This document shows, in pieces, positions 1 to 64,000 of a stretch of DNA of 64,000 nucleotides. A program made the translations under genes and the position numbers. This DNA comes from Streptomyces fradiae (GTDB taxonomy: Bacteria; Actinomycetota; Actinomycetes; Streptomycetales; Streptomycetaceae): contig NZ_CP065958.1 of assembly GCF_041270065.1 (NCBI RefSeq), positions 3,844,001 through 3,908,000 on the forward strand. The letters are read 5' to 3'. The notes beneath the pieces are model-generated. The model did not search any database and was not told the origin of the DNA. It saw only the letters and a program-made list of their open reading frames with translations. The stretch's first letter is position 1, and every line of letters starts with the position of its first letter.

Positions 1-512
1 AAGAAGATGAGGACGAGGGCGAGGGCGGCGGTGGCCATCATCTGGCCGACCACGCTGAGCCCGGAGATCACCCCGGAGGCCGCCGTCCCGCCGAACTTCG
101 CGAGGAGCTGCTTCGCGTTCTCGGCGAGGTCGTCGAGCGAGGTGCCGGCCGCGCCGAAGTGCTTGGCGATGTCCTGGGCGGCCTGCCGCAGCGAGTCGAC
201 GATCTGGGCGCCGGTGTCGACGAGGGCGGCGACGACGACGTACGTGGCTCCGCCCACCACCGCGAGCACGGCGAGCACGGTCAGCCCGGCGGCCAGCGAC
301 TTCTGCACCTTCATGCGCAGCAGCCGCCGGTGGAGCGGGCCGAGGAGCGCGGTGCCGAGCAGGGCGAGCAGGGCCGGGGTCACCGCCGTCTTGAAGACCA
401 CGCACAGCCAGACGAAGACGGCCGCGACCCCGGCGACGAGCAGCGCGACGCCGCACCAGGCGGCGGTGCGGCGGGCGCCTTCGGGCAGCAGCGGGCGTGC
501 TTCGGCGGGCAT
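1..512 (-). CDS. AI-2E family transporter (PerM-like), N-terminal part
   Basis: Reading leftward from an ATG at 512 gives an open frame that runs off the window edge, so only the first 170 or so residues are visible. They show an Arg-rich cytoplasmic start, a double hydrophobic block (about residues 15-45), another membrane segment after KVQKSLAAG (about 70-90), then a long amphipathic stretch with the region DTGAQIVDSLRQAAQDI and AENAKQLLAKFGG. It ends in a further hydrophobic run at the edge. This order (two to three membrane helices, then a large soluble-looking helical segment) is typical of the N-terminal half of the AI-2E/PerM exporter family. The substrate cannot be told from the sequence. 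The gene downstream on the same strand is outside the window. The family call rests on topology and general resemblance, so confidence is moderate. Confidence 0.7.
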   Translation of the reverse strand, partial: MPAEARPLLPEGARRTAAWCGVALLVAGVAAVFVWLCVVFKTAVTPALLALLGTALLGPLHRRLLRMKVQKSLAAGLTVLAVLAVVGGATYVVVAALVDTGAQIVDSLRQAAQDIAKHFGAAGTSLDDLAENAKQLLAKFGGTAASGVISGLSVVGQMMATAALALVLIF

Positions 513-604
513 GGACCCACCGGACCACGGCGCCCGGCGTGTCGTCGCGCGCTGCCGGGCCGTACGGGTGACGCCGTGTCAGGCCCCCGGACGTAGGACG
601 CGGA

Positions 605-647
605 GACGGTACGGGGACGAGAGCGGCGCCCTCGTCCCCGTACCGTC
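605..647 (-). terminator. Hairpin terminator after the pirin gene
   Basis: A perfect 17-bp inverted repeat (605-621 pairs with 631-647) with a 9-nt loop lies 15 bases beyond the pirin stop codon. There is no U-tract, as is common in Streptomyces. It separates pirin from the AI-2E transporter gene transcribed in the same direction. Confidence 0.75.
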
Positions 648-661
648 GTCGCTGACAAGCC

Positions 662-1624
662 CTACTCGCCCATCCCGTGCACCGCCGGGATCGTGCCGAG
701 CCGGCCCGCCTGGAAGTCCTCGAAGGCCTGGCGGAGTTCGGCCTGGGTGTTCATGACGAACGGGCCGTAGTGCGCCATGGGCTCGCGGATCGGCTGCCCG
801 CCCAGGAGCACGACCTCCAGGTCCGGGGTGTTCCCGTCCTGCTTCTCGTCGGCGCGCACGGTGAGCGCCCCGCCCTTGCCGAAGACGGCCGTCTGGCCCA
901 TGTGGACCGGGCGCCGGTCGGCGCCGACGGTGCCGCGGCCGGCCAGGACGTACGCGAGGCCGTTGAAGTCCTCGCGCCACGGCAGGTTGATCTCGGCGCC
1001 GGGGCGGATGGTCGCGTGGATCATCGTGATCGGGGTGTGGGTGATGCCCGGGCCCTGGTGCCCGTCCAGCTCGCCGGCGATGACGCGGAGCAGCGCGCCG
1101 CCGTCGGGCGTGGTGAGCAGCTGGACCTGGCCGCCGCGGATGTCCTGGTAGCGGGGGGCCATCATCTTGTCGCTCGCCGGCAGGTTCACCCACAGCTGGA
1201 GGCCGTGGAAGAGGCCGCCGCTGACGACGAGGTGCTCCGGCGGGGCCTCGATGTGGAGCAGGCCCGAGCCGGCGGTCATCCACTGGGTGTCGCCGTTGGT
1301 GATGGTGCCGCCACCGCCCTGCGAGTCCTTGTGGTCGAAGATCCCGTCGATGATGTAGGTGACGGTCTCGAAGCCGCGGTGCGGGTGCCAGGGCGTGCCC
1401 TTGGGCTCGCCCGGCGCGTACTCCACCTCGCCCATCTGGTCCATCATGATGAACGGGTCGAGGTACTGGTAGTTGATGCCCGCGAAGGCGCGGCGCACGG
1501 GGAAGCCCTCGCCCTCGAAGCCCTGCGGGGCCGTGGTCACGGCGAGCACCGGGCGGGCGACGGCGTCGGCGGCGGCGCTGACGCGGGGCAGGGTGAGCGG
1601 GTTCTCGACAGTCACGGCGGGCAT
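662..1624 (-). CDS. Pirin family protein
   Basis: The 320-residue product is a bicupin of the pirin family, non-haem metal proteins whose bacterial members include quercetinase-like enzymes and redox-sensing regulators. The N-terminal cupin carries the signature HPHRGFETVTYIIDG, followed by the TNGDTQWMTAGSGLLHIE segment that supplies the remaining metal ligands. The C-terminal cupin is more degenerate, as usual. The ATG at 1624 is preferred over an upstream in-frame GTG because AAGGAGG lies 7-8 bases before it. The gene stands alone between its own hairpin and the SseB terminator. An imperfect palindrome at 1684-1699 in its promoter could be a repressor site. The family is certain; the substrate or partner is unknown. 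Confidence 0.9.
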   Translation of the reverse strand: MPAVTVENPLTLPRVSAAADAVARPVLAVTTAPQGFEGEGFPVRRAFAGINYQYLDPFIMMDQMGEVEYAPGEPKGTPWHPHRGFETVTYIIDGIFDHKDSQGGGGTITNGDTQWMTAGSGLLHIEAPPEHLVVSGGLFHGLQLWVNLPASDKMMAPRYQDIRGGQVQLLTTPDGGALLRVIAGELDGHQGPGITHTPITMIHATIRPGAEINLPWREDFNGLAYVLAGRGTVGADRRPVHMGQTAVFGKGGALTVRADEKQDGNTPDLEVVLLGGQPIREPMAHYGPFVMNTQAELRQAFEDFQAGRLGTIPAVHGMGE

Positions 1625-1683
1625 GGCGGGACCTCCTTGGACACGCACCTTCGTGGGTACGGGGCACGTTGTACGACCACTTT

Positions 1684-1699
1684 AGTTGAATGCTGAACT
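1684..1699. promoter_or_regulatory. Imperfect palindrome in the pirin promoter
   Basis: AGTTGAATGCTGAACT is a 16-bp imperfect inverted repeat (arms AGTTnA and TnAACT) about 60-75 bases upstream of the pirin start. It has the size and symmetry of a MarR-type operator, but no adjacent regulator gene supports that, so the role is inferred. Confidence 0.35.
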
Positions 1700-1721
1700 T
1701 CCTGCCACCCGGAACGCGAAA

Positions 1722-1747
1722 CGCCCGGGAGGAATTCCTCCCGGGCG
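1722..1747 (-). terminator. 26-bp perfect palindrome, terminator of the SseB gene
   Basis: CGCCCGGGAGGAA is followed immediately by its exact reverse complement at 1735-1747. It sits 30 bases beyond the SseB stop codon and upstream of the pirin promoter. It is best read as a Rho-independent type hairpin for the SseB transcript. Confidence 0.75.
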
Positions 1748-1776
1748 CTCTCGCCTACGCCAGACACGAGCCTGGC

Positions 1777-2301
1777 TCAGCCGTACATCCGCCGCATCGC
1801 GTAGTCGACCATCTGCTCCACGGCCTTGGCGTCGAAGACCATCCGGTGGTCGCCCTCCATGTCGAGGACGAAGCCGTAGCCGGTCGGGAGCAGGTCGATC
1901 ACCTCGGCGCCGGTGATCACGAAGTACTTGGACTCCTTGCCCGCGTACCGCCGCAGCTCCTTCAGCGTGGTGAACATCGGGATCACCGGCTGCTGGGTGT
2001 TGTGCAGCGCCAGGAAGCCGGGGTTGTCGCCGCGCGGGCAGTAGACCTTGGAGGTCGCGAAGATCTGCTGGAAGTCCTCGGCCGCCAGCTGCCCGGTCGT
2101 GAAGGCGCGCACCGCGTCCGCGAGCGAGGGCGGCGACGGCTCGGGGTAGAGGGGCTGCTGCTGGGCGTAACCGCCCTGCATGCCACCCTGCATGCCGCCC
2201 TGCATGCCCTGCTGCATGCCGGGCTGGGCGTACTGCCCCTGCCCCTGCTGCGGCTGCGCGTACTGCTGCTGGGCACCCGGGTTCTGCTCGTAGCCGTACA
2301 T
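1777..2301 (-). CDS. SseB family protein with Gln/Gly-rich N-terminus
   Basis: The 174-residue product has a low-complexity start (about residues 1-55) rich in Tyr, Gln, Gly and Met, including three MQGG units. It is followed by an SseB N-terminal-type domain (about 60-174) with the typical PMFTTLKELRRYAG core and a VLDMEGDHRMVFD strand. Members of this family in actinobacteria are small cytoplasmic proteins of unknown role, sometimes linked to secretion. The disordered start resembles the Pro/Gln-rich tails of actinobacterial envelope-associated proteins, but there is no signal peptide. The start is the only ATG before the repeats. The gene is monocistronic with a strong downstream palindrome. 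Confidence 0.8.
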   Translation of the reverse strand: MYGYEQNPGAQQQYAQPQQGQGQYAQPGMQQGMQGGMQGGMQGGYAQQQPLYPEPSPPSLADAVRAFTTGQLAAEDFQQIFATSKVYCPRGDNPGFLALHNTQQPVIPMFTTLKELRRYAGKESKYFVITGAEVIDLLPTGYGFVLDMEGDHRMVFDAKAVEQMVDYAMRRMYG

Positions 2302-2373
2302 GGTCAGAGGGTATCGAGCCGGCGGGGCGGGGTGCGGCCCGCGTCACAGATGTCCGGAAAGGGGTTGCCGTTA

Positions 2374-2422
2374 TTACCGGTGGGTAGCATCATGGAGAAG
2401 AGCATGAGCTACTCATGAGTAG
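2374..2422. promoter_or_regulatory. Tandem inverted repeats upstream of the acyl-CoA dehydrogenase
   Basis: Two palindromic elements lie 35 bp apart centre to centre. TTACCGGTGGGTAG (2374-2387) has arms TACC/GGTA, and CTACTCATGAGTAG (2409-2422) is a perfect 14-bp palindrome. They end 55 bases before the ATG at 2477. Both share the outline TAC-N6-GTA, as expected for two copies of one dimeric operator, probably for a TetR-type fatty-acid regulator encoded elsewhere. Confidence 0.5.
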
Positions 2423-2476
2423 TAGCGGTGCGAGTACGAGGTCCTTCCCTCCCCGAGCCTTTACGGAGCCGTCGCC

Positions 2477-4306
2477 ATGGGGCACTACAAGTCGAATCTC
2501 CGCGACATCGAGTTCAACCTCTTCGAGGTGCTCGGCCGCGACAAGGTGTACGGCAGCGGTCCGTTCGAGGAGATGGACGTCGAGACCGCCAAGAGCATCC
2601 TGGACGAGATCCGCCGCCTCGCCGAGAACGAGCTGGCCGAGTCCTTCGCCGACGCCGACCGCAACCCGCCGGTCTTCGACCCGGAGACCAACACGGCCCC
2701 GGTCCCGGCCTCCTTCAAGAACTCGTACAACGCCTTCATGGAGTCCGAGTACTGGCGTCTGGGCATCCCGGAGGAGATCGGCGGCACCGTCTCCCCGCGC
2801 TCGCTCATCTGGGCCTACGCGGAGCTGCTGCTCGGCTCGAACCCGGCCATCTGGATGTACTCCTCCGGCCCGGCGTTCGCCGGCATCCTCTTCAACGAGG
2901 GCAACGAGGCGCAGAAGAAGGTCGCGAAGATCGCGGTCGACAAGCGCTGGGGCTCCACCATGGTGCTCACCGAGCCCGACGCGGGCTCGGACGTCGGCGC
3001 CGGCCGCACCAAGGCGATCCAGCAGGAGGACGGCTCCTGGCACATCGAGGGCGTGAAGCGCTTCATCACCTCCGGTGAGCACGACATGGAGGAGAACATC
3101 CTCCACTACGTCCTCGCCCGCCCCGAGGGTGCCGGCCCCGGCACCAAGGGCCTCTCCCTCTTCCTCGTCCCGAAGTACGAGTTCGACTGGGAGACCGGCG
3201 AGCTCGGCGCCCGCAACGGCGTCTACGCCACCAACGTCGAGCACAAGATGGGCCTCAAGGCCTCCAACACGTGCGAGATGACCTTCGGCGACAAGCACCC
3301 CGCCAAGGGCTGGCTGATCGGCGACAAGCACGACGGCATCCGCCAGATGTTCCTCATCATCGAGTTCGCCCGCATGATGGTCGGCACGAAGGCGATCTCC
3401 ACCCTCTCCACGGGCTACCTCAACGCCCTGGAGTACGCCAAGGAGCGCGTCCAGGGCACCGACCTGGCCGACTTCATGGACAAGACCGCCCCCAAGGTCA
3501 CCATCACGCACCACCCGGACGTCCGCCGCTCGCTGATGACGCAGAAGGCGTACGCCGAGGGCATGCGCTCCCTCGTCCTCTACACGGCCTCCGTGCAGGA
3601 CGCGATCCAGGTCGCGGAGGCGGCCGGCGAGGACGCCAAGGCGCTGCACGGCCTGAACGACCTGCTGCTCCCGATCGTCAAGGGCTACGGCTCCGAGAAG
3701 GGTTACGAGCAGCTCGCGCAGTCGCTCCAGACCTTCGGCGGCTCCGGCTTCCTGCAGGAGTACCCGATCGAGCAGTACATCCGGGACTCCAAGATCGACA
3801 CCCTCTACGAGGGCACCACCGCCATCCAGGGCCAGGACTTCTTCTTCCGGAAGATCGTCCGCGACCAGGGTGCCTCCCTGAACGCGCTGGCCGAGGAGAT
3901 CAAGAAGTTCCTCGCGGTCGGCACCGGCGGCGAGGAGCTGGCCGGCGCCCGCGACGCGCTCGCCAAGGCGGCCGTCGACCTGGAGGGCATCGTCGGCGTC
4001 ATGCTGACCGACCTCACCGCCACCGGCGAGGACGTCAAGAACATCTACAAGGTCGGGCTCAACACCACCCGCCTGCTGCTCGCCTCCGGCGACGTGGTCG
4101 TCGGCTACCTGCTCCTCAAGGGCGCGGCCGTGGCCGCCGAGAAGCTGGCCGCCGGCGCCTCCGGCAAGGACGTCGCGTTCTACCAGGGCAAGATCGCGGC
4201 CGCGAAGTTCTTCGCCGCCAACGTCCTGCCGGGCGTCTCCGCCGAGCGCGTGCTCGCCGAGGCCGTGGACCGCGGCCTGATGGACCTGGACGAGGCCGCG
4301 TTCTAA
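2477..4306 (+). CDS. Large acyl-CoA dehydrogenase (FadE type)
   Basis: The 609-residue flavoprotein belongs to the long acyl-CoA dehydrogenase group that carries extra N- and C-terminal domains. An N-terminal extension (residues 1-40, starting [18 protein letters not shown]) precedes the helical N-domain. The middle beta domain has the flavin-contact motif [14 protein letters not shown], and the C-terminal helical domain includes [20 protein letters not shown] and [13 protein letters not shown]. The last 130 residues form the additional C-terminal domain. It should catalyse the FAD-dependent first step of beta-oxidation in the cytoplasm; chain-length preference cannot be read. The ATG at 2477 matches the family start. 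It is monocistronic and preceded by two operator-like palindromes. Confidence 0.93.
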
Positions 4307-4506
4307 GTACCGCACAGGTACGCGACCTCGCTCCGTACAGGAACGGCTCGCTCCCGGGGAGGGGGGCGGGCCGTTCCGCTTTTCGCCGGGTGCGTGCTCC
4401 GCTTTTGCCGGGTGCGTATTCCGCCCCGTACGCCCTCCGGACAACGGTCCGGACAAGGGTCCGGTACCCCGAGTCCGTATTCCGAGACATGCGTAAGGTG
4501 AACGGC

Positions 4507-5805
4507 ATGAGTAGCGCACCTTCCCGCTTCGACCGCGGCCACACCGATGACCTCATGACCTTCCTGGCGGCCTCGCCGTCGCCGTACCACGTGGTGGCCA
4601 ACGCGGCCGGGCGACTGGAGAAGGCCGGCTTCCGCAAGGTCGAGGAGACCGACGCCTGGGACGGGACGTCCGGCGGGAAGTACGTGATCCGCGGCGGCGC
4701 GATCATCGCGTGGTACGTGCCGGAGGGCGCCGCCCCGCACACCCCCTTCCGGATCGTCGGCGCGCACACCGACTCGCCGAACCTGCGGGTCAAGCCGCAG
4801 CCCGACTTCGGCCGCGAGGGCTGGCGCCAGATCGCCGTCGAGATCTACGGCGGACCGCTGCTCAACAGCTGGCTCGACCGCGACCTGGGCCTGGCCGGCC
4901 GGCTCACCCTCCGGGACGGAAGCACGCACCTGGTGAACGTGGACCGGCCGCTGCTGCGCGTGCCGCAGCTCGCCATCCACCTGGACCGCCAGGTCAACGA
5001 GGGCATGAAGCTGGAGCGCCAGCGCCACATGCAGCCCATCTGGGGCCTGGGCGAGGTCCACGAGGGAGACCTCGTGTCGTTCGTCGCCGAGGAGGCGGGC
5101 GTCGACGCCGAGGACGTGGCGGGCTGGGACCTGATGGTGCACGCCCTGGAGGCCCCCGCCTACCTGGGCCGCGACCGCGAGCTGCTCGCCGGCCCGCGCA
5201 TGGACAACCTCATCTCGGTGCACGCCTGCGTCGCCGCGCTCACCGCCGCCGTGGCGCGGGACGGCGCCGCCCTCCCGTACATCCCGGTCCTCGCCGCCTT
5301 CGACCACGAGGAGAACGGCTCGGAGGCCGACACCGGCGCCCACGGCCCGCTGCTCGGGAACGTCCTGGAGCGCTCGGTGTACGCGCGGGGCGGCGGTTAC
5401 GAGGACAAGGCGCGGGCCCTCGCCGGCTCGGTCTGCCTCTCCTCCGACGTCGGCCACGCCGTGCACCCCAACTACAGCGAGCGCCACGACCCGACGCACC
5501 ACCCGCGCCCCAACGGCGGCCCGATCCTCAAGGTGAACGTCAACCAGCGCTACGCGACCGACGGCAGCGGCCGCGCCGTGTTCGCCACCGCCTGCGAGAA
5601 GGCGGGCGTGCCCTGGCAGTCCTTCGTCTCCAACAACGACATGCCGTGCGGCACGACGATCGGCCCGATCACCGCCGCCCGCCACGGCATCGCGACCGTC
5701 GACATCGGCGTGGCCTGCCTGTCGATGCACAGCGCCCGCGAACTGTGCGGCGCGGAGGACCCGCACCACCTGGCGAACGCGCTGCTGGCGTTCCTGGAGG
5801 GCTGA
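4507..5805 (+). CDS. M18 family metallo-aminopeptidase
   Basis: The 432-residue enzyme is a dinuclear-zinc aminopeptidase of the M18 family (aspartyl aminopeptidase-like), which removes N-terminal, often acidic, residues from peptides in the cytoplasm. Zinc ligands and catalytic residues sit in recognisable blocks: GAHTDSPNLRVKP near residue 85, DHEENGSEADTGAHGP near 270, LSSDVGHAVHPN near 315, and the C-terminal GVACLSMHSARE. The length is normal for the family. The ATG at 4507 was chosen because AAGGTG lies 7 bases upstream; another in-frame ATG at 4489 lacks a ribosome-binding site. A very strong hairpin follows the stop. Confidence 0.93.
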   Translation: MSSAPSRFDRGHTDDLMTFLAASPSPYHVVANAAGRLEKAGFRKVEETDAWDGTSGGKYVIRGGAIIAWYVPEGAAPHTPFRIVGAHTDSPNLRVKPQPDFGREGWRQIAVEIYGGPLLNSWLDRDLGLAGRLTLRDGSTHLVNVDRPLLRVPQLAIHLDRQVNEGMKLERQRHMQPIWGLGEVHEGDLVSFVAEEAGVDAEDVAGWDLMVHALEAPAYLGRDRELLAGPRMDNLISVHACVAALTAAVARDGAALPYIPVLAAFDHEENGSEADTGAHGPLLGNVLERSVYARGGGYEDKARALAGSVCLSSDVGHAVHPNYSERHDPTHHPRPNGGPILKVNVNQRYATDGSGRAVFATACEKAGVPWQSFVSNNDMPCGTTIGPITAARHGIATVDIGVACLSMHSARELCGAEDPHHLANALLAFLEG

Positions 5806-5822
5806 CGCCCGGCGGACAAAAG

Positions 5823-5862
5823 ACGGGTCCGGCCCCTGCCACACGGCAGGGGCCGGACCCGT
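5823..5862. terminator. Bidirectional terminator between convergent genes
   Basis: An 18-bp perfect stem (5823-5840 with 5845-5862) and 4-nt loop is flanked by AAAA on the left and TTT on the right. It lies exactly between the convergent aminopeptidase and NHL/thioredoxin genes, so it can end both transcripts. Confidence 0.9.
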
Positions 5863-5871
5863 TTGCGATGC

Positions 5872-7692
5872 CTAGGCGTCCATCCCCGCGAGGATCAGCG
5901 GGAGCCGGGTCGCGCCGTCGGCCGTGAGGCGGACCGGGACGCCCCAGTCCTGCTGGTGGACGTGGCAGGCCGGGTACTCTCCCCCAGAGCCTTCGGCCTG
6001 GGAGGTACCCCCATCCGGGTCGTCGCAGGACGCGGCCATGGCGGAGACGTGGAGCACGCCCTCCGTCAGGTCCGGGTTCAGCTCCAGCTCGCGGAAGAGG
6101 TCCGTGCCGGTGCCCTCGCCGGCGAGCAGCAGCTCGGGCGGGGTCGAGGAGACCAGCAGCCGGGTGGAGGGCCCGTACCGCTGGTCCAGCTTCTGGCCCT
6201 TCGGTGCCTGGAAGACCACGTCGAGGCGGAGCCGGCCCGGGGCGACGTCGGTGGCCTCGCGCCGGGTGCGGTGGGCGACCGACTCGACCTGGACTGCCTC
6301 CTCCGGCAGCCGGAGCCGGGTGAGCCGGTGCCGGGCGGACTCGACCACCACGACGTCCTCGCCGACGACGACCGCGTCGCTCGGCTCGCGCAGATCGGTG
6401 GCGAGGGTGGTGACCTCGCCGCTCGCCGGGTCGAAGCGGCGCAGGGCGTGGTTGTACGTGTCGGAGACGGCGACCGAGCCGTCGGGCAGCGCGGTCACGC
6501 CGAGCGGGTGCTGGAACAGCGCCTGGTCGGCGGCGCCGTCGCGGTGCCCGAAGTCGAAGAGCCCGGTGCCGACGGCCGTGTGGACGACGTATCCGTCGCC
6601 CTCCGTGTCGATGTAGCGGAGCGCGCTGGTCTCGGAGTCGGCGATCCACAGCCGGTCGGCGGTGGCGGCGAGCCCGGAGGGCTGCGCGAACCAGGCCTCG
6701 GCGGCGGGCCCGTCGACCAGGCCCTCGTTGGTGGTCCCGGCCGCGACCTCGACGGTCCCGGTCTCGGGGTCGTACGTCCAGATCTGGTGCACACCGGCCA
6801 TCGCGATCCACACCTTGCCCTGCCACCAGGCGACGTCCCACGGCGAGGACAGATCGACGTCGAGGGCGGGCCCGGAGGTGGGGGAGCCCTGCCACCACTG
6901 ACGGCCGGTCCCGGCGATCCGCTCGATCGCGCCGCTCTCGGGGTCGAAGGTCTTGAGGGCGTGGTTGACCGTGTCGGCGACCACGACGGTGCCGTCCGGC
7001 AGCAGGGCGAGCCCCTGCGGCTCGCGGAACTCCCCGTCGTCGCCGATCCGCCGTACGACCGTCTCGCCGTCCTCCGCGAGCTCGACGAGCTGGTGCCGGG
7101 TGGTGTCGGAGACGAGGAGGTTCCCGGACGGGAGCAGCACCGTCTTCCCGGGGAACCGCAGATCGGTCGCGACCGGCTCCGGCGGCACGTAGGGCCCGTC
7201 CCCGCGCCGCAGCGTCCCCTTCGCCTCGTGCTCCGCCTCCAGCTCCTCCACGAGGGTCCGGATCGCGTTGGCGTGGCCCTCGCCGGCGTGCTGGGCGACG
7301 ACATACCCCTCGGGGTCGATCACGACGAGCGTCGGCCACGCCCGTACCGCGTACTGCTTCCAGGTCGCCAGCTCCGGGTCGTCCAGCACCGGGTGATGCA
7401 CCTCGTACCGCTCGACGGCGTCGACGACCGCCTGGTGCTCGGCCTCGTGCACGAACTTCGGCGAGTGCACCCCGACGATCACCAGGGTGTCGCGGTGCTT
7501 CTCCTCCAGCTCGCGCAGCTCGTCGAGGACGTGCAGGCAGTTGATGCAGCAGAAGGTCCAGAAATCGAGCAGAACGATCTTGCCCCTCAGGTCCATGAGG
7601 GTCAGATCGTCTCCGCCGGTGTTGAGCCAGCCGCCCTTGCCGATCAGCTCGGGGGCACGGACACGAGCGCGAGCGCGCGGAGAGTCGTTCAT
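5872..7692 (-). CDS. NHL-repeat protein with N-terminal thioredoxin domain
   Basis: The 606-residue protein begins with a thioredoxin/AhpC-like domain (about residues 10-160) containing the redox motif WTFCCINCLHVLDE and the strand IVLLDFW. NHL beta-propeller repeats (about 190-500) follow, recognisable by recurring LPDGTVVVADTVNHALK-like units. A C-terminal domain ends at MDA. No signal peptide is present. Proteins with this layout resemble NHLRC2, whose role is not well defined. About 12 residues near position 580 (DPDGGTSQAEGSGG) are encoded by a palindromic element at 5974-6012 that looks inserted in frame. The ATG at 7692 is the first start after the divergent promoter region. Confidence 0.88.
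   Translation of the reverse strand: MNDSPRARARVRAPELIGKGGWLNTGGDDLTLMDLRGKIVLLDFWTFCCINCLHVLDELRELEEKHRDTLVIVGVHSPKFVHEAEHQAVVDAVERYEVHHPVLDDPELATWKQYAVRAWPTLVVIDPEGYVVAQHAGEGHANAIRTLVEELEAEHEAKGTLRRGDGPYVPPEPVATDLRFPGKTVLLPSGNLLVSDTTRHQLVELAEDGETVVRRIGDDGEFREPQGLALLPDGTVVVADTVNHALKTFDPESGAIERIAGTGRQWWQGSPTSGPALDVDLSSPWDVAWWQGKVWIAMAGVHQIWTYDPETGTVEVAAGTTNEGLVDGPAAEAWFAQPSGLAATADRLWIADSETSALRYIDTEGDGYVVHTAVGTGLFDFGHRDGAADQALFQHPLGVTALPDGSVAVSDTYNHALRRFDPASGEVTTLATDLREPSDAVVVGEDVVVVESARHRLTRLRLPEEAVQVESVAHRTRREATDVAPGRLRLDVVFQAPKGQKLDQRYGPSTRLLVSSTPPELLLAGEGTGTDLFRELELNPDLTEGVLHVSAMAASCDDPDGGTSQAEGSGGEYPACHVHQQDWGVPVRLTADGATRLPLILAGMDA
5974..6012. repeat. Palindromic Streptomyces-type repeat inserted inside a gene
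   Basis: The segment has left arm GTACTCTCCCCCAGAGCC, a TTC loop and right arm GGCCTGGGAGGTACCCCC. It forms an imperfect long hairpin of the kind scattered through Streptomyces genomes. It lies in frame within the NHL/thioredoxin gene and encodes a short Gly/Ser/Glu-rich insert. Its identity as a dispersed repeat is from memory of such elements, not from a search. Confidence 0.5.
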
Positions 7693-7763
7693 GGCTCAAC
7701 TGTGCCGCACGGATCGCCGGACGGGTGAATGCGGGGTCCGGGTGGCGGGACGGGGCGTGTCTT

Positions 7764-7787
7764 GGGGGGTGGGGGTGGGGGCGGGGC
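7764..7787 (+). other. G-quadruplex motif in a divergent promoter region
   Basis: Runs of 6, 5, 5 and 4 G separated by single bases (T, T, C) form a near-ideal G-quadruplex motif. It lies between the divergent NHL/thioredoxin gene and the secreted DUF11-like gene. Structure formation and any effect are inferred. Confidence 0.55.
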
Positions 7788-7864
7788 GGACAGCATGGGG
7801 CGGCGGAACGATCATCCGACTATTCGGCCGTTCGGTTCTTCGGCTGCTGGGAGAGGGAGGCGTC

Positions 7865-9204
7865 ATGCGGGGTCGGCACGCGCCACCGGCGCTGTTAGTG
7901 CTCTCGCTCCTTCTGGCGATGTGCCCGCAGACCGCGAGCGCGGGCGGCGCCGGGGCGAACGCGCTCGGCATGAGCGTCACCGTGAACACCGTGCCCGGGG
8001 CGGGCGGCGTCACGGTGCGGACCGGCGGGTACGTGGTGAAGCGGTACCGGCTGGTGAACCGGGGCGAGGCCGATCTGTACGGGGTCCGGGTCGGCGATCC
8101 GGGCGTGCCCGGGGGCCAGGCGAGCTGCCCCCGGCGCACCCTCGGCCCGCTCCGCTCGATGGTGTGCACCGCGCGCTTCCGCGCCCTGGCCGGCCGCCAC
8201 ACCGCGACCGCCCGGGCCACCGGCGACATCCCGTCCCTGGGGCAGCGGGCGACCGCCACCGCCCGTTCCGGTTACGAGGGCGTGGCCGGCGCGCTCGCCC
8301 TCGCCGAGGCGGTACGGGTCGGGCCGGCCGGCACCGTGCGTACCGCCACCGTCCGCTACACGGTCACCAACCGGGGCAACCGCCCCGTCCGCGCCCTCCG
8401 GCTCACCGACCCGGTCCTCGGCGCCGCGCCCGGCGGGCTCGTGTGCGCCCTGCCCGAGCTGGCCCCCGGCGTCTCCGCCCGCTGCGAGGCGACCGTACGG
8501 CGCGGGCCCGGCGCCCACCGCAGCGCGGGCCTCGCCGAGGGCACCGACCGGATCACCACCCTCGGCGAACACGGCGAACGCCTCCCGGCCCCGCCGCTCA
8601 CGGCGCGCGCCTCCGCCACGTGGCGGGTGGCGGCGCCACCGGCCCCGCCCGCGCCCCCGGCGCCGTCGGCCCCCTCCGCGTCGCGCCCGCCCCGGACGCC
8701 GCCGCCGCGACGTACGACACCAGCCGGGGCCGCCGGTGCGCCCCCGGGGCACCCGGGGCGCTCGGGGCACCCGCTACCGCCGCCGCGACGGCGGCAACGG
8801 CCGGGGCGATCGCCGAGGCGGTTGCCGAGGCGGTCGCGGCAGCCGCTGCCGACGCGGTGGCGGCCGAAGCGGCGGCCGAGGCCGCCGCAGCACTGGCCGG
8901 CGCCGCGCTCGGCGGGGCCGCCGCCGGCGGAGGGCTGCCCCCGGGCGCCGCCCCGCCGCCCGGCGCGGCTGCCCGCCCGCCCGCGGCGGTCGCCGAGAAC
9001 CCCACCACCCGGCTCCCGACCACCCGGCTCCCCGCCGTACGCCCCCCGCCCGCGCGGGTCGCCGTCCCCGACGACGAGGGCCTGCTGCCCCGCCTGCACC
9101 GCCGCTCCCGCGAACTCCCGCACCTCGGCGTCGTCCTGACCCTGCTGCTGATCCTGATCCCGGCCGCGATCGCGGCCGCCCTGCTCAGCAACCGCCACTC
9201 CTGA
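7865..9204 (+). CDS. Secreted DUF11-like protein with C-terminal membrane anchor; apparent frameshift
   Basis: The frame starting at the ATG at 7865 (GGGAGG upstream) encodes a signal peptide and two immunoglobulin-like DUF11/CARDB-type repeats (about residues 30-140 and 140-260). Each repeat has YRLVNRGEADLYGVRV or YTVTNRGNRPVRALRL and a conserved Cys pair. After about 8640 this frame degenerates into Pro/Arg and stops at 9139. The -1 frame becomes protein-like, giving an Ala-rich stretch and a clear C-terminal anchor ending ALLSNRHS at 9204. The best explanation is one missing base in the C/G-rich stretch at about 8620-8720, by sequencing error, natural mutation or slippage. Codon 11 is TTA (7895-7897), implying dependence on the bldA leucyl-tRNA. 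The function is unknown. Confidence 0.65.
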
Positions 9205-9247
9205 GAACCCTGAGAACCCCTGAGAACTCCCGCGAACTCCTGAGAGA
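9201..9247 (+). repeat. Short CTGAGAAC tandem repeats
   Basis: Three close copies of CTGAGAAC(C) followed by degenerate copies fill the gap between the DUF11-like gene and the next ORF. The first copy includes the TGA stop of the DUF11-like gene in its anchor-encoding frame. They may have arisen by slippage; no function is evident. Confidence 0.5.
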
Positions 9248-9251
9248 CCTC

Positions 9252-10004
9252 ATGGCCCTGCTGGAAACCCTCGCCGTCGTCTTCGCCGTCGCCCTGGTCG
9301 CCGCCGTCGCCGTGTACATCAAGACGAAGCTCTTCCCCCTCGGCGACGGGGAGGAGATCCGCGAGGACGTCGCCGAGTACATCTCGATGATGGTGTCGGT
9401 GTTCTACGCCCTGGTGCTCGGCCTGTGCCTGGTCTCCGTCTGGGACAACCGCGCCACCGCCGACGACCGGGTCCAGGCCGAGGCCAGCGCCCTGCACCAG
9501 ACGTACCTCCTCGCCGACGCGCTGCCCGCCGAGCAGCGCGGACCGGTGCGGGAGGCGGCCCGCTCGTACGCCGGTCACGTCGTCGACGTCGAGTGGCCGC
9601 TCATGGCCGAGCGCGAGCCCCTCGGCGACGACGGCTGGACGCTGCTCGACCGGCTGCGTACCGCCGGCGAGCTGCGCGGCCCCGGCACCACCGCCCAGCA
9701 GATCGCCGCGCAGGAGGTGCTCGCCCAGATCGGCTACGTGGACGACGCCCGCCGCGGGCGCGAGGCGGCGGCCGAGGAACGTCTGTCCGTGGTGCTGTGG
9801 GCGGGCCTGGTCATCGGCGGGGTGCTGACCGTGGCCTTCATGTTCCTCTTCGGGCTCAACCGGAGCAGCACGCACGTGATCCTCGTGATGGGCCTGTCCG
9901 GGTTCATCGCCTTCACGGTGCTGCTCATCCATCAGCTGGACACCCCGTTCGGCGACCCGCTCGGCGTCGGCCCCGACCCGTTCACCCGCTACTTCCGCCT
10001 GTGA
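9252..10004 (+). CDS. DUF4239 family membrane protein (bestrophin-like)
   Basis: The 250-residue protein has two N-terminal membrane helices (about 5-24 and 45-65, the latter MMVSVFYALVLGLCLVSVW). A central soluble helical region follows (70-175), then two more helices near 178-200 and 205-228, giving the 2+2 topology typical of DUF4239. These proteins are distantly related to bestrophin-type channels, but the transported ion, if any, is unknown. The ATG at 9252 follows the repeat-filled spacer; no strong ribosome-binding site is seen. It is followed after 18 bases by the LURP-one gene, probably the same transcript. Confidence 0.8.
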   Translation: MALLETLAVVFAVALVAAVAVYIKTKLFPLGDGEEIREDVAEYISMMVSVFYALVLGLCLVSVWDNRATADDRVQAEASALHQTYLLADALPAEQRGPVREAARSYAGHVVDVEWPLMAEREPLGDDGWTLLDRLRTAGELRGPGTTAQQIAAQEVLAQIGYVDDARRGREAAAEERLSVVLWAGLVIGGVLTVAFMFLFGLNRSSTHVILVMGLSGFIAFTVLLIHQLDTPFGDPLGVGPDPFTRYFRL

Positions 10005-10022
10005 CGGGGAAGGGATCGCCCC

Positions 10023-10514
10023 ATGAAATACCTGGTACGGGACAAGATCTTCGCCATCGGCGACGACTACTGGATCGAGGACGAGCGGGGCCGCCACGCC
10101 TTCCTCGTCGACGGCAAGGCGCTGCGGCTGCGCGACACCCTGGAGCTCAAGGACCCCGACGGACGGGTCCTGATCACCCTGCGGCAGAAGATGTTCAGCC
10201 TGCGGGACGCGATGACGATCGAGCGGGACGACCGCACGCTCGCCACCATCCGCCGCAAGCGCCTCTCCCTCCTCCGCAACCACTTCCGGGTCGCTCTCGT
10301 CGACGGCACCGAACTCGACGTCAGCGGCCGGATCCTGGACCGGGAGTTCACCGTCGAGTACGACGGCGAACTCCTCGCCCACATCTCCCGCCAGTGGTTC
10401 CACGTCCGCGACACCTACGCCGTGAACGTGGTCCGCGAGGACGCCGACCCGGCGCTGCTCGTCGCGGTCGCGGTGTGCGTGATCCGGATGGCGGAGCGGG
10501 AGCGGGAGGACTAG
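10023..10514 (+). CDS. LURP-one-related family protein
   Basis: The 163-residue product starts MKYLVRDKIFAIGDDYWIED and consists almost wholly of the LURP-one beta-barrel domain, which resembles the tubby C-terminal fold. It shows the repeated strand pattern of LRLRDTLELKDPDGRVL, then LSLRDAMTIER and FTVEYDGELLAHI. The domain suggests phospholipid binding or a scramblase-like role, but bacterial members are uncharacterised. The ATG at 10023 has AAGGGA 8-9 bases upstream. It is likely co-transcribed with the DUF4239 membrane protein. Confidence 0.85.
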   Translation: MKYLVRDKIFAIGDDYWIEDERGRHAFLVDGKALRLRDTLELKDPDGRVLITLRQKMFSLRDAMTIERDDRTLATIRRKRLSLLRNHFRVALVDGTELDVSGRILDREFTVEYDGELLAHISRQWFHVRDTYAVNVVREDADPALLVAVAVCVIRMAERERED

Positions 10515-10532
10515 AGCGGTCCTGTCACACGG

Positions 10533-11789
10533 TCAGAGGGCCTTGGCGAGGGCCTGTTCCAGGTCCGCCCACAGGTCCTCGACGTGCTCGATGCCGACCG
10601 AGAGGCGCACCGTGCCCGGCCCGATGCCGGCCGCCGCGAGCGCCGGTTCGTCGAGCTGCCGGTGCGAGGTCGACGCCGGGTGCATCACCAGGGTCTTCAC
10701 ATCGCCGAGCGAGACGCTGAGCGAGGCGAGCCGGACCGCCTCGACGAAGGCCTTCCCGGCCTCGCGGCCGCCCGCGAGGTCGAGGGAGACCACCCCGCCG
10801 CCGCCCCGCGGCAGCAGCCGGGCCGCGATCGTGTGGTCCGGGTGCGAGGCGAGGGCCGGGTGCCGTACGGCCGCGACCGCCGGGTGGGCGGCGAGCCGGG
10901 CCGCCAGGTCGGCGGCGCTCGCGCTCTGCCGCTCGACGCGCAGCGGCAGGGTCTGCAGCCCGCGCAGGGTCAGCCAGGCGGCGAACGGGTCGGTGACCGC
11001 GCCCTGTTCGACCGCGTAGTGCCGCACCCGCCGGTGCAGGGCGGTGTCGCGGAAGACGGCGATGCCGCCGAGGACGTCGGCGTGCCCGGCGAGGTACTTG
11101 GTCGCCGAGTGCACGACGACGTCCGCGCCGTACGACGGGATCGGCCGGCACAGCAGCGGCGAGGCGAAGGTGTTGTCGACGACCGTCGGCACCCCGGCCT
11201 CCCGCGCCACCGCGATCAGCGCGGGCAGGTCCGAGACGCGGGTGGTGGGGTTGGCGATGGTCTCCAGGTAGAGCAGCGCGGTCCCGGGGCGCTGCGCGGT
11301 CCCGGGGCGCAGGGCGGCGCGCACCTCGTCGGCGTCGGTCCCGGAGACGTACGTGACCTCGACGCCCCAGCGCGCGGCGAGGTCGGTGAGCAGGGCGTAC
11401 GTACCGCCGTACAGGCAGCGCTGGGCGACGACGTGCCCGCCGCTGGAGAGCAGGGCGAGCAGCACGCCGTTGATGGCGCCCATCCCGGAGGCGTACGAGA
11501 GCGCGTCGGCGCCGCCCTCCAGGCGGGCGACGGCGGTCTCCAGGGCACGGACGGTGGGGTTGCCCATGCGGCTGTAGAGGAACTCGTCGGGGGAGCCGAA
11601 GGCCTCGGCGAGCGCGTCGGCGCTGTCGAAGGCGAAGACGTGGTTCTGGTGGATGGGCACGCCGAGCGGCCGGCTGCCGCGGATCTCCGGCTGCGGCGCG
11701 TGCACGGCGAGGGTCTCGGGACGGGCGGATTCGGGGTGGGCGGACTCGGGGTGGTGGTCTGCTGCGGTCAGGTGCGTGTCGGCGGTCAT
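10533..11789 (-). CDS. Cys/Met-metabolism PLP-dependent enzyme (cystathionine gamma-synthase/lyase type)
   Basis: The 418-residue enzyme has the trans-sulfuration family core. This includes YSRMGNPTVRALETAVARLEGG, the glycine-rich SYASGMGAI, the PLP-stacking segment YLETIANPTTRVSD, VVDNTFASP, and the PLP lysine in VVHSATKYLAGHAD. It should act on cystathionine, O-acylhomoserine or methionine-like substrates in the cytoplasm; these cannot be distinguished by eye. The ATG at 11789 is used because the upstream extension reads into the promoter and operator. It is divergent from a MocR-type regulator, and the inverted repeat between them suggests the regulator senses a PLP-linked metabolite and controls this gene. 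Confidence 0.88.
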   Translation of the reverse strand: MTADTHLTAADHHPESAHPESARPETLAVHAPQPEIRGSRPLGVPIHQNHVFAFDSADALAEAFGSPDEFLYSRMGNPTVRALETAVARLEGGADALSYASGMGAINGVLLALLSSGGHVVAQRCLYGGTYALLTDLAARWGVEVTYVSGTDADEVRAALRPGTAQRPGTALLYLETIANPTTRVSDLPALIAVAREAGVPTVVDNTFASPLLCRPIPSYGADVVVHSATKYLAGHADVLGGIAVFRDTALHRRVRHYAVEQGAVTDPFAAWLTLRGLQTLPLRVERQSASAADLAARLAAHPAVAAVRHPALASHPDHTIAARLLPRGGGGVVSLDLAGGREAGKAFVEAVRLASLSVSLGDVKTLVMHPASTSHRQLDEPALAAAGIGPGTVRLSVGIEHVEDLWADLEQALAKAL

Positions 11790-11825
11790 GACGGTCAGTC
11801 TGGGGACGGAGCGCTTGCGTCCACA

Positions 11826-11849
11826 GGACCAATCCCGGCAGATTGGTCC
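11826..11849. promoter_or_regulatory. Candidate MocR operator between divergent genes
   Basis: GGACCAAT (11826-11833) and its exact inverse ATTGGTCC (11842-11849) are separated by 8 bases. A third related half-site, GGATCCAAT, lies at 11857-11865. It is centred in the 64-bp gap between the PLP enzyme and the MocR-type gene, as expected for MocR regulators. Confidence 0.65.
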
Positions 11850-11853
11850 GCCG

Positions 11854-13338
11854 ATGGATCCAATGACACCCACGCTGCAGGAACTGGTCGCCTGGCTCGG
11901 CCGCTGGTCGGCCGGCCGAGGCCCGCTCTATCTCCTCCTCGCCGCCCGGATACGGCAGTTGGTCGACGAGGGCCTGCTGCCGCCCGGCGCCCCGCTGCCC
12001 CCGGACCGACGGCTGGCGACCGCGCTTTCGGTGGGGCGGACGACGGTGGTCGCCGCGTACGAGACGCTGCGTCAGGAGGGACGCCTTGTACGCCGGCAGG
12101 GCAGCGGTACGCGGGTGGCGCCGGCCGCGCTCGCCCCGCCGCCGCCCGGGCAGCGGGTCACGGAGACGTCCAACCCGATGTTCCTGCACCTGCTCGAACC
12201 CTCCGACGACGTCCTGCTGCTGAGCTGCGCCGCACCGCCCGCCCCGCCGCCCGCGCTCGCGGAGGCGTACGCCCGCCTCGAACTCCCGGCGCACGACCTC
12301 GGCTACCACCCGGCCGGCCTGCCCGCGCTGCGCTCGGCGATCGCCCGCCGTTACGGGCGGCGGGGCGTGCCGACCGACCCGGCGCAGGTCCTGGTCACCA
12401 CCGGCGCCCAGCAGGCGATCGGGCTGCTCACCCGGCTGCTCGTGGCGCCCGGCGACGGCGTTCTCGTGGAGGCGCCGAGCTATCCGGGGGCGCTCGACCT
12501 GTTCCGGGAGGCGGCGGCCGTGCCGCACCCGGTGCCGGTGGGCCCGGATGGCCTCGACGTGGCGGAGGCGGTCCGGGTGATGGCACGTCACCGCCCGGCC
12601 CTGGCCTATGTGATCCCCCGCTTCCACAACCCGACCGGCACCGTCCTGCCGCCGCTCCTCGGGCGGCGCCTGGTCGCGGCGGCCGAGGAGCACGGCGTAC
12701 CGCTGATCGACGACGAGGTGCTCGCCGAGCTGGACTTCGGCGCCGATCCCGGTTCCGGGGACGGGGGGCCGCCGCTTTCCTCGTACGGTACGGAGGTCAT
12801 CGGCGTCGGCTCGCTCAGCAAGGCGGTCTGGGGCGGGCTGCGGGTCGGCTGGGTGCGCGGCCCGGCGCCGCTGATCGCCCGCCTGGCCCGGCTGAAGGCG
12901 CTGCACGACCTTGGCAGTGACGTTCCGTCCCAGCTGGTCGCGACCCGGCTGCTCGACGGCTTCGCGCCCGTCCTGCGCTCGCGGGTGGCCGAACTGCGGG
13001 CCGGCCACGACCACCTCCGGGCCGAGCTTGCCCGCCGGCTCCCCGACTGGCACTGCCCGCCCGCGGCCGGCGGCCAGACCCTGTGGGTCCGCCTCCCGTA
13101 CGGCGACGGCGTGTCCTTCGCCCAGATCGCGCTGCGCCACGGGGTGGCCGTGCTCCCCGGCTCGACCATGGACGCCCTCGGCGGCAGCACCCGCCGGCTG
13201 CGGCTGCACTTCCTGCTGCCGCCCGCCACCCTCACGGAGGCGGTGGACCGGCTGGCGTCGGCGTGGGCGGAGTACGCCCCGGGGGCGGCGGGCCGGGCCG
13301 AGGGCCGGCCCGCCGCCCTGAACGCCATCACCGTCTGA
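11854..13338 (+). CDS. MocR-type GntR regulator with aminotransferase-like domain
   Basis: The 494-residue protein has an N-terminal GntR winged helix (about residues 15-85; PPDRRLATALSVGRTTVVAAYETLRQEGRL) and a type-I aminotransferase-like C-terminal domain (about 110-480). The latter includes YHPAGLPALRSAIARRY, RFHNPTGTV, DDEVLAELDFG and the PLP-lysine region GSLSKAVWGGLRVGWVRG. MocR proteins use bound PLP as effector and usually control a neighbouring gene; here the divergent PLP enzyme is the obvious target. The ATG at 11854 lies 4 bases from the operator arm, so the message may be leaderless. An ATG at 11863 is the alternative start. Confidence 0.88.
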   Translation: MDPMTPTLQELVAWLGRWSAGRGPLYLLLAARIRQLVDEGLLPPGAPLPPDRRLATALSVGRTTVVAAYETLRQEGRLVRRQGSGTRVAPAALAPPPPGQRVTETSNPMFLHLLEPSDDVLLLSCAAPPAPPPALAEAYARLELPAHDLGYHPAGLPALRSAIARRYGRRGVPTDPAQVLVTTGAQQAIGLLTRLLVAPGDGVLVEAPSYPGALDLFREAAAVPHPVPVGPDGLDVAEAVRVMARHRPALAYVIPRFHNPTGTVLPPLLGRRLVAAAEEHGVPLIDDEVLAELDFGADPGSGDGGPPLSSYGTEVIGVGSLSKAVWGGLRVGWVRGPAPLIARLARLKALHDLGSDVPSQLVATRLLDGFAPVLRSRVAELRAGHDHLRAELARRLPDWHCPPAAGGQTLWVRLPYGDGVSFAQIALRHGVAVLPGSTMDALGGSTRRLRLHFLLPPATLTEAVDRLASAWAEYAPGAAGRAEGRPAALNAITV

Positions 13339-13359
13339 GGACTCGAAGGAGCCGCATCC

Positions 13360-13968
13360 GTGCACACGCCCATCACGCCGTTCGCCCTGCATCGCTGGCA
13401 GGAGGGGAAACGGCCCGACGTCCGCTCCGGGTGGCGGGGCACCTCGCCGGAGTTCGGCGAGATCGTGCTGACCTGCCCGCTGCCCCGGGTCGTCCCGGAG
13501 TCGGTGGTCTCGGAGGCGCGCGGCGGGCTGCTGCCCGTCACCACCTTCGAGTCGCGCGGGATCCACGTCGAGAACCTGCGGCTGCCCACCCTCAACCGGG
13601 CCACCCTGCGGGTCGGCGACCGGCACGTCCACCTGGCCCGCAACCGGATCGGCGCCACCCTCGTCCAGCGCGCCCTCCAGCTGCGGCACGCGGGCGACAC
13701 GTACCGGCTCGCCGCCCTCGACCGGCGCGGCTACACCCTCACCCGTACCGCCGACGCCGAGGACCCGGGCGTCACCGTGACCGTACGGGAGTCGGGGCGC
13801 GGGCGCGGCGCGCAGCTCGCGGTACGGGCCGAGGGCCGGGCGGAGGGCGCCGACCTGGCGCTGGCGCTGGTCTTCGCGGGCGTCGACCGCTCGGCCCTGA
13901 CGCGGGTGGGCGCGGTGAGGGCGGGGGTGCGCCGGGTGACCGAGCTGTGGGCGGAGGCCTCGTACTGA
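13360..13968 (+). CDS. Hypothetical protein
   Basis: The 202-residue soluble protein begins with a GTG at 13360, preceded by GAAGGA. It has no signal peptide, membrane segment or familiar motif. Features are a Trp-rich start (ALHRWQEGKRPDVRSGWRG), a central beta-rich part with DRHVHLARNRIGATLVQ, and an Arg/Ala-rich C-terminal third that may fold as an antiparallel sheet and helix. It lies 21 bases downstream of the MocR gene and is probably co-transcribed. Its codon usage is typical, so it is a real gene of unknown function. Confidence 0.75.
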   Translation: MHTPITPFALHRWQEGKRPDVRSGWRGTSPEFGEIVLTCPLPRVVPESVVSEARGGLLPVTTFESRGIHVENLRLPTLNRATLRVGDRHVHLARNRIGATLVQRALQLRHAGDTYRLAALDRRGYTLTRTADAEDPGVTVTVRESGRGRGAQLAVRAEGRAEGADLALALVFAGVDRSALTRVGAVRAGVRRVTELWAEASY

Positions 13969-13996
13969 CGCTCCGCGCCCCGACCCTGACGCCGAA

Positions 13997-14788
13997 TCAG
14001 CGGCCCAGCACCCGGTCCTTCAGAGCGGGGAACTGCTCGCGGGTGGTCGCCACCTTCGCCGGGTCGAGGTCGACGCGCAGGATCTCCTCGCCGGGTCCCG
14101 CCTCCGCCAGGACCTCGCCCCAGGGGTCGACGACGATCGAGTGCCCGGCCTGCTCGACGCCGGCGTGGGTGCCGGCGGTGCCGCAGGCGAGGACGTACGC
14201 CTGGTTCTCGACCGCGCGGGCCTGCGCGAGCAGCGTCCAGTGCGCGCGGCGCCGGGCCGGCCAGCCGGCCGGGATCACGAAGGCCTGCGCGCCCGCGTCG
14301 ACGAGGCCGCGGAAGAGCTCGGGGAAGCGCAGGTCGTAGCAGGTGGCGACGCCGACGGTGAGGCGCGGCAGGTCGACGGTGACCAGGTCCTCGCCGGCCG
14401 CCATGAGGACCGCCTCGCCCTTGTCGAAGCCGAAGCGGTGGATCTTGCGGTAGCTGGCGACGAGCTCGCCGTCGGGGGAGAAGACGAGCGAGGTGTTGTA
14501 GAGAGCGGGGGTTCCGAGGGTGCCCACGGCCTCGACGATCGAGCCGGCGTGCAGCCACACGCCCGCGTCCCGCGCGGCCGCGGCCATCGCCTCGTACGTG
14601 GGGCCCTTCAGCGGCTCGGCCTCGGCGGCGAACGCCTCGTAGGCGAAGGCCCCCATCGGCCACAGCTCGGGGAGCACGACGAGATCGGCGACGCCGCGTT
14701 CGGCGCGCACGAGGGCGGCCACCCGCTCGCGGCGGTTGTCCACCGATTCGTCCGAATCTACTGCGATCTGGAGGAGCGAGGCGCGCAC
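13997..14788 (-). CDS. Carbon-nitrogen hydrolase (nitrilase superfamily, omega-amidase-like)
   Basis: The 263-residue protein has the complete Glu-Lys-Cys triad of the nitrilase superfamily: Glu in VVLPELWP (about 41), Lys in SYRKIHRFGFDKGE (about 113) and Cys in GVATCYDLRFPELFRG (about 149). Its length and the CYDLRFPE motif fit the NIT2/omega-amidase branch, which hydrolyses alpha-keto-amides such as 2-oxoglutaramate, but other small amides are possible. The GTG at 14788 gives the canonical start MRASLLQIAVDSDES. It is convergent with the hypothetical gene before it and divergent from the mycothiol-type gene. Confidence 0.9.
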   Translation of the reverse strand: MRASLLQIAVDSDESVDNRRERVAALVRAERGVADLVVLPELWPMGAFAYEAFAAEAEPLKGPTYEAMAAAARDAGVWLHAGSIVEAVGTLGTPALYNTSLVFSPDGELVASYRKIHRFGFDKGEAVLMAAGEDLVTVDLPRLTVGVATCYDLRFPELFRGLVDAGAQAFVIPAGWPARRRAHWTLLAQARAVENQAYVLACGTAGTHAGVEQAGHSIVVDPWGEVLAEAGPGEEILRVDLDPAKVATTREQFPALKDRVLGR

Positions 14789-14983
14789 ACTACCACCGTC
14801 CTGGCATTCGAGCCGTCAACACGGGCCTACGATCGTCACACGAAAGCACTGCCGGGGTGCCTTCGGGCAGCGTAACTTAGCGTCCGAGCCTCCCACGCAG
14901 TCATGTTTTCAGCCCGCCAGCCACCGTCACCCGCCAGCCACCACCGCTCCAGCCCGCGTATCGAAGAACCGCCGAGGGGTCCC

Positions 14984-15811
14984 GTGACCGTCCATCCCAG
15001 CCTCCAGAACTACGCCGACGCCTGGACCCACTCCATCGAAGCGATAGCCGAGCTGGTGCAGCCGCTCGTCGAGGGCGAGTGGAACCGTGCCACGCCGTGC
15101 CCGGGCTGGTCGGTCCGCGACATCGTCTCCCATGTCATCGGCATGGAGACCGAGATGCTCGGCGACCCGCGCCCGATCCACAGCCTGCCCCGCGATCTCT
15201 ACCACGTACGCAGTGACTTCGCCCGCTACATGGAGATGCAGGTCGATGTGCGGCGGCACCACACCGCGCCGGAGATGACCTCGGAGCTGGAGTACGTGCT
15301 GATCCGCCGGGCGCGCCAGCTGCGCAACGAGACCCGGCAGCCGGACGCCATGATGCGGGCCCCGCTCGGCGCCGAGCAGACGCTGGAACTCGCTTACCGG
15401 ATGCGCGCCTTCGACTGCTGGGTGCACGAACAGGACCTGCGCACCACGCTCGACGTCCCCGGCAACCTGGACTCCCCCGGCGCGTACGTCACCCGGGACG
15501 TGCTCCTGGAGGCGCTGCCCCACGTGGTCGCCAAGGAGGCGGGCGCGCCCGCGTCCTCGGCGGTGGTCCTGGACGTGACCGGGCCGGTGGAGTTCCTGCG
15601 CACGGTCCGGGTCGACGCCGAGGGCAACGGCTCGATCGACGGCGCGCCCTCCCTCGGCCCGGCGGTGACGCTGGCGACCGACTGGGAGACGTACGTACGC
15701 CTGGCGTGCGGCCGGGTGCGTCCGGCGGAGGTCGCCGACCGGGTGAAGACGGAAGGCGACGAGGCGCTGGCGGAGGCGATCCTGGCGAACTTCGCGGTGA
15801 CGCCGAACTGA
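14984..15811 (+). CDS. Maleylpyruvate isomerase family mycothiol-dependent enzyme
   Basis: The 275-residue protein carries the DinB-like four-helix mycothiol-dependent domain at its N-terminus. It shows W-N-R-A-T-P-C-P-G-W-S-V-R-D-I-V-S-H and, later, the metal-ligand HEQDLR segment near residue 142. The C-terminal 100 residues form the SCP2-like MDMPI_C domain (FLRTVRVDAEGNGSID). The family includes mycothiol-dependent maleylpyruvate isomerases and detoxification transferases; the substrate here is unknown. The GTG at 14984 with GAGGGG upstream gives the expected start; an ATG at 14903 would add 27 low-complexity residues. Confidence 0.85.
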   Translation: MTVHPSLQNYADAWTHSIEAIAELVQPLVEGEWNRATPCPGWSVRDIVSHVIGMETEMLGDPRPIHSLPRDLYHVRSDFARYMEMQVDVRRHHTAPEMTSELEYVLIRRARQLRNETRQPDAMMRAPLGAEQTLELAYRMRAFDCWVHEQDLRTTLDVPGNLDSPGAYVTRDVLLEALPHVVAKEAGAPASSAVVLDVTGPVEFLRTVRVDAEGNGSIDGAPSLGPAVTLATDWETYVRLACGRVRPAEVADRVKTEGDEALAEAILANFAVTPN

Positions 15812-15848
15812 CCGTCAGCCGTCAGCCGTCAGTAGATACCTGTGGTCT

Positions 15849-17165
15849 CTATACGGGTACGTGTACGGCCTCGACGCGGCTGGCGACGAGGCGTTCGCGC
15901 TCCCGGCGTGCGCTGGCGGACTTGAGCCGGAGGATCTGGACGACGCCGAGGGCCTCCAGGACGAAGACCGAGGAGAACGCGATCCGGTAGTTGTCGCCGG
16001 TCGCGTCGAGCAGCACGCCCACGGCGAAGAGCGTGGTCATGGAGGCGACGAAGCCGCCCATGTTGACGATGCCGGAGGCGGTGCCCTGACGCTCGGGCGG
16101 GTTGGCGGGGCGGGCGAAGTCGAAGCCGATCATCGAGGCGGGTCCGCAGGCGCCGAGGACCGCGCAGAGGGTGATCAGCAGCCACATCGGGGCGCGGTCG
16201 CCGGGGTACGCGAGAGTGGTGCCCCACAGCAGGGCGGTGGCGGCGACCGTGCCGAGGGCGAGCGGGGCGCGGGCGGCGTGGTGGCGGGCGATGATCTGCC
16301 CGTAGGCGAGGCCGACGGCCATGTTGGAGAGCACGACGAGGGTGAGCAGTTCGCCGGCGGTCCCCCGGCCGAGTCCCTGGTCCTCGACGAGGAACGGCAG
16401 GCCCCACAGGAGCAAGAAGACCATCGCGGGGAACTGGGTGGTGAAGTGCACCCACATGCCGAGCCGGGTGCCGGGCTCGCGCCAGGACTCGGCGATCTGG
16501 CGGCGTACGAACGCGGCGCCGGCGTGGGTGGCGGGCGCGGGCTCGTACCCCTCGGGATGGTCCTTGAGGAACAGCAGGAGCAGGACGAGGACGACGACGC
16601 CGGCGAAGGAGCTGCCGACGAAGGTGGTGGTCCAGCCCAGGCCGTGCAGGGCGCGGGAGAGGAAGATCGTCGAGACGAGGTTGCCGGCCATGCCGAAGAG
16701 GGCGGCGACCTGGGCGACGAGCGGCCCGCGGCGGGCCGGGAACCAGCGGCTGCCGAGCCGCAGCACGCTGATGAAGGTCATCGCGTCGCCGCAGCCGAGC
16801 AGGGCGCGGGAGGCGAGCGCCATGGGGTACGAGGGGGAGAGCGCGAAGCCCAGCTGGCCGAGGGTGAACAGCAGGACGCCGATGGTCAGCACCTTCTTGG
16901 TGCCGAGCCGGTCGACCATGAGGCCGACGGGTATCTGCATGCCGGCGTAGACGAGCAGCTGGAGTATGGAGAAGGTCGACAGCGCGGAGGCGTTGACGTC
17001 GAAGCGGTCGGCGGCGTCGAGTCCGGCGACGCCGAGGGAGGTCCGGAAGATGACGGCGACGAAGTAGACGGCGACGCCGACGCCCCAGACGAGGGCGGCG
17101 CGCCGGCCGCCGGGCGGGTCGCCGGGCAGGGTGACGGCGGACCCGTGTGCGTCGCGTCCGCTCAT
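15849..17165 (-). CDS. Major facilitator superfamily transporter
   Basis: The 438-residue membrane protein shows about 12 hydrophobic segments and the MFS loop motif GLMVDRLGTKKVL between helices 2 and 3. A second conserved region follows helix 4 (SRALLGCGDAMTFIS). It has a cytoplasmic middle loop near residue 215 and belongs to the nitrate/oxalate or sugar-phosphate-like transporter branch; the substrate is unknown. Its start codon overlaps the stop of the GntR gene by ATGA (17162-17165), so the two are translationally coupled. The regulator probably controls this exporter or uptake system. Confidence 0.88.
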   Translation of the reverse strand: MSGRDAHGSAVTLPGDPPGGRRAALVWGVGVAVYFVAVIFRTSLGVAGLDAADRFDVNASALSTFSILQLLVYAGMQIPVGLMVDRLGTKKVLTIGVLLFTLGQLGFALSPSYPMALASRALLGCGDAMTFISVLRLGSRWFPARRGPLVAQVAALFGMAGNLVSTIFLSRALHGLGWTTTFVGSSFAGVVVLVLLLLFLKDHPEGYEPAPATHAGAAFVRRQIAESWREPGTRLGMWVHFTTQFPAMVFLLLWGLPFLVEDQGLGRGTAGELLTLVVLSNMAVGLAYGQIIARHHAARAPLALGTVAATALLWGTTLAYPGDRAPMWLLITLCAVLGACGPASMIGFDFARPANPPERQGTASGIVNMGGFVASMTTLFAVGVLLDATGDNYRIAFSSVFVLEALGVVQILRLKSASARRERERLVASRVEAVHVPV

Positions 17166-17803
17166 CGGTCCTCACCCCGGACCAGGATCTTGACCCAGCT
17201 GAGGTGCTGGCGCACGCAGTGCGCTGCGCCCTCGGCGTCGCCGGCTCTGATCCGCTCCAGGATCTCCGCGTGCTCGGCGATGTTCTTGGCGATCCGGTCG
17301 GGCTGGGACTGCATCACGGCGACGCCCATCCGCAGCTGCCGGTCGCGCATCTGGTCGTAGAGGCGGGCCAGGATCTGGTTGCCGGCGTGCTTCACGATCT
17401 CGGCGTGGAAGCAGCGGTCGCTGACGGCGACCTCGGCGAGGTCCCCGGCCTCGGCCCGCCGCTTCTGCTCCTCCAGGAGCTCTTCGAGTCGCGCGACAAG
17501 CCCGGCGGGCGCGGGCACGGCCCGCCGCACGGCGAACTCCTCCACAAGGAGCCGGGTCTCGACGACGTCCGCGATCTCCTGCGCGGAGACGGCGAGCACC
17601 AGCGCGCCCTTCTTCGGATAGAGCTTGAGCAGCCCCTCCATCTCCAGCTTCAGCAACGCCTCCCGCACCGGCGTCCGCGACACCCCCACCGCCTGCGCCA
17701 GCTCCCCCTCGGTGAGCAGCGTCCCACCCTCGTAACGCCGGTCGAGGACCGCCTGCTTGACGTGCATGTAGACGCGGTCTGCTGCCGGGGGTGCGGATGC
17801 CAT
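17162..17803 (-). CDS. GntR family regulator (FadR subfamily)
   Basis: The 213-residue protein has an N-terminal winged helix (YMHVKQAVLDRRYEGG and GELAQAVGVSRTPVREALLKLEMEGLL, about residues 12-75). The all-helical FCD ligand-binding domain follows, with DRCFHAEIVKHAGN (metal ligands Asp/His) and a late His in AEHAEIL. It should sense a small carboxylate or metabolite and act on its own promoter and the coupled transporter. The ATG at 17803 is used; a GTG two codons earlier is possible. A -10-like TATCTA (minus strand, 17819-17814) lies so close that the message is probably leaderless. Confidence 0.88.
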   Translation of the reverse strand: MASAPPAADRVYMHVKQAVLDRRYEGGTLLTEGELAQAVGVSRTPVREALLKLEMEGLLKLYPKKGALVLAVSAQEIADVVETRLLVEEFAVRRAVPAPAGLVARLEELLEEQKRRAEAGDLAEVAVSDRCFHAEIVKHAGNQILARLYDQMRDRQLRMGVAVMQSQPDRIAKNIAEHAEILERIRAGDAEGAAHCVRQHLSWVKILVRGEDR

Positions 17804-17817
17804 GCGCACAGCTTAGA

Positions 17818-17836
17818 TACAACAGGGGTACAACAG
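17818..17836. promoter_or_regulatory. TACAACAG direct repeats at the GntR promoter
   Basis: Two exact copies of TACAACAG (17818-17825 and 17829-17836) are spaced 11 bp, one helical turn. The first overlaps the -10-like hexamer of the GntR-MFS operon. The position suits autorepression by the GntR protein; this is inferred. Confidence 0.5.
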
Positions 17837-17837
17837 A

Positions 17838-17866
17838 CAGGCCCGTCCGCATGCCGGACGGGCCTG
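17838..17866 (-). terminator. Terminator of the AlkB-like operon
   Basis: A 12-bp perfect stem (17838-17849 with 17855-17866) and 5-nt loop starts 9 bases beyond the stop of the 263-residue oxygenase gene. It lies just upstream of the GntR promoter, insulating the two units. Confidence 0.75.
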
Positions 17867-17874
17867 CGTGCCGG

Positions 17875-18666
17875 TCAGGCGGGCGGCAGCAGATCGCTCT
17901 CGCTGACGGTGTAGGTCAGCGGGGGCCAGACGAAGTCCGTCTCGTGGTTCTCGCGGCGCCGCAGGCGGTAGAACTCCTGCCGCTGCTCTTCGTCGGCCGG
18001 CGTGAGGCGGGTGCCCTCGGGGAGGTATGCGTTCCCGTCGCGGTATCGGACGAGGGTCTTCGAGGTCCGGAACGTGACGCCCAGCCACGGGTTGTCCGCC
18101 GCGTCCGCCGCTCCGGCGGGCGCGTCCCACACGATCTTGTGCCGGAGGCGCCGGTTCGAGTCGGTGGAGAACGCGACGACGCTGTGGTGAGCGAGAGGGA
18201 TCTCGAATTTCTCGCCGGGGGATTTCTTCGATTCGAAGATCAGCTTCCTCGACGGGGCCGCTGCGGGATCCTCGTAGCAGGAGAAGACGGCGATGAACGA
18301 CCCGTCGGCCAGATCGAGGGCCTGGTCGGAGTGGCCGCCCATCGTCCGGTAGGCGTTCGTGTAGCGCTCGACGAGGGCGTTGTCGAAGCCGACCGGAAGC
18401 GCCGCGCATTCCTGAACCTGGTGCGCCAGCCGTTGCGCCAGCCGTTCGTGCACCGCGCGGAAACGCTGCGCCGGGGTGCCGTAGCGCGTGGTCGTCCGTA
18501 CGAGAGGCACGCCGCCCGACTCGTCGACCTTCGTCAGCACGGCGCCGCGCCGCCCTTTTCCCAGCTCTTCCCAGTGAACCGACGCCGACAACTCCGCGAA
18601 GAGATTCTCCTCGGTCGGCACAGCGCACGAGATGATCTCGTCCGAGATCCTAGGCTCGGGGGGCAC
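17875..18666 (-). CDS. AlkB-like 2OG-Fe(II) oxygenase, 263 residues
   Basis: No known named gene was recognised. The middle of the protein matches the AlkB/2OG-Fe(II) oxygenase core: NAYRTMGGHSDQALDL with the HxD iron pair (His112, Asp114), the strand FIAVFSCYED, and PLAHHSVVAF. The distal iron ligand is in RLRHKIVW (His176), and LGVTFRTSKT has Arg200 for the 2-oxoglutarate carboxylate. All expected catalytic residues are present, so an oxidative demethylase or hydroxylase activity is plausible; the substrate (nucleic acid, protein or small molecule) is unknown. The gene overlaps the upstream 392-residue gene by 17 bases and must be co-translated with it. Its base composition is visibly less GC-rich than its neighbours. 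Confidence 0.65.
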   Translation of the reverse strand: MPPEPRISDEIISCAVPTEENLFAELSASVHWEELGKGRRGAVLTKVDESGGVPLVRTTTRYGTPAQRFRAVHERLAQRLAHQVQECAALPVGFDNALVERYTNAYRTMGGHSDQALDLADGSFIAVFSCYEDPAAAPSRKLIFESKKSPGEKFEIPLAHHSVVAFSTDSNRRLRHKIVWDAPAGAADAADNPWLGVTFRTSKTLVRYRDGNAYLPEGTRLTPADEEQRQEFYRLRRRENHETDFVWPPLTYTVSESDLLPPA

Positions 18667-19828
18667 GATAATCTCCCGCGTTCATGCTGAAGCGGAATTC
18701 GTCGCCGTAATCGATGAAGGACGAGCTCCTGTTCTCCTCGGCGTACAGCCTGCGCAGCTCGTCCATGCCGGCTTCCGTGGGCGGTTCCAGTCGCACCAGT
18801 TCCTCGGCCGCCTTGAGAAACGTCTGGCCGTCCTTGTGCACGGCTTCGGCGCTCGAACAGCGCACCACGTACCCCAGGCGGGTCGGGAGCAGCTCGGCGT
18901 CCAGCGCCGAGGGCCGGATCTCGTGCGTGTACAGGCGGTTGGTGGACAGCGGCATGAAGAAGACGGAGCCGGGATGGAGGGTGACCGTGAACTGTGCGGG
19001 GAACACCGCCTCGTCGCGTTCTTCGGACGGCTCCTTGAGGCGGAACTGAAGCCTGGTGAGCCCGCTGACGCCCTTCACGCCGTAGTCGAAGCCGTCTTCG
19101 GACAAGGGCTGCAGCCGGTCGAGCCCGTCGTAGAAGGTGCAGAAGGCCATGATGCCGTTGACCGGCATGTCCTTCGTCTTGTCGGCATGGGCCGAGATCT
19201 TGGCCTTGGACTGCTTCCGATCCGCTGTGGCACGGGTGTTGCGGTAGATCTGCGCGAGGACGTGATTCAGCGGCGCCTGGCCCCGGAAGACGGCGGCGGC
19301 CTCGCGGTTCAGCGCCTCGACGATGCTCGTGTCGGTCGGACGGAAACCCTCGGTCGGACCCGACAGATTCGTCGAGCACCGCAGCAGCCGGAAATGCAGC
19401 TCATCACCGTCCTGGGTGACGGGCGTCAGATAGATTCCGCTGCGATGAGCCGTTCCAGGCTTGGTGGACTCCGTCAGCGACTGGAACGCGTGCTCCGCGC
19501 GGATCCGTCCGAAGTGATCGTCACCGAGCCCGAAGAAGCGGCGGTAGTACACCCCGACACCGTGCACGCGGAGGGGAACCCGGCCGAGGTCCTCGACCAC
19601 AACGACCCGGGCAGCCGCTCGCAGTTGACGGTCACTGATCCCGGATATCTCGCCGCACAGGTAGACGGTCTTCTGCGCGAGGTCGAGCGAACCGGAAGCG
19701 AGCTCCTCCGGCGGGACGACCGTCCCGAAGAAGTCCCTGACCACGTCACTGTCCTGCATCTCCGAAGGCGCGACCAAGAGGTTGCCCGCATCCTCGATTC
19801 GGGCTTCTGTCAGCTGAGTTGTCTTCAT
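18650..19828 (-). CDS. AlkB-like 2OG-Fe(II) oxygenase with N-terminal extension, 392 residues
   Basis: The gene is unrecognised by name. The first 150 residues form an extension of unknown fold (a helical start, then strands such as VHGVGVYYRRFFGLGDDHF). The rest contains a second AlkB-type core: AKISAHADKTKDMPVNGIMA with the HxD pair (His214, Asp216), and the strand TVTLHPGSVFFMPLS. The distal His302 is in LYTHEIRP, and RLGYVVRCS supplies the 2-oxoglutarate-binding Arg. The ATG at 19828 has a weak GGGGGACGAG upstream; a GTG at 19882 would add 18 residues. It is first of a two-gene operon with the other oxygenase. Distinct paralogues in tandem suggest a heteromer or sequential reactions. Confidence 0.65.
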   Translation of the reverse strand: MKTTQLTEARIEDAGNLLVAPSEMQDSDVVRDFFGTVVPPEELASGSLDLAQKTVYLCGEISGISDRQLRAAARVVVVEDLGRVPLRVHGVGVYYRRFFGLGDDHFGRIRAEHAFQSLTESTKPGTAHRSGIYLTPVTQDGDELHFRLLRCSTNLSGPTEGFRPTDTSIVEALNREAAAVFRGQAPLNHVLAQIYRNTRATADRKQSKAKISAHADKTKDMPVNGIMAFCTFYDGLDRLQPLSEDGFDYGVKGVSGLTRLQFRLKEPSEERDEAVFPAQFTVTLHPGSVFFMPLSTNRLYTHEIRPSALDAELLPTRLGYVVRCSSAEAVHKDGQTFLKAAEELVRLEPPTEAGMDELRRLYAEENRSSSFIDYGDEFRFSMNAGDYRAPRA

Positions 19829-19887
19829 CAAAACTCGTCCCCCGTTCGCCTCCCGGACCGTGCAGGCGATCGTATCCACCACGCGAA

Positions 19888-19923
19888 CACCCGGTCGGGG
19901 GCGACGACGTCCCCGACCGGGTG
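19888..19923 (-). terminator. Terminator of the small secreted protein gene
   Basis: A 13-bp perfect stem (19888-19900 with 19911-19923) and 10-nt loop lies 26 bases beyond the stop. The right arm plus following bases (CCCCGACCGGGTG, C/T, TTCAC) nearly repeats the terminator at 20397-20435, including a degenerate copy of the parS-bearing tail. Confidence 0.75.
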
Positions 19924-19948
19924 CTTCACATGACCGCCGACGCGCTGC

Positions 19949-20296
19949 CTAGCTCGGCCAGTTGATCCAGCCCGAGCAGCCCTTGTGGTCCTCGCAGACG
20001 CGGAACTGCTTGATCTGCGAGCTGTACGTGGCCCACGGGCCCCAGTCGCCGTGGGCGCCGTTGCCGTCCCACTGCGAGACATGGGCGCCGTTGGCCAGGT
20101 AGGCGTCGGCGTAGACGCCGTTGCCGTCCGACTCGCCGTCGTAGGCGCGCATCGAGTAGGCCGTGGCCTGCGCCCGGTCGTCGCCGTGGGAGGCGGTGAC
20201 GGTCGCCGAGGCGGAGGTCGCGGTGGTGATCGCGAGGAGCGCGGCTCCGCCCAGGATGGTCGAGGCCCGGAGAGCCGTCTTGAGCGACAACTTCAT
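19949..20296 (-). CDS. Small secreted protein
   Basis: The 115-residue product has a clear Sec signal peptide: KLSLKTALRASTILGG, a hydrophobic core, then cleavage near SASA-TV at about residue 32. The mature part of about 83 residues is rich in Gly, Asp, Ala and Tyr, contains YADAYLANGAHVSQWDGNGA, and ends in a Cys-pair loop (CEDHKGCSGW) likely to form a disulfide. It resembles small Streptomyces exported proteins of unknown role; no enzyme motif is present. The gene is flanked by two nearly identical terminator sequences. The ATG at 20296 has GAAGGGGG upstream. Confidence 0.75.
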   Translation of the reverse strand: MKLSLKTALRASTILGGAALLAITTATSASATVTASHGDDRAQATAYSMRAYDGESDGNGVYADAYLANGAHVSQWDGNGAHGDWGPWATYSSQIKQFRVCEDHKGCSGWINWPS

Positions 20297-20396
20297 GATT
20301 CCCCCTTCGTGTCGAGCTTGGTCGAGCGAAGTGGTTCTCGGTCGTCGACGACTCTAGGAAGGCCTTTCGGTAGGGCACCACAGCCATTTACGCCAA

Positions 20397-20435
20397 AACA
20401 CCCGGAGGGGACGGTGTCGTCCCCGACCGGGTGTT
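20397..20435 (-). terminator. Terminator of the first bkd operon
   Basis: AACACCCGG plus GGGG on the left pairs with CCCC plus CCGGGTGTT on the right, with one bulge and a 10-nt loop. It lies 27 bases beyond the E2 stop codon. Its last bases run into the parS palindrome. Confidence 0.7.
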
Positions 20436-20446
20436 TCACGTGAAAC
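20433..20446. other. parS site (ParB-binding palindrome), perfect
   Basis: GTTTCACGTGAAAC is a perfect 14-bp palindrome identical to the Streptomyces parS consensus bound by ParB for origin segregation. It is intergenic, between the bkd operon terminator and its last gene. A second perfect copy is at 38836-38849. Confidence 0.9.
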
Positions 20447-20461
20447 AACGCAACCAGGCGG

Positions 20462-21871
20462 CTACGCCCAGGTGATGAGTCGCTTCGGCTGCTCCAGGAT
20501 CGCCGCGATGTCGGCCAGGAACTTCGACCCCAGCTCGCCGTCGATCAGGCGGTGGTCGAAGGACAGGGCCAGGGTGGTGACCTGGCGGGGCTTCACCTTG
20601 CCCTTGTGGACCCAGGGCTGGAAGCGGATCGCGCCGACCGCGAGGATCGCGGACTCGCCCGGGTTGATGATCGGGGTACCGGTGTCGACGCCGAAGACGC
20701 CGACGTTGGTGATGGTGAAGGTGCCGCCCTGCATCGCCGCCGGCGTGGTCTTGCCCTCGCGGGCGGTGGAGACCAGCTCGCTGAGCGAGCGCGACAGGTC
20801 CGGCAGGGTCTGGGCGTGCGCGTCCTTGATGTTCGGCACGATCAGACCGCGCGGGGTGGCCGCCGCGATGCCCAGGTTCACATAGTGCTTGAGCACGATC
20901 TCCTGGGCGGCCTCGTCCCAGGCCGCGTTGACGTCCGGGTTGCGCTTGATCGCGACCAGGACCGCCTTGGCGATGAGGAGGAGCGGGTTGACCCGCAGGC
21001 CCGCCATGTCCTTGTCGGACTTGAGCTCGTCGACCAGCTTCATCGTGCGCGTGATGTCGAAGGTGATGAACTCGGTGACGTGCGGCGCGGTGAAGGCCGA
21101 GCCGACCATCGCCGCCGCCGTGGCCTTCCGTACGCCCTTGATGGGGATACGGGTCTCCCGGGCGTCCGACGGAACGGCGAGCGCCGGGGCCTCGGCCGCC
21201 GGGGCCGCCACCGGAGCGACCGGCGCGGGCGCGGCCACGGGGGCCGGGGCCTCGGCCGGGGCCGCCGCGCGGTGCACGTCCTCGCGGGTGATGATGCCGT
21301 CCGGGCCGGTCGGGGTGACCGAGGCCAGGTCGACGCCCAGGTCCTTGGCGAGCTTGCGCACCGGCGGCTTGGCCAGCGGGCGGCCGGCGACGGCGGGGCC
21401 GTGGCCGTTCAGCTGCTCGGGGACCACCGGCGCCGCGGCCTCGGGGGCCGCCGCCTCGGCCGGGGCCGCCGACTTGCGGGCCCGGCGCTTGGTGGCCGAC
21501 GCGGCCACGCCGTAACCGACGAGGACCGGCTGCCGGCCCTCCGGCTCGGGCTCCTCCGCCACCGGGGCCGCCACCGGGGCCGCCACGGGCTCGGCGGCCG
21601 GCGCCGCGGGCGCCTCGGGCGCGGCGCCGCCGCCCACGTTCACCGTGATGATGACCTCGCCGACGGCGACCGTGGTGCCCTCGGGGAAGCGCAGCTCGTG
21701 CACGGTGCCGTCGAACGGGATCGGCAGTTCGACGGCGGCCTTCGCGGTCTCGACCTCGATCACGACCTGGCCGTCGGTGACGGTGTCACCGGGCTGGACG
21801 TACCACTTGAGGATCTCGGCCTCGGTGAGGCCCTCGCCCACGTCGGGCATCTTGAATTCGCGGATCGTCAT
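20462..21871 (-). CDS. bkdC: Branched-chain 2-oxoacid dehydrogenase E2 (dihydrolipoamide acyltransferase), copy 1
   Basis: The 469-residue E2 has one lipoyl domain (residues 1-80) with the lipoylated lysine in IEVETAKAAVELP. A long Ala/Pro linker follows, then a peripheral-subunit-binding domain (PPVRKLAKDLGVDLASVTPTGPDG, about 170-205) and a C-terminal acyltransferase domain with the catalytic LSFDHRLIDG. It transfers the branched acyl group from E1 to CoA, giving isobutyryl-, isovaleryl- and 2-methylbutyryl-CoA for fatty-acid priming and catabolism. It is the last gene of the operon, 13 bases after E1beta. A pyruvate dehydrogenase E2 is possible from this gene alone, but the paired E1alpha/E1beta form favours the branched-chain complex. 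Confidence 0.88.
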   Translation of the reverse strand: MTIREFKMPDVGEGLTEAEILKWYVQPGDTVTDGQVVIEVETAKAAVELPIPFDGTVHELRFPEGTTVAVGEVIITVNVGGGAAPEAPAAPAAEPVAAPVAAPVAEEPEPEGRQPVLVGYGVAASATKRRARKSAAPAEAAAPEAAAPVVPEQLNGHGPAVAGRPLAKPPVRKLAKDLGVDLASVTPTGPDGIITREDVHRAAAPAEAPAPVAAPAPVAPVAAPAAEAPALAVPSDARETRIPIKGVRKATAAAMVGSAFTAPHVTEFITFDITRTMKLVDELKSDKDMAGLRVNPLLLIAKAVLVAIKRNPDVNAAWDEAAQEIVLKHYVNLGIAAATPRGLIVPNIKDAHAQTLPDLSRSLSELVSTAREGKTTPAAMQGGTFTITNVGVFGVDTGTPIINPGESAILAVGAIRFQPWVHKGKVKPRQVTTLALSFDHRLIDGELGSKFLADIAAILEQPKRLITWA

Positions 21872-21884
21872 CGTGCTGATCTCC

Positions 21885-22865
21885 TCAGAACGCCAGCGAG
21901 CGGTCGACGGCGTCGAGCACGCGGTCCAGGCCCGGCAGGTACTCCTCCTCCAGGCGCGCCGGCGGGTACGGCGCGTGGTAGCCGCCGACCCGCAGGACGG
22001 GGGCCTCCAGGTGGTAGAAGCAGCGTTCGGTGATCCGGGCGGCGATCTCCGCGCCGGAGCCGAAGAAGACCGGGGCCTCGTGGACGACGACCAGCCGGCG
22101 GGTCTTCTCGACCGAGGCCTGGATGGTGTCGAAGTCGAGCGGGGAGATCGAGCGCAGGTCCACGACCTCGATCGACTTGCCCTCCTCGGCGGCGGCCGCG
22201 GCCGCCTCCAGGCAGGTCTTCACCATCGGGCCGTACGCGACGAGCGTGAGGTCGGTGCCCTCGCGGGCCACCCGGGCCTTGTGGAGCTCGCCGGGGATGG
22301 CGTCGACGTCGACGTCGCCCTTGTCCCAGTAGCGGCGCTTGGGCTCGAAGAAGATGACCGGGTCGTCGCTCTGGATGGCCTGCTGGAGCATCCAGTAGGC
22401 GTCGGAGGAGTTCGCCGGGGTGACCACCTTGAGACCCGCGACGTGCGCGAAGAGCGACTCGGGGGACTCGGAGTGGTGCTCGACGGCGCCGATGCCGCCG
22501 CCGTACGGGATGCGGATGACGACCGGCATCTTCACGGTGCCGAGCGAGCGGGCCCGCATCTTCGCCAGCTGCGTGACGATCTGGTCGTATGCGGGGAAGA
22601 CGAAGCCGTCGAACTGGATCTCCACGACCGGGCGGTAGCCGCGCAGGGCCAGACCGATCGCGGTGCCGACGATGCCGGACTCGGCCAGCGGGGTGTCGAC
22701 GACCCGGTCCTCGCCGAAGTCCTTCTGCAGACCGTCGGTGATCCGGAAGACACCGCCGAGCTTGCCGACGTCCAGACCCATGACGACGACCTTGGGGTCG
22801 GTCTCCAGGGCCTTGCGCAGCGACTCGTTGAGCGCCTTGGCCAGGGGAAGCTTCTGAACAGCCAT
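21885..22865 (-). CDS. bkdB: Branched-chain 2-oxoacid dehydrogenase E1 beta subunit, copy 1
   Basis: The 326-residue subunit has the transketolase pyrimidine-binding domain (VVVMGLDVGKLGGVFRITDGL, then RVVDTPLAESGIVGTAIGLA) and the RIPYGGGIGAVEHHSES loop that contributes a catalytic histidine. A C-terminal transketolase domain ends PGLDRVLDAVDRSLAF. Together with E1alpha it forms the alpha2beta2 decarboxylase. The ATG at 22865 lies only 2 bases from the E1alpha stop, so the two are coupled. An ORF reading through the upstream region exists, but the family start is at this ATG. Confidence 0.9.
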   Translation of the reverse strand: MAVQKLPLAKALNESLRKALETDPKVVVMGLDVGKLGGVFRITDGLQKDFGEDRVVDTPLAESGIVGTAIGLALRGYRPVVEIQFDGFVFPAYDQIVTQLAKMRARSLGTVKMPVVIRIPYGGGIGAVEHHSESPESLFAHVAGLKVVTPANSSDAYWMLQQAIQSDDPVIFFEPKRRYWDKGDVDVDAIPGELHKARVAREGTDLTLVAYGPMVKTCLEAAAAAAEEGKSIEVVDLRSISPLDFDTIQASVEKTRRLVVVHEAPVFFGSGAEIAARITERCFYHLEAPVLRVGGYHAPYPPARLEEEYLPGLDRVLDAVDRSLAF

Positions 22866-22867
22866 GA

Positions 22868-24043
22868 TTACTCGGCCTCTCCGCCCTCGAAGGACGCCTG
22901 GTAGGCGGCGAACTGGGCGCGCTCCTCGTCGACGAGCGCGTGCCCGTCCGCGTACACGTTGTCGAACATCGCCATGTGGTCCGGGACGGGCATGGCGCGG
23001 ACGACCTCGCGGACGTGCTTGCCGAGCTCCTCGCTCTCCGTCTCCAGGGCCTCGAAGAAGGCGGCGTCGGCGTGGCCCTCCTTCTCCAGGTACGCCTTGA
23101 GGCGCAGGATCGGGTCCTTGGCCTCCCAGGCCTCGCGCTCCGTGTCCCGGCGGTAGCGGGTCGGGTCGTCGGAGGTGGTGTGGGCGGCCATGCGGTAGGT
23201 GAACGCCTCGATGAGCGTCGGGCCCTCGCCGCGGCGGGCGCGCTCGAGCGCCGACCGGGTCACGGCCAGACAGGCGAGGACGTCGTTGCCGTCGACGCGG
23301 ACGCCGGGGAAGCCGAAGCCGCGGGCGCGCTGGTAGAGCGGGACGCGGGTCTGCTTCTCGGTGGGCTCGGAGATCGCCCACTGGTTGTTCTGGCAGAAGA
23401 ACACGACCGGGGCGTTGTAGACCGAGGAGAAGACGAACGCCTCGTTGACGTCGCCCTGGCTGGAGGCGCCGTCGCCGAAGTAGGCGATCACGGCGGAGTC
23501 CGTGCCGTCCTTGGCGACGCCCATGGCGTAGCCGGTGGCGTGCAGGGTCTGCGAGCCGAGGACGATCGTGTACAGGTGGAAGTTGTTGCTGTTGGGGTCC
23601 CAGCCGCCGTTGTTCACACCGCGGAACATGCCGAGGAGGTTGGTGGGGTCGACCCCGCGGCACCAGGCGACGCCGTGCTCGCGATAGGTCGGGAAGACGT
23701 AGTCGTCGTCCCGCAGCGCGCGGCCGGAGCCGATCTGGGCGGCCTCCTGGCCGAGCAGCGAGGCCCACAGGCCCAGCTCGCCCTGCCGCTGCAGGGCGGT
23801 GGCCTCGGCGTCGAAGCGGCGAGTGAGCACCATGTCGCGGTAGAGGCCGCGCAGTTCCTCGGCGCTCAGGTCGATGTCGTACTCGGGGTGATGGACGCGC
23901 TCACCCTCGGGCGTCAGCAGCTGAATGAGCTCGGGCTCCGTCTGCTGCGGGGCCTGCGCCTTCTTCGCGGTCGCGCTGGTGGTGCGCTTGGTGCCGCTGC
24001 TGCGTCGCGTCGTCTTGCGCGCGGCAGTGCTCTCCACGGTCAC
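22868..24043 (-). CDS. bkdA: Branched-chain 2-oxoacid dehydrogenase E1 alpha subunit, copy 1
   Basis: The 391-residue thiamine-diphosphate subunit has a basic, disordered start (residues 1-35, Thr/Lys/Arg-rich), then the E1 core. The core includes GQEAAQIGSGRAL, the ThDP motif GDGASSQGDVNEAFVFSS through CQNNQWAIS, and the loop YRMAAHTTSDDPTRYR. It decarboxylates 2-oxo acids from Val, Leu and Ile. The GTG at 24043 is preceded by GGAGGAG at 8-9 bases. It heads a three-gene operon (E1alpha-E1beta-E2) read away from the response-regulator gene. An AT-rich Lrp-like palindrome lies about 200 bases upstream. Confidence 0.9.
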   Translation of the reverse strand: MTVESTAARKTTRRSSGTKRTTSATAKKAQAPQQTEPELIQLLTPEGERVHHPEYDIDLSAEELRGLYRDMVLTRRFDAEATALQRQGELGLWASLLGQEAAQIGSGRALRDDDYVFPTYREHGVAWCRGVDPTNLLGMFRGVNNGGWDPNSNNFHLYTIVLGSQTLHATGYAMGVAKDGTDSAVIAYFGDGASSQGDVNEAFVFSSVYNAPVVFFCQNNQWAISEPTEKQTRVPLYQRARGFGFPGVRVDGNDVLACLAVTRSALERARRGEGPTLIEAFTYRMAAHTTSDDPTRYRRDTEREAWEAKDPILRLKAYLEKEGHADAAFFEALETESEELGKHVREVVRAMPVPDHMAMFDNVYADGHALVDEERAQFAAYQASFEGGEAE

Positions 24044-24383
24044 GTGCGTGCTCCTCCGTCGGTCCGGCCCCCGGGGTTCGCTCGGTGGGCCAGTGCGGCT
24101 CCGCCCTATCCGTACCCTTCGCACGGGGTGGGTGCGACGCGGCCGGGGTCGGGCGTGACAGGTGCCCCGGCGTACGCCGTCACAGGCACCGTACCCACAG
24201 CGCAACAATTCCGCGAAACCCCACTTGACCTGCAATTTTGCTTGGATTTCCAAGTAAATCGAGAAAAGCGGGACTCGTCCCTGGTCAGCGCATGGACAAG
24301 CGCCCGACGGCGTCGTCGGAACACCCGGCACGTTATCCCGCGCACCCCGGGCGCCGGAAGACCCAATATGTGAGACTGACCGC
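24044..24383. promoter_or_regulatory. Divergent promoter region (340 bp) with Lrp-like palindrome
   Basis: This gene-free stretch separates the first bkd operon from the response regulator. Its centre (about 24205-24265) is unusually AT-rich for the window. It contains CTTGGATTTCCAAG (24241-24254; arms CTTGGA/TCCAAG), flanked by TGCAATTTTG and AAGTAAATC. That pattern resembles Lrp/AsnC binding sites, which would fit control by the BkdR encoded 21 kb away. The rest shows no clear structure. Confidence 0.5.
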
Positions 24384-25043
24384 GTGAGCGAAGAAGGAAA
24401 AATCCGGGTATTTCTGCTGGACGATCACGAAGTCGTGCGGCGCGGCGTCCACGAGCTGCTCTCCGTGGAGGACGACATCGAGGTGGTCGGCGAGGCCGGC
24501 ACCGCCGCGGACGCCCTGGTCAGGATCCCCGCGACCCGCCCCGACGTGGCCGTGCTCGACGTCCGGCTCCCGGACGGCAGCGGGGTCGAGGTGTGCCGCG
24601 AGGTCCGCTCCCAGAACGATGCGATCAAGTGCCTGATGCTCACGTCGTACGCGGACGACGAAGCCCTCTTCGACGCGATCATGGCCGGGGCCTCGGGTTA
24701 CGTCCTCAAGGCCATCCGCGGCAACGAGCTCCTGAACGCGGTCCGGGACGTCGCCGCGGGCAAGTCGCTGCTCGACCCGGTGGCCACGGCGCGGGTCCTG
24801 GAGCGGCTGCGGGACGGCAACAGCCCGAAGGGCGACGACCGGCTCGCGCACCTCACCGAGCAGGAGCGCAAGATCCTCGATCTGATCGGCGAGGGCCTGA
24901 CCAACCGGGCCATCGGCGAGCGTCTCCACCTCGCCGAGAAGACGATCAAGAACTATGTCTCCAGCCTGCTGTCGAAACTGGGCATGGAGCGGCGTTCGCA
25001 GGCCGCGGCGTACGTGGCGCGGATGCAGGCCGAGCGGCGCTGA
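24384..25043 (+). CDS. NarL/LuxR-type response regulator (DosR-like), orphan
   Basis: The 219-residue protein has a receiver domain (about 6-120) with the acidic pair LLDDHE, phospho-acceptor Asp in VAVLDVRLPDGSG (about 57), Thr/Ser in MLTSYADDE and Lys in GYVLKAI. A LuxR-type helix-turn-helix follows (about 150-215; LTEQERKILDLIGEGLTNR and KTIKNYVSSLLSKLGM). The sequence style matches the DevR/DosR subfamily, which answers to oxygen or redox signals. No histidine kinase lies beside it. A DosR-type box 78 bases beyond its stop suggests it controls the next gene. The GTG at 24384 is the start. Confidence 0.88.
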   Translation: MSEEGKIRVFLLDDHEVVRRGVHELLSVEDDIEVVGEAGTAADALVRIPATRPDVAVLDVRLPDGSGVEVCREVRSQNDAIKCLMLTSYADDEALFDAIMAGASGYVLKAIRGNELLNAVRDVAAGKSLLDPVATARVLERLRDGNSPKGDDRLAHLTEQERKILDLIGEGLTNRAIGERLHLAEKTIKNYVSSLLSKLGMERRSQAAAYVARMQAERR

Positions 25044-25076
25044 GGCGGCGCCGGGCTCCCGGCGGGAAGGCGGGCC

Positions 25077-25108
25077 GGCCGGGTCACCCGAACGGGTGTG
25101 ACCGGGCC
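25077..25108 (+). terminator. Possible terminator of the response-regulator gene
   Basis: GGCCGGGTCACCCG, AA, then CGGGTGTGACCGGGCC form an imperfect hairpin 34 bases beyond the stop codon. It lies before the DosR-type box of the next gene. Confidence 0.5.
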
Positions 25109-25120
25109 GTCCGGCCCGCA

Positions 25121-25140
25121 TTCGGGACCTATGTCCTCGT
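25121..25140 (+). promoter_or_regulatory. DosR/DevR-type box
   Basis: TTCGGGACCTATGTCCTCG closely matches the 20-bp DosR palindrome (TTSGGGAC, four central A/T-rich bases, GTCCC). It begins 75 bases upstream of the flavin-fold gene and directly after a DosR-like regulator gene. This pairing supports the assignment; binding is inferred. Confidence 0.65.
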
Positions 25141-25195
25141 GAACCGGGGCAGGGGCCCCTTTTCCGGCACGGTGCCGGTGGCGGAGAGTGGAACC

Positions 25196-25705
25196 ATGTC
25201 CACCGAGGAGACCCGCCAGGAGACCCGCGAGCAGTCCTGCGAGGAGACCCGTGCCGTCGAGCTGCTGAACCGTGTCGCGTACGGGCGGCTGGCCACGAGC
25301 ATGCGGGCGATGCCCTTCGTCGCCCCGGCCCGCCACGTCGTGGCCGACGGCCGCGTCCTGATCCGGCTGCACCGGGGCCTCGGCTACCACCGGGCCTGCA
25401 ACGGCAGCGTCGTCGCGTATGGCGCGGACAACCTCCACTCGGGCGCGGAGCAGCTGTGGTCGGTGCAGTTCACCGGCACCGCCGAGATCGTCGAACCGAC
25501 CGCCGAGGAGCGCGCGGCCTTCGGCGCGGAGCCCACCTCCGTGGACGGCGAGCCCTTCGAGCCGGTCTACATGCGCGTCGAGCCGCAGTTCGTCACGGTG
25601 CACACCCTCGACTACCCGGCCGGCCAGAGCACTCCCTCCAGCGGGAGTTCCAGCGGGAGCTCCACCGGGAGCTCCACCGGGCGACAGCTCCACCACGTAG
25701 CGTGA
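25196..25705 (+). CDS. Pyridoxamine 5'-phosphate oxidase-fold flavin-binding protein
   Basis: The 169-residue protein has a split-barrel flavin-binding fold: LLNRVAYGRLATSMRAMPFVAPARHVV, VLIRLHRGLGYHRACNGSVVAYGAD and WSVQFTGTAEIVEP. This is the F420/FMN-dependent reductase type often found in the DosR regulon of mycobacteria. The C-terminal 25 residues are a Ser/Gly/Thr tail built from SGSS and TGSS units, encoded by 12-base repeats. The ATG at 25196 has GGAGAG upstream. The adjoining DosR-type regulator and DosR box suggest induction under low oxygen or redox stress. The substrate is unknown. Confidence 0.82.
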   Translation: MSTEETRQETREQSCEETRAVELLNRVAYGRLATSMRAMPFVAPARHVVADGRVLIRLHRGLGYHRACNGSVVAYGADNLHSGAEQLWSVQFTGTAEIVEPTAEERAAFGAEPTSVDGEPFEPVYMRVEPQFVTVHTLDYPAGQSTPSSGSSSGSSTGSSTGRQLHHVA

Positions 25706-25720
25706 TCTAACATCTGCGGA

Positions 25721-26770
25721 GTGCCGCGCTCATCTGTACCACCGGCTTCGCGCCTCCCCGCTCCCCCCGTACGCGCCCTGCTGCGCCGCTACCCCGCGGC
25801 CGGCGAGCCGCTGTCCTGCCAGCCCGTGGCCCAGGGCCTGCTCAACCGCGGCTACCGGCTCGCCACCACCCGCGGCGCCTACTTCCTCAAGCAGCACGTG
25901 GACGCCAGGACCGCCGACCGGGACACCATCGTGCGCCAGCACCGGGCCACCCAGCGGCTGCACGCCCTCGGCCTGCCCGTCGCCCCGCCGCTGCCCGACG
26001 GCCGCGGCCGCACCGTCGCCGTCATCGGCGGCCGCTGCTACGCCCTCCACCCCTGGATCGACGGCCGGCACCGCGACGGCGCCCAGCTGTCGGCCGGCTG
26101 CTGCCGGCGGCTCGGCGGGCTCCTCGGCCGGGTGCACACCGGTCTCGACCGGGTCATGGGGTCCCCCACGGAGTCCCCGGGCCCCGACCGGGGCCACGGC
26201 CACGAGAGCGCCCGCCCCGAGGACACCTTCCGGCTCATCGACGAGCTGCTCCGCCTGGTCCGCGCCCGCCGTCCGCGCGACGGCTTCGACGGGCTCGCCG
26301 AGCACCGGCTGCTGGAACGCCGGGTGCTGCTCGCCGCGCACGCCCACCGCCGCCCGCCGGCCGCCGCCGCGACCGGCTGGGTGCACGGCGACTTCCACCC
26401 CTTCAACCTGCTCTACCGGGGCGCCGAACCGGCCGCGATCGTCGACTGGGACCGGCTCGGGGTGCGCCCCCGCGCCGAGGAGGCGGTCCGGGCCGCCGCG
26501 ATCTTCTTCGTACGGCCGGCGGGCGAGCTGGCCCTGGACAAGGTGCGGGCGTACGCGCGGGCCTACCGCCGGGCGGCCGGCGCGGACGGCGCCGAGCTGG
26601 CCGCCGCGGTGGAGCGGGTGTGGTGGGAGCGGCTCAACGACTTCTGGACCCTGCGCTGGCGCTACCAGCTGCACGACCACAGGGCCGACCCGCTGTTTCC
26701 CGCGGTGTCGGCCCTGGCGGTGTGGTGGACCCGTGAGTACGAGGCGGTGCGCGACGCGTTCACGGGGTGA
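25721..26770 (+). CDS. Aminoglycoside phosphotransferase (APH/choline kinase) family protein
   Basis: The 349-residue protein has the small-molecule kinase fold: NRGYRLATTRGAYFLKQH with the ATP-site Lys, the catalytic loop GWVHGDFHPFNLLYRG (about 220-232), and the metal-binding IVDWDRLG. Such enzymes phosphorylate sugars, choline, amino acids or antibiotics; the substrate here is unknown. About 17 residues near 147-163 (MGSPTESPGPDRGHGHE) sit in a loop. They are encoded by an imperfect palindrome that may be an inserted repeat. The GTG at 25721 starts 15 bases after the flavin-fold gene. Confidence 0.82.
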   Translation: MPRSSVPPASRLPAPPVRALLRRYPAAGEPLSCQPVAQGLLNRGYRLATTRGAYFLKQHVDARTADRDTIVRQHRATQRLHALGLPVAPPLPDGRGRTVAVIGGRCYALHPWIDGRHRDGAQLSAGCCRRLGGLLGRVHTGLDRVMGSPTESPGPDRGHGHESARPEDTFRLIDELLRLVRARRPRDGFDGLAEHRLLERRVLLAAHAHRRPPAAAATGWVHGDFHPFNLLYRGAEPAAIVDWDRLGVRPRAEEAVRAAAIFFVRPAGELALDKVRAYARAYRRAAGADGAELAAAVERVWWERLNDFWTLRWRYQLHDHRADPLFPAVSALAVWWTREYEAVRDAFTG

Positions 26771-26783
26771 GGGCGGTCGGGGA

Positions 26784-26950
26784 TCAGCCGCCGGTCGTGC
26801 CGGTGGAGGTACCGGTCGAGGTTCCGGTGGACGTGCCCGTGGAGGTTCCGGTGGACGTACCCGTGGAGGTCCCGGTCGTGCCGGACGAGCTGCCGGTCGA
26901 GGTGCCCGTGGACGTCCCCGTCGAGGTCCCGGTCGACGTACCCGAGGACG
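26784..26950 (-). repeat. 12-bp tandem repeats encoding TSTG
   Basis: Imperfect 12-base units (GGnACnTCnACn on the coding strand) repeat about 12 times at the 3' end of the kinase gene. They specify the Thr/Ser/Gly tail. Codons vary, so the array is old or kept by selection for the peptide, though its length may still vary between strains. Confidence 0.8.
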
Positions 26951-28487
26951 AGCCCTCGGTGGTGCCCTCCGTCGTACCCTCCGTGCCGCCGTCGCTCGTG
27001 CCCGTACCGCCGTCCGTCGTGTCCGTCGGGTCGGTCGTCGGCTCCTGCGTCTTCGTGGGCTCCTGCGTCGGCTCGCGCGTCCACGTCTTCGTCGGCGGCG
27101 TCCACGGCTGGTCGTTGCCGCCGCTCGACGAGTCGTCAGGCGTCTCGCTCTCGTCGCTCGGCTCGTCCGACGGGGTCGGCGAATCACCCTTAGGGGACGG
27201 CGAGTTGGTGATCGTCGGCTGCTTCGTATTGCCGCCGTCGCCCTTGTCGCCGGCCTTGTCGAGGGCGAACGCGACACCCGCGACGATCGCGATCAGCGCG
27301 AGCGCCACGAACAGCAGCGCCTTGCCGCGGCCGCTCTTGTGCCCGTTGCCGCCCTGCCCGGCGTAGCCGCCGTAGCCGCCGTCCTGTCCGTAACCGCCGT
27401 GCCCGCCGTCGTAACCCGCGGCGCCGTCCTCGGGGTTGCGCGGCGGCAGGATCGGGCCCTGCGCGGTCTCGTGGTGCATGGGGTGGCCGAGCACCGAGGT
27501 CGCGGCGACGCCGCCGACCGGCGTGTGCATGCCGTCGTGCGTCTCGACCGGGCCGGTGTTCCACATGCCGGTGTGGCCGCCCTGCTCCTGGAGCATCTGC
27601 AGCCCGTACTGGATCAGTCCGCGCATCTCCTCGGCGCTCTGGAACCGGTCGTCCGGGTCCTTCGCGAGCGAGCGCATCACCAGGCCGTCCAGCTCCGGCG
27701 GCGCGCCCTGCGCGACGTCGGACGGCGGGATCGGCGCGTCCTGGACGTGCTGGTAGACCACCGACAGCGGGGTCTCGCCGGTGAACGGGGGCCGAAGCGC
27801 CAGGAGTTCGTAGAGCAGACAGCCCGTCGCGTACAGGTCGGAACGGTGGTCGACGGCCTTGCCGAGCGCCTGTTCGGGGGAGAGGTACTGCGGCGTGCCC
27901 ATGACCATGCCGGTCTGCGTCATGGTCGACTGCGCGCCGTGCAGGGCGCGCGCGATGCCGAAGTCCATGACCTTGACCGCACCGGTGTGGGTGATGATCA
28001 CGTTGGCCGGCTTGATGTCCCGGTGCACGATGCCGTGCTGGTGGGAGTAGGCCAGGGCCTCCAGGACGCCGGAGACGATGATGAGCGCCTGCTCGGGACC
28101 GGGCGCCTCGGCGCTGATCAGCAGGTCGCGGATGGTGCGGCCCTCGACCAGCTCCATCACGATGTACGGCACGGACTGGCCGCCGACGAAGTCCTCGCCG
28201 GAGTCGTACACCGCCACGATCGCGTGGTGGTTGAGGCCGGCGACCGACTGCGCCTCGCGCGTGAAGCGGGCCTTGGAGACCGGGTCCTCGGCGAGATCGG
28301 CGCGCAGCAGCTTCACCGCGACGGTGCGGCCGAGCCGCACGTCCTCGGCGGCGAACACCTCGGCCATGCCGCCGCGGCCCAGACGGTGGGTCAGCCGGTA
28401 GCGTCCGTCGCCGACCACGCCCCCGACGCCCCAGGACTCGGCGGACGCGTCCGGCACTCCGCCACCAGCTTCGGATTCGGGTGCCAT
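26784..28487 (-). CDS. Membrane Ser/Thr protein kinase with (TSTG)n extracellular tail
   Basis: The 567-residue kinase has a cytoplasmic Hanks-type catalytic domain (about 28-290) with GRGGMAEVF, VAVKLL, the catalytic loop HRDIKPANV, DFGIA and the activation segment TQTGMVMGTPQYLSPEQ. A Gly/Tyr/Gln-rich juxtamembrane linker, one membrane helix (about 388-409) and a 158-residue extracellular tail follow. The tail changes from acidic Pro/Thr/Ser to about a dozen TSTG repeats encoded by 12-base units at about 26784-26950. It lacks PASTA domains. The Thr/Ser-rich tail could be glycosylated or span the cell wall. It is divergent from a second kinase across a 275-bp promoter region. Confidence 0.92.
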   Translation of the reverse strand: MAPESEAGGGVPDASAESWGVGGVVGDGRYRLTHRLGRGGMAEVFAAEDVRLGRTVAVKLLRADLAEDPVSKARFTREAQSVAGLNHHAIVAVYDSGEDFVGGQSVPYIVMELVEGRTIRDLLISAEAPGPEQALIIVSGVLEALAYSHQHGIVHRDIKPANVIITHTGAVKVMDFGIARALHGAQSTMTQTGMVMGTPQYLSPEQALGKAVDHRSDLYATGCLLYELLALRPPFTGETPLSVVYQHVQDAPIPPSDVAQGAPPELDGLVMRSLAKDPDDRFQSAEEMRGLIQYGLQMLQEQGGHTGMWNTGPVETHDGMHTPVGGVAATSVLGHPMHHETAQGPILPPRNPEDGAAGYDGGHGGYGQDGGYGGYAGQGGNGHKSGRGKALLFVALALIAIVAGVAFALDKAGDKGDGGNTKQPTITNSPSPKGDSPTPSDEPSDESETPDDSSSGGNDQPWTPPTKTWTREPTQEPTKTQEPTTDPTDTTDGGTGTSDGGTEGTTEGTTEGSSSGTSTGTSTGTSTGTSTGSSSGTTGTSTGTSTGTSTGTSTGTSTGTSTGTTGG

Positions 28488-28582
28488 CAGTCCTCGCCGT
28501 CGTCTGTTGTGCCGTGTCCAGTCGTCACGCTACAGGCTCCGTACGACATCACGGTCCGCGATGAATGGGCCATCCCACTCCC

Positions 28583-28592
28583 TGTACGTACA
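28583..28592. promoter_or_regulatory. TGTACGTACA palindrome between divergent kinase genes
   Basis: A perfect 10-bp palindrome lies near the middle of the 275-bp gap that separates the two kinase genes. It could be an operator core, but it is short and unsupported. Nothing else clear was seen in this gap. Confidence 0.25.
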
Positions 28593-28762
28593 CCTGTGCA
28601 AATCCATGGCGTTCCTGTGACGCTTCCGGGACATTCGCTGTGCGGAGGGTCACGGAACGGGCACCGAACCGGGGCGCGGCTTGACGTGTCACTGCCCTCG
28701 GGCAGACTTGGCCAGGAAATTCCGGATCAGCGTCGCCACGCGCGCGTAGGGGGAAGCACGAG

Positions 28763-30394
28763 ATGAGCCAGGACGGCGCACAGGGCCGCTATGCGGGCGG
28801 TTCGGTCGCGGGCGGCCGGTACCAGCTGCGCGACCTGCTCGGCGAAGGCGGCATGGCGTCCGTCTACCTCGCGTACGACAGCGCGCTCGACCGTCAGGTC
28901 GCGATCAAGACGCTGCACACCGAGCTCGGCCGCGAACAGTCGTTCCGCGAACGCTTCCGCCGCGAGGCGCAGGCCGTCGCCAAGCTGTCGCACACCAACA
29001 TCGTGTCGGTCTTCGACACCGGCGAGGACGCCCTCGACGGCGCCGTCATGCCGTACATCGTCATGGAGTACGTGGAGGGCCAGCCGCTCGGCTCGGTGCT
29101 CGCCGCGGACGTGCAGCAGTACGGCGCGATGCCGGCCGACAAGGCGCTGAAGGTCACCGCGGACGTGCTCGCGGCCCTGGAGACCAGCCACGAGATGGGC
29201 CTGGTCCACCGGGACATCAAGCCGGGCAACGTGATGATGACCAAGCGCGGCGTGGTCAAGGTCATGGACTTCGGCATCGCCCGCGCCATGCAGTCCGGCG
29301 TCACCTCGATGACCCAGACCGGCATGGTCGTCGGCACCCCGCAGTACCTCTCCCCCGAGCAGGCCCTGGGCCGCGGCGTCGACGCCCGCTCCGACCTGTA
29401 CTCGGTCGGCATCATGCTGTTCCAGCTGCTCACGGGCCGGCTGCCGTTCGACGCGGACTCGCCGCTGGCGATCGCCTACGCGCACGTGCAGGAGGAGCCG
29501 GTCGCGCCGTCCACGGTGAACCGCTCGGTGACCCCGGCGATGGACGCGCTGGTCGCCCGCGCCCTGAAGAAGAACCCGAACGAGCGCTTCCCGAGCGCCG
29601 CCGCGATGCGCGACGAGTGCCTGCGGGTGCTGTCGGCCGGGCAGACCGGCGCGCCGATGATCGTCGCGGGCGGCCCGGTGCAGAGCGGTTCGGGCGTCGG
29701 CTCGGCGGTCTTCCCGCCGGTCGGCCAGACCCCGCCGCCGTCCACGCACGGCATGCAGACCCCGTACCAGGCGCCGATGCCGCACACCCCGCAGCCCGGT
29801 CCGTACGGCGTTCCGACCCCGGCCCCCTCCTACGGGTATCCGCAGGCCCCGACCCCGGCCCCGGCGCCCGTCTACCAGACCCCGGCGCCCGTCCCGACGC
29901 CCGCGCCCGGCCCGTACACGGTCCAGTCGCACACGGGCGCCACCGGCGGCGGGAACCGCAACAAGATCCTCGCCGCCGCGGTCGCGCTGGTCGTCGTGGC
30001 CGGCACCGTCACCGGCATCGCGCTGATGAACCGCGACCCGGGCGGCACCGAGGGCGGCGGCGGTACGGACCCGAGCCAGAGCGCCAGCAGCGCGCCCGGC
30101 CACAAGGGCCCGGACTACAGCAAGACCATCGACACCAAGAAGTGCACCGAGCCGCGCGAGGCGAGCAGCGACCCGAGCAAGTTCGAGGTGCCGGACTTCA
30201 CCTACAAGAACATCGAGTCGGTGAAGGCGTGCATCCAGGCCGCCGGCTGGAAGATCAAGGCGGAGTCGTCGATCGACGAGGCCACCTACGGCCAGGGCAC
30301 GGTCATGACGCAGTACCCGCGCCAGGGCACGGACATCAGCAAGGACGACGCCGAGTTCAACCTCGAGGTCTCCACCGGCGACCAGCCGCAGTAG
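28763..30394 (+). CDS. Membrane Ser/Thr protein kinase with one PASTA domain
   Basis: The 543-residue PknB-type kinase has a catalytic domain (about 18-275): GEGGMASVYLA, VAIKTL, HRDIKPGNV, DFGIA, TQTGMVVGTPQYLSPEQ. A Pro-rich linker with repeated P-T-P-A-P units, one membrane helix (about 400-420) and a single C-terminal PASTA-like domain (about 473-538; VPDFTYKNIESVKACIQAAGW to VMTQYPRQGTDI) follow. PASTA domains bind peptidoglycan fragments or lipid II, so this kinase probably senses cell-wall state. The linker Cys and the domain Cys may pair. The ATG at 28763 follows GGGGGAAG. It is the divergent partner of the TSTG-tail kinase. Confidence 0.93.
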   Translation: MSQDGAQGRYAGGSVAGGRYQLRDLLGEGGMASVYLAYDSALDRQVAIKTLHTELGREQSFRERFRREAQAVAKLSHTNIVSVFDTGEDALDGAVMPYIVMEYVEGQPLGSVLAADVQQYGAMPADKALKVTADVLAALETSHEMGLVHRDIKPGNVMMTKRGVVKVMDFGIARAMQSGVTSMTQTGMVVGTPQYLSPEQALGRGVDARSDLYSVGIMLFQLLTGRLPFDADSPLAIAYAHVQEEPVAPSTVNRSVTPAMDALVARALKKNPNERFPSAAAMRDECLRVLSAGQTGAPMIVAGGPVQSGSGVGSAVFPPVGQTPPPSTHGMQTPYQAPMPHTPQPGPYGVPTPAPSYGYPQAPTPAPAPVYQTPAPVPTPAPGPYTVQSHTGATGGGNRNKILAAAVALVVVAGTVTGIALMNRDPGGTEGGGGTDPSQSASSAPGHKGPDYSKTIDTKKCTEPREASSDPSKFEVPDFTYKNIESVKACIQAAGWKIKAESSIDEATYGQGTVMTQYPRQGTDISKDDAEFNLEVSTGDQPQ

Positions 30395-30403
30395 CAGCCC
30401 GAT

Positions 30404-30445
30404 AGCGGTCCGGCAGCCGTCCGGTAGCCGTCCGGTAGCCGTCCG
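30404..30445 (+). repeat. 11-bp tandem repeat (TCCGGTAGCCG)
   Basis: About four copies of an 11-base unit (AGCCGTCCGGT with small changes) begin 9 bases after the PASTA kinase stop codon. One unit per helical turn makes the array phased. No hairpin is obvious. Confidence 0.7.
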
Positions 30446-30567
30446 ACCTGGGGTCCCGCGACTGCGGGGCCCCGACCGGACGTGTCCGGGATGCCTACTT
30501 TGTCCCGACATGTGACGCTGAGTTGAACAACTCGACTCGGCGGCTCGGTACGGGAGGGGGTCACCCG

Positions 30568-31299
30568 GTGACTCCAGGATCAGGTCCTCGTGCGCGGGCG
30601 TTCGCGCCCGTCCTCGCCTGCTGGCTGGCGGCGGGCGCGGTGGCACCGGCGTACGGGGCCGAGGCGGGGGCGGGGGCCACGTCCACCCCCTCGCGCACGG
30701 CGACGGCCCCGAGCCCGTCCCCCGGCACGCCCACCTCCACCCCCTCGCCGAGCGGCTCCGTACGGCCCTCCGCCCCGCCCTCCGCGACCCGCTCCCCCAG
30801 GCCCGGGCCCTCGCCGAGCGGTTCCGCCACGCCCTCCGGGACCGCCGGGGCGCCCGGCCCCACCGCCTCCGCCTCCGCGTCCGCTTCCGCCTCCGCCGGG
30901 TCCGGCGGCGCGCCCGCCTCGCCCTCCGAGCCGGCCGAGCCCAGCGGCTCCGCCTCCCTCGCGGGGCGCGCGGCGGGGGAGGGCCGGGAGCGGCCCGGGC
31001 GGCCCGCCGCCCCCGCGGAGGCCACGCCGGCGAGCCCGGCCGACCCCGCTCGTACCAAAACGGCAACAGAAGAGGAGCCGGAATCGAGCGCCGACGGCAC
31101 CGACGGCGTCGTACCGGAGACGGACGCACCAGCCGTGCCGACTCCGCCCGAGCAGCTTCCGGCGGCCGGCGCGGGGATCGGCACGGAGACCGCCGCACAC
31201 CTCTCCGACCGGCGGATTCCCGTGCTCACCCTGGGCGTCGGGCTCGCCCTGGTCGGTCTCGGCATCGGGTTCCTCGGGATCCGGATGCGGCGCCGCTGA
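30568..31299 (+). CDS. Secreted Pro/Ser/Ala-rich protein with C-terminal membrane anchor
   Basis: The 243-residue product has an Arg-containing signal peptide (cleavage near APAYGA-EA, about residue 31) and a long low-complexity region of Pro, Ser, Thr and Ala (30-190). It ends in a membrane helix (about 217-238, VLTLGVGLALVGLGIGFLGI) plus an RMRRR stop-transfer tail. It has no LPxTG-type motif just before the helix, so a sortase substrate is doubtful; a wall-spanning stalk is more likely. The GTG at 30568 has GGGAGGGGG upstream; a TTG at 30523 is a weaker alternative. The function is unknown. Confidence 0.7.
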   Translation: MTPGSGPRARAFAPVLACWLAAGAVAPAYGAEAGAGATSTPSRTATAPSPSPGTPTSTPSPSGSVRPSAPPSATRSPRPGPSPSGSATPSGTAGAPGPTASASASASASAGSGGAPASPSEPAEPSGSASLAGRAAGEGRERPGRPAAPAEATPASPADPARTKTATEEEPESSADGTDGVVPETDAPAVPTPPEQLPAAGAGIGTETAAHLSDRRIPVLTLGVGLALVGLGIGFLGIRMRRR

Positions 31300-31385
31300 G
31301 CCCCCGCCGGGGCCGGCCAGGACCGCCGGGTCCCCCTTGAGTCGGACCTTCCGGATCCGTCTCCCGGCGCTTGTCCCCGTCGACT

Positions 31386-31408
31386 TACTCGGTATACATA
31401 CTCGGTAT
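31386..31408 (+). promoter_or_regulatory. TACTCGGTAT direct repeats at the PadR start
   Basis: Two exact 10-base copies (31386-31395, 31399-31408) lie 13 bp apart. Each contains the small palindrome ATAC-TCG-GTAT when the neighbouring A is included. The second overlaps the ATG at 31407. This fits a PadR operator over the promoter or start, with a probably leaderless message. Confidence 0.6.
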
Positions 31409-32084
31409 GTCGATCCGCCACGGGCTTCTCGCCCTCCTCGAACGCGGTCCGCGCTACGGCTCGCAGCTCCGCACCGAGTTCGAGTCCCGCACCGGTTCCA
31501 CCTGGCCGCTCAACGTGGGCCAGGTCTACACGACCCTCAACCGGCTCGAACGGGACGGGATGGTCGTCCAGGACGGGGAGGACGAGGCCGGCCACGCGCT
31601 CTACGCGATCACCGACCACGGTCGCGGCGAGCTGCGCAGCTGGTTCGAGAACCCGGTGGACCGCACCAGTCCGGCCCGTGACGAGCTGGCCATCAAGCTC
31701 GCCATGGCCGTCGGGGCGTCCGGGGTCGACATCCGCGACGTCATCCAGTCGCAGCGCCGCCACACGGTGAAGGCCATGCAGGACTACACCCGGCTCAAGG
31801 CGCAGGCGATCACCGCCGTGGAGCGGGGTGGGGCCCAGGAGCGCGACGACGTCGCCTGGCTCCTGGTCCTGGAGCAGCTGATCTTCCAGACCGAGGCCGA
31901 GGCGCGCTGGCTCGACCACTGCGAGGCGCGGCTGATCCGCCTCTCGGCGGCGGCCGCGGCCGCCGCGGCCAGGGGTGACGCGGCGGGGTCCCCGGGCCCG
32001 GCAGGGGGAGCGGCCGACGCCGCCGCCGGGCCCGCCACGGGGGCCGCCGCCGCACAGCGCACCGGCACCGCGCGGCGCCGCTGA
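31407..32084 (+). CDS. PadR family transcriptional regulator
   Basis: The 225-residue regulator has the PadR winged helix (residues 1-75: SIRHGLLALLERGPRYGSQL, NVGQVYTTLNRLERDGMV) and a C-terminal helical dimerisation domain (about 85-185). An Ala/Gly-rich disordered tail of about 40 residues follows. It is probably a local repressor of the ABC transporter downstream. The ATG at 31407 lies inside an operator-like direct repeat, so autoregulation is likely. The distance to the ABC gene is 175 bases, enough for a separate promoter. Confidence 0.9.
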   Translation: MSIRHGLLALLERGPRYGSQLRTEFESRTGSTWPLNVGQVYTTLNRLERDGMVVQDGEDEAGHALYAITDHGRGELRSWFENPVDRTSPARDELAIKLAMAVGASGVDIRDVIQSQRRHTVKAMQDYTRLKAQAITAVERGGAQERDDVAWLLVLEQLIFQTEAEARWLDHCEARLIRLSAAAAAAAARGDAAGSPGPAGGAADAAAGPATGAAAAQRTGTARRR

Positions 32085-32259
32085 CCCGGCGCCGTACCCA
32101 CCGAGCTTCAGTCCGCCCCAGCCAGTCCGACCCACCCAGTCCGACCGTCCCATCCAGATCGTCCGATTTCGATCGAGACCCAGACCGTACGTACGTCCGG
32201 CGCCGTCAGCGGCCGCTCCGCAGACGGCTGTTCGCCGGCGTACGCCCGAGGGGGATTCC

Positions 32260-33000
32260 ATGACCACCGCCCAGCAGCAGCCCGTGCTGCGCCTGCAGAA
32301 CCTCACCCGAGTCCACGGCTCGGGCGCCACGGAGGTGCACGCCCTGCGCGGCGTCGACCTCGACGTCTACCCCGGCGAACTCGTCGCCGTCATGGGCCCG
32401 TCGGGCTCCGGCAAGTCGACGCTGCTGACCATCGCCGGCGGCCTCGACACCCCGAGCTCCGGCCAGGTCGTCGTCGAGGGCACCGACATCACCACCGTCG
32501 GCCGCAAGGAGCTCGCCGCGCTGCGCCGCCGCAGCATCGGCTACGTCTTCCAGGACTACAACCTCATCCCGGCCCTCACCGCCGCCGAGAACGTGGCCCT
32601 GCCCCGCGAGCTGGACGGGATCTCCGCCCGCAAGGCCCGCACCGAGGCCCTCGCCGCCCTCGCCGAGATGGACCTCGGCCATCTCGCCGACCGCTTCCCC
32701 GACGAGATGTCCGGCGGCCAGCAGCAGCGGGTGGCCATCGCCCGCGCCCTGGTCGGCGACCGCCGGCTCGTCCTCGCCGACGAGCCCACCGGCGCCCTCG
32801 ACTCCGAGACCGGCGAGTCGGTGCTCGCGCTGCTCCGCTCCCGCTGCGACGCGGGTGCCGCGGGCATCCTGGTCACCCACGAGCCGCGGTTCGCCGCCTG
32901 GGCCGACCGCGTGGTGTTCCTGCGGGACGGCTCCGTCGTCGACCAGACCGTACGCAGCGAGGCCGACTCGCTCCTGACCGGCCAGGCGGCGCAGCAGTGA
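32260..33000 (+). CDS. ABC transporter ATP-binding protein (MacB/LolD type)
   Basis: The 246-residue ATPase has Walker A GPSGSGKST (about 47), the Q-loop YVFQDYN, signature MSGGQQQRVAIARAL and Walker B RLVLADEPTGALD, with H-loop VTHEPR. It belongs to the MacB/LolD/FtsE group that pairs with FtsX-type permeases. The ATG at 32260 has GAGGGGGA upstream. Its stop overlaps the GTG of the permease by four bases, so the subunits are co-translated. Regulation by the preceding PadR protein is likely; the cargo (antibiotic, lipid or peptide) is unknown. Confidence 0.93.
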   Translation: MTTAQQQPVLRLQNLTRVHGSGATEVHALRGVDLDVYPGELVAVMGPSGSGKSTLLTIAGGLDTPSSGQVVVEGTDITTVGRKELAALRRRSIGYVFQDYNLIPALTAAENVALPRELDGISARKARTEALAALAEMDLGHLADRFPDEMSGGQQQRVAIARALVGDRRLVLADEPTGALDSETGESVLALLRSRCDAGAAGILVTHEPRFAAWADRVVFLRDGSVVDQTVRSEADSLLTGQAAQQ

Positions 33001-35867
33001 CGACCTGGTTCCACTCCTGGCGGGCCGCGGTCCGCATCGCCCGCCGTGACGCCTGGCGCTCCAAGGGCCGCAGCTTCCTCGTCCTCGCCATGATCGCCCT
33101 GCCGATCCTCGGAGTGAGCGCCTTCCAGCTGACCATGCGCAGCTCCGAACTCAGCGCCGAGCAAAGCCTGGAGCGCTCCATAGGCGCCGCCGACGCACAG
33201 CTGACGGACGCCCAGATGGCCGGGGTGCCGATCCTCCAGGACCCCAAGGGCGAGCAGAACACCCCCGTCGAGGACTTCGCCAAGACCGACAAGCCCTGGC
33301 CCAGCGGTCCGACCGATGTCGCCAAGGCCATTCCGGCCGGTTCGACGGTCCTCACCGACACCGACGGCACTGCCAAGCTGACCACCACGCACGGTCTGCT
33401 GCAGACCCAGATCCGTGAGCTGAAGGCCGCCGACCCGATGGCGCGCGGCATCATGACCCTCACCGAGGGCAGCTTCCCGGAGAAGAACGACGAACTGGCC
33501 GCGAGCACCGCGTTCCTGAAGAGCAGCGGCCTCACCGTCGGCTCGACCCTCACCGCCCGCGGTTTCGACCGCGAGTACCGGATCACCGGCGCCTACGAGC
33601 TGCCCAGCGACCTCAAGACCGAGCAGGTCAACGCCCTGCCGGGAGCGTTCCTCGCGCCGTACGCGGCCGCCGTCGAGAAGGCCGGCAGTCCGAGGCCCGA
33701 TGTCACCACCACCTATCTGGTGACGAGGTCCGGTGGTTTCACGTGGAACATGGTCCAGGAGATCAACAAGAAGGGCGTCATGGTCGTGTCGCGGGCGGTC
33801 GTCCTCGACCCGCCCGCCGACTCCGAGGTCCCGCTCTACCAGCGTGACGACTTCCACCGCTACGAGGACAGCGCCGCGGGCACCGCCGCCGCACTGGCCG
33901 CCGTCGCCACCGTGGTCGGCCTCGCGATGCTGGAGATCTGCCTCCTGGCCGGCCCCGCCTTCGCCGTCGGTGCCCGCCGCTCCCGCCGCCAGCTCGGTCT
34001 GGTCGGCGCCAACGGCGGCAACCGCAGCCACATCCGGGCCATCGTGCTCAGCGGCGGCCTGGTCATCGGTGTCGCCGCGGCCCTCGTCGGCACGGTCCTC
34101 GCGCTGCTCCTCACCTTCGCGCTCCGGCCGCTCCTGGAGGAGTACATGGGGCAGCGGTTCGGCGGCTTCACCATCCGGCCGCTCGAACTGCTCGGCATCG
34201 CCGCGCTCGCCGTCCTGACCGGTCTGCTCTCCGCGATCGTCCCGGCGGTCACCGCCTCCCGGCAGACCGTCCTCGCCTCCCTCACCGGCCGCCGCGGCGT
34301 CCGCCGCTCCAGCCGGGTGCTGCCCGTCCTCGGTCTGATCGCCGTCGCCCTCGGCGCCTCGATCGCCCTGTACGGCTCGGTCGTCACCGACCAGGTCCTC
34401 ATCGTCGCGGCCGGCTCGGCCCTCGCCGAGCTGGGCGTGGTCGCCCTGACCCCGGCCCTGGTCGGCCTGTTCGGGCGCGGCGGGCGCTGGCTGCCGCTGT
34501 CGCCGCGGCTCGCGCTGCGCGACGCGGTGCGCAACCGGGGCCGCACGGCTCCCGCCGTCGCCGCCGTCCTGGCGGCCGTCGCGGGCACCGTCGCCGTCTC
34601 CACGTACGCCGCGAGCCGCGACGCCCAGGGGCTGAACGAGTACCAGCCGAAGCTGCCGTTCGGGGCGGTCGCCGCGATCGTCACCGAGGAGGGCGGGCGG
34701 GACGCGCCGGCCGTCCGCGAGGCGGTGCAGCGCTTCTTCCCCGTCGACAGCCGGGTCGACGTGTCCCGGATCGCCGTCGGCAAGCCGGGCTGCGCCCCCT
34801 GGGGCGGCGGCAAGGGCTGCGGCCGCTTCGAGATCGTCATCCCCAAGGCCAACGAGTGCCCGCTCTGGGTGGAGACGCCGGACGGGTCCGACCCCTCCGA
34901 GCGCTTCACCCCCGCGCAGCGGACCAAGCTGCTCCAGGACGACTGGCGCTGCAAGGGCATGCGGGGCGACGGCGTGTACGTCGAGGGCAACATGCTCATC
35001 GCGGACGCCCCGATCCTGAAGGTCCTCGGCATCACCGACCCGGGCGCCGCCAAGGCCCTCGCCGACGGGAAGCTGGTCAGCTTCAGCGCCCCGCAGGTCG
35101 ACAAGAAGAACGACACCGTCGGCATCCGCCTGATCACCGACCTGGAGGCCTACGACAAGGCCGGCCAGGAGCACAAGCCGCTGCCCGGCGAGATCCGGTC
35201 GCTGCCCGCCTACCAGGTGCCCGGCGAGCCGCTCTCGTACGGCGTGCAGAGCATCCTCACCCCCGCCGCCGCCAAGGCCGCCGGACTGACGACCGTCCCC
35301 ATGGGCGCGTACTTCACCACCGACCGGCTGCCGAGCACCGAGCAGCGGCAGAAGCTCGACGGCGAGATCGCCAAGCTGGGCAGCGAGGTCGACCTCACCC
35401 TGGAGGAGGGCTACGTCAGCAAGAACAGCCTGGTGCTGCTCGCGCTGACCGTCTTCGCCGGCCTGGTCACCATCGGCGCGGCCGGCATCGCCACCGGCCT
35501 CGCCCAGGCCGACGCCGAGGCCGATCTGAAGACCCTGTCCGCGGTCGGCGCCCCGCCCCGGGTGCGCCGCACCCTCAGCGGCTTCCAGTGCGGAGTCGTC
35601 GCCGCGATGGGCGTCGTCCTCGGCTCCGCCGCCGGTGTGCTGCCCGCCATCGGACTCCGGCTCACGGAGGAGCGGGAGGCGGTGCGCTTCTACGAGCAGA
35701 GCCTTGCCGAGGGCTGGGGCAGCTCCGACGGGCCGCCGGTCATGCCGATCGTCGTGCCCTGGGAGACGCTCGCCGCGCTCCTGGTGGCCGTCCCGCTCGG
35801 CGCCGCGCTCCTCGCGGCCCTGGTGACCCGCTCCCGCGGGGCGCTGGCCCGCCGCGCCGCGCACTGA
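32997..35867 (+). CDS. ABC transporter FtsX-like permease
   Basis: The 956-residue permease has a first helix near residue 30, a large extracellular region (about 55-290), three helices (about 295-420) containing the FtsX core, further helices (440-530), a second large extracellular region (about 545-800), and a final three-helix FtsX core (about 805-950). This duplicated layout is that of the single-chain mechanotransmission-type permeases. The second extracellular part contains a Cys cluster (KPGCAPWGGGKGCG, NECPLW, WRCKG) likely to form disulfides. It starts with GTG inside the ATPase stop. The near-parS sequence at 33736-33749 lies within this gene. Confidence 0.9.
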   Translation: MTTWFHSWRAAVRIARRDAWRSKGRSFLVLAMIALPILGVSAFQLTMRSSELSAEQSLERSIGAADAQLTDAQMAGVPILQDPKGEQNTPVEDFAKTDKPWPSGPTDVAKAIPAGSTVLTDTDGTAKLTTTHGLLQTQIRELKAADPMARGIMTLTEGSFPEKNDELAASTAFLKSSGLTVGSTLTARGFDREYRITGAYELPSDLKTEQVNALPGAFLAPYAAAVEKAGSPRPDVTTTYLVTRSGGFTWNMVQEINKKGVMVVSRAVVLDPPADSEVPLYQRDDFHRYEDSAAGTAAALAAVATVVGLAMLEICLLAGPAFAVGARRSRRQLGLVGANGGNRSHIRAIVLSGGLVIGVAAALVGTVLALLLTFALRPLLEEYMGQRFGGFTIRPLELLGIAALAVLTGLLSAIVPAVTASRQTVLASLTGRRGVRRSSRVLPVLGLIAVALGASIALYGSVVTDQVLIVAAGSALAELGVVALTPALVGLFGRGGRWLPLSPRLALRDAVRNRGRTAPAVAAVLAAVAGTVAVSTYAASRDAQGLNEYQPKLPFGAVAAIVTEEGGRDAPAVREAVQRFFPVDSRVDVSRIAVGKPGCAPWGGGKGCGRFEIVIPKANECPLWVETPDGSDPSERFTPAQRTKLLQDDWRCKGMRGDGVYVEGNMLIADAPILKVLGITDPGAAKALADGKLVSFSAPQVDKKNDTVGIRLITDLEAYDKAGQEHKPLPGEIRSLPAYQVPGEPLSYGVQSILTPAAAKAAGLTTVPMGAYFTTDRLPSTEQRQKLDGEIAKLGSEVDLTLEEGYVSKNSLVLLALTVFAGLVTIGAAGIATGLAQADAEADLKTLSAVGAPPRVRRTLSGFQCGVVAAMGVVLGSAAGVLPAIGLRLTEEREAVRFYEQSLAEGWGSSDGPPVMPIVVPWETLAALLVAVPLGAALLAALVTRSRGALARRAAH
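33736..33749. other. Near-parS sequence (one mismatch)
   Basis: GTTTCACGTGGAAC differs from the perfect parS palindrome at one position (A to G in the right arm). It lies inside the ABC permease coding region. ParB may still bind, more weakly. Confidence 0.5.
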
Positions 35868-35868
35868 G

Positions 35869-35941
35869 GTTCGTTCGCGGGTTCAATCGCGGGTTCGTTC
35901 GCGGGTTCCTTCGCGGGTTCCTTCGCGGGTTCCTTCGCGAT
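35869..35941 (+). repeat. 12-bp tandem repeat (GGGTTCnTTCGC)
   Basis: Six copies of a 12-base unit, differing at one or two positions, fill the space between the permease stop and its terminator. The reason is unknown; the array is a candidate variable-number locus. Confidence 0.75.
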
Positions 35942-35944
35942 GTT

Positions 35945-35985
35945 GTGCCCCCGGAGGAGGGTGGATCACCCTCCTCCGGGGGCAC
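35945..35985 (+). terminator. Terminator of the ABC transporter operon
   Basis: A 19-bp perfect stem (35945-35963 with 35967-35985) and 3-nt loop lies after the 12-bp repeats and before the bpa promoter. Confidence 0.85.
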
Positions 35986-36022
35986 ACCGTGTGATGAGGC
36001 GTATGTGCGAGAGAATGGCGGC

Positions 36023-36571
36023 ATGGAGATGCCGAGGAATGACAGGTCGCAGGAGAGCCCCCAGGTCCTCATCGTGGGCCAGGACGGGATGGCGCTCGGC
36101 GGCCCTCAGGGTGACGACGAATCCCGCGAGGTCCCGGTGACGGAAATGGTCGAGCAGCCTGCGAAGGTCATGCGGATCGGCAGCATGATCAAGCAGCTTC
36201 TGGAGGAGGTCAGAGCGGCACCTCTCGACGAGGCCAGCCGCGTACGGCTCAAGGAGATCCACGCCAGCTCGGTGAAGGAGCTGGAGGACGGACTCGCTCC
36301 GGAGCTCGTGGAGGAACTGGAGCGGCTCTCCCTGCCGTTCACCGACGAGGCCATCCCCTCCGACTCGGAACTGCGCATCGCGCAGGCCCAGTTGGTCGGC
36401 TGGCTCGAAGGCCTCTTCCACGGCATCCAGACGGCGCTGTTCGCCCAGCAGATGGCGGCCCGCGCCCAGTTGGAGCAGATGCGCCGCGCGCTGCCGCCCG
36501 GCGCGCCGCACGACGATGACGACGACGGCCCGCAGCGCGGGCGCGCGGTCGGCTCGGGGCCGTACCTGTAG
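36023..36571 (+). CDS. bpa: Bacterial proteasome activator Bpa (PafE)
   Basis: The 182-residue protein has the four-helix Bpa domain (about 50-155; KVMRIGSMIKQLLEEVRAAPLDEASRVRLKEI, WLEGLFHGIQTALFAQQMAA). It ends in the HbYX-type C-terminus GPYL that docks into the 20S proteasome alpha ring. Bpa forms a dodecameric ring and opens the gate independently of ATP. The N-terminal 40 residues and the Asp-rich stretch before the tail (DDDDD) are disordered, as usual. The ATG at 36023 follows GAGAGAA. It stands alone between two strong terminators. A proteasome-containing actinobacterium is thereby indicated. Confidence 0.92.
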   Translation: MEMPRNDRSQESPQVLIVGQDGMALGGPQGDDESREVPVTEMVEQPAKVMRIGSMIKQLLEEVRAAPLDEASRVRLKEIHASSVKELEDGLAPELVEELERLSLPFTDEAIPSDSELRIAQAQLVGWLEGLFHGIQTALFAQQMAARAQLEQMRRALPPGAPHDDDDDGPQRGRAVGSGPYL

Positions 36572-36587
36572 GTCTCCTACGTCATGC

Positions 36588-36637
36588 CCGAGGGGCCCGG
36601 TACGGGCGGTGGAAGCCGCTCGTACCGGGCCCCTCGG
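36588..36637. terminator. Bidirectional terminator between bpa and the oxidoreductase
   Basis: A 17-bp perfect stem (36588-36604 with 36621-36637) encloses a 16-base region that can pair partly with itself. It lies between convergent genes. Confidence 0.85.
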
Positions 36638-36682
36638 ATATGCATCCGGCCCTGGTCAGGCCTTCGTCGGGCGCGAGGGCGT

Positions 36683-37669
36683 TCAGGCCTTCGGGGCGAG
36701 CAGCAGCACCTTGCCGACGTGGCCGCTCGCCTCGACGACCCGGTGGGCCTCGGCGGCGTCCGTCAGCGGCAGGGTGCGGTCCACGACCGGGGTGACGGTG
36801 CCCGCGGTGATCAGGGGCCAGACGTGCTCGCGGACGGCGGCGACCACGGCCGCCTTCTCCGCCGCCGGGCGGGCGCGCAGGGTGGTCGCGAGGACCGCGG
36901 CGCGCTTGGCCATCAGGGCGGCCAGGTTGAGCTCGCCCTTGACGCCGCCCTGCAGACCGATGACGACCAGGCGGCCGTTGACCGCGAGGGCCTTGATGTT
37001 CCGGTCCAGGTACTTGGCGCCGACGATGTCCAGGATGACGTCCGCCCCTGCCCCGTCGGTCGCCTTGTGCAGCTCCTCGACGAAGTCCTGCTCGCGGTAG
37101 TCGATGAGGATGTCGGCGCCCAACTCGGCGCAGCGGGCCAGCTTCTCGGGTCCGCCGGCGGTGACGGCGACCCGCGCGCCGACCGCCTTGGCCAGCTGGA
37201 TCGCCATGGTGCCGATGCCGCTCGCGCCGCCGTGCACCAGAAGTGTCTCGCCGGGCCGCAGATGGGCGAGCATGAAGACGTTCGACCAGACCGTGCAGGC
37301 CACTTCGGGCAGCGCGGCGGCCGTCACCAGGTCCACGCCCTCCGGCCGGGGCAGCAACTGCCCGACGGGCACGGCCACCTTCTCGGCGTAACCGCCGCCG
37401 ACGAGCAGCGCGCACACCTCGTCGCCGACGGCCCAGCCGGAGACGCCGGGGCCGAGCGCGGCGATCCGGCCCGCGCACTCGAGACCGGGGTACGGGGAGC
37501 TGCCGGGCGGCGGGTCGTAGAAGCCCTGGCGCTGGAGCAGATCGGCACGGTTGACGGCGCTCGCCACCACCTCGACGAGCACTTCGCCCTCGGCGGGGAC
37601 GGGATCGGGCACCTCGGCCCAGACCAGCGCCTCGGGCCCGCCGGGTTCCGGAATCGTGATCGCATGCAT
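36683..37669 (-). CDS. NAD(P)H:quinone oxidoreductase (zeta-crystallin-like MDR family)
   Basis: The 328-residue protein is a medium-chain reductase without zinc ligands. It has a GroES-like N-domain (VVASAVNRADLLQRQGFY, YPGLECAGRIAALGPGV) and a Rossmann domain with LLVHGGASGIGTMAIQLAK (about 142-160), ending RVVEASGHVGKVLLLAP. The ASGIG pattern and PIG3-like start MHAITIPEPGGPEAL place it with quinone or enoyl reductases using NADPH. The physiological acceptor is unknown. The ATG at 37669 gives the standard start. The gene is monocistronic, 87 bases after the channel gene. Confidence 0.88.
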   Translation of the reverse strand: MHAITIPEPGGPEALVWAEVPDPVPAEGEVLVEVVASAVNRADLLQRQGFYDPPPGSSPYPGLECAGRIAALGPGVSGWAVGDEVCALLVGGGYAEKVAVPVGQLLPRPEGVDLVTAAALPEVACTVWSNVFMLAHLRPGETLLVHGGASGIGTMAIQLAKAVGARVAVTAGGPEKLARCAELGADILIDYREQDFVEELHKATDGAGADVILDIVGAKYLDRNIKALAVNGRLVVIGLQGGVKGELNLAALMAKRAAVLATTLRARPAAEKAAVVAAVREHVWPLITAGTVTPVVDRTLPLTDAAEAHRVVEASGHVGKVLLLAPKA

Positions 37670-37756
37670 GCCGGCGAGGCTACTCCGGGACCCGGCGGCG
37701 GGGCGGGGCGAGGCGGGCGAGGCGAGGCAGGGCGAGCGGGGCCGTGAGGCTCGGGG

Positions 37757-38851
37757 TCAGTCCTCGTCGGGCGTGGTGAGCGGGGTGACGGACGTGGCCC
37801 GCACGATGGTGATCACCCGGTCGGTGAGCTGGAGCGGGCTGGCGGCGGGGTCGTCGTAACCGAGCAGCCGGTGGCCGCGCAGCACGCTCACCACCAGGTC
37901 CTCGGTCTCCCGGACGCTGCGGCCTGCCTCGGCCTTGGTCACCGGGCGTTCGACCAGGTCGAGCCCGGAGCCCTGCTGGATCAGGTCCTCCATCACCGTG
38001 CCCGCGCTGGGGCTGAGCACCGACAGACCGAGCAGCCGGCCGGCGGCGCTGGCGCTGGTGATCACGGCGTCCGCGCCGGACTGGCGCAGCAGCGGCGCGT
38101 TCTCCTCCTCGCGGACCGCGGCGACGATCTTCGCGCCCCGGTTGAGCTGGCGGGCCGTCAGGGTGACCAGGACGGCGGTGTCGTCGCGCTGGGTGGCGAT
38201 GACGATCTGACGGGCCTTCTGCACCTCGGCGCGGAGCAGCACATCGCTGCGGGTGGCGTCGCCGAGGACGCCGACGAACCCGTCGGCGTTGGCCGCCTCG
38301 ATCACCTTCGTCGAGGGGTCGACGATGACGATCTGGTCCTTGCGCAGTCCGGTCGCGCACAGCGTCTGGATCGCCGAGCGCCCCTTGGTGCCGAAACCGA
38401 CGATGACGGTGTGCTCGCGCAAGGTGGCCCTCCAGCGGTTCAGCCGGAACTCCTCCCGGGTCCGCTCCGTGAGGACCTCGAGGGTGGTGCCGACCAGGAT
38501 GATCAGAAACAGCACGCGCAGTGGCGTGACCAGCAGGATGTTCGCGAGCCGCGCCGAGTCGCTGTACGGGACGATGTCGCCGTAGCCCGTGGTGGAGAGG
38601 GTGACGGTCGCGTAGTAGGCGCAGTCGAGGAAGTCGAGCGTGCCGTTGGCGTTGTCGTGGTAGCCGCCCCGGTCGGCGTAGACGATGAGGACGGTGACGA
38701 CCAGCACGCCGAGCGCCATGAGGAGGCGCTTGCCGACCTGGCGGAGCGGCTTCTGAACCACCCTCCGGGGCAACTGGACCCGGGGGCCCGACACGCGCTC
38801 GTCGGCCTGGCGCGCCATCGCGTCCCGGCTGGGAAGTTTCACGTGAAACAT
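37757..38851 (-). CDS. Potassium channel family protein with TrkA-N (RCK) domains
   Basis: The 364-residue protein has a two-helix pore module (about 40-140) with the selectivity filter TLSTTGYGD. A regulatory NAD-binding TrkA-N domain follows, starting HTVIVGFGTKGRSAIQTL, and a C-terminal TrkA-C-like part. It should be a ligand-gated K+ channel assembled as a tetramer. The ATG at 38851 overlaps the end of the moeA-like gene. AAGGAG is only one base from that ATG but 10 bases from the GTG at 38842, so the true start may be GTG. A perfect parS site covers both starts, and ParB spreading here could affect expression. Confidence 0.9.
   Translation of the reverse strand: MFHVKLPSRDAMARQADERVSGPRVQLPRRVVQKPLRQVGKRLLMALGVLVVTVLIVYADRGGYHDNANGTLDFLDCAYYATVTLSTTGYGDIVPYSDSARLANILLVTPLRVLFLIILVGTTLEVLTERTREEFRLNRWRATLREHTVIVGFGTKGRSAIQTLCATGLRKDQIVIVDPSTKVIEAANADGFVGVLGDATRSDVLLRAEVQKARQIVIATQRDDTAVLVTLTARQLNRGAKIVAAVREEENAPLLRQSGADAVITSASAAGRLLGLSVLSPSAGTVMEDLIQQGSGLDLVERPVTKAEAGRSVRETEDLVVSVLRGHRLLGYDDPAASPLQLTDRVITIVRATSVTPLTTPDED
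38836..38849. other. parS site overlapping a gene start, perfect
   Basis: GTTTCACGTGAAAC, the exact Streptomyces parS palindrome, covers codons 1-5 of the potassium-channel gene and the last codons of the moeA-like gene. It is the second perfect copy in the window, 18.4 kb from the first. Confidence 0.9.
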
Positions 38852-40998
38852 GCTCCTTCGTCCGCCGACCCGAGAGGTCCGGCGGGCCAGGGCAGGTCGA
38901 GCACCTGCAGCGTCTGCCCGGCGGCGGCGCCCCCGGGCGGCACGACGGCCATGCCGTCGGCGGCGGCGATCCCCCGCAGCATCGCGGGCCCGTGGTAACG
39001 CAGCGGCACGGCCTCGCCGCCGTCGCGGACGACCGGAACGAGCCGGGTGTCGTACGGGTGCCCCTGGATCTCCTCGCGTACCTCGACGCGGTACGGGGCG
39101 GGGGCCGGCCGCCCGGCGAGCGCGCGCAGCAGCGGCTCGGCCAGCGTCAGCAGCCCGGACACGGCGGCCAGCGGATTGCCGGGCAGGCCCACCAGATGGC
39201 GGGCGCCGGGGAGCGCGGCGAGCAGCATGGGGTGGCCGGGGCGCACCTTCACGCCGTCGACCAGCAGGGTCGCGCCGGCCTTGGCGAGCACCGGGTGCAC
39301 ATGGTCGACGGGCCCGGCGGCGGTCCCGCCGGTGGTGACCACGACGTCGGCGGCGGAGCCGGTGACGGCCGCGTACAGGGCCTCGGCGTCGTCACCGATC
39401 CGCCGGGTGCCAAGGACCTCGGCACCGAGCCCGCCCAGCCAGGGCCCCAGCAGCGGCCCCAGTGCGTCCCGGATCAGGCCCTCGTGCGGCAGTCCGGCGG
39501 TGAGCAGCTCATCGCCGAGGACCAGCACCTCCACCCGGGGGCGCGGATGCACGGTCAGCTCGTCGTAACCCGCCGCGGCGGCCAGGCCGAGCACGGCGGG
39601 CGTCACGGTGCCGCCCGCGGGCAGCAGCCGGTCACCGGTGCGGCACTCCTGACCGCGCGGCCGGATGTCCTGACCATGCGTCACCGTGCGCAGCGCGTGC
39701 AGCCGTCCATCGGTCCCGGCGCGCGCGTGCTCACTGCGCACCACAGCGGTCGCCCCGGCCGGCACCCGGGCCCCCGTGGCGATCCGCACGGCGTCCCCGT
39801 CCGCGAGCTCGCCCGCCCCGGCATGCCCGGCAAGCACCGCGCCCTCGGCATCGACCCACCACGGCCCCGGCCCCGCGACCGCCCAACCGTCCATCGCGGA
39901 CGTATCGAACGACGGCAGATCCGTCAGCGCCCGCAACGGCTCCGCCAACACCCGCCCCAGCGCCCGCTCCAACGGCACTGGCGCGGGCTGCCTCGCCGTC
40001 TCCGCCCGCGCGGCCTCTGCCCCGGCCCGCGCGGCAACGGCACGCGCCTCGGGCCAGGGGGTGGCTTGGTGGCGCTCGGTGTGGGGCGCGGGGGTGGCGG
40101 GGGGCGCCGGATCGGCTGCCTTGCCGGGCACGGGGGCACCGGGAGGCGCCGGGGGCGGCTGCGGCGCGGGGGTGGCCGGGTCGGCCTTGGCGCCGACGGC
40201 GGTCGGGGTGCCGGTGGGCGCCTTCGGCACGGGGTTCGCCGGGTCGGGGGCCTTGCCAGGCACCGGGGCACCAGGCGGCGCCTTCGGCGCGCGAGGCTCC
40301 GGACCCGCGGAAGCGGCAGGGCGGCCGGGGCCGGAGGGGCCCAACGGCTCATCAGCCGAGCCAGAGGCGCGTGCGCCGGACGGCGCCTGCGCGGCGGGGG
40401 GCACCGGGGCGCCGACGGCAGCCGTGGTGTCGGTGGGCGCCTGCGGCGCCTGCGGCGCGGGGGTGGCCGGGTCGGCCTTGGCGCCGACGGCGGCCGGGGT
40501 GCCGGTGGGCGCCTGCGGCACGCGAGGCCCCGGACCCGCGGAAGCGGCGGGGCGGCCAGGGCCGGAGGGGCCGACCGGCTCGTCGGCCGTGCCAGGCGCG
40601 GGAGCGCCGGAGAGCTCCGGAGGCACGGGGCGGGCAGGGCCGACAGGCTCAGCGCCCTCACCGCGCGCGGGCACGCCGGGTGCCTGCGGCGCGGGGGCCA
40701 CGCCATCGCCAGGGCCCACAGCCTCGGCTGGGCCGGGAGCCTCGCCCGTCATACGTGCGTCGGAAGGTGCCGGGGGCACAGGGCCGGCAGAGTCGCCAGC
40801 CTCGGCAAGACCAACGGCCTTGCCGGGCGCCTGCGACGCGGGCGGCACGGAATCGCCAGGCTCGGCGGGGTCGACGGCGGCTTTGCCGGGCGCGGCTGGG
40901 CCCGGAGGCGCCTTCGGCGCGGAATCGATTCGGTGGCGGCCGACGAGGGCGAGGGCGTCGTCCATGCCGTCGTCGGGCACCCGCTCCTGCATCGTCAT
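38839..40998 (-). CDS. moeA: Molybdopterin molybdotransferase MoeA with a 300-residue low-complexity insertion
   Basis: The 719-residue product has a normal MoeA body from about residue 315 onward: ATPWPEARAVA, LPSFDTSAMDGWAV, VRIATGARVPAGATAVVRSE, the MPT-binding VVVTTGGTAAGPVDHV, and VGLPGNPLAAVSGL. It inserts molybdate into adenylyl-molybdopterin in cofactor synthesis. Between a short start (ERVPDDGMDDALALVGRHRI) and the body lies a Pro/Ala/Gly-rich insertion (about 30-330) absent from ordinary MoeA. It is built from internally repeated blocks such as GPSGPGRPAASAGP and AVGAKADPATPAPQ. The ATG at 40998 overlaps the upstream stop by ATGA. The insertion is probably an expanded disordered linker. 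Confidence 0.85.
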   Translation of the reverse strand: MTMQERVPDDGMDDALALVGRHRIDSAPKAPPGPAAPGKAAVDPAEPGDSVPPASQAPGKAVGLAEAGDSAGPVPPAPSDARMTGEAPGPAEAVGPGDGVAPAPQAPGVPARGEGAEPVGPARPVPPELSGAPAPGTADEPVGPSGPGRPAASAGPGPRVPQAPTGTPAAVGAKADPATPAPQAPQAPTDTTAAVGAPVPPAAQAPSGARASGSADEPLGPSGPGRPAASAGPEPRAPKAPPGAPVPGKAPDPANPVPKAPTGTPTAVGAKADPATPAPQPPPAPPGAPVPGKAADPAPPATPAPHTERHQATPWPEARAVAARAGAEAARAETARQPAPVPLERALGRVLAEPLRALTDLPSFDTSAMDGWAVAGPGPWWVDAEGAVLAGHAGAGELADGDAVRIATGARVPAGATAVVRSEHARAGTDGRLHALRTVTHGQDIRPRGQECRTGDRLLPAGGTVTPAVLGLAAAAGYDELTVHPRPRVEVLVLGDELLTAGLPHEGLIRDALGPLLGPWLGGLGAEVLGTRRIGDDAEALYAAVTGSAADVVVTTGGTAAGPVDHVHPVLAKAGATLLVDGVKVRPGHPMLLAALPGARHLVGLPGNPLAAVSGLLTLAEPLLRALAGRPAPAPYRVEVREEIQGHPYDTRLVPVVRDGGEAVPLRYHGPAMLRGIAAADGMAVVPPGGAAAGQTLQVLDLPWPAGPLGSADEGACFT
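40161..40589 (-). repeat. Long direct repeats inside moeA
   Basis: Two 70-base segments at 40161-40230 and 40452-40521 are nearly identical. Two 68-base segments at 40291-40358 and 40522-40589 are also close copies. Together they show duplication of blocks within the low-complexity insertion, the likely cause of its size. Confidence 0.85.
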
Positions 40999-41879
40999 CC
41001 GGCCTCGTCCTGCTCGGCCGCCCAGCGCTGGGCGAGCGCGGCGGCCTTGGCCGCGGCCTCCGCGACGGCCTCCCGGCCGCCGCCGGCCCCGGCGGCGCGC
41101 GCCGCCGCGTACCCGACCAGGAAGGTGGTCAGCGGCGCGGCCGGGCGGGCGACGCCGTGCGCGGCATCGCGGGCCAGGTCGAGCAGCAGGCCGGTGTCGA
41201 CGTCCAGGTCGATGCCCAGTTCGTCCTTGACTGCGGTGATCCATTCATCCAGCACGGTCCCATGCTCCCTGATCCGCGCCCGGGCCGTGACGATGTCCTC
41301 CCAGGTGTCGCAGTCGAAGGAGGCCGCACCCCCGGCAGGCACCGAAACGGTTCGCAGTTCCCCGGTGACCCGGCGCAACGGCAGCCCGCCCGGGCCCCCG
41401 TGCGCGTCCACGGCCCTCGCCAGCGCGCCGCGCAGCGCCCCGGCCCGGTACACCGCCACCAGCGGCTGCTCCCGCCCGTCGGCGTCGACGGTGACGGCGC
41501 CCTCGGCGTCGGGCGCGGCCGCCAGCGCGGTCACGAGCAGCCGTGCGACGGCGGCGTCGAAGAACGGCAGGTCGGCGGAGAGGACCAGGACGAGCGGGGC
41601 GTCGGACCCCGAGCCTCCGGCCGGTTCGGCGAGGCGGCGCAGGCCGGCGTCGAGGGCGGCGACGGGGCCGCCGCCGGGCGGTTCCTCGCGGGTCCATTCG
41701 ACGGGGCGGGCGGTGGCGCGCGGCGCGGCGACGACCACGGTGCGGCGGGCAGCGCGGCAGCCGGCGAGGACCCGGTCGAGCAGAGGCCGGCCGCCGACCC
41801 GTACTCCGGGCTTGTCGGCACCGCCGAGGCGCCGGGCGGCGCCGCCGGCGAGCACGAGGGCGTCGTACGCGGGCGTCAT
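40995..41879 (-). CDS. MobA-like NTP transferase fused to DUF6457 domain
   Basis: The 294-residue protein starts with the nucleotidyltransferase motif LVLAGGAARRLGGADKP (about 8-24) and VVVAAPRA, then PVAALDAGLRRL and LVLSADLPFFD with the metal-binding Asp. This is the MobA/GTP:molybdopterin guanylyltransferase fold. The last 90 residues (VLDEWITAVKDELGIDLDVDTGLLLDLARDAAHGVARPAAPLT) form a small helical DUF6457 domain. Its operon position before moeA supports a role in molybdenum cofactor maturation. The ATG at 41879 is the family start; the stop overlaps moeA. Confidence 0.85.
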   Translation of the reverse strand: MTPAYDALVLAGGAARRLGGADKPGVRVGGRPLLDRVLAGCRAARRTVVVAAPRATARPVEWTREEPPGGGPVAALDAGLRRLAEPAGGSGSDAPLVLVLSADLPFFDAAVARLLVTALAAAPDAEGAVTVDADGREQPLVAVYRAGALRGALARAVDAHGGPGGLPLRRVTGELRTVSVPAGGAASFDCDTWEDIVTARARIREHGTVLDEWITAVKDELGIDLDVDTGLLLDLARDAAHGVARPAAPLTTFLVGYAAARAAGAGGGREAVAEAAAKAAALAQRWAAEQDEAG

Positions 41880-41937
41880 ACCGGCAAGTATGGTCCGTGC
41901 CCGGGCCGGCGGGGTGACCGGCCCGGATCGTGGAACG

Positions 41938-41972
41938 CGTCCGGGACCCGGCGTGGGGTTGGGTCCCGGACG
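41938..41972 (-). terminator. Terminator of the second bkd operon
   Basis: A 12-bp perfect stem (41938-41949 with 41961-41972) and 11-nt loop lies 78-112 bases beyond the E2 stop. It lies before the MobA-like gene on the same strand. Confidence 0.65.
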
Positions 41973-42049
41973 AAGCCGCCGGGCGCCGTCCGGGGCCCCG
42001 TGCCCCGGCCGGTGTCGCTCCCGGCGGAGTCCTGTCGGTCGAGCGGCGG

Positions 42050-43417
42050 TCAGAGGGTGCGGAGCAGCACCGCCGGGTTCTCGACGCAGTCGGCGACATA
42101 GCGCAGGAAGCCGCCGGCCGTACCGCCGTCGCACACCCGGTGGTCGAAGGTGAGCGACAGCTGCACCACCTGACGCACCGCCAGCTCGCCCTGGTGCACC
42201 CATGGCTTGGGCACGATCCGGCCGACGCCGAGCATGGCCGCCTCGGGGTGGTTGATGATCGGCGTGGAGCCGTCGACCCCGAACACCCCGTAGTTGTTCA
42301 GGGTGAAGGTGCCGCCGGTCAGGTCGGCCGGGGTCAGCGTGCCCTGCCGGGCCGCCTCGGTGAGCCGGGCGAACTCGGCGGTCAGCGACTCGGCGGTGCG
42401 CCCGCCGGCGTCCTTGACCACGGGGACGACGAGGCCGCGCGGCGTCTGCGCCGCGAAGCCGAGGTGCACGCCGGGCAGCCGGACGATCTCCCGCGCGGCC
42501 GTGTCGACCGTGGAGTTGAGCTCCGGGAACCGGCTCAGGGCGTGGGCGCAGATCCGGGCGAGCAGCGCGAGCACGGAGATCTTCGGCCCGCCCGCCGCGT
42601 TCATCGCCGCCCGCGCGGCCATGAGCTCGGTCGCGTCGGCGTCGACCCAGCAGGTCGCGTCGGGTATCTCGGTGCGGCTGCGCGACAGCTTGTCGGCGAC
42701 GGCTCCGCGCACGCCCCGCAGCGGTATCCGCTCCCCGGCGAGCGCCGCGGCAGCCGGTGCGGCGGCGGCCACGGGGGCCGGTGCGGGGGCGGCCGCCGGA
42801 GCGGCGGCGGTGCGGTCGCGGACGGCGAGGGCGCCCTCCACGTCGGCGCGCAGGATCAGCCCCTCGGGGCCCGAGCCGCGCACCTCCCGCAGGTCGAGTC
42901 CGCCGTCGCGGGCCAGCTTGCGCACCAGCGGCGAGATGACCGGCACGGGCCCGGCAGGTGCGGCGGGCGTGGCCGGGGCCGCAGGCGGGGCGGCCACGGC
43001 GGCGGGGGCCGCGGCGGCGGGAGTCGCGTGGCGCACCCGGCGCCGCCGGGCGGCGGGCCCGGAGGTGCCGTAGCCGACGAGCACGTTGCCCGAGTACTCC
43101 GAGGAGACGGCGGACTCGGCGTCGGCGGCGGCCTTGGCGGGCGCCGCCGGGGCGGTGTCCGCGCCGGGCGTGCCGCCGACGGCGACGGTGATCAGCGGGG
43201 CGCCGACCGGAAGCTCGGTGCCCTCCTCGCCGAAGCGGGCGGTGACCACGCCCCCGTACGGGCAGGGCACCTCGACCATCGCCTTGGCGGTCTCGACCTC
43301 GACGACCGGCTGGTCGATGGCGACGACGTCGCCGACGTTCACCAGCCAGCGCACGATCTCGGCCTCGGTGAGGCCCTCGCCGAGGTCGGGCAGCTTGAAT
43401 TCGAGCACCTGGGCCAT
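42050..43417 (-). CDS. bkdC: Branched-chain 2-oxoacid dehydrogenase E2, copy 2
   Basis: The 455-residue acyltransferase has a lipoyl domain (Lys in VEVETAKAMVEVP), an Ala/Pro linker, a peripheral-subunit-binding domain (SPLVRKLARDGGLDLREVRGSGPEG) and a catalytic domain ending with LSLTFDHRVCDGGTAGGF. It is more diverged from copy 1 than a recent duplicate would be, so the two complexes are probably specialised. The ATG at 43417 shares one base with the E1beta stop (TGATG). It is the last gene of the operon. Confidence 0.88.
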   Translation of the reverse strand: MAQVLEFKLPDLGEGLTEAEIVRWLVNVGDVVAIDQPVVEVETAKAMVEVPCPYGGVVTARFGEEGTELPVGAPLITVAVGGTPGADTAPAAPAKAAADAESAVSSEYSGNVLVGYGTSGPAARRRRVRHATPAAAAPAAVAAPPAAPATPAAPAGPVPVISPLVRKLARDGGLDLREVRGSGPEGLILRADVEGALAVRDRTAAAPAAAPAPAPVAAAAPAAAALAGERIPLRGVRGAVADKLSRSRTEIPDATCWVDADATELMAARAAMNAAGGPKISVLALLARICAHALSRFPELNSTVDTAAREIVRLPGVHLGFAAQTPRGLVVPVVKDAGGRTAESLTAEFARLTEAARQGTLTPADLTGGTFTLNNYGVFGVDGSTPIINHPEAAMLGVGRIVPKPWVHQGELAVRQVVQLSLTFDHRVCDGGTAGGFLRYVADCVENPAVLLRTL

Positions 43418-44448
43418 CAGCGCCCCGCCTCCCACTGGAGCCGGGCGACCGCGTCGAGGACCCGGTCGACGCCCGGCAGGTGGTGCCGCTCCAGCATCGG
43501 CGGCGGGTAGGGGATGTCGAAGCCCGCGACCCGCAGCACCGGCGCCTCCAGGTGGTGGAAGCAGCGCTCGGTGACCCGGGCGGCGATCTCCGCGCCGGGG
43601 CCGGCGAAGCCGGTCGACTCGTGGACGACAACGGCCCGGCCGGTGCGCTTCACGGAGGCGGCCACGGTCTCGTCGTCGAAGGGGACGAGCGAGCGCAGGT
43701 CGACGACCTCCAGGTCCCAGCCCTCGGCCTGGGCGGCCTCGGCGGCCTCCAGGCAGACCGGCAGGGAGGGGCCGTAGGTGATCAGGGTGGCGCTGGTGCC
43801 GCGGCGGCGGACGACGGCCTTGCCGATCGGCTCGACCGCGGCCGGAGCCTCGGGCGACCAGTCGGCCTTCGACCAGTAGAGCCGCTTGGGCTCCAGGAAG
43901 ACGACCGGGTCGTCGGAGGCGATGGCGGCCCGCAGCAGCCCGTAGGCGTCCTCGACGGTCGCCGGGGTGACGACGTGGAGGCCGGGCGTCGCCATGTAGT
44001 ACGCCTCGGAGGAGTCGCTGTGGTGCTCGACGCCGCCGATCCCGCCGCCGTACGGCACGCGGACCACGATCGGCATCGGCATGGCGCCCCGGGTGCGGTT
44101 GCGCATCCGGGAGACATGGCTGATCAGCTGCTCGAACGCCGGGTAGGCGAAGGCGTCGAACTGCATCTCGACGACCGGGCGCAGCCCGTACATCGCCATG
44201 CCGACGGCCGTGCCGAGGATGCCCGCCTCGGCCAGCGGCGTGTCGGTGCAGCGGTCCTCGCCGAACTCCTTGGCGAGCCCGTCGGTGATCCGGAAGACGC
44301 CGCCGAGCGTGCCGACGTCCTCGCCCATGACGTGGACGGACGGGTCCTCGGCCATCGCGTCGCGCATGGCGCGCTGGAGCGCCTGCGCCATGGTGGCGGG
44401 CTTGGCCGCGGTCTTCGCGGCTGGCCGCGCTGTCGCGTGGGTGGTCAT
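43417..44448 (-). CDS. bkdB: Branched-chain 2-oxoacid dehydrogenase E1 beta subunit, copy 2
   Basis: The 343-residue subunit shows VHVMGEDVGTLGGVFRITDGL, CTDTPLAEAGILGTAVGMA, RVPYGGGIGGVEHHSDS and the C-terminal PGVDRVLDAVARLQWE. A short Thr/Ala/Lys-rich N-terminus (THATARPAAKTAAKPAT) precedes the fold. The ATG at 44448 overlaps the E1alpha stop (ATGA), and its own stop overlaps the E2 start, so all three are tightly coupled and equimolar synthesis is likely. Confidence 0.9.
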   Translation of the reverse strand: MTTHATARPAAKTAAKPATMAQALQRAMRDAMAEDPSVHVMGEDVGTLGGVFRITDGLAKEFGEDRCTDTPLAEAGILGTAVGMAMYGLRPVVEMQFDAFAYPAFEQLISHVSRMRNRTRGAMPMPIVVRVPYGGGIGGVEHHSDSSEAYYMATPGLHVVTPATVEDAYGLLRAAIASDDPVVFLEPKRLYWSKADWSPEAPAAVEPIGKAVVRRRGTSATLITYGPSLPVCLEAAEAAQAEGWDLEVVDLRSLVPFDDETVAASVKRTGRAVVVHESTGFAGPGAEIAARVTERCFHHLEAPVLRVAGFDIPYPPPMLERHHLPGVDRVLDAVARLQWEAGR

Positions 44449-45599
44449 CCCGCCTCGCTCTCGGCGTCGAGCTCCGCCCGCAGCTGCGCCGCCTGCTCGC
44501 GCAGCTGCGCGGTCTTCTCGGCGTACACGTGGGCGAACAGGTCCATCGGGTCGAGCACCGGATCGGCGTTCATGCGCTCGCGCAGGCGCGCGGCCATGGT
44601 CTCGGCCTCCTCGGCGGCGGCGCGGCGGCCGTCCTCGTCGAGGATGCCGCGCTCGGTGAGCTCCCGCTCCAGGATCAGGATCGGGTCGTGCGCCCGCCAG
44701 GCCTCGACCTCGGTGTCGCCGCGGTAGCGGGTGGCGTCGTCGGCGTTGGTGTGGGCGTCGATCCGGTAGGTGACGGCCTCGACCAGGGTGGGTCCGCCGC
44801 CGCGCCGGGCGCGGGCCACGGCCTCGCCGAGCACCTGGTGGACGGCGACCGCGTCGTTGCCGTCGACGAGCCGGCCGGGCATCCCGTATCCGACGGCCTT
44901 GTGGGCCAGGGACGGGGCGGCGGTCTGCTTGGCGAGCGGCACGGAGATCGCGAAGCCGTTGTTCTGCACGAGGAAGACCACGGGGGCCTGCCACACGGCG
45001 GCGAAGTTCAGCGCCTCGTGGAAGTCGCCCTCGCTGGTGCCGCCGTCGCCGACCATGGCGAGCGCGACCACGTCGTCGCCCTTGAGCCGGGCGGCGTGGG
45101 CGAGGCCCACCGCGTGCGGGAGCTGGGTGGCGAGCGGGGTGCTGAGCGGCGCTATGCGGTGCTCGCGCGGGTCGTAGCCGGTGTGCCAGTCGCCGCGCAG
45201 CAGGGTGAGGGCCTGCACGGGGTCGAGGCCGCGGGCGACGGCGGCGAGGGTGTCGCGGTACGAGGGGAAGAGCCAGTCCCGCTCCTCCAGGGCCAGCGCG
45301 GCCGCGACCTCACTGGCCTCCTGGCCGGTGGTGGAGGGGTAGACGGCGAGCCGGCCCTGCTTGGTGAGGGCGGTCGCCTGCGCGTTGTACCGGCGGCCGC
45401 GGACGAGCTCCCGGTAGAGACGGCGCAGCAGCTCGGGGTCCGCGTCGGCCACCGCGTCCGTGCCGAGGACGCGCAGCGGCTCGGCGTCCGGCAGCAGCGG
45501 GGCGGGGTCGGTGCGCGGCCGCCAGGCCGGCGGGGGCGTGGGCCGGTAGGCGCGGGCGGCACCGGGGGGCTCTTGGACTGTCGAACTGCGCTGTTGCAA
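44445..45599 (-). CDS. bkdA: Branched-chain 2-oxoacid dehydrogenase E1 alpha subunit, copy 2
   Basis: The 384-residue ThDP subunit shows PSTTGQEASEVAAALAL, GDGGTSEGDFHEALNFA through VQNNGFAISVP, and YRIDAHTNADDATRYRGD. The TTG at 45597-45599 is preferred as start because AGGAGGTG ends 6 bases before it. The GTG at 45608 is part of that Shine-Dalgarno sequence and would have no spacing. The operon is divergent from the Lrp-type regulator, and a PaaR-like palindrome and DnaA-box-like sequences lie in the shared promoter region. Confidence 0.87.
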   Translation of the reverse strand: MQQRSSTVQEPPGAARAYRPTPPPAWRPRTDPAPLLPDAEPLRVLGTDAVADADPELLRRLYRELVRGRRYNAQATALTKQGRLAVYPSTTGQEASEVAAALALEERDWLFPSYRDTLAAVARGLDPVQALTLLRGDWHTGYDPREHRIAPLSTPLATQLPHAVGLAHAARLKGDDVVALAMVGDGGTSEGDFHEALNFAAVWQAPVVFLVQNNGFAISVPLAKQTAAPSLAHKAVGYGMPGRLVDGNDAVAVHQVLGEAVARARRGGGPTLVEAVTYRIDAHTNADDATRYRGDTEVEAWRAHDPILILERELTERGILDEDGRRAAAEEAETMAARLRERMNADPVLDPMDLFAHVYAEKTAQLREQAAQLRAELDAESEAG

Positions 45600-45671
45600 C
45601 GAGTCCACCTCCTCGTGGGAGCGGGCATAAGACCCGAAGGCGGGTGGCGCGGAATGTGGCGCGCCTCACCT

Positions 45672-45685
45672 ACCGATTGTTCGGT
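45672..45685. promoter_or_regulatory. PaaR-like palindrome between bkdA and bkdR
   Basis: ACCGATTGTTCGGT (arms ACCGA/TCGGT) is one base different from the site at 48722-48735 in the paa region. It lies about 70 bases upstream of bkdA, in the promoter zone shared with bkdR. Confidence 0.55.
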
Positions 45686-45719
45686 CGTGGAGGCATTTTG
45701 GCTACAGGCACCTCCAGCC

Positions 45720-45741
45720 TGTGGACAAACGGTTCTCCACA
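45720..45741. other. DnaA-box-like pair in the bkdA/bkdR promoter
   Basis: TGTGGACAA (45720-45728) is the exact inverse of the DnaA box TTGTCCACA. TTCTCCACA (45733-45741) on the other strand has one mismatch. Such a pair could bind DnaA, but single boxes also occur by chance. Confidence 0.45.
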
Positions 45742-45786
45742 GCCTGGGATGGATACAGGACGTCCACGGGAGAGAGGCGGGGGGAC

Positions 45787-46425
45787 ATGGCGGATGAACA
45801 AATGGCCGACGTCGACGAGCACACGGACGGCGAGCCCCTGAACACGCCCCCCGGCGCCGCCCCGGCGGCCGGGGCGGCGCCCACGCCCCTGGGGCCGTGG
45901 GGAGAGCGGGCGGGCCCGCCGCCGGGCCCGCAGCCCGGCCCTGCCATGGTCCCCCCGACGGCCCCGGCCCGCCCGCTGGACGCGGTCGACCGGGACATCC
46001 TGCGGCTGCTGCAGACCGACGGGCGGGCCTCGGTCCGCTCGGTGGCCGAGCGGGTGCACGTCTCCCGCGCCAACGCGTACGCACGGATCAACCGGCTCAT
46101 CGACGACGGCGTGATCCGCGGCTTCGGCGCCCGCGTCAACCACGAGCGGGCCGGCCACGGCGCCTCCGCCTACATCACCCTGAAGATCGTCCAGAACTCC
46201 TGGCGCACCGTGCGCGAACAGCTCCAGGCGCTGCCGGGCGCCGCGCACATCGCCCTGGTCAGCGGAGACTTCGACGTCCTGCTGCTCGTCCACACCCCGG
46301 ACAACCGGACCCTGCGCGAGCTGGTGCTCACCCGTCTCCAGTCGATCCCCGAGGTGCTCTCCACCCGCACCCTGCTTGTCTTCGAGGAGACCGACCTCGA
46401 CCCGTACCCGGAGCAGCGGGACTGA
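45787..46425 (+). CDS. bkdR: Lrp/AsnC family regulator BkdR
   Basis: The 212-residue protein has a 60-residue acidic and Pro/Gly-rich start, then the AsnC helix-turn-helix (about 65-115: LDAVDRDILRLLQTDGRASVRSVAERVHVSRAN) and a RAM/Lrp ligand domain (about 125-205; GAAHIALVSGDFDVLLLVH). It is divergent from bkdABC, the classical arrangement for BkdR, which senses branched-chain amino acids and represses or activates the operon. The ATG at 45787 has GGGGGGA upstream; a second in-frame ATG six codons on is possible. Confidence 0.88.
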   Translation: MADEQMADVDEHTDGEPLNTPPGAAPAAGAAPTPLGPWGERAGPPPGPQPGPAMVPPTAPARPLDAVDRDILRLLQTDGRASVRSVAERVHVSRANAYARINRLIDDGVIRGFGARVNHERAGHGASAYITLKIVQNSWRTVREQLQALPGAAHIALVSGDFDVLLLVHTPDNRTLRELVLTRLQSIPEVLSTRTLLVFEETDLDPYPEQRD

Positions 46426-46436
46426 CGGTTACATGC

Positions 46437-46475
46437 ACGAGGGCCCGACCGGGATCACCCCGGCCGGGCCCTCGT
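46437..46475. terminator. Bidirectional terminator between bkdR and paaR
   Basis: A 17-bp near-perfect stem starting ACGAGGGCCCG pairs across an ATCA loop with CGGGCCCTCGT. The two genes converge on it. Confidence 0.85.
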
Positions 46476-46486
46476 CCAGATGTCTC

Positions 46487-47080
46487 TCAGCGGGCGGTGC
46501 GCAGCCCGTCGAAGGCGAGGTGCACGACGGTGTCCACCAGCTGCGCGCGCTCGGGCGCGGCGTCGTGGTGCGGCCGGTACCACTCCACCAGCGAGTTGAT
46601 CATGCCGAAGAGCAGCCGGGTCGCCAGCCGGATGTCCAGGTCGGGCCGCAGGTCGCCGTCGGCGGCCGCCGCCTTCAGGAGCTCGGCCACCCGGTGGTCG
46701 AACTCGCGGCGCCGCTCCATGGCCCACCGCTCGGTCGCGGTGTTGCCGCGTACCCGCAGCAGCAGCGTCACGTACGGCAGCTCGGCGATCAGCACCTCGA
46801 CGGTGCGCCGGGTCACGTACTCGACCCGCTCGACGGCCCGGCCGCGGTTCGCCGCCGGCTCGTCGAGGATGCCGAAGAGCCCGTCGAGGGCGCGGCTGAC
46901 GGCCCGCCGCAGCAGCTCCTCCTTGCCGGCCACGTGGTGGTAGATCGACGACTTGGAGATGCCCGCCGCCTTGGACAGGTGCTCCATCGACGTGCCGTCG
47001 TAGCCGCGCTCGTTGAAGACCTGGACGGCGACCGAGAGCAGCGTCTCGGGGGTGTAGGTGTCGCGTCTCGCGGTGGTCAT
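46487..47080 (-). CDS. paaR: TetR/AcrR family regulator, PaaR-type
   Basis: The 197-residue repressor has the TetR helix-turn-helix (about 10-58: YTPETLLSVAVQVFNERGYDGTSMEHLSKAAGISKSSIYHHV) and an all-helical ligand domain. The ATG at 47080 overlaps the stop of the 3-hydroxyacyl-CoA dehydrogenase (ATGA). It is therefore in the paa operon. In related actinobacteria a TetR protein at this position represses phenylacetate genes and is released by phenylacetyl-CoA. Three matching palindromes in the window are its likely operators. The assignment to PaaR rests on context. Confidence 0.82.
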   Translation of the reverse strand: MTTARRDTYTPETLLSVAVQVFNERGYDGTSMEHLSKAAGISKSSIYHHVAGKEELLRRAVSRALDGLFGILDEPAANRGRAVERVEYVTRRTVEVLIAELPYVTLLLRVRGNTATERWAMERRREFDHRVAELLKAAAADGDLRPDLDIRLATRLLFGMINSLVEWYRPHHDAAPERAQLVDTVVHLAFDGLRTAR

Positions 47081-48666
47081 GCGGTCTCCTCCGCGTCGGC
47101 GGCCCCGTCCGCGGCCTCTTCGTCGTACCCGCGGCGGGCGAGGGCGAGGGAGGGCGCGTAGCGGCCGGTGGGGTAGCGCTCGTGCAAGTTGGACAGGAGG
47201 TTCCGCACACGCGCGTGCCCGATCCGCCCGGCCCACTCCAGCGGCCCCAGCGGGTAGTTGACGCCGAGCCGCATCGCCGTGTCGACGTCCTCGGCCGAGG
47301 CGACGCCCCGCTCGACGGCGTCGGCGGCGAGGTCGGCGAGCATCGCGACCGTACGGGCCACGATCATGCCGGGCACGTCGCCGATCACCGACACCTGCTT
47401 ACCGAGCGCCTGGAACAGGCCGACGGCCTCCTCCAGGGTCTCCCGCGAGGTCCGCGTCCCGGCGGACAGCACGATCCGGCCCGCCTGGGCGTAGTCGAGG
47501 GCGAGGTCGAAGTAGACGACGTCGTCATCGGGGAACTCGAAGCCGGTCTCGCCGTCCGCGAGGTGCAGCCGGCCGCCGCCGGGCAGCGCGACGTACCCGG
47601 AGCCGCTGCGCCGCCGCACGGTGATCCCGGCCTGCTCGAAGAGCTCCAGCAGCGGCTTCGCGGGCCCGAGGTCGCCGCGCACGACGATGCTCGCGGGCGC
47701 CTCCGCCGGCGGTGCCGTGTGCGGCTCCGGCCGCTCCGCGCCGTCCGCGTACGAGAACCAGCCGTGCCCGCTCTTGCGGCCGAGGCGGCCGGACTCGACG
47801 AGCCGCCGCTGCGCGAGCGACGGGGTGAACTTGGGGTCCTGGTAGAAGGACTCCCACACCGAGCGGGTCACGGCCTCGTTGACGTCCTGGCCGATGAGGT
47901 CGGTGAGCTCGAAGGGGCCCATCCGGAAGCCGCCGGACTCGCGCAGGGCCGCGTCGATCGTGGCGGGGTCGGCGGCGCCCTCCTCGTAGATCCGCAGCGC
48001 CTCCGCGTAGAAGGGGCGGGCGACCCGGTTGACGATGAAGCCGGGGGTGTCGGTGCAGCGCACCGGCGTCTTGCCCCAGCTCTTCGCTGTCTCGTACGCG
48101 CGCGTGGCGGCGGCCGGGTCGGTGGCGAAGCCGCTGACAACCTCGACCAGCGGCAGCAACGGGGCGGGGTTGAAGAAGTGCAGGCCGACGAAGCGGCCGG
48201 GGTGCGCGAGGCCGCCGGCGATGGCGGTCACCGACAGCGAGGAGGTGTTGGTGGCGAGCAGGGCGTCGGCCGCGACGACCTGCTCCAGGTCGGCAAAGAG
48301 CCGCTGCTTGACCGGCAGCTGCTCGACGATCGCCTCGACGACCAGGGCGGCGTCGGCGAGCTCGTCGAGCGCACCCGCCGCGTGCAGCCGGGCGACGGCC
48401 GCGTCCCGCTCGTCCTTGCCGAGCCGGCCCTTCTCGACCAGCCGGTCCAGGCGTCCGGCGACACCGGCCACGGCCTGTTCGGCCCGGCCGGGGGCGCTGT
48501 CGTAGAGCCGTACGGGATGGCCCGCGACCAGGGCGACCTGGGCGATCCCCTGGCCCATGGTGCCGGTGCCGACGACGGCGACGACCCCGCCCGGGCCGAT
48601 GCCACCGGCTCCGGCCTCGTCGGCCGACACCGCGTCGCTCCCCTGGACGGGCGTATTGGCGCTCAT
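47077..48666 (-). CDS. paaH: 3-Hydroxyacyl-CoA dehydrogenase (PaaH type)
   Basis: The 529-residue enzyme has an NAD-binding domain (about 25-200) with VAVVGTGTMGQGIAQVAL and VVEAIVEQLPVKQ. The catalytic LHFFNPAPLLPLVEVV (His and Glu) and NTSSLSVT follow. Two C-terminal 3HCDH domains are present (GFIVNRVARPFY; then GMIVARTVAMLADLAADAVERGV). The duplicated form is typical of PaaH, which oxidises 3-hydroxyadipyl-CoA in phenylacetate breakdown. The ATG at 48666 has GGAGG about 9 bases upstream. It is divergent from paaN across a PaaR-type operator. Confidence 0.88.
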   Translation of the reverse strand: MSANTPVQGSDAVSADEAGAGGIGPGGVVAVVGTGTMGQGIAQVALVAGHPVRLYDSAPGRAEQAVAGVAGRLDRLVEKGRLGKDERDAAVARLHAAGALDELADAALVVEAIVEQLPVKQRLFADLEQVVAADALLATNTSSLSVTAIAGGLAHPGRFVGLHFFNPAPLLPLVEVVSGFATDPAAATRAYETAKSWGKTPVRCTDTPGFIVNRVARPFYAEALRIYEEGAADPATIDAALRESGGFRMGPFELTDLIGQDVNEAVTRSVWESFYQDPKFTPSLAQRRLVESGRLGRKSGHGWFSYADGAERPEPHTAPPAEAPASIVVRGDLGPAKPLLELFEQAGITVRRRSGSGYVALPGGGRLHLADGETGFEFPDDDVVYFDLALDYAQAGRIVLSAGTRTSRETLEEAVGLFQALGKQVSVIGDVPGMIVARTVAMLADLAADAVERGVASAEDVDTAMRLGVNYPLGPLEWAGRIGHARVRNLLSNLHERYPTGRYAPSLALARRGYDEEAADGAADAEETA

Positions 48667-48721
48667 AGGAGTGATCCTCCCCGATGGGTTTTCCACAGGA
48701 TCGCCGGACCCCCTTGTCCCG

Positions 48722-48735
48722 ACCGATCGTTCGGT
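48722..48735. promoter_or_regulatory. PaaR operator between paaH and paaN
   Basis: ACCGATCGTTCGGT (arms ACCGA/TCGGT) lies in the 124-bp divergent promoter region. It is the reverse complement of the site before paaA (53399-53412) at every base. Confidence 0.7.
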
Positions 48736-48790
48736 TACTCTAACTCCGTACGCGTCTCCCTGCCCAGCTCGACGAGGAGTTGGTCCACCC

Positions 48791-50488
48791 ATGGCCACCG
48801 CTCAGCTGACCACCGACCGTCTGGCCGAGAAGCACCGGTCCACGCTCGATCAGGCCCTCGCCACCATCAGCACCCGCGCCTACTGGTCCCCGTACCCGGA
48901 GCACCCGAAGGCCTACGGGGAAAACGGCTCGCTGGACGCCGCCGCGGGCCTCGCGGCCCACCAGGAGCTGCTCGGCAAGCGCTTCGAGCTCGACCAGCCC
49001 GGCACCGACGGCTGGACCGGCGCCGAGACCTCGCCGTACGGTCCGGCGCTCGGCATCGAGTATCCGCACGCCGACATCGATGTGCTGCTTCCGGCGATGC
49101 GCGCCGGGATGGGCGCCTGGCGCGACGCGGGCGCCGAGACCCGCGCCCTGGTGTGCCTGGAGATCCTCGCCCGGATCTCCGCCCGCACCCACGAGTTCGC
49201 CCACGCGGTCATGCACACCAGCGGCCAGGCCTTCATGATGGCGTTCCAGGCCGGCGGCCCGCACGCGCAGGACCGCGGCCTGGAGGCCGTGGCGTACGCG
49301 TTCGAGGAGCAGACCCGCACCCCGGCCGGCCGCGCCGCCTGGTCCAAGCCGCAGGGCAAGCGGGACCCGCTGGAGCTCAGCAAGGAGTTCACCCCGGTCG
49401 GCCGCGGCATCGCCCTGGTCATCGGCTGCAACACCTTCCCGACGTGGAACGGGTATCCGGGCCTGTTCGCCTCCCTGGCCACCGGCAACCCGGTCCTGGT
49501 CAAGCCGCACCCGCGCGCGGTGCTGCCGCTGGCGCTGACCGTCAAGGTCGCCCGCGAGGTCCTCGCCGAAGCCGGTTTCGACCCGAACCTGGTGGCGCTG
49601 GCCGTCGAGGCCCCCGGCGAGGGCATCGCCAAGACGCTGGCCGTCCGCCCCGAGATCCGGATCATCGACTACACCGGCTCGACCGCCTTCGGCGACTGGC
49701 TGGAGACCAACGCCCGCCAGGCGCAGGTCTACACGGAGAAGGCCGGCGTCAACACCGTCGTCGTCGACTCCACCGACGACTACAAGGGAATGCTCTCCAA
49801 CCTGGCCTTCTCGCTGTCCCTGTACAGCGGCCAGATGTGCACCACCCCGCAGAACCTGCTGATCCCCCGCGACGGCATCACCACCGACCAGGGCCCGAAG
49901 TCGTACGACGAGGTGGTCGCCGACCTCGCGGGCGCGGTCGGCGGTCTGCTCGGCGACGACGCCCGGGCGAACGCGCTGCTCGGCGCCCTCGTCAACCCGG
50001 ACGTGAAGGCGCGCCTCGAGGCGGCGGCCGGTCTGGGCGAGGTGGCGCTGCCCTCCCGCGAGGTGGCGAACCCGGAGTTCCCCGACGCCGTGGTGCGCAC
50101 CCCGGTGATCGTGAAGCTGGACGGCTCGAAGCCGGACGCGGAGGCGGCGTATTTCTCGGAGTGCTTCGGCCCGGTCTCGTTCGCGGTGTCGGTGGACTCG
50201 ACGGCCGACGCGCTGGAGCTGCTGCGGCGCACGGTGCGCGAGAAGGGCGCGATGACGGTCGGCGCGTACACGACCTCGGCGGACACCGAGCGGGCCGTGG
50301 AGGAGGTCTGCCTGGAGGAGTCGGCGCAGCTGTCGCTGAACCTGACGGGCGGGGTCTATGTGAACCAGACGGCCGCGTTCTCCGACTTCCACGGCTCGGG
50401 GGGCAACCCGGCGGCGAACGCGGCGCTGTGCGACGGCGCCTTCGTCTCCAACCGCTTCCGGGTGGTGGAGGTCCGCCGCCAGGCCTGA
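48791..50488 (+). CDS. paaN: Phenylacetic acid degradation protein PaaN
   Basis: The 565-residue protein is an aldehyde dehydrogenase-like enzyme of the PaaN family. It has a long N-terminal region (STRAYWSPYPEHPKAYGE), the Rossmann part VIGCNTFPTWNGYPGL, GSTAFGDWLE and the catalytic cysteine in LYSGQMCTTPQNLLIP. Unlike PaaZ it lacks a hydratase domain. It is thought to oxidise the ring-opening aldehyde in phenylacetate degradation. The ATG at 48791 gives the family start, with GAGGAG 13 bases upstream. It is the only gene of its transcript; tandem repeats follow. Confidence 0.9.
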   Translation: MATAQLTTDRLAEKHRSTLDQALATISTRAYWSPYPEHPKAYGENGSLDAAAGLAAHQELLGKRFELDQPGTDGWTGAETSPYGPALGIEYPHADIDVLLPAMRAGMGAWRDAGAETRALVCLEILARISARTHEFAHAVMHTSGQAFMMAFQAGGPHAQDRGLEAVAYAFEEQTRTPAGRAAWSKPQGKRDPLELSKEFTPVGRGIALVIGCNTFPTWNGYPGLFASLATGNPVLVKPHPRAVLPLALTVKVAREVLAEAGFDPNLVALAVEAPGEGIAKTLAVRPEIRIIDYTGSTAFGDWLETNARQAQVYTEKAGVNTVVVDSTDDYKGMLSNLAFSLSLYSGQMCTTPQNLLIPRDGITTDQGPKSYDEVVADLAGAVGGLLGDDARANALLGALVNPDVKARLEAAAGLGEVALPSREVANPEFPDAVVRTPVIVKLDGSKPDAEAAYFSECFGPVSFAVSVDSTADALELLRRTVREKGAMTVGAYTTSADTERAVEEVCLEESAQLSLNLTGGVYVNQTAAFSDFHGSGGNPAANAALCDGAFVSNRFRVVEVRRQA

Positions 50489-50504
50489 GCCCGAGCCGGG
50501 CGCC

Positions 50505-50555
50505 CGGCCTGCCCCGGCGCTCGGCCTGCCCCGGCGCTCGGCCTGACCTGGCGCC
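50505..50555 (+). repeat. 17-bp tandem repeat after paaN
   Basis: CGGCCTGCCCCGGCGCT occurs twice exactly (50505-50521, 50522-50538) and once with changes (50539-50555), followed by shorter degenerate copies to about 50575. It fills most of the 99-bp gap between paaN and the convergent methyltransferase gene. Confidence 0.8.
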
Positions 50556-50587
50556 CGGTCCGGCGCCCGGCCGTGCCGTGCCGGTCC

Positions 50588-51271
50588 CTATTCGGGGGCC
50601 GGCACGTCGGCGTAGCGCTGGATCCAGGCGTGCATGGCGATGGCCGCGGCGGCCCCGGCGTTGATCGACCGGGTCGAGCCGAACTGGGCGATCGAGCAGA
50701 CCATGGCGGCGTGGGCACGGGCCTCCTCGGTGAGGCCCGGGCCCTCCTGCCCGAACAGCAGCACACAGCGGCGCGGCAGCTCGGTCCGCTCCAGCGGCAC
50801 CGCGCCCGGCAGGTTGTCGATGCCGATGATCGGCAGGTCCTCGGCCGCGGCCCAGGCGGTCAGCGACTGGGTGTCCGGGTGGTGCCGGACGTGCTGGTAG
50901 CGGTCGGTGACCATGGCGCCGCGCCGGTTCCAGCGGCGCCGCCCGACGATGTGGATCTCCTTGGCCAGGAAGGCGTTGGCGGTCCGCACCACCGATCCGA
51001 TGTTGAAGTCGTGGCCCCAGTTCTCCACCGCCACGTGGAAGTCGTGGCGGCGGGTGTCGAGGTCCGCGACGATCGCCTCGCGCGTCCAGTAGCGGTAGGG
51101 GTCGACGACGTTGCGCCGGTCGCCGCCGGCCAGCAGCTCGCGGTCGTAGCGCGGGTCGTCCGGCCACGGCCGCGGGTGCGGGCCGACGCCGATCTCGGTG
51201 CCGTACCCCTCGTCGTACTGGAGGGGCTCGGCGCCCGGGACAGGCGCGGGCTGTTCTTCGGTGGTGCTCAC
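50588..51271 (-). CDS. TrmH/SpoU family RNA 2'-O-methyltransferase
   Basis: The 227-residue SPOUT methyltransferase has the three motifs: NIGSVVRTANAFLAKE (motif 1), RRCVLLFGQEGPGLTEEA (motif 2) and SIAQFGSTRSINAGAAAAIAMH (motif 3), which form the knotted SAM site. A 70-residue Pro/Asp-rich extension precedes. It methylates the 2'-OH of a tRNA or rRNA nucleotide; the target cannot be told. The GTG at 51271 overlaps the stop of the upstream HTTM gene, so it is the third gene of a coupled operon. Confidence 0.9.
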   Translation of the reverse strand: MSTTEEQPAPVPGAEPLQYDEGYGTEIGVGPHPRPWPDDPRYDRELLAGGDRRNVVDPYRYWTREAIVADLDTRRHDFHVAVENWGHDFNIGSVVRTANAFLAKEIHIVGRRRWNRRGAMVTDRYQHVRHHPDTQSLTAWAAAEDLPIIGIDNLPGAVPLERTELPRRCVLLFGQEGPGLTEEARAHAAMVCSIAQFGSTRSINAGAAAAIAMHAWIQRYADVPAPE

Positions 51272-52551
51272 CCGACGAGGGTACGGGTGCCGGCCTCGTC
51301 ACCCGAACGGCTCTGTCCGGGCAGCGCGGCCCCGGCCTGCCGCCCGCCGGTCAGCCGGTCCCGGCCCCGGGCGGCCCGCGCGCCCAGCCACAGCAGGAAG
51401 GCGGTGGGCAGGAACACGGAGTCCGCGGCGATCATCGCCAGCGAGAAGAACGGCAGTCCGAGGAGCAGGGCGATGCCCGCGTGCTCCAGCATCATCGCGA
51501 CCAGGAGCACGTTCTTGACCTTGCGGTTGAAGAGCGTGAACGGGAACGCGACCTGCACGATCACGGTGCCGTAAGTGAGCAGCAGCACCATCACCCCGCT
51601 CGCGCCCAGGAGGTGGGAGAGGGCGGGCCAGGGGGAGAAGTAGTCGAGCTGGAGCGGGAAGTAGAGCGCGGTGCCGTCCTGCCAGCGCGAGCCCTGCACC
51701 TTGTACCAGCCGGCCGTGGCGTAGACGAGGCAGACCTCCGCCATCATCACGGCGAGGGTGGCGTTGTGCGCCAGGTTGGCGAGGACGTCGAGCAGGGTGC
51801 GCGGCTCGCCGGGGGCGAAGCGGCAGACCAGCCACCACAGGGCGTTGCCGAGCCACAGCACCCACAGCAGCACCAGGAGCCACCACTCGCCGGTGACGTC
51901 GGAGAACCAGGTCGCGGCGAGCAGGAAGCCGCCGAGGACCGTCCACAGCAGCGGTCCGACGGGCCCGTCGCCGGGGGCGCGGCCGCGGGCGGCGCGGCGG
52001 GCGTCCAGGGACCAGACCTGCGCGCAGCGGGTGAGGACGAGGTAGATCGCCATGAGGTGGACGACGTTGTCGCCGCCGTCGCCCATGAAGATGGACCGGT
52101 TCTGCAGGGACAGCACACCGGCCATGAAGACCACGGACACGGCCCGGGTGCGCCAGCCGAGGAGCAGCAGGACGGCGGAGAGCACGGCGAGCCCGTAGAC
52201 GATCTCGAACCAGAGGCGCCCGTCGGACCACATGAGGACGGTGAAGGAGCGGTTGTCGGCGATCATCTGCCGGCCCATCTCCCACGACCAGGGGCCGTCG
52301 GGGCCGTACAGCTCCAGCCGGTGGGGCCATTCGCGGAGCAGGAAGAGCAGCCAGGTGAAGGAGAAGCCGATGCGGACGATCGCGCTCTGGTAGGGGCCGA
52401 GCGCCTGGCTGGTGACCTTCTGCGCGGCGGCCGCGAGCCGCCGCTCGAAGGGGATCCGGCGCCGGGTGGCGGGGGCCTCGGAGGTCGGGACCTCAGGGGT
52501 GGGGGTCCCGGAGGTGGGGGTCCCGGAGGTGGGGCGGGAGGTCTCGGTCAT
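51268..52551 (-). CDS. HTTM domain membrane protein (vitamin K-dependent carboxylase-like)
   Basis: The 427-residue protein has eight or more membrane segments and the HTTM-domain pattern SAIVRIGFSFTWLLFLLREW, SLQNRSIFMGDGGDNVVHLMAIYLVL and GWYKVQGSRWQDGTALYFPLQ. HTTM is the membrane domain shared with gamma-glutamyl carboxylase; bacterial members are uncharacterised. An N-terminal Pro/Thr repeat (SGTPTSGTPTPEVPTSE) is cytoplasmic. The ATG at 52551 overlaps the DUF5819 stop. The two genes are a recurring pair in Streptomyces, suggesting a joint membrane complex. Confidence 0.85.
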   Translation of the reverse strand: MTETSRPTSGTPTSGTPTPEVPTSEAPATRRRIPFERRLAAAAQKVTSQALGPYQSAIVRIGFSFTWLLFLLREWPHRLELYGPDGPWSWEMGRQMIADNRSFTVLMWSDGRLWFEIVYGLAVLSAVLLLLGWRTRAVSVVFMAGVLSLQNRSIFMGDGGDNVVHLMAIYLVLTRCAQVWSLDARRAARGRAPGDGPVGPLLWTVLGGFLLAATWFSDVTGEWWLLVLLWVLWLGNALWWLVCRFAPGEPRTLLDVLANLAHNATLAVMMAEVCLVYATAGWYKVQGSRWQDGTALYFPLQLDYFSPWPALSHLLGASGVMVLLLTYGTVIVQVAFPFTLFNRKVKNVLLVAMMLEHAGIALLLGLPFFSLAMIAADSVFLPTAFLLWLGARAARGRDRLTGGRQAGAALPGQSRSGDEAGTRTLVG

Positions 52552-53315
52552 CGGGTCGCCTCCGTCCCGGGGCGGTCGGCGGCGGTGACGGACCACCAGG
52601 GGTAGCTGCGGTCGACGGGCCGGGTGTCGATCTTCTCGGTGCTCCAGGCGGCGGCTGGGACGGGCCGGGTCACGGTGCGCAGCTGGATCCGGTCGACGGT
52701 GCCGCCGAGCGCCCGCTCGTCGAGGCGCTGCATGACGATGCGGCGGACGTACTGCTCGGAGAGCCGGCCGCGCATGCCGTTGGGGCGGTGGTCGTCGGTG
52801 TGCGAGTTGAGGTAGAAGTCCCAGGCCCGGCGCAGCTCGTTCTGCCGGGTGTGGCTGGGCAGCACAGTGCCGCGGACCCCGTCGATGTCGTACGCGGTGA
52901 GGTCGGTCCAGCCGGTGGTGGTGCGCTTGCCGCCGGCGCCCACGACCTCGGCCCTGACCTGCACGGACATGTTCTGCTGGAGCGGGTTGGGAGCGAACAG
53001 CTTCCAGTTCTGCTCGAACTCGGGGTAGACCCAGTCGTCGACCGCCTCGCCGTGCTGCTTGGTCAGCGTGTTCGACGGCGCGACGTGCAGGAACACCATG
53101 GCGAGGTGGACGCAGGCGAAGACGCCGACGACGGCGAGGGCGACGGCCGCGACCACCTGGTACGGCGTCGAGAGCCCCGCGATCCCGGGCTGCGGCGCCC
53201 CCGGCGCGGGGTTCCGGTCCGCCTCGGCCAACGGTTCGGCCACCCGTTCGACCACCCGTTCGGGCGAGCCCTCCGGCCCGGGCCCGTTCCCGCCCCCGAC
53301 GTCGTACGAGTCCAT
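52548..53315 (-). CDS. DUF5819 family membrane protein
   Basis: The 255-residue protein has a disordered acidic N-terminus (about 1-50), one membrane helix (about 55-80, VVAAVALAVVGVFACVHLAMVFLHV) and a soluble external part with the family block YPEFEQNWKLFAPNPLQQNMSVQVRAE. The function is unknown. It is the first gene of the DUF5819-HTTM-TrmH operon, and its coupling to HTTM suggests it is the extracellular partner. The ATG at 53315 is the first start after the divergent paaA promoter. A DnaA-box-like sequence lies 30 bases upstream. Confidence 0.82.
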   Translation of the reverse strand: MDSYDVGGGNGPGPEGSPERVVERVAEPLAEADRNPAPGAPQPGIAGLSTPYQVVAAVALAVVGVFACVHLAMVFLHVAPSNTLTKQHGEAVDDWVYPEFEQNWKLFAPNPLQQNMSVQVRAEVVGAGGKRTTTGWTDLTAYDIDGVRGTVLPSHTRQNELRRAWDFYLNSHTDDHRPNGMRGRLSEQYVRRIVMQRLDERALGGTVDRIQLRTVTRPVPAAAWSTEKIDTRPVDRSYPWWSVTAADRPGTEATR

Positions 53316-53344
53316 CGCGCCCCGCTCCCGCTCGGCCTCAGCAG

Positions 53345-53353
53345 TTATCCACA
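53345..53353 (+). other. DnaA-box-like sequence
   Basis: TTATCCACA is the exact consensus DnaA box. It lies in the DUF5819/paaA promoter region. As a single 9-mer it has limited weight, but several occur near genes in this window. Confidence 0.45.
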
Positions 53354-53398
53354 GGGTTGACACCATACGGGCCGCCGAACGACCATTGAAGTCATTCA

Positions 53399-53412
53399 AC
53401 CGAACGATCGGT
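53399..53412. promoter_or_regulatory. PaaR operator before paaA
   Basis: ACCGAACGATCGGT has arms ACCGA/TCGGT. It ends 14 bases before the paaA start, where it would block transcription. A degenerate copy, GCCGAACGACC, is at about 53383. Confidence 0.7.
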
Positions 53413-53426
53413 CGGTAGGGGTTCCG

Positions 53427-54470
53427 ATGACCACAGGTACGGCAGAGACGACAGCGCCGGAAGGTGCGACGGCGAGCCAGGCCGCCCTCGAAGCGGTGTT
53501 CGACGCCGCCGTGGCCGCCGACGAGCGCATCGAGCCGCGCGACTGGATGCCCGACGCCTACCGGGCCGGCCTGGTGCGCCAGATCGCCCAGCACGCCCAC
53601 TCCGAGATCATCGGCATGCAGCCCGAGGCCAACTGGATCACCCGCGCGCCCTCGCTGCGCCGCAAGGCGATCCTCATGGCCAAGGTCCAGGACGAGGCCG
53701 GCCACGGCCTGTACCTGTACAGCGCGGCCGAGACCCTCGGCACCAGCCGCGACGAGCTCCTCGACAAGCTCCACAGCGGCCGCCAGAAGTACTCGTCGAT
53801 CTTCAACTACCCGACGCTGACCTGGGCCGACGTCGGCGCCATCGGCTGGCTCGTGGACGGCGCCGCCATCACCAACCAGGTCCCCCTGTGCCGCTGCTCC
53901 TACGGGCCGTACGCGCGGGCCATGGTCCGCGTGTGCAAGGAGGAGTCCTTCCACCAGCGCCAGGGGTACGAGGCGCTGCTCGCCCTCTCCCGCGGCACCG
54001 AGGCCCAGCACGCCATGGCCCAGGACGCGGTGGACCGCTGGTGGTGGCCGTCGCTGATGATGTTCGGCCCGCCGGACGACGAGTCCACCCACTCGGCGCA
54101 GGCGATGGCCTGGAAGATCAAGCGCCACTCCAACGACGAGCTGCGCCAGCGCTTCGTCGACATCGCCGCCCCGCAGGCCGAGTCCCTCGGCCTCACCCTC
54201 CCCGACCCCGACCTGAAGTGGAACGAGGAGCGCGGGCACTACGACTTCGGCCCCATCGACTGGGACGAGTTCTGGAACGTCCTGAAGGGCAACGGCCCCT
54301 GCAACGAGCAGCGGCTGACCAAGCGCCGCCAGGCCCACGAGGACGGCGCCTGGGTCAGGGACGCCGCCGCGGCCTACGCCGCGAAGCACCGCCCGGCCAC
54401 CGGCCGGGACGACACGCACCACACCGGCACCGACGCCGGACCGCACACGGACGGGGAGGCACGGGCATGA
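53427..54470 (+). CDS. paaA: Phenylacetyl-CoA epoxidase catalytic subunit PaaA
   Basis: The 347-residue subunit has the ferritin-like di-iron core of the ring 1,2-epoxidase. The Glu/His ligand motifs are near [17 protein letters not shown] and [19 protein letters not shown], with [21 protein letters not shown] after. It oxidises the ring of phenylacetyl-CoA in a complex with PaaB, C and E. A C-terminal tail is Asp/His/Thr-rich. The ATG at 53427 follows GTAGGGG. It heads a five-gene operon with ATGA or closer overlaps. A PaaR-type operator lies just before its start. Confidence 0.95.
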
Positions 54471-54754
54471 CCACCGACGGATGGCCGCTGTGGGAGGTGT
54501 TCGTGCGCTCGCGCCGCGGACTGTCCCACACCCACGCCGGCAGCCTCCACGCACCCGACGCCGAGATGGCCCTGCGCAACGCGCGCGACCTCTACACCCG
54601 CCGCATGGAAGGCGTGTCGATCTGGGTCGTGCCCTCCGCCGCCGTCACCGCCTCCTCGCCCGACGAGAAGGACCCCTTCTTCGAACCGGCCGCGGACAAG
54701 CCCTACCGGCACCCCACCTTCTACGAGATCCCGGACGGGGTGAAGCACCTGTGA
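54467..54754 (+). CDS. paaB: Phenylacetyl-CoA epoxidase subunit PaaB
   Basis: The 95-residue protein contains the whole PaaB domain ([41 protein letters not shown]), which bridges PaaAC heterodimers. The ATG at 54467 overlaps the paaA stop (ATGA). The stop overlaps the GTG of paaC. Confidence 0.95.
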
Positions 54755-55506
54755 CCGGCCCGACCACCCCCACCGCCGCCGCTGCCGTCCCCACCGGGTC
54801 GGTGCCCGCCGCCGCCCTCGCCCTCGGCGACGACGCCCTCGTCCTCGCCCAGCGGCTGGGGGAGTGGGCGGGCGGCGCCCCCGTCCTCGAAGAGGAGGTC
54901 GCCCTCGCCAACATCGCGCTCGACCTCCTCGGCCAGGCCCGCGTCCTGCTCTCCCTCGTCGGCGACGAGGACGAACTGGCCTACCTCCGCGAGGAACGCG
55001 CCTTCCGCAACTGCCAGCTCGTCGAACAGCCCAACGGCGACTTCGCCCACACCATCGCCCGCCAGCTGTACTTCTCCACCTACCAGCGCCTCCTGTACGG
55101 GCAGCTGGCCGCCGGCGACGGCCCCTTCGCCGGGCTCGCCGCCAAGGCCGTCAAGGAAGTCGCCTACCACCAGGACCACGCCGAGCACTGGACGCTGCGC
55201 CTCGGCGACGGCACCGAGGAGAGCCACCGGCGCATGCAGACCGCCTGCGACGCGCTGTGGCGCTACACCGGCGAACTGTTCCAGCCCCTCGACGGCCTCG
55301 ACACCGACACCGCCGCCATGGACAGCGCCTGGCTCGACTCCGTGACCGCCGTCCTCGACAAGGCCGGCCTCACCGTCCCCGCCGGGCCGCGCACCGGCGC
55401 CTGGAGCGCCGGCGCCGGCCGCCAGGGCCTGCACACCGAGTCCTTCGGCCGCATGCTCGCCGAGATGCAGCACCTGCACCGCAGCCACCCGGGGGCGTCA
55501 TGGTGA
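54751..55506 (+). CDS. paaC: Phenylacetyl-CoA epoxidase structural subunit PaaC
   Basis: The 251-residue helical protein resembles PaaA in fold but lacks a full di-iron site. It includes LAQRLGEWAGGAPVLEEEVALANIALDLLGQARVLL and FAHTIARQLYFSTYQRLLYG. It stabilises PaaA and forms the heterodimer. A Pro/Ala-rich start of about 20 residues is disordered. The GTG at 54751 lies inside the paaB stop. Confidence 0.93.
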   Translation: MTGPTTPTAAAAVPTGSVPAAALALGDDALVLAQRLGEWAGGAPVLEEEVALANIALDLLGQARVLLSLVGDEDELAYLREERAFRNCQLVEQPNGDFAHTIARQLYFSTYQRLLYGQLAAGDGPFAGLAAKAVKEVAYHQDHAEHWTLRLGDGTEESHRRMQTACDALWRYTGELFQPLDGLDTDTAAMDSAWLDSVTAVLDKAGLTVPAGPRTGAWSAGAGRQGLHTESFGRMLAEMQHLHRSHPGASW

Positions 55507-56015
55507 CCACCGCACCGGGCACGGCCCCGACCGCCCTCGAAGCGGAACTGGCCCGGATCGCCGGCGCCGTCCCCGACCCCGAGCTGCCCGTCCTCAGCCT
55601 CGCCGAACTCGGCGTCCTGCGCGGCGTCCACGTGCACGGCCCCGGCCGCGTCGAGGTCGAACTCACCCCGACCTACACCGGCTGCCCCGCCATCGAGGCC
55701 ATGTCCGCCGACATCGAACACGCCCTCCACGAACACGGCGTGCCCGACGTCAGCGTCGTCACCGTCCTCAGCCCCGCCTGGTCGACCGACGACATCACCG
55801 ACGAAGGACGCCGCAAACTCGCCGAGTTCGGCATCGCCCCGCCCCGCCCCCAGGGCCCGGCCGGCGGACCGATACCGCTCACCCTCGCGATCCGCTGCCC
55901 CCACTGCGGCTCCACCGACACCGAACTCCTCAGCCGCTTCTCCTCCACCGCGTGCAAGGCACTGCGCCGCTGCACCGCCTGCCGCGAACCGTTCGACCAC
56001 TTCAAGGAGTTGTAG
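55500..56015 (+). CDS. paaD: Phenylacetate degradation protein PaaD
   Basis: The 171-residue protein has a DUF59/MIP18 domain (about 15-100; VPDPELPVLSLAELGVLRGVHV, TPTYTGCPAIEAM with its reactive Cys) and a C-terminal zinc finger (IRCPHCGSTDTELLSRF, CTACREPFDHFKEL). It is thought to help mature the iron-sulfur or di-iron centre of the epoxidase. It overlaps paaC by 7 bases, and its stop abuts the paaE start. Confidence 0.93.
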   Translation: MVTTAPGTAPTALEAELARIAGAVPDPELPVLSLAELGVLRGVHVHGPGRVEVELTPTYTGCPAIEAMSADIEHALHEHGVPDVSVVTVLSPAWSTDDITDEGRRKLAEFGIAPPRPQGPAGGPIPLTLAIRCPHCGSTDTELLSRFSSTACKALRRCTACREPFDHFKEL

Positions 56016-57116
56016 ATGGCCACCTCCGCCTCCACCGGCGCCGCCGGACGGGCCGGGTTCCATCCGCTCCGCGTGAGCGAGGTCGAGCGGCTCACCGACG
56101 ACTCCGTCGCCGTCACCTTCGCCGTCCCGGCGGAGCTGCACGACGCCTACCGCCACGCCCCCGGCCAGCACCTCGCGCTGCGCCGCACCGGCCCCGCCGG
56201 CGAGGAGATCCGCCGCACCTACTCGATCTGCGCCCCGGCCGCCGCCCAGGGGGAGACCCCCGTGCTGCGCGTCGGCATCCGCCTCGTCGACGGCGGCGAA
56301 TTCTCCACCTACGCCCTCAAGGAACTCGCCGTCGGCGACATCGTCGAGGTCATGGAACCCATGGGCCGCTTCGTCCTCGAACCGCGCCCCGGACACTTCG
56401 CGGCCGTCGTCGGCGGCAGCGGCATCACCCCGGTCCTCTCCATGGCCGCGACCCTGCTCGCCCGCGAACCCGAGGCCCGGTTCTGCCTGGTCCGCAGCGA
56501 CCGCACCGCGTCCACCACGATGTTCCTCGACGAGGTGGCCGACCTCAAGGACCGCTTCCCCGACCGGTTCCAGCTCATCACCGTGCTCTCCCGCGAGGAG
56601 CAGCAGGCCGGCCTCCCCTCCGGACGCCTCGACGAGGACCGGCTCACCGCCCTGCTGCCCGCGCTCCTGCCGGTCACCGCGATCGACGGCTGGTTCCTGT
56701 GCGGCCCCTTCGGCCTGGTGCAGAACGCCGAGCGCGCCCTGCACGGCCTCGGCGTCAGCCGCACCCGCATCCACCAGGAGATCTTCCACGTCGACGACGG
56801 CTCCGCCCCCGCCCCGGCGCCCGCGGCCGACGCCCCCGCCCACGCCACGCTGACCGCCACCCTCCACGGTCGCTCCGGCAACTGGCCCGTCCAGCAGGGC
56901 GAGACGCTCCTCGACACGGTGCTGCGCGCCCGGGCGGACGCCCCGTACGCCTGCAAGGGCGGCGTCTGCGGCACCTGCCGCGCCTTCCTCGTCACCGGCG
57001 AGGTGCGGATGGACCGCAACTTCGCCCTCGAACCCGAGGAGACCGACGCCGGGTATGTCCTGGCCTGCCAGTCCCACCCGGCCACCCCCGAGGTCGAGCT
57101 CGACTTCGACCGCTGA
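56016..57116 (+). CDS. paaE: Phenylacetyl-CoA epoxidase reductase subunit PaaE
   Basis: The 366-residue reductase has an FAD-binding barrel (RRTYSICAP, about 62-70), an NADPH domain (VVGGSGITPVLSMAATLL and GPFGLVQNAE) and a plant-type [2Fe-2S] ferredoxin domain with CKGGVCGTC and a fourth Cys near the end. It passes electrons from NADPH to the PaaA di-iron site. The ATG is directly after the paaD stop. A hairpin follows the gene. Confidence 0.94.
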   Translation: MATSASTGAAGRAGFHPLRVSEVERLTDDSVAVTFAVPAELHDAYRHAPGQHLALRRTGPAGEEIRRTYSICAPAAAQGETPVLRVGIRLVDGGEFSTYALKELAVGDIVEVMEPMGRFVLEPRPGHFAAVVGGSGITPVLSMAATLLAREPEARFCLVRSDRTASTTMFLDEVADLKDRFPDRFQLITVLSREEQQAGLPSGRLDEDRLTALLPALLPVTAIDGWFLCGPFGLVQNAERALHGLGVSRTRIHQEIFHVDDGSAPAPAPAADAPAHATLTATLHGRSGNWPVQQGETLLDTVLRARADAPYACKGGVCGTCRAFLVTGEVRMDRNFALEPEETDAGYVLACQSHPATPEVELDFDR

Positions 57117-57127
57117 AACACATGGGT

Positions 57128-57155
57128 GTGTGCCCCGGTCACGACCGGGGCACAC
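57128..57155 (+). terminator. Terminator of the paaABCDE operon
   Basis: A 13-bp stem (57128-57140 with 57143-57155) closes with AC as a minimal loop. It lies 11 bases beyond the paaE stop. Confidence 0.75.
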
Positions 57156-57173
57156 CCGGCCATTCCCTTCCGG

Positions 57174-57187
57174 TAGAACCTGTTCTA
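57174..57187. promoter_or_regulatory. KstR-like palindrome before an acyl-CoA dehydrogenase
   Basis: TAGAACCTGTTCTA has arms TAGAAC/GTTCTA and matches TnnAACnnGTTnnA, the KstR operator consensus from mycobacteria, at every fixed position. It is 53 bases upstream of the dehydrogenase GTG. Confidence 0.6.
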
Positions 57188-57190
57188 TCT

Positions 57191-57203
57191 TGACGGTCCG
57201 TCA
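57191..57203. promoter_or_regulatory. TGACGG-T-CCGTCA palindrome next to the KstR-like site
   Basis: A perfect 6+1+6 inverted repeat begins 4 bases after the KstR-like box and ends 37 bases before the start codon. Its first bases, TTGACGG, could also be a -35 element. Confidence 0.45.
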
Positions 57204-57239
57204 GATCCGCCCCGGGGCAAGGCCGGAAGGGACAGGACC

Positions 57240-58391
57240 GTGGACTTCACCTTCACCGAAGAACAACAGGCCGCCGCCGAAACGGCCAAGGCCGTCTTCG
57301 CCGACGTCGCACCCGACAGCGTCCCCAGCCCCGCCCTCACCCCGGGCGCCGTCGCCGACGACTTCGACCGCCCCCTCTGGGCCCGGCTCGCCGACACCGA
57401 CCTCCTCGGCCTCGTCCTCGACCCCGCCCACGGCGGCTCCGGACTCGACCCCATCGCCCTCTGCCTGGTCCTCCGCGAATCCGCCCGCGCCCTCGCCCGC
57501 GTCCCCCTCCTGGAGACCAGCGCCGTCGCCCGCACCCTCCAGCACCACGCCCCCGAAGCCACCAGGGCCGCCCTGCTCCCCCGCGTCACCCGCGGCGAAC
57601 TCGTCCTCACCGCCGCCGCCCACGGACGCACCGGCCACGACCCGGCCCCGCTCGCCGTCACCGCACGCCGCGACCACACCGGCTGGACCCTCGACGGCCA
57701 CACCGGCAACGTCCCCTGGGCCCACCACGCCGACCACATCGCCGTACCCGCCCACACCCCCGACGGACACACCGTCCTCGCCCTGCTGCCCCGCAGCCGG
57801 CCCGGACTCACCCTCACCGACCAGTACGGCACCCACGGCGAACGCCTGGCCGCACTCCGCCTCGACGACGTCCGCCTCGACCCCGCCGACGTCATCGACA
57901 CCGAAGGCGCCTGGGAAGAGCTCCACGGCCTCCTCACCACCGGAACCTGCGCCCTCGCCCTCGGCCTCGGCGAACAAGTCCTCGCCATGACCAGCCGATA
58001 CACCGGCAAGCGCGAACAGTTCGGCCACCCCGTGGCCACCTTCCAGGCCGTCGCCGTCCAGGCCGCCGACCGCTACATCGACCTGCGCGCCATGGAAGCC
58101 ACCCTCTGGCAGGCCGCCTGGCGCCTCACCATCGACACCACGGACACCACGGGCACCGCCGGCTCACTCCCGGCCGCCGGAGACATCGCCGTCGCCAAGA
58201 TCTGGGCATCGGAAGGCGTCCGCCGCGTCGTCCAGACCGCCCAGCACCTCCACGGCGGCTTCGGCGCCGACACCGACTACCCCCTGCACCGCTACCACGC
58301 CTGGGCCAAACACCTCGAACTCGCCCTCGGCCCCGCCGCACAGCACGAAGAGGAACTCGGCGACCTCCTCGCCACCCACCTCCTCGGCTGA
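57240..58391 (+). CDS. Acyl-CoA dehydrogenase family protein
   Basis: The 383-residue protein has a compact acyl-CoA dehydrogenase fold: MDFTFTEEQQAAAETAKAVFADVAPDSV at the N-terminus, a middle domain with weak flavin contacts (LDGHTGNVPWAHHADHIAVPA), and RYTGKREQFGHPVATFQAV and TAQHLHGGFGADTDYPLHRY in the C-domain. The usual catalytic Glu region is not obvious, as in the beta-like subunits of steroid side-chain dehydrogenases that pair with a second subunit. The KstR-like operator upstream fits a steroid or terpenoid role. The GTG at 57240 is the start. Confidence 0.85.
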   Translation: MDFTFTEEQQAAAETAKAVFADVAPDSVPSPALTPGAVADDFDRPLWARLADTDLLGLVLDPAHGGSGLDPIALCLVLRESARALARVPLLETSAVARTLQHHAPEATRAALLPRVTRGELVLTAAAHGRTGHDPAPLAVTARRDHTGWTLDGHTGNVPWAHHADHIAVPAHTPDGHTVLALLPRSRPGLTLTDQYGTHGERLAALRLDDVRLDPADVIDTEGAWEELHGLLTTGTCALALGLGEQVLAMTSRYTGKREQFGHPVATFQAVAVQAADRYIDLRAMEATLWQAAWRLTIDTTDTTGTAGSLPAAGDIAVAKIWASEGVRRVVQTAQHLHGGFGADTDYPLHRYHAWAKHLELALGPAAQHEEELGDLLATHLLG

Positions 58392-58400
58392 GCGGAAGAA

Positions 58401-58420
58401 CCGGCCGAAGGAGCGGCCGG
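58401..58420. terminator. Possible bidirectional terminator
   Basis: CCGGCCG and CGGCCGG form a 7-bp stem with a 6-base loop between the convergent dehydrogenase and rhodanese genes. Confidence 0.5.
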
Positions 58421-58424
58421 GAAA

Positions 58425-58769
58425 CTACAGGACGTAGGCGGGGCTTCCGTCGTCCGTCACCATCGGACGCCCCGCGCCCTCCCACGCCAGCATGCCGCCG
58501 TCGACATTCACCGCGTCGATGCCTTGACCCACCAGATACTGCGTGACCTGCGCCGACCGGCCACCCACCCGGCACATCACAAACGCCTGCCGCCCGTCCT
58601 CCACGGCCTCCGTCACCTCACCGAACCGCGCCACGAACGCACTCATCGGCACGTGCAGCGCACCCTCGACATGACCGGCCGCCCACTCGTCGTCCTCACG
58701 GACATCGAGCACCAGAGCACCGGCCGGCACGGAAGCCGCGTCGACCGACGGCAGCGGGGCGAAATTCAT
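58425..58769 (-). CDS. Single-domain rhodanese-like protein
   Basis: The 114-residue protein is one rhodanese domain: LVLDVREDDEWAAGHVEGALHVP, then the active-site loop with the catalytic Cys in VMCRVGGRSAQV. It likely transfers sulfane sulfur to thiols or cyanide. The start at 58769 has AGAAGG upstream. It follows the J-domain gene on the same strand by 55 bases. Confidence 0.9.
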   Translation of the reverse strand: MNFAPLPSVDAASVPAGALVLDVREDDEWAAGHVEGALHVPMSAFVARFGEVTEAVEDGRQAFVMCRVGGRSAQVTQYLVGQGIDAVNVDGGMLAWEGAGRPMVTDDGSPAYVL

Positions 58770-58823
58770 GGACCTGGCCTTCTCTCTGCGACACCGCGCC
58801 CCCACGGGCGCACACGACCGAAA

Positions 58824-59840
58824 CTACTGCACCAGCGAGGCAAGCTCCGCCTCACGCTCGGCGACCTGCGCCAACAGCTGCTCCGCGATCTCCTCCAGGA
58901 GACGGTCCGGATCGTCCGGCGCCAACCGCAGCATCGCCCCGATCGCGCTCTCCTCCAGCTCCCGCGCCACCAGCGACAGCATCTCCTTGCGCTGCGCCAG
59001 CCACTCGAGCCGCGCGTAGAGCTCCTCGCTCTCGCTCAGCCGCACCACCGGCACCGGACCGGCCGCCCACTCCGCCGACAGCTCCCGCAGCAGCGCCTCG
59101 TCACCACGGGCATAGGCCGCGTTCACGCGGGTGATGAACTCCTCGCGGCGCTTCCGCTCGTCCTCGTCCCGCGCCAGATCCGGATGCGCCTGCCGCGCCA
59201 GATCCCGGTACAGCTTGCGCACCTCGTCCGACGGCCGCACCCGCTTCGGCGGCTGCACCGGCCGGTCCGTCAGCATCGCCGCCGCCTCCGGCGACAGCCC
59301 GTCGGAATCCACCCAGTCGTGGAACAGCTCCTCCACCCCGGGCATCGGCATGACCGCGGCCCGCGCCTCCTGCGCCCGCCGCAGATCCTCCGGATCCCCA
59401 CTGCGCGCCGCCCGCGCCTCCGCGACCCGCGCGTCCAGCTCGTCAAGGCGTGCGTACATCGGCCCGAGCCGCTGGTGATGCAGCCGCGAGAAGTTCTCCA
59501 CCTCGACCCGGAACGTCTCCACGGCGATCTCGAACTCGATCAGCGCCTGCTCGGCCACCCGTACCGCCCGATCCAACCGCGCCTCGGGCCGCTCGTCGGC
59601 ACCACCGGCACTCGCATCAGCGCCGGTACCGGTGCCGGCTCCGGCGCCGGTCTCGGCGGCGGCAGCGTGCCCGGCCCCGGCTTCGCTCGCGGCACCGGCC
59701 GCGGGCCGCCCGTCCGCCGACGGCTCCTTGACGGGACGCCCGTCCTCGCCCGGCTCCTCGGACCCGCCGGCCCTGCCCTGGTCCACGCTCACGTCCACGC
59801 CGTCCACGCCCGTCCACGTCCTCGTTCCGGCTCGTCCCAT
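58824..59840 (-). CDS. J-domain-containing protein
   Basis: The 338-residue protein has an 80-residue Gly/Ala/Glu-rich start, a helical coiled-coil-like region (about 85-150; RVEVENFSRLHHQRLGPMYARLDELDARV) and a DnaJ-like J-domain (about 205-250) with the HPD signature in ARQAHPDLARDEDERKRREE. A helical C-terminus ends LASLVQ. It lacks the Gly-rich and zinc domains of DnaJ, so it is probably a specialised Hsp70 co-chaperone. The ATG at 59840 is 12 bases from AAGGAGG; its leader contains the polypyrimidine tract at 59864-59898. Confidence 0.82.
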   Translation of the reverse strand: MGRAGTRTWTGVDGVDVSVDQGRAGGSEEPGEDGRPVKEPSADGRPAAGAASEAGAGHAAAAETGAGAGTGTGADASAGGADERPEARLDRAVRVAEQALIEFEIAVETFRVEVENFSRLHHQRLGPMYARLDELDARVAEARAARSGDPEDLRRAQEARAAVMPMPGVEELFHDWVDSDGLSPEAAAMLTDRPVQPPKRVRPSDEVRKLYRDLARQAHPDLARDEDERKRREEFITRVNAAYARGDEALLRELSAEWAAGPVPVVRLSESEELYARLEWLAQRKEMLSLVARELEESAIGAMLRLAPDDPDRLLEEIAEQLLAQVAEREAELASLVQ

Positions 59841-59863
59841 CCAGCCTACGGTCCTCCTTGGGG

Positions 59864-59898
59864 CCCCTCCCCCCTCCCTCCCCCTCCCCTCCCCCCTC
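59864..59898 (-). other. C/T tract (G-quadruplex motif on the minus strand) in the J-domain leader
   Basis: About 35 bases contain only C and T, with C-runs of 4-6 separated by single T. The minus strand is therefore G-runs separated by A. It is 24-58 bases upstream of the J-domain start, where an RNA quadruplex could slow translation. Confidence 0.6.
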
Positions 59899-60004
59899 GT
59901 TGTTCGTTTGTGGCCCCGCTCATGGGCAGCCCCCCAGCCCGCGCAGCCCGCGGCTCACGTCGGCGCAGGCCGCCGCGCAGGCGCCGGCCGATGGCCGCCT
60001 CGGC

Positions 60005-61468
60005 TCAGACGCCCGCTTCCGCGGCCATGCGGCCGGTGCGGATGGCCGTGACGAGGTCGGCGTGGTCCGCGGTGGTGCGGTCGGCGTAGGCGACGGCGAA
60101 GGCGGCTATGGCCTCGTCGAGCTCCTCGTTCTTGCCGCAGTAGCCGGCTATCAGGCGCGGGTCGGCGCTGTGGGCGTGGGCGCGGGCGAGCAGGGCGCCG
60201 GTCATGCGGCCGTAGTCGTCGAACTGGTCGGCGGTGAGGGCGGCGGGGTCGACGCTGCCCTTGCGGTTGCGGAACTGGCGCACCTGGAAGGGGCGCCCGT
60301 CGACGGTGGTCCAGCCGAGCAGGATGTCGCTGACGACCTGCATCCGCTTCTGTCCGAGCACCACGCGCCGTCCTTCGTGTCCGGTGTCGGGGATGGTGAA
60401 GCCGACGGCGGGGAGGTGCGGGAGCAGGGCGGAGGGGCGGGCTTCCTTGACCTGGAGGACGAGGGGCTCGCCGCGGTGGTCGAGCAGCAGCACCACGTAG
60501 GAGCGGGTGCCGACGCTGCCGGTGCCGACGACGCGGAAGGCGACGTCGTGTATCGCGTAGCGGGCGAGGAGCGGGAGCCGGTCCTCGGAGACGGTGGCCA
60601 GGTAGGGGCCGAGGGAGGCGGCGACGGCCGCGGCTTCGCGGTCGCCGACGCGGCGGAGCACCGGTGGGGCGTCGACGAAGCGCCGGCCGCCGCCTTCGAT
60701 GTCGGGCACGGCTTCGGTGGAGCGGGCGGCGAAGCGGGCGCTGGTGTTGTTGCGGGCCTTCGCCGAGACGCGTTCGAGGGTGCCTATGAGGTCGCGGGCG
60801 TCGGTGTGGGAGACGAGTTCCTCGTCGGCGATGGCGTTCCAGGCGTCGAGGGCGGAGAGCCGGGCGAGGAGGCGCATGGTGCGGCGGTAGGCGCCTGCGG
60901 TGTCGAAGGCGGCGGCGCGGCAGGTGTCCTCGTCGGCGCCGGCTTCGCGGCCGGCGAGGACGAGGGAGGTGGCGAGCCGCTTGAGGTCCCATTCCCAGGG
61001 GCCGACGACGGTTTCGTCGAAGTCGTTGAGGTCGATGACGAGGCGGCCGCGGGCGTCTCCGTAGAGGCCGAAGTTTGCGGCGTGGGCGTCGCCGCAGAGC
61101 TGGGCGGCGATGCCGGTGACGGGGGAGCCGGTGAGGTCGTGGGCCATGAGGCCGGCGGAGCCGCGGAGGAAGGCGAAGGGGCTGGCGGACATGCGGCCGA
61201 CGCGGATGGGGGCGAGTTCGGGAACGCGGCCCTGGTTGGACTCCTCGACGGCGCGGACGGCGTCGGGGCGGCCGGGCACGGGGGTGAGGGTGGCGTGGGC
61301 GGAGCGGGGGACGTCGTCGCGGAGGGCCTTGCCGCGCTGGCGGGCGGTGGCGGCGGCTCCGGCCGTGGTGTGCGGGGCGAAGCCGGGCACGCGGGGGAGG
61401 CGGGTGGGCGGCTGGGTGTCCGCGGTGTGTTCGCGCGGTACCGGTACCGCTGTCATCGTGTCGTCCAT
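60005..61468 (-). CDS. DUF2252 family protein (protein-kinase-like fold)
   Basis: The 487-residue protein begins with a Pro/Thr-rich stretch, then RVGRMSASPFAFLRGSAGLMAHDL. The kinase-like nucleotide or metal motif QLCGDAHAANFGLYGDARGRLVIDLNDFDE (Brenner-type catalytic Asp and DFDE) follows at about 115-145. The C-terminal part has QVKEARPSALLP and GKNEELDEAIAAFA. DUF2252 proteins resemble aminoglycoside kinases but have no assigned substrate. The ATG at 61468 follows GGGAGGAC. No partner gene is coupled to it. Confidence 0.85.
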   Translation of the reverse strand: MDDTMTAVPVPREHTADTQPPTRLPRVPGFAPHTTAGAAATARQRGKALRDDVPRSAHATLTPVPGRPDAVRAVEESNQGRVPELAPIRVGRMSASPFAFLRGSAGLMAHDLTGSPVTGIAAQLCGDAHAANFGLYGDARGRLVIDLNDFDETVVGPWEWDLKRLATSLVLAGREAGADEDTCRAAAFDTAGAYRRTMRLLARLSALDAWNAIADEELVSHTDARDLIGTLERVSAKARNNTSARFAARSTEAVPDIEGGGRRFVDAPPVLRRVGDREAAAVAASLGPYLATVSEDRLPLLARYAIHDVAFRVVGTGSVGTRSYVVLLLDHRGEPLVLQVKEARPSALLPHLPAVGFTIPDTGHEGRRVVLGQKRMQVVSDILLGWTTVDGRPFQVRQFRNRKGSVDPAALTADQFDDYGRMTGALLARAHAHSADPRLIAGYCGKNEELDEAIAAFAVAYADRTTADHADLVTAIRTGRMAAEAGV

Positions 61469-61614
61469 TGGGACGTCCTCCCCCGTCGTGCGTGTGTCGC
61501 AGGTGTCGCGTGTGTCTCGCGTGCTGTGCGGAGCCCTCGCCGTGTCGTGTCGTCGACATCGGCTCGGGCGACTGGGCAAGACCGTACAGCCGGGGCCGTG
61601 AGGCCGTCTCCCCC

Positions 61615-61637
61615 TGTGGACAACCGCCTGTGGACAA
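61615..61637 (-). other. Two exact DnaA-box-like 9-mers, 14 bp apart
   Basis: TGTGGACAA occurs at 61615-61623 and 61629-61637, each the reverse complement of TTGTCCACA. They are in the 185-bp gap between the membrane protein stop and the DUF2252 start. A direct pair is much less likely by chance than one. Confidence 0.55.
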
Positions 61638-61653
61638 CTCCGGCGGTGCCGGA

Positions 61654-62742
61654 TCAGACGCCGACGGCCTCTTCCATCTCCTCTTCGATCCCCTCCTCCA
61701 TCTCCTCTTCCGCTTCTGCCTTCATCTGCGCCGGGACAGCCACGGCGGCCGGTGCGGCGACGGTGCGGCGGCGGTTCTCGGTGCGGCCGGCGAGGGCGAC
61801 GAGGGCGGCGCCGGCGAGGAACCAGAGGGCGAGGACGAGGACGTTGCGGCCGAGGGCGTGGCCGTCGAAGTAGACGTGGGCGCGGACGCCTTCGACGAAT
61901 CCGGCGCCGTTCCAGAAGGCGTGCAGGGAGCCGAAGAAGCCGGGCTGGAGTTCGGGCCGGTAGATGCCGCCGGAGCTGGTGAAGTTGAGCATCACGAAGA
62001 GGACCATCACGCCGAGGGTGGTCCAGCGCTTGAGGAAGGTGTGCAGTTCGACGCCGGTCAGCAGGATGCCCGCGCTGTACAGCCAGGACAGGGCCCAGAC
62101 GCCGCCGAGGCCGTGGTCGACGAGGTGGAAGAGGGGTCCGGCGAAGACGGCGCCGACGAGGCTGACGACGAGGGACATGCCGGCGGCGAGCAGGGCCCGG
62201 ATGCGCATGGGGAGGACGGCTCCGGCGCCGCCGATGACGGCGACGGAGGCGTAGGAGCCGATGCTGAGGGCGACGAGGAGGAAGAAGACGCCCTGGCCGG
62301 TGGGGTCGCCGGAGGCGACGGGGGCGACGTCGGTGACCTTGAGGGGCTGGTCGTGGGTGGCGGCGACCTTGGTGAACACCTTCTCGACGGCCATGGCGCT
62401 GGTGTCGGAGGCGGCGGAGGCGACGAGGAGTTCGGGGGCGTGGCCGGGGGTGCCGGGGAGGTAGGCGCCGAAGCTGGACCGGTCGCGGAGGGCTGCGGTG
62501 GCGGCGGCGCGGTCGGGGACGGTGCGGACGTCGAGGGCGCCGGCGCCCTTGTCGTGGAGGGTCTGGGCGAGGACCTGGGTCTGGGGGCCGGTGCCGACGA
62601 TGTCGACGCGGAGGTCGTGGGGTTCGGGGGCGTGGAAGGCGCCGAGGTAGGCGAGTCCCATGCCGATGCACATCAGCAGGGGGGTGAGGAGATGCCCGAG
62701 GACGTGGCGCAGTGCTCCCTTGGTGGTCTGTCCTGTGGACAC
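61654..62742 (-). CDS. DUF3533/ABC-2-like membrane protein
   Basis: The 362-residue protein has an N-terminal helix (about 18-38, LTPLLMCIGMGLAYLGAF), an external region of about 110 residues with VSGDP-like loops, and five C-terminal helices (about 165-340). This topology is shared by DUF3533/YhgE-Pip-like and ABC-2-type permeases. The tail is strongly acidic (EAEEEMEEGIEEEMEEAVGV). The GTG at 62742 has GGAGG 7 bases before; the upstream TTG at 62781 lies in the operator. It is divergent from the MarR gene and probably repressed by it. Confidence 0.78.
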   Translation of the reverse strand: MSTGQTTKGALRHVLGHLLTPLLMCIGMGLAYLGAFHAPEPHDLRVDIVGTGPQTQVLAQTLHDKGAGALDVRTVPDRAAATAALRDRSSFGAYLPGTPGHAPELLVASAASDTSAMAVEKVFTKVAATHDQPLKVTDVAPVASGDPTGQGVFFLLVALSIGSYASVAVIGGAGAVLPMRIRALLAAGMSLVVSLVGAVFAGPLFHLVDHGLGGVWALSWLYSAGILLTGVELHTFLKRWTTLGVMVLFVMLNFTSSGGIYRPELQPGFFGSLHAFWNGAGFVEGVRAHVYFDGHALGRNVLVLALWFLAGAALVALAGRTENRRRTVAAPAAVAVPAQMKAEAEEEMEEGIEEEMEEAVGV

Positions 62743-62762
62743 CTGAATCCTCCATGGGTGAC

Positions 62763-62802
62763 GGTTGGCTTTTACAACCAAAGAACCGTTGTACTATACA
62801 AC
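62763..62802. promoter_or_regulatory. Two MarR operator-like palindromes
   Basis: GTTGTACTATACAAC (62788-62802; arms GTTGTA/TACAAC) is a perfect 6+3+6 repeat, and GGTTG-N7-CAACC (62763-62779) is a second. They occupy the divergent promoter region between the membrane protein and MarR. Confidence 0.7.
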
Positions 62803-62852
62803 CGAAGGGGAAGGCCCGACCAGCGGGCCACCCGCGGCACAGGGAGCGCACC

Positions 62853-63323
62853 ATGAGCGACGGCGCGCGGGAGACGTCCCTCGACACCATCCAGCGGGAG
62901 CTGACGGCCTTCGCCCGCCGGGCCCGGGCGGCGGCGGCGCGGCTCCATCCGGAGCTGCCGCTGGTCTCGTACACGCTGCTGGCCCACATCGACGACCAGC
63001 AGGGCTGCCGGGCGACGGACCTCGCGGCGCACTATCTGCTGGACAAGTCGACGGTGAGCCGGCAGATCGCGGCCCTGGAGAAGCTCGGTCTGGTCGAGCG
63101 GCGGCCGGACCCGGACGACCACCGGGTCCAGGTGCTGCACCCGACCGACGCGGGCACCCGGCTCCTGGCCTCGACGCAGGCCAGTCGGCTCGCCGCCTAT
63201 GAGGAGCGCCTCAAGGACTGGTCGGCCGAGGACCTGGCCGCCTTCGCGGGCTATCTGCTCCGCTACAACGCGGCGGGCGACGCGGGCCGCCCGGCCGCCC
63301 CCGCCCCCGAGGCGCGCCCCTGA
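62853..63323 (+). CDS. MarR family transcriptional regulator
   Basis: The 156-residue protein has the MarR winged helix: YTLLAHIDDQQGCRATDLAAHYLLDKSTVSRQIAALEKLGLVERRPDPDDHRVQVLHPTDAG (about 30-110). N- and C-terminal dimerisation helices flank it. It probably represses the divergent membrane protein and itself through the palindromes at 62763-62802; the ligand is unknown. The ATG at 62853 has AGGGAG upstream. The C-terminal tail is Ala/Pro-rich. Confidence 0.9.
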   Translation: MSDGARETSLDTIQRELTAFARRARAAAARLHPELPLVSYTLLAHIDDQQGCRATDLAAHYLLDKSTVSRQIAALEKLGLVERRPDPDDHRVQVLHPTDAGTRLLASTQASRLAAYEERLKDWSAEDLAAFAGYLLRYNAAGDAGRPAAPAPEARP

Positions 63324-63329
63324 CGCCCG

Positions 63330-64000
63330 CTACAGGCCGGCGTCGCGGGCCAGCAGCGCCGCCTGCACCCGGTTCTCGCAGTCCAGCTTGGCGAGGATGC
63401 GGCTCACATACGTCTTCACGGTGGCCTCGCTCATGTGCAGCCGGCGGCCCGCGTCGGCGTTGGACAGCCCCTCTCCGAGCAGGGCGAGCACCTCGCGCTC
63501 GCGCTCGCTGAGGGCGGCGATCCGGTTCCGTGCCTCCTCGGCGCGGGCCGTCTCCCGGCCGGAGGCCAGCCGCTCGACGACATGCCGGGTGGCGGCCGGC
63601 GAGAGATAGGCGTCGCCCGCGGCGGCCGCCCGTACCGCCCGGATGAGTTCGGCCGGCGCGGTGTCCTTGAGCAGGAAGCCCGCACCGCCGTGCTCCAGGG
63701 CGCGCAGCACGTTCTCCCGCTCGCCGAAGGTGGTCAGGACGACGACTTTCGTCGCGGGTGCGGCGCGGCGCAGCTCCGGCAGGGCGGACAGGCCGTCGAG
63801 GACGGGCATCTGGATGTCGAGCAGGACGACGTCCGCGGCGTGGGAGCGGGCGAGGTCGACGGCCTCACGGCCGTTGGTCGCCTCGGCGATCACCTCGATC
63901 TCCGGGTCCGAGGTGAGGATCATCCGGATCCCGGCCCTGATCAGCGGTTCGTCGTCGGCGATGACGACCCTGATCCGCCGGCCGGCTCCGAAGCCCGTGC
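63330..64000 (-). CDS. NarL/LuxR-type response regulator, N-terminus beyond the window
   Basis: The frame is open to the right edge, so the true start is outside. The visible 222 residues include the receiver start RIRVVIADDEPLIRAG, phospho-acceptor Asp in VVLLDIQMPVLDG, Thr in VVVLTTFGE and Lys in GFLLKDTAP. A LuxR helix-turn-helix follows (ALSEREREVLALLGEGLSNADAGRRLHMSEATVKTYVSRILAKLDC). The ATG at 63923 is internal to the receiver. The cognate kinase is probably upstream beyond the window. It is convergent with the MarR gene, 6 bases away. Confidence 0.9.
   Translation of the reverse strand, partial: TGFGAGRRIRVVIADDEPLIRAGIRMILTSDPEIEVIAEATNGREAVDLARSHAADVVLLDIQMPVLDGLSALPELRRAAPATKVVVLTTFGERENVLRALEHGGAGFLLKDTAPAELIRAVRAAAAGDAYLSPAATRHVVERLASGRETARAEEARNRIAALSEREREVLALLGEGLSNADAGRRLHMSEATVKTYVSRILAKLDCENRVQAALLARDAGL

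Follow-up and report, generated by a model that had tools for sequence, protein, structure and literature searches.

Human ALKBH2 and ALKBH3 and the AlkB protein of Escherichia coli act as single proteins, and to our knowledge the AlkB proteins known so far work alone. In E. coli AlkB, according to passages of PMC7467159, iron is bound by His131, Asp133 and His187, and the C5 carboxylate of 2-oxoglutarate (2OG) by Arg204. Passages of PMC3265494 place two bacterial AlkB groups, ALKBH2_HighGC and ALKBH14, in actinobacteria. Here we describe a pair of AlkB-like genes, A and B, in a 64,000-nucleotide stretch of Streptomyces fradiae DNA (the window), which spans 3.84-3.91 Mb of a single 7.88-Mb contig. 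Listings and abstract openings of the open-access literature yielded no description of an A-B pair.

The two genes are adjacent and overlap by 17 bp (Table 1), as an earlier note made from the DNA letters had described. Real stop codons in 81 loci (the window and 80 others) show that 77 share an overlap of exactly 17 bp and that four (L061, L073, L110 and L118) have one of 29 bp. ATG stands at the matching start position of A in 58/81 loci; B starts with GTG in the window and TTG is found at that position in 59/81 loci, with a start codon absent from the aligned position in L110. A Shine-Dalgarno-like GGGAG inside the end of A precedes the B start by 6 nt in the window, and the same motif lies within 15 nt upstream of B in 67/81 loci. 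All 81 matched stretches of A and all 81 of B are free of in-frame stops and, taken with the recurring overlap register, this is more than chance would give. The pair is less GC-rich than its surroundings, as noted earlier (0.663 versus 0.730 for the window), and 2 of 125 sliding windows of the same size, some of them overlapping the pair, are as low or lower (minimum 0.659). The highest GC content of any kilobase of the window, 83%, is found at 8001-9000. Streptomyces sp. SKN60 is the nearest relative with a name among the matches listed (identity of 94% for A and 92% for B), with dN of 0.030 and dS of 0.123 for gene A. Most relatives of the A protein have 409 aa; compared with them, the 392-aa protein of the window lacks about 17 residues near residue 79, and that of SKN60 has the same shorter length.

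Table 1. Features of the A-B locus, and of the leader found in other loci. Positions refer to the window unless a locus is named; counts of 120/120 (A) and 121/121 (B) come from the best 120 homologues listed for each protein, all close relatives.
Feature	Position	Strand	Basis or remark
Gene A, 392-aa AlkB-like protein (P0001), upstream gene	18650..19828	-	ORF, Pfam, fold
Gene B, 263-aa AlkB-like protein (P0002), downstream gene	17875..18666	-	ORF, Pfam, fold
A/B overlap, 17 bp	18650..18666	-	Sequence
GGGAG, Shine-Dalgarno-like site for B	18673..18677	-	Sequence
A: HxD iron ligands H214, D216	19181..19189	-	Invariant in 81/81 loci, 120/120 homologues
A: distal iron ligand H302	18923..18925	-	81/81 loci, 120/120 homologues
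A: R317/R323, matching R204/R210 of E. coli AlkB	18860..18880	-	81/81 loci
B: HxD iron ligands H112, D114	18325..18333	-	Invariant in 81/81 loci, 121/121 sequences
B: distal iron ligand H176	18139..18141	-	81/81 loci, 121/121 sequences
B: Trp194 at AlkB Arg204 position	18085..18087	-	81/81 loci, 121/121; structural register
B: Arg200, position of AlkB R210	18067..18069	-	81/81 loci, 121/121
Hairpin, 10 nt past B stop	17840..17864		Counterpart in empty site
Terminator-like hairpin of the E2 side, present in two copies, this one upstream of A	19889..19922		Counterpart in empty site
Leader hairpin, examples upstream of A	L045:510-595; L116:9871-9956; 22 other loci		

Against the Pfam model PF13532 (2OG-FeII_Oxy_2), B scores 34.1 bits, above the gathering cut-off of 31.2, and A scores 24.0 bits (E 5.3e-5), below it; A is a divergent AlkB relative placed by its fold and residues, not by the Pfam model. 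AlphaFold2 models of the single proteins reached a pLDDT of 79 and pTM of 0.81 for B and moderate values for A (pLDDT 62, pTM 0.64), whose last 32 residues have pLDDT below 50. In both predicted structures the fold is a double-stranded beta-helix of AlkB type, not the unrelated fold that the earlier note had allowed for, and the best structural matches (Foldseek, VIA) are human ALKBH2 and ALKBH3, at 10-23% identity in the VIA alignments listed. A profile comparison of B against solved structures also returned ALKBH2 (E 0.017). Structural matches of A begin at about residue 77-89, mostly at 83-88, which leaves an N-terminal extension of about 80 aa beyond the AlkB fold; the 150 residues without recognisable fold that had been proposed were an overestimate. 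No family was seen for this extension in the VIA alignment rows, a result that excludes nothing. Matches of A to a T4 baseplate protein among solved structures (E 0.13), and of B to one PHROG of unknown function (E 0.031) were taken as chance, and so were two NCBIfam matches (E 0.19 and 0.1). PADLOC models gave no family for A or for B at E up to 10. The best 120 homologues of each protein bear the database names 'hypothetical protein', 'uncharacterized protein', 'Fe2OG dioxygenase domain-containing' and 'alpha-ketoglutarate-dependent dioxygenase AlkB'.

The AlkB motif residues are those listed in the earlier note (H112, D114, H176 and R200 in B; H214, D216 and H302 in A, followed by R317 and R323), but its proposal of a complete AlkB site in both proteins holds for A and fails for B. 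Judged from its sequence, A carries both arginines of the AlkB 2OG site, R317 and R323, and the Arg residues are the same in 120/120 of the best homologues listed; Q193 and Y195 are found in 81/81 copies. B retains the iron site and lacks the canonical 2OG anchor, with tryptophan in place of the first arginine in 81/81 loci, so that it is best described as an AlkB-fold protein and not as an established canonical 2OG oxygenase. The register of R317/R323 and of W194/R200 on AlkB R204/R210 was read from the ends of alignment ranges, not from coordinates: residue 327 of A is matched to residue 214 of AlkB, 258 of ALKBH2 and 279 of ALKBH3, and residue 204 of B to residue 214 of AlkB and 258 of ALKBH2. 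A second substitution may affect the same pocket, as E100 of B (81/81 copies) is aligned with an Asn of ALKBH2 which we take to contact 2OG. The conserved basic residues R140 and K147 on the next strand of B have counterparts in ALKBH2, and therefore no new 2OG anchor is visible by sequence; B could bind 2OG by another way. Among ordinary AlkB matches of 15 genomes, R-x5-R follows the distal His in 26/27, a count in which the search pattern favoured frames with the motif and from which one match (L200), caught in a wrong frame, was dropped.

We found A in 53/391 genomes of the order, and the same 53 carry a near-full-length B adjoining it. Neither an intact A alone nor an intact B alone was found in these 391 genomes. 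Two of the 53 A copies are not whole: in G686 (L179) A is split over two frames, and in G801 (L174) it is without about the first 92 residues, i.e. the N-terminal extension. B fragments only are present in G615 (L175) and G802 (L176), which suggests loss of the pair. Among 100 close relatives, A and B occur in the same 12. Although no split of the pair into intact single genes was found, most relatives lack it (88/100 close relatives and 338/391 genomes of the order), so that the earlier note's test of splitting or loss has a divided answer. The pair is common: a contig scan of one genome collection returned 166 relatives of A, of which the best 80 form the basis of the locus statistics, and B follows A in 80/80 of them by tblastn. 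Distances among A copies and among B copies are correlated (Mantel r 0.73; maximum of 500 permutations 0.25), with a mean distance of 0.21 for A and 0.25 for B. The description of two non-identical AlkB-like proteins as one unit finds strong support in this constancy, and a putative heteromeric or two-step system is a fair inference. By the genus names in the records, from which newer taxonomy may differ, the pair is found in Streptomyces, Actinomadura, Kitasatospora, Streptacidiphilus, Catenulispora, Actinocorallia, Embleya and Yinghuangia. Profile searches for distant kin, which scored few candidates per genome and may miss distant relatives, returned the pair itself only (A profile, 2/396 genomes of the phylum; B profile, 2/246 genomes of the class).

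A and B are related to each other (BLASTP E 1e-5, 23% identity over 250 residues). In a tree of 14 A and 14 B rows, out of 81 each, and 26 ordinary AlkB rows, a branch with 100/99 support separates the A and B rows from the ordinary ones. Branch lengths at the A+B clade are 2-4 changes per column and A is nested inside B, and the tree may therefore suffer from long-branch attraction; the sequences are consistent with an origin of A and B from an old duplication. Other AlkB genes are present in 15/15 genomes tested, and the pair is therefore an addition, not a replacement. The genome of the window has one ordinary AlkB gene at G000:C1:4718573-4719142 (L040) and a second at 7465507-7465833. The former overlaps an Ogt/MGMT-like gene, named by eye, an arrangement of alkylation repair.

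Three observations together suggest that the pair is a horizontally moving two-gene unit, namely varying neighbours, nearest copies in other orders and a native empty site. Among copies with a named genus, the nearest copy of A comes from another genus in 29/79 and from another order in 12/79; the corresponding figures for B are 27/79 and 10/79. Copies are also found on two Embleya plasmid records and on one 11.9-Mb Nonomuraea record. Among the 12 pair-bearing relatives the neighbours differ, with a few families recurring in two loci and one pair of genomes (G063 and G066) alike. In the window, a 2-oxoacid dehydrogenase E2 gene and a GntR gene border the slot (17866-20421) that holds the pair, and the content of this slot varies among relatives. 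We compared seven relatives at this slot: one (G041) has two hairpins with nearly nothing between them and represents the native empty site, two (G025 and G030) are almost as short, and four (G004, G015, G034 and G006) contain 0.5-1.3 kb of other sequence. A D-alanyl-D-alanine carboxypeptidase-like gene was recognised by eye in the slot of two relatives. Part of the history is vertical within the clade of the window, as SKN60, G546 and G686 carry the pair in the same slot, and, with the nearest A copy lying within the same genus in 50/79 loci, much of the inheritance is vertical. Between the E2 gene and A, the window also encodes a 115-aa small protein (19949-20296, minus strand) with a signal-peptide-like start by eye. 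Its gene is flanked by a 47-bp direct repeat (19887-19933 and 20397-20443) containing the terminator-like hairpin, and is absent in SKN60 and present in G686.

Phages gave no sign of the pair: with A and B as tblastn queries, 50,697 phage records yielded no match at E up to 1, and two short-peptide-pattern scans of IMG/VR returned 40 and 3 pattern matches, none of them confirmed. A phage origin was rejected on the basis of these searches, and the co-occurrence survey suggested earlier gave a constant pair in actinobacteria and no confirmed match in the phage collections searched. No third conserved gene emerged when 1041 neighbour ORFs of 79 loci, taken from a rough ORF caller, were clustered, as no family occurs in more than 8 loci. 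We also searched with Pfam 139 immediate neighbours out of up to 160 (80 loci), with ORFs above 700 aa or below 90 aa and sides lacking a called ORF dropped. No family has more than 5 members there, the commonest being short-chain dehydrogenases and HTH regulators (5/139 each), and no transposase is among the 25 families shown of 152. PADLOC families among the same neighbours reach at most 3/139 (25 families shown of 38; no random-locus control). No neighbour gene in the 79 loci or among the 139 immediate neighbours points to repair or to a substrate and, in the window, no known modification gene was recognised by eye in the adjoining ORFs, in keeping with the earlier observation.

The pair had also been credited with its own promoter and terminator, and this found no support. 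Neither a promoter nor a terminator turned up in a consensus scan of 17000-20600, although such scans miss many Streptomyces sites. Both hairpins that bracket the pair (Table 1) have counterparts in the native empty site and are therefore older than the insertion, which rules them out as terminators belonging to the pair. Elsewhere, a conserved stretch of about 150 nt before A with a hairpin (model R1) is found in 24/81 sources. The model was built from 22 of these 24, leaving two independent. Across the hairpin 95.4% of cells are paired and 7/17 pairs show a double change, a level reached in 0/500 shuffles, although relatedness alone can also lift values above those of shuffles. A promoter-like motif occurs in 22/81 loci, including 20 of the 24 with the hairpin, and in 0/324 control stretches from the downstream side; the pattern was composed after inspecting those same sequences. 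L046 has no hairpin but keeps the beginning of the promoter-like stretch (at -84). Searched against 24 whole genomes, R1 gave strong matches (E <1e-5) once per genome, before A, in 5/13 pair-bearing and 0/11 pair-less genomes. Rfam returned no match for the leader in the three loci searched. The leader is not a universal core part, being limited to 24/81 sources and absent from the window, but a lineage-specific element that probably has a role in control.

Taken together, constant pairing, overlapping frames and one altered site suggest an AlkB machine of two unequal parts. The best explanation, which we advance tentatively and at somewhat less than even probability, is a mobile asymmetric AlkB-type oxygenase with a catalytic A, a partner B and a nucleic-acid substrate. 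The rivals follow in the order of two equal enzymes, then a small-molecule role, then a defence role. That A and B are two independent 2OG enzymes of one nucleic-acid (de)modification pathway, with B anchoring 2OG by a different residue, seems to us rather unlikely. The iron ligands and R200 of B are invariant in 81/81 copies, which would be needless in a dead partner, and the two proteins have diverged to a similar extent. Every B examined nevertheless has Trp at the Arg204 position and E100 in place of the ALKBH2 Asn, and the two basic residues that might have served as a new anchor, R140 and K147, are shared with ALKBH2. With Trp194 in B, an asymmetric pair is more probable than two equal enzymes, and the never-changing metal ligands of B argue for chemistry in B and against a purely structural role. 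Another reading would be an ordinary duplicate of a DNA-repair AlkB without special coupling, in line with the common superfamily and with the other AlkB genes in 15/15 genomes. The pair is kept together across genera and orders, and at 23% identity any duplication must be old, both of which make this reading very improbable.

Two further rivals remain. In a small-molecule role, in tailoring or detoxification, the pair would hydroxylate or inactivate a xenobiotic or natural product, with the AlkB fold reflecting ancestry only. The hosts of the pair belong to antibiotic-producing actinomycete groups, and the families most often seen immediately next to it are short-chain dehydrogenases and HTH regulators, but the closest solved folds are nucleic-acid enzymes and, with no neighbour family in more than 8/79 loci or 5/139 immediate neighbours, there is no constant biosynthetic cluster; we consider this role unlikely. 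Even less probable is an anti-phage or other conflict system directed against invading nucleic acid. It would suit a patchy, apparently mobile unit of two overlapping genes which is absent from the 50,697 phage records and unconfirmed in IMG/VR, but neither protein matches PADLOC and the neighbours do not resemble a defence island, the commonest PADLOC family reaching 3/139 among the 25 shown, with no control set. A nucleic acid as the substrate is favoured by the fold and by the nearest solved relatives, ALKBH2 and ALKBH3; fold similarity is no proof of such a substrate.

In the asymmetric-oxygenase reading that we prefer, A-B would be a self-contained unit of two genes that moves horizontally among filamentous actinomycetes, and its two diverged sister paralogues would form a complex with their ratio fixed by translational coupling. 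A, with its complete iron and 2OG site, would perform the oxidation. B, having kept the iron ligands and lost the 2OG anchor, would be the partner responsible for positioning or recognising the substrate or, alternatively, may catalyse a second metal-dependent step. The likeliest substrate would be a DNA or RNA base carrying an alkyl group or another modification, and the pair may serve as an optional supplement to core AlkB genes in hosts living among DNA-damaging natural products. A stricter formulation, possible yet doubtful, is an obligate mobile AlkB heteromer made of a normal 2OG paralogue and a B rebuilt around Trp194 and Glu100 that binds metal without the canonical anchor. There, B would be an obligate recognition subunit or an enzyme with a different co-substrate, and the system would provide optional nucleic-acid (de)modification or repair in actinomycetes, under its own promoter and a conserved leader hairpin in some lineages. 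If true, a conserved mobile pair of diverged AlkB paralogues with one altered pocket would be a new arrangement in a well-studied superfamily, and would offer a clean test of catalytic-plus-partner AlkB pairs or of AlkB-fold work without 2-oxoglutarate. It could also give a lead on a modification or lesion of nucleic acid in actinomycetes.

Compared with known systems, the pair shares membership of the AlkB superfamily and an actinobacterial origin with ALKBH2_HighGC and ALKBH14, for which the passages of PMC3265494 mention no gene pair. The ordinary AlkB genes of the genome of the window are like A and B in PF13532 and in the iron ligands, and like A in having R-x5-R; they lie on the opposite side of the 100/99 branch. 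ALKBH2, ALKBH3 and E. coli AlkB have in common with A and B the double-stranded beta-helix and the HxD...H iron site, and A keeps both arginines of the AlkB 2OG site. Unlike these three, A-B is a constant pair of two diverged paralogues, B has Trp at the Arg204 position and A is extended at its N-terminus by about 80 residues. METTL3-METTL14, a pair of methyltransferases, is a catalytic/partner heterodimer of nucleic-acid enzymes. The analogy would lie in the cooperation of one complete and one degenerate paralogue; in contrast to METTL3-METTL14, the fold of A and B is an unrelated one and B still keeps its metal ligands.
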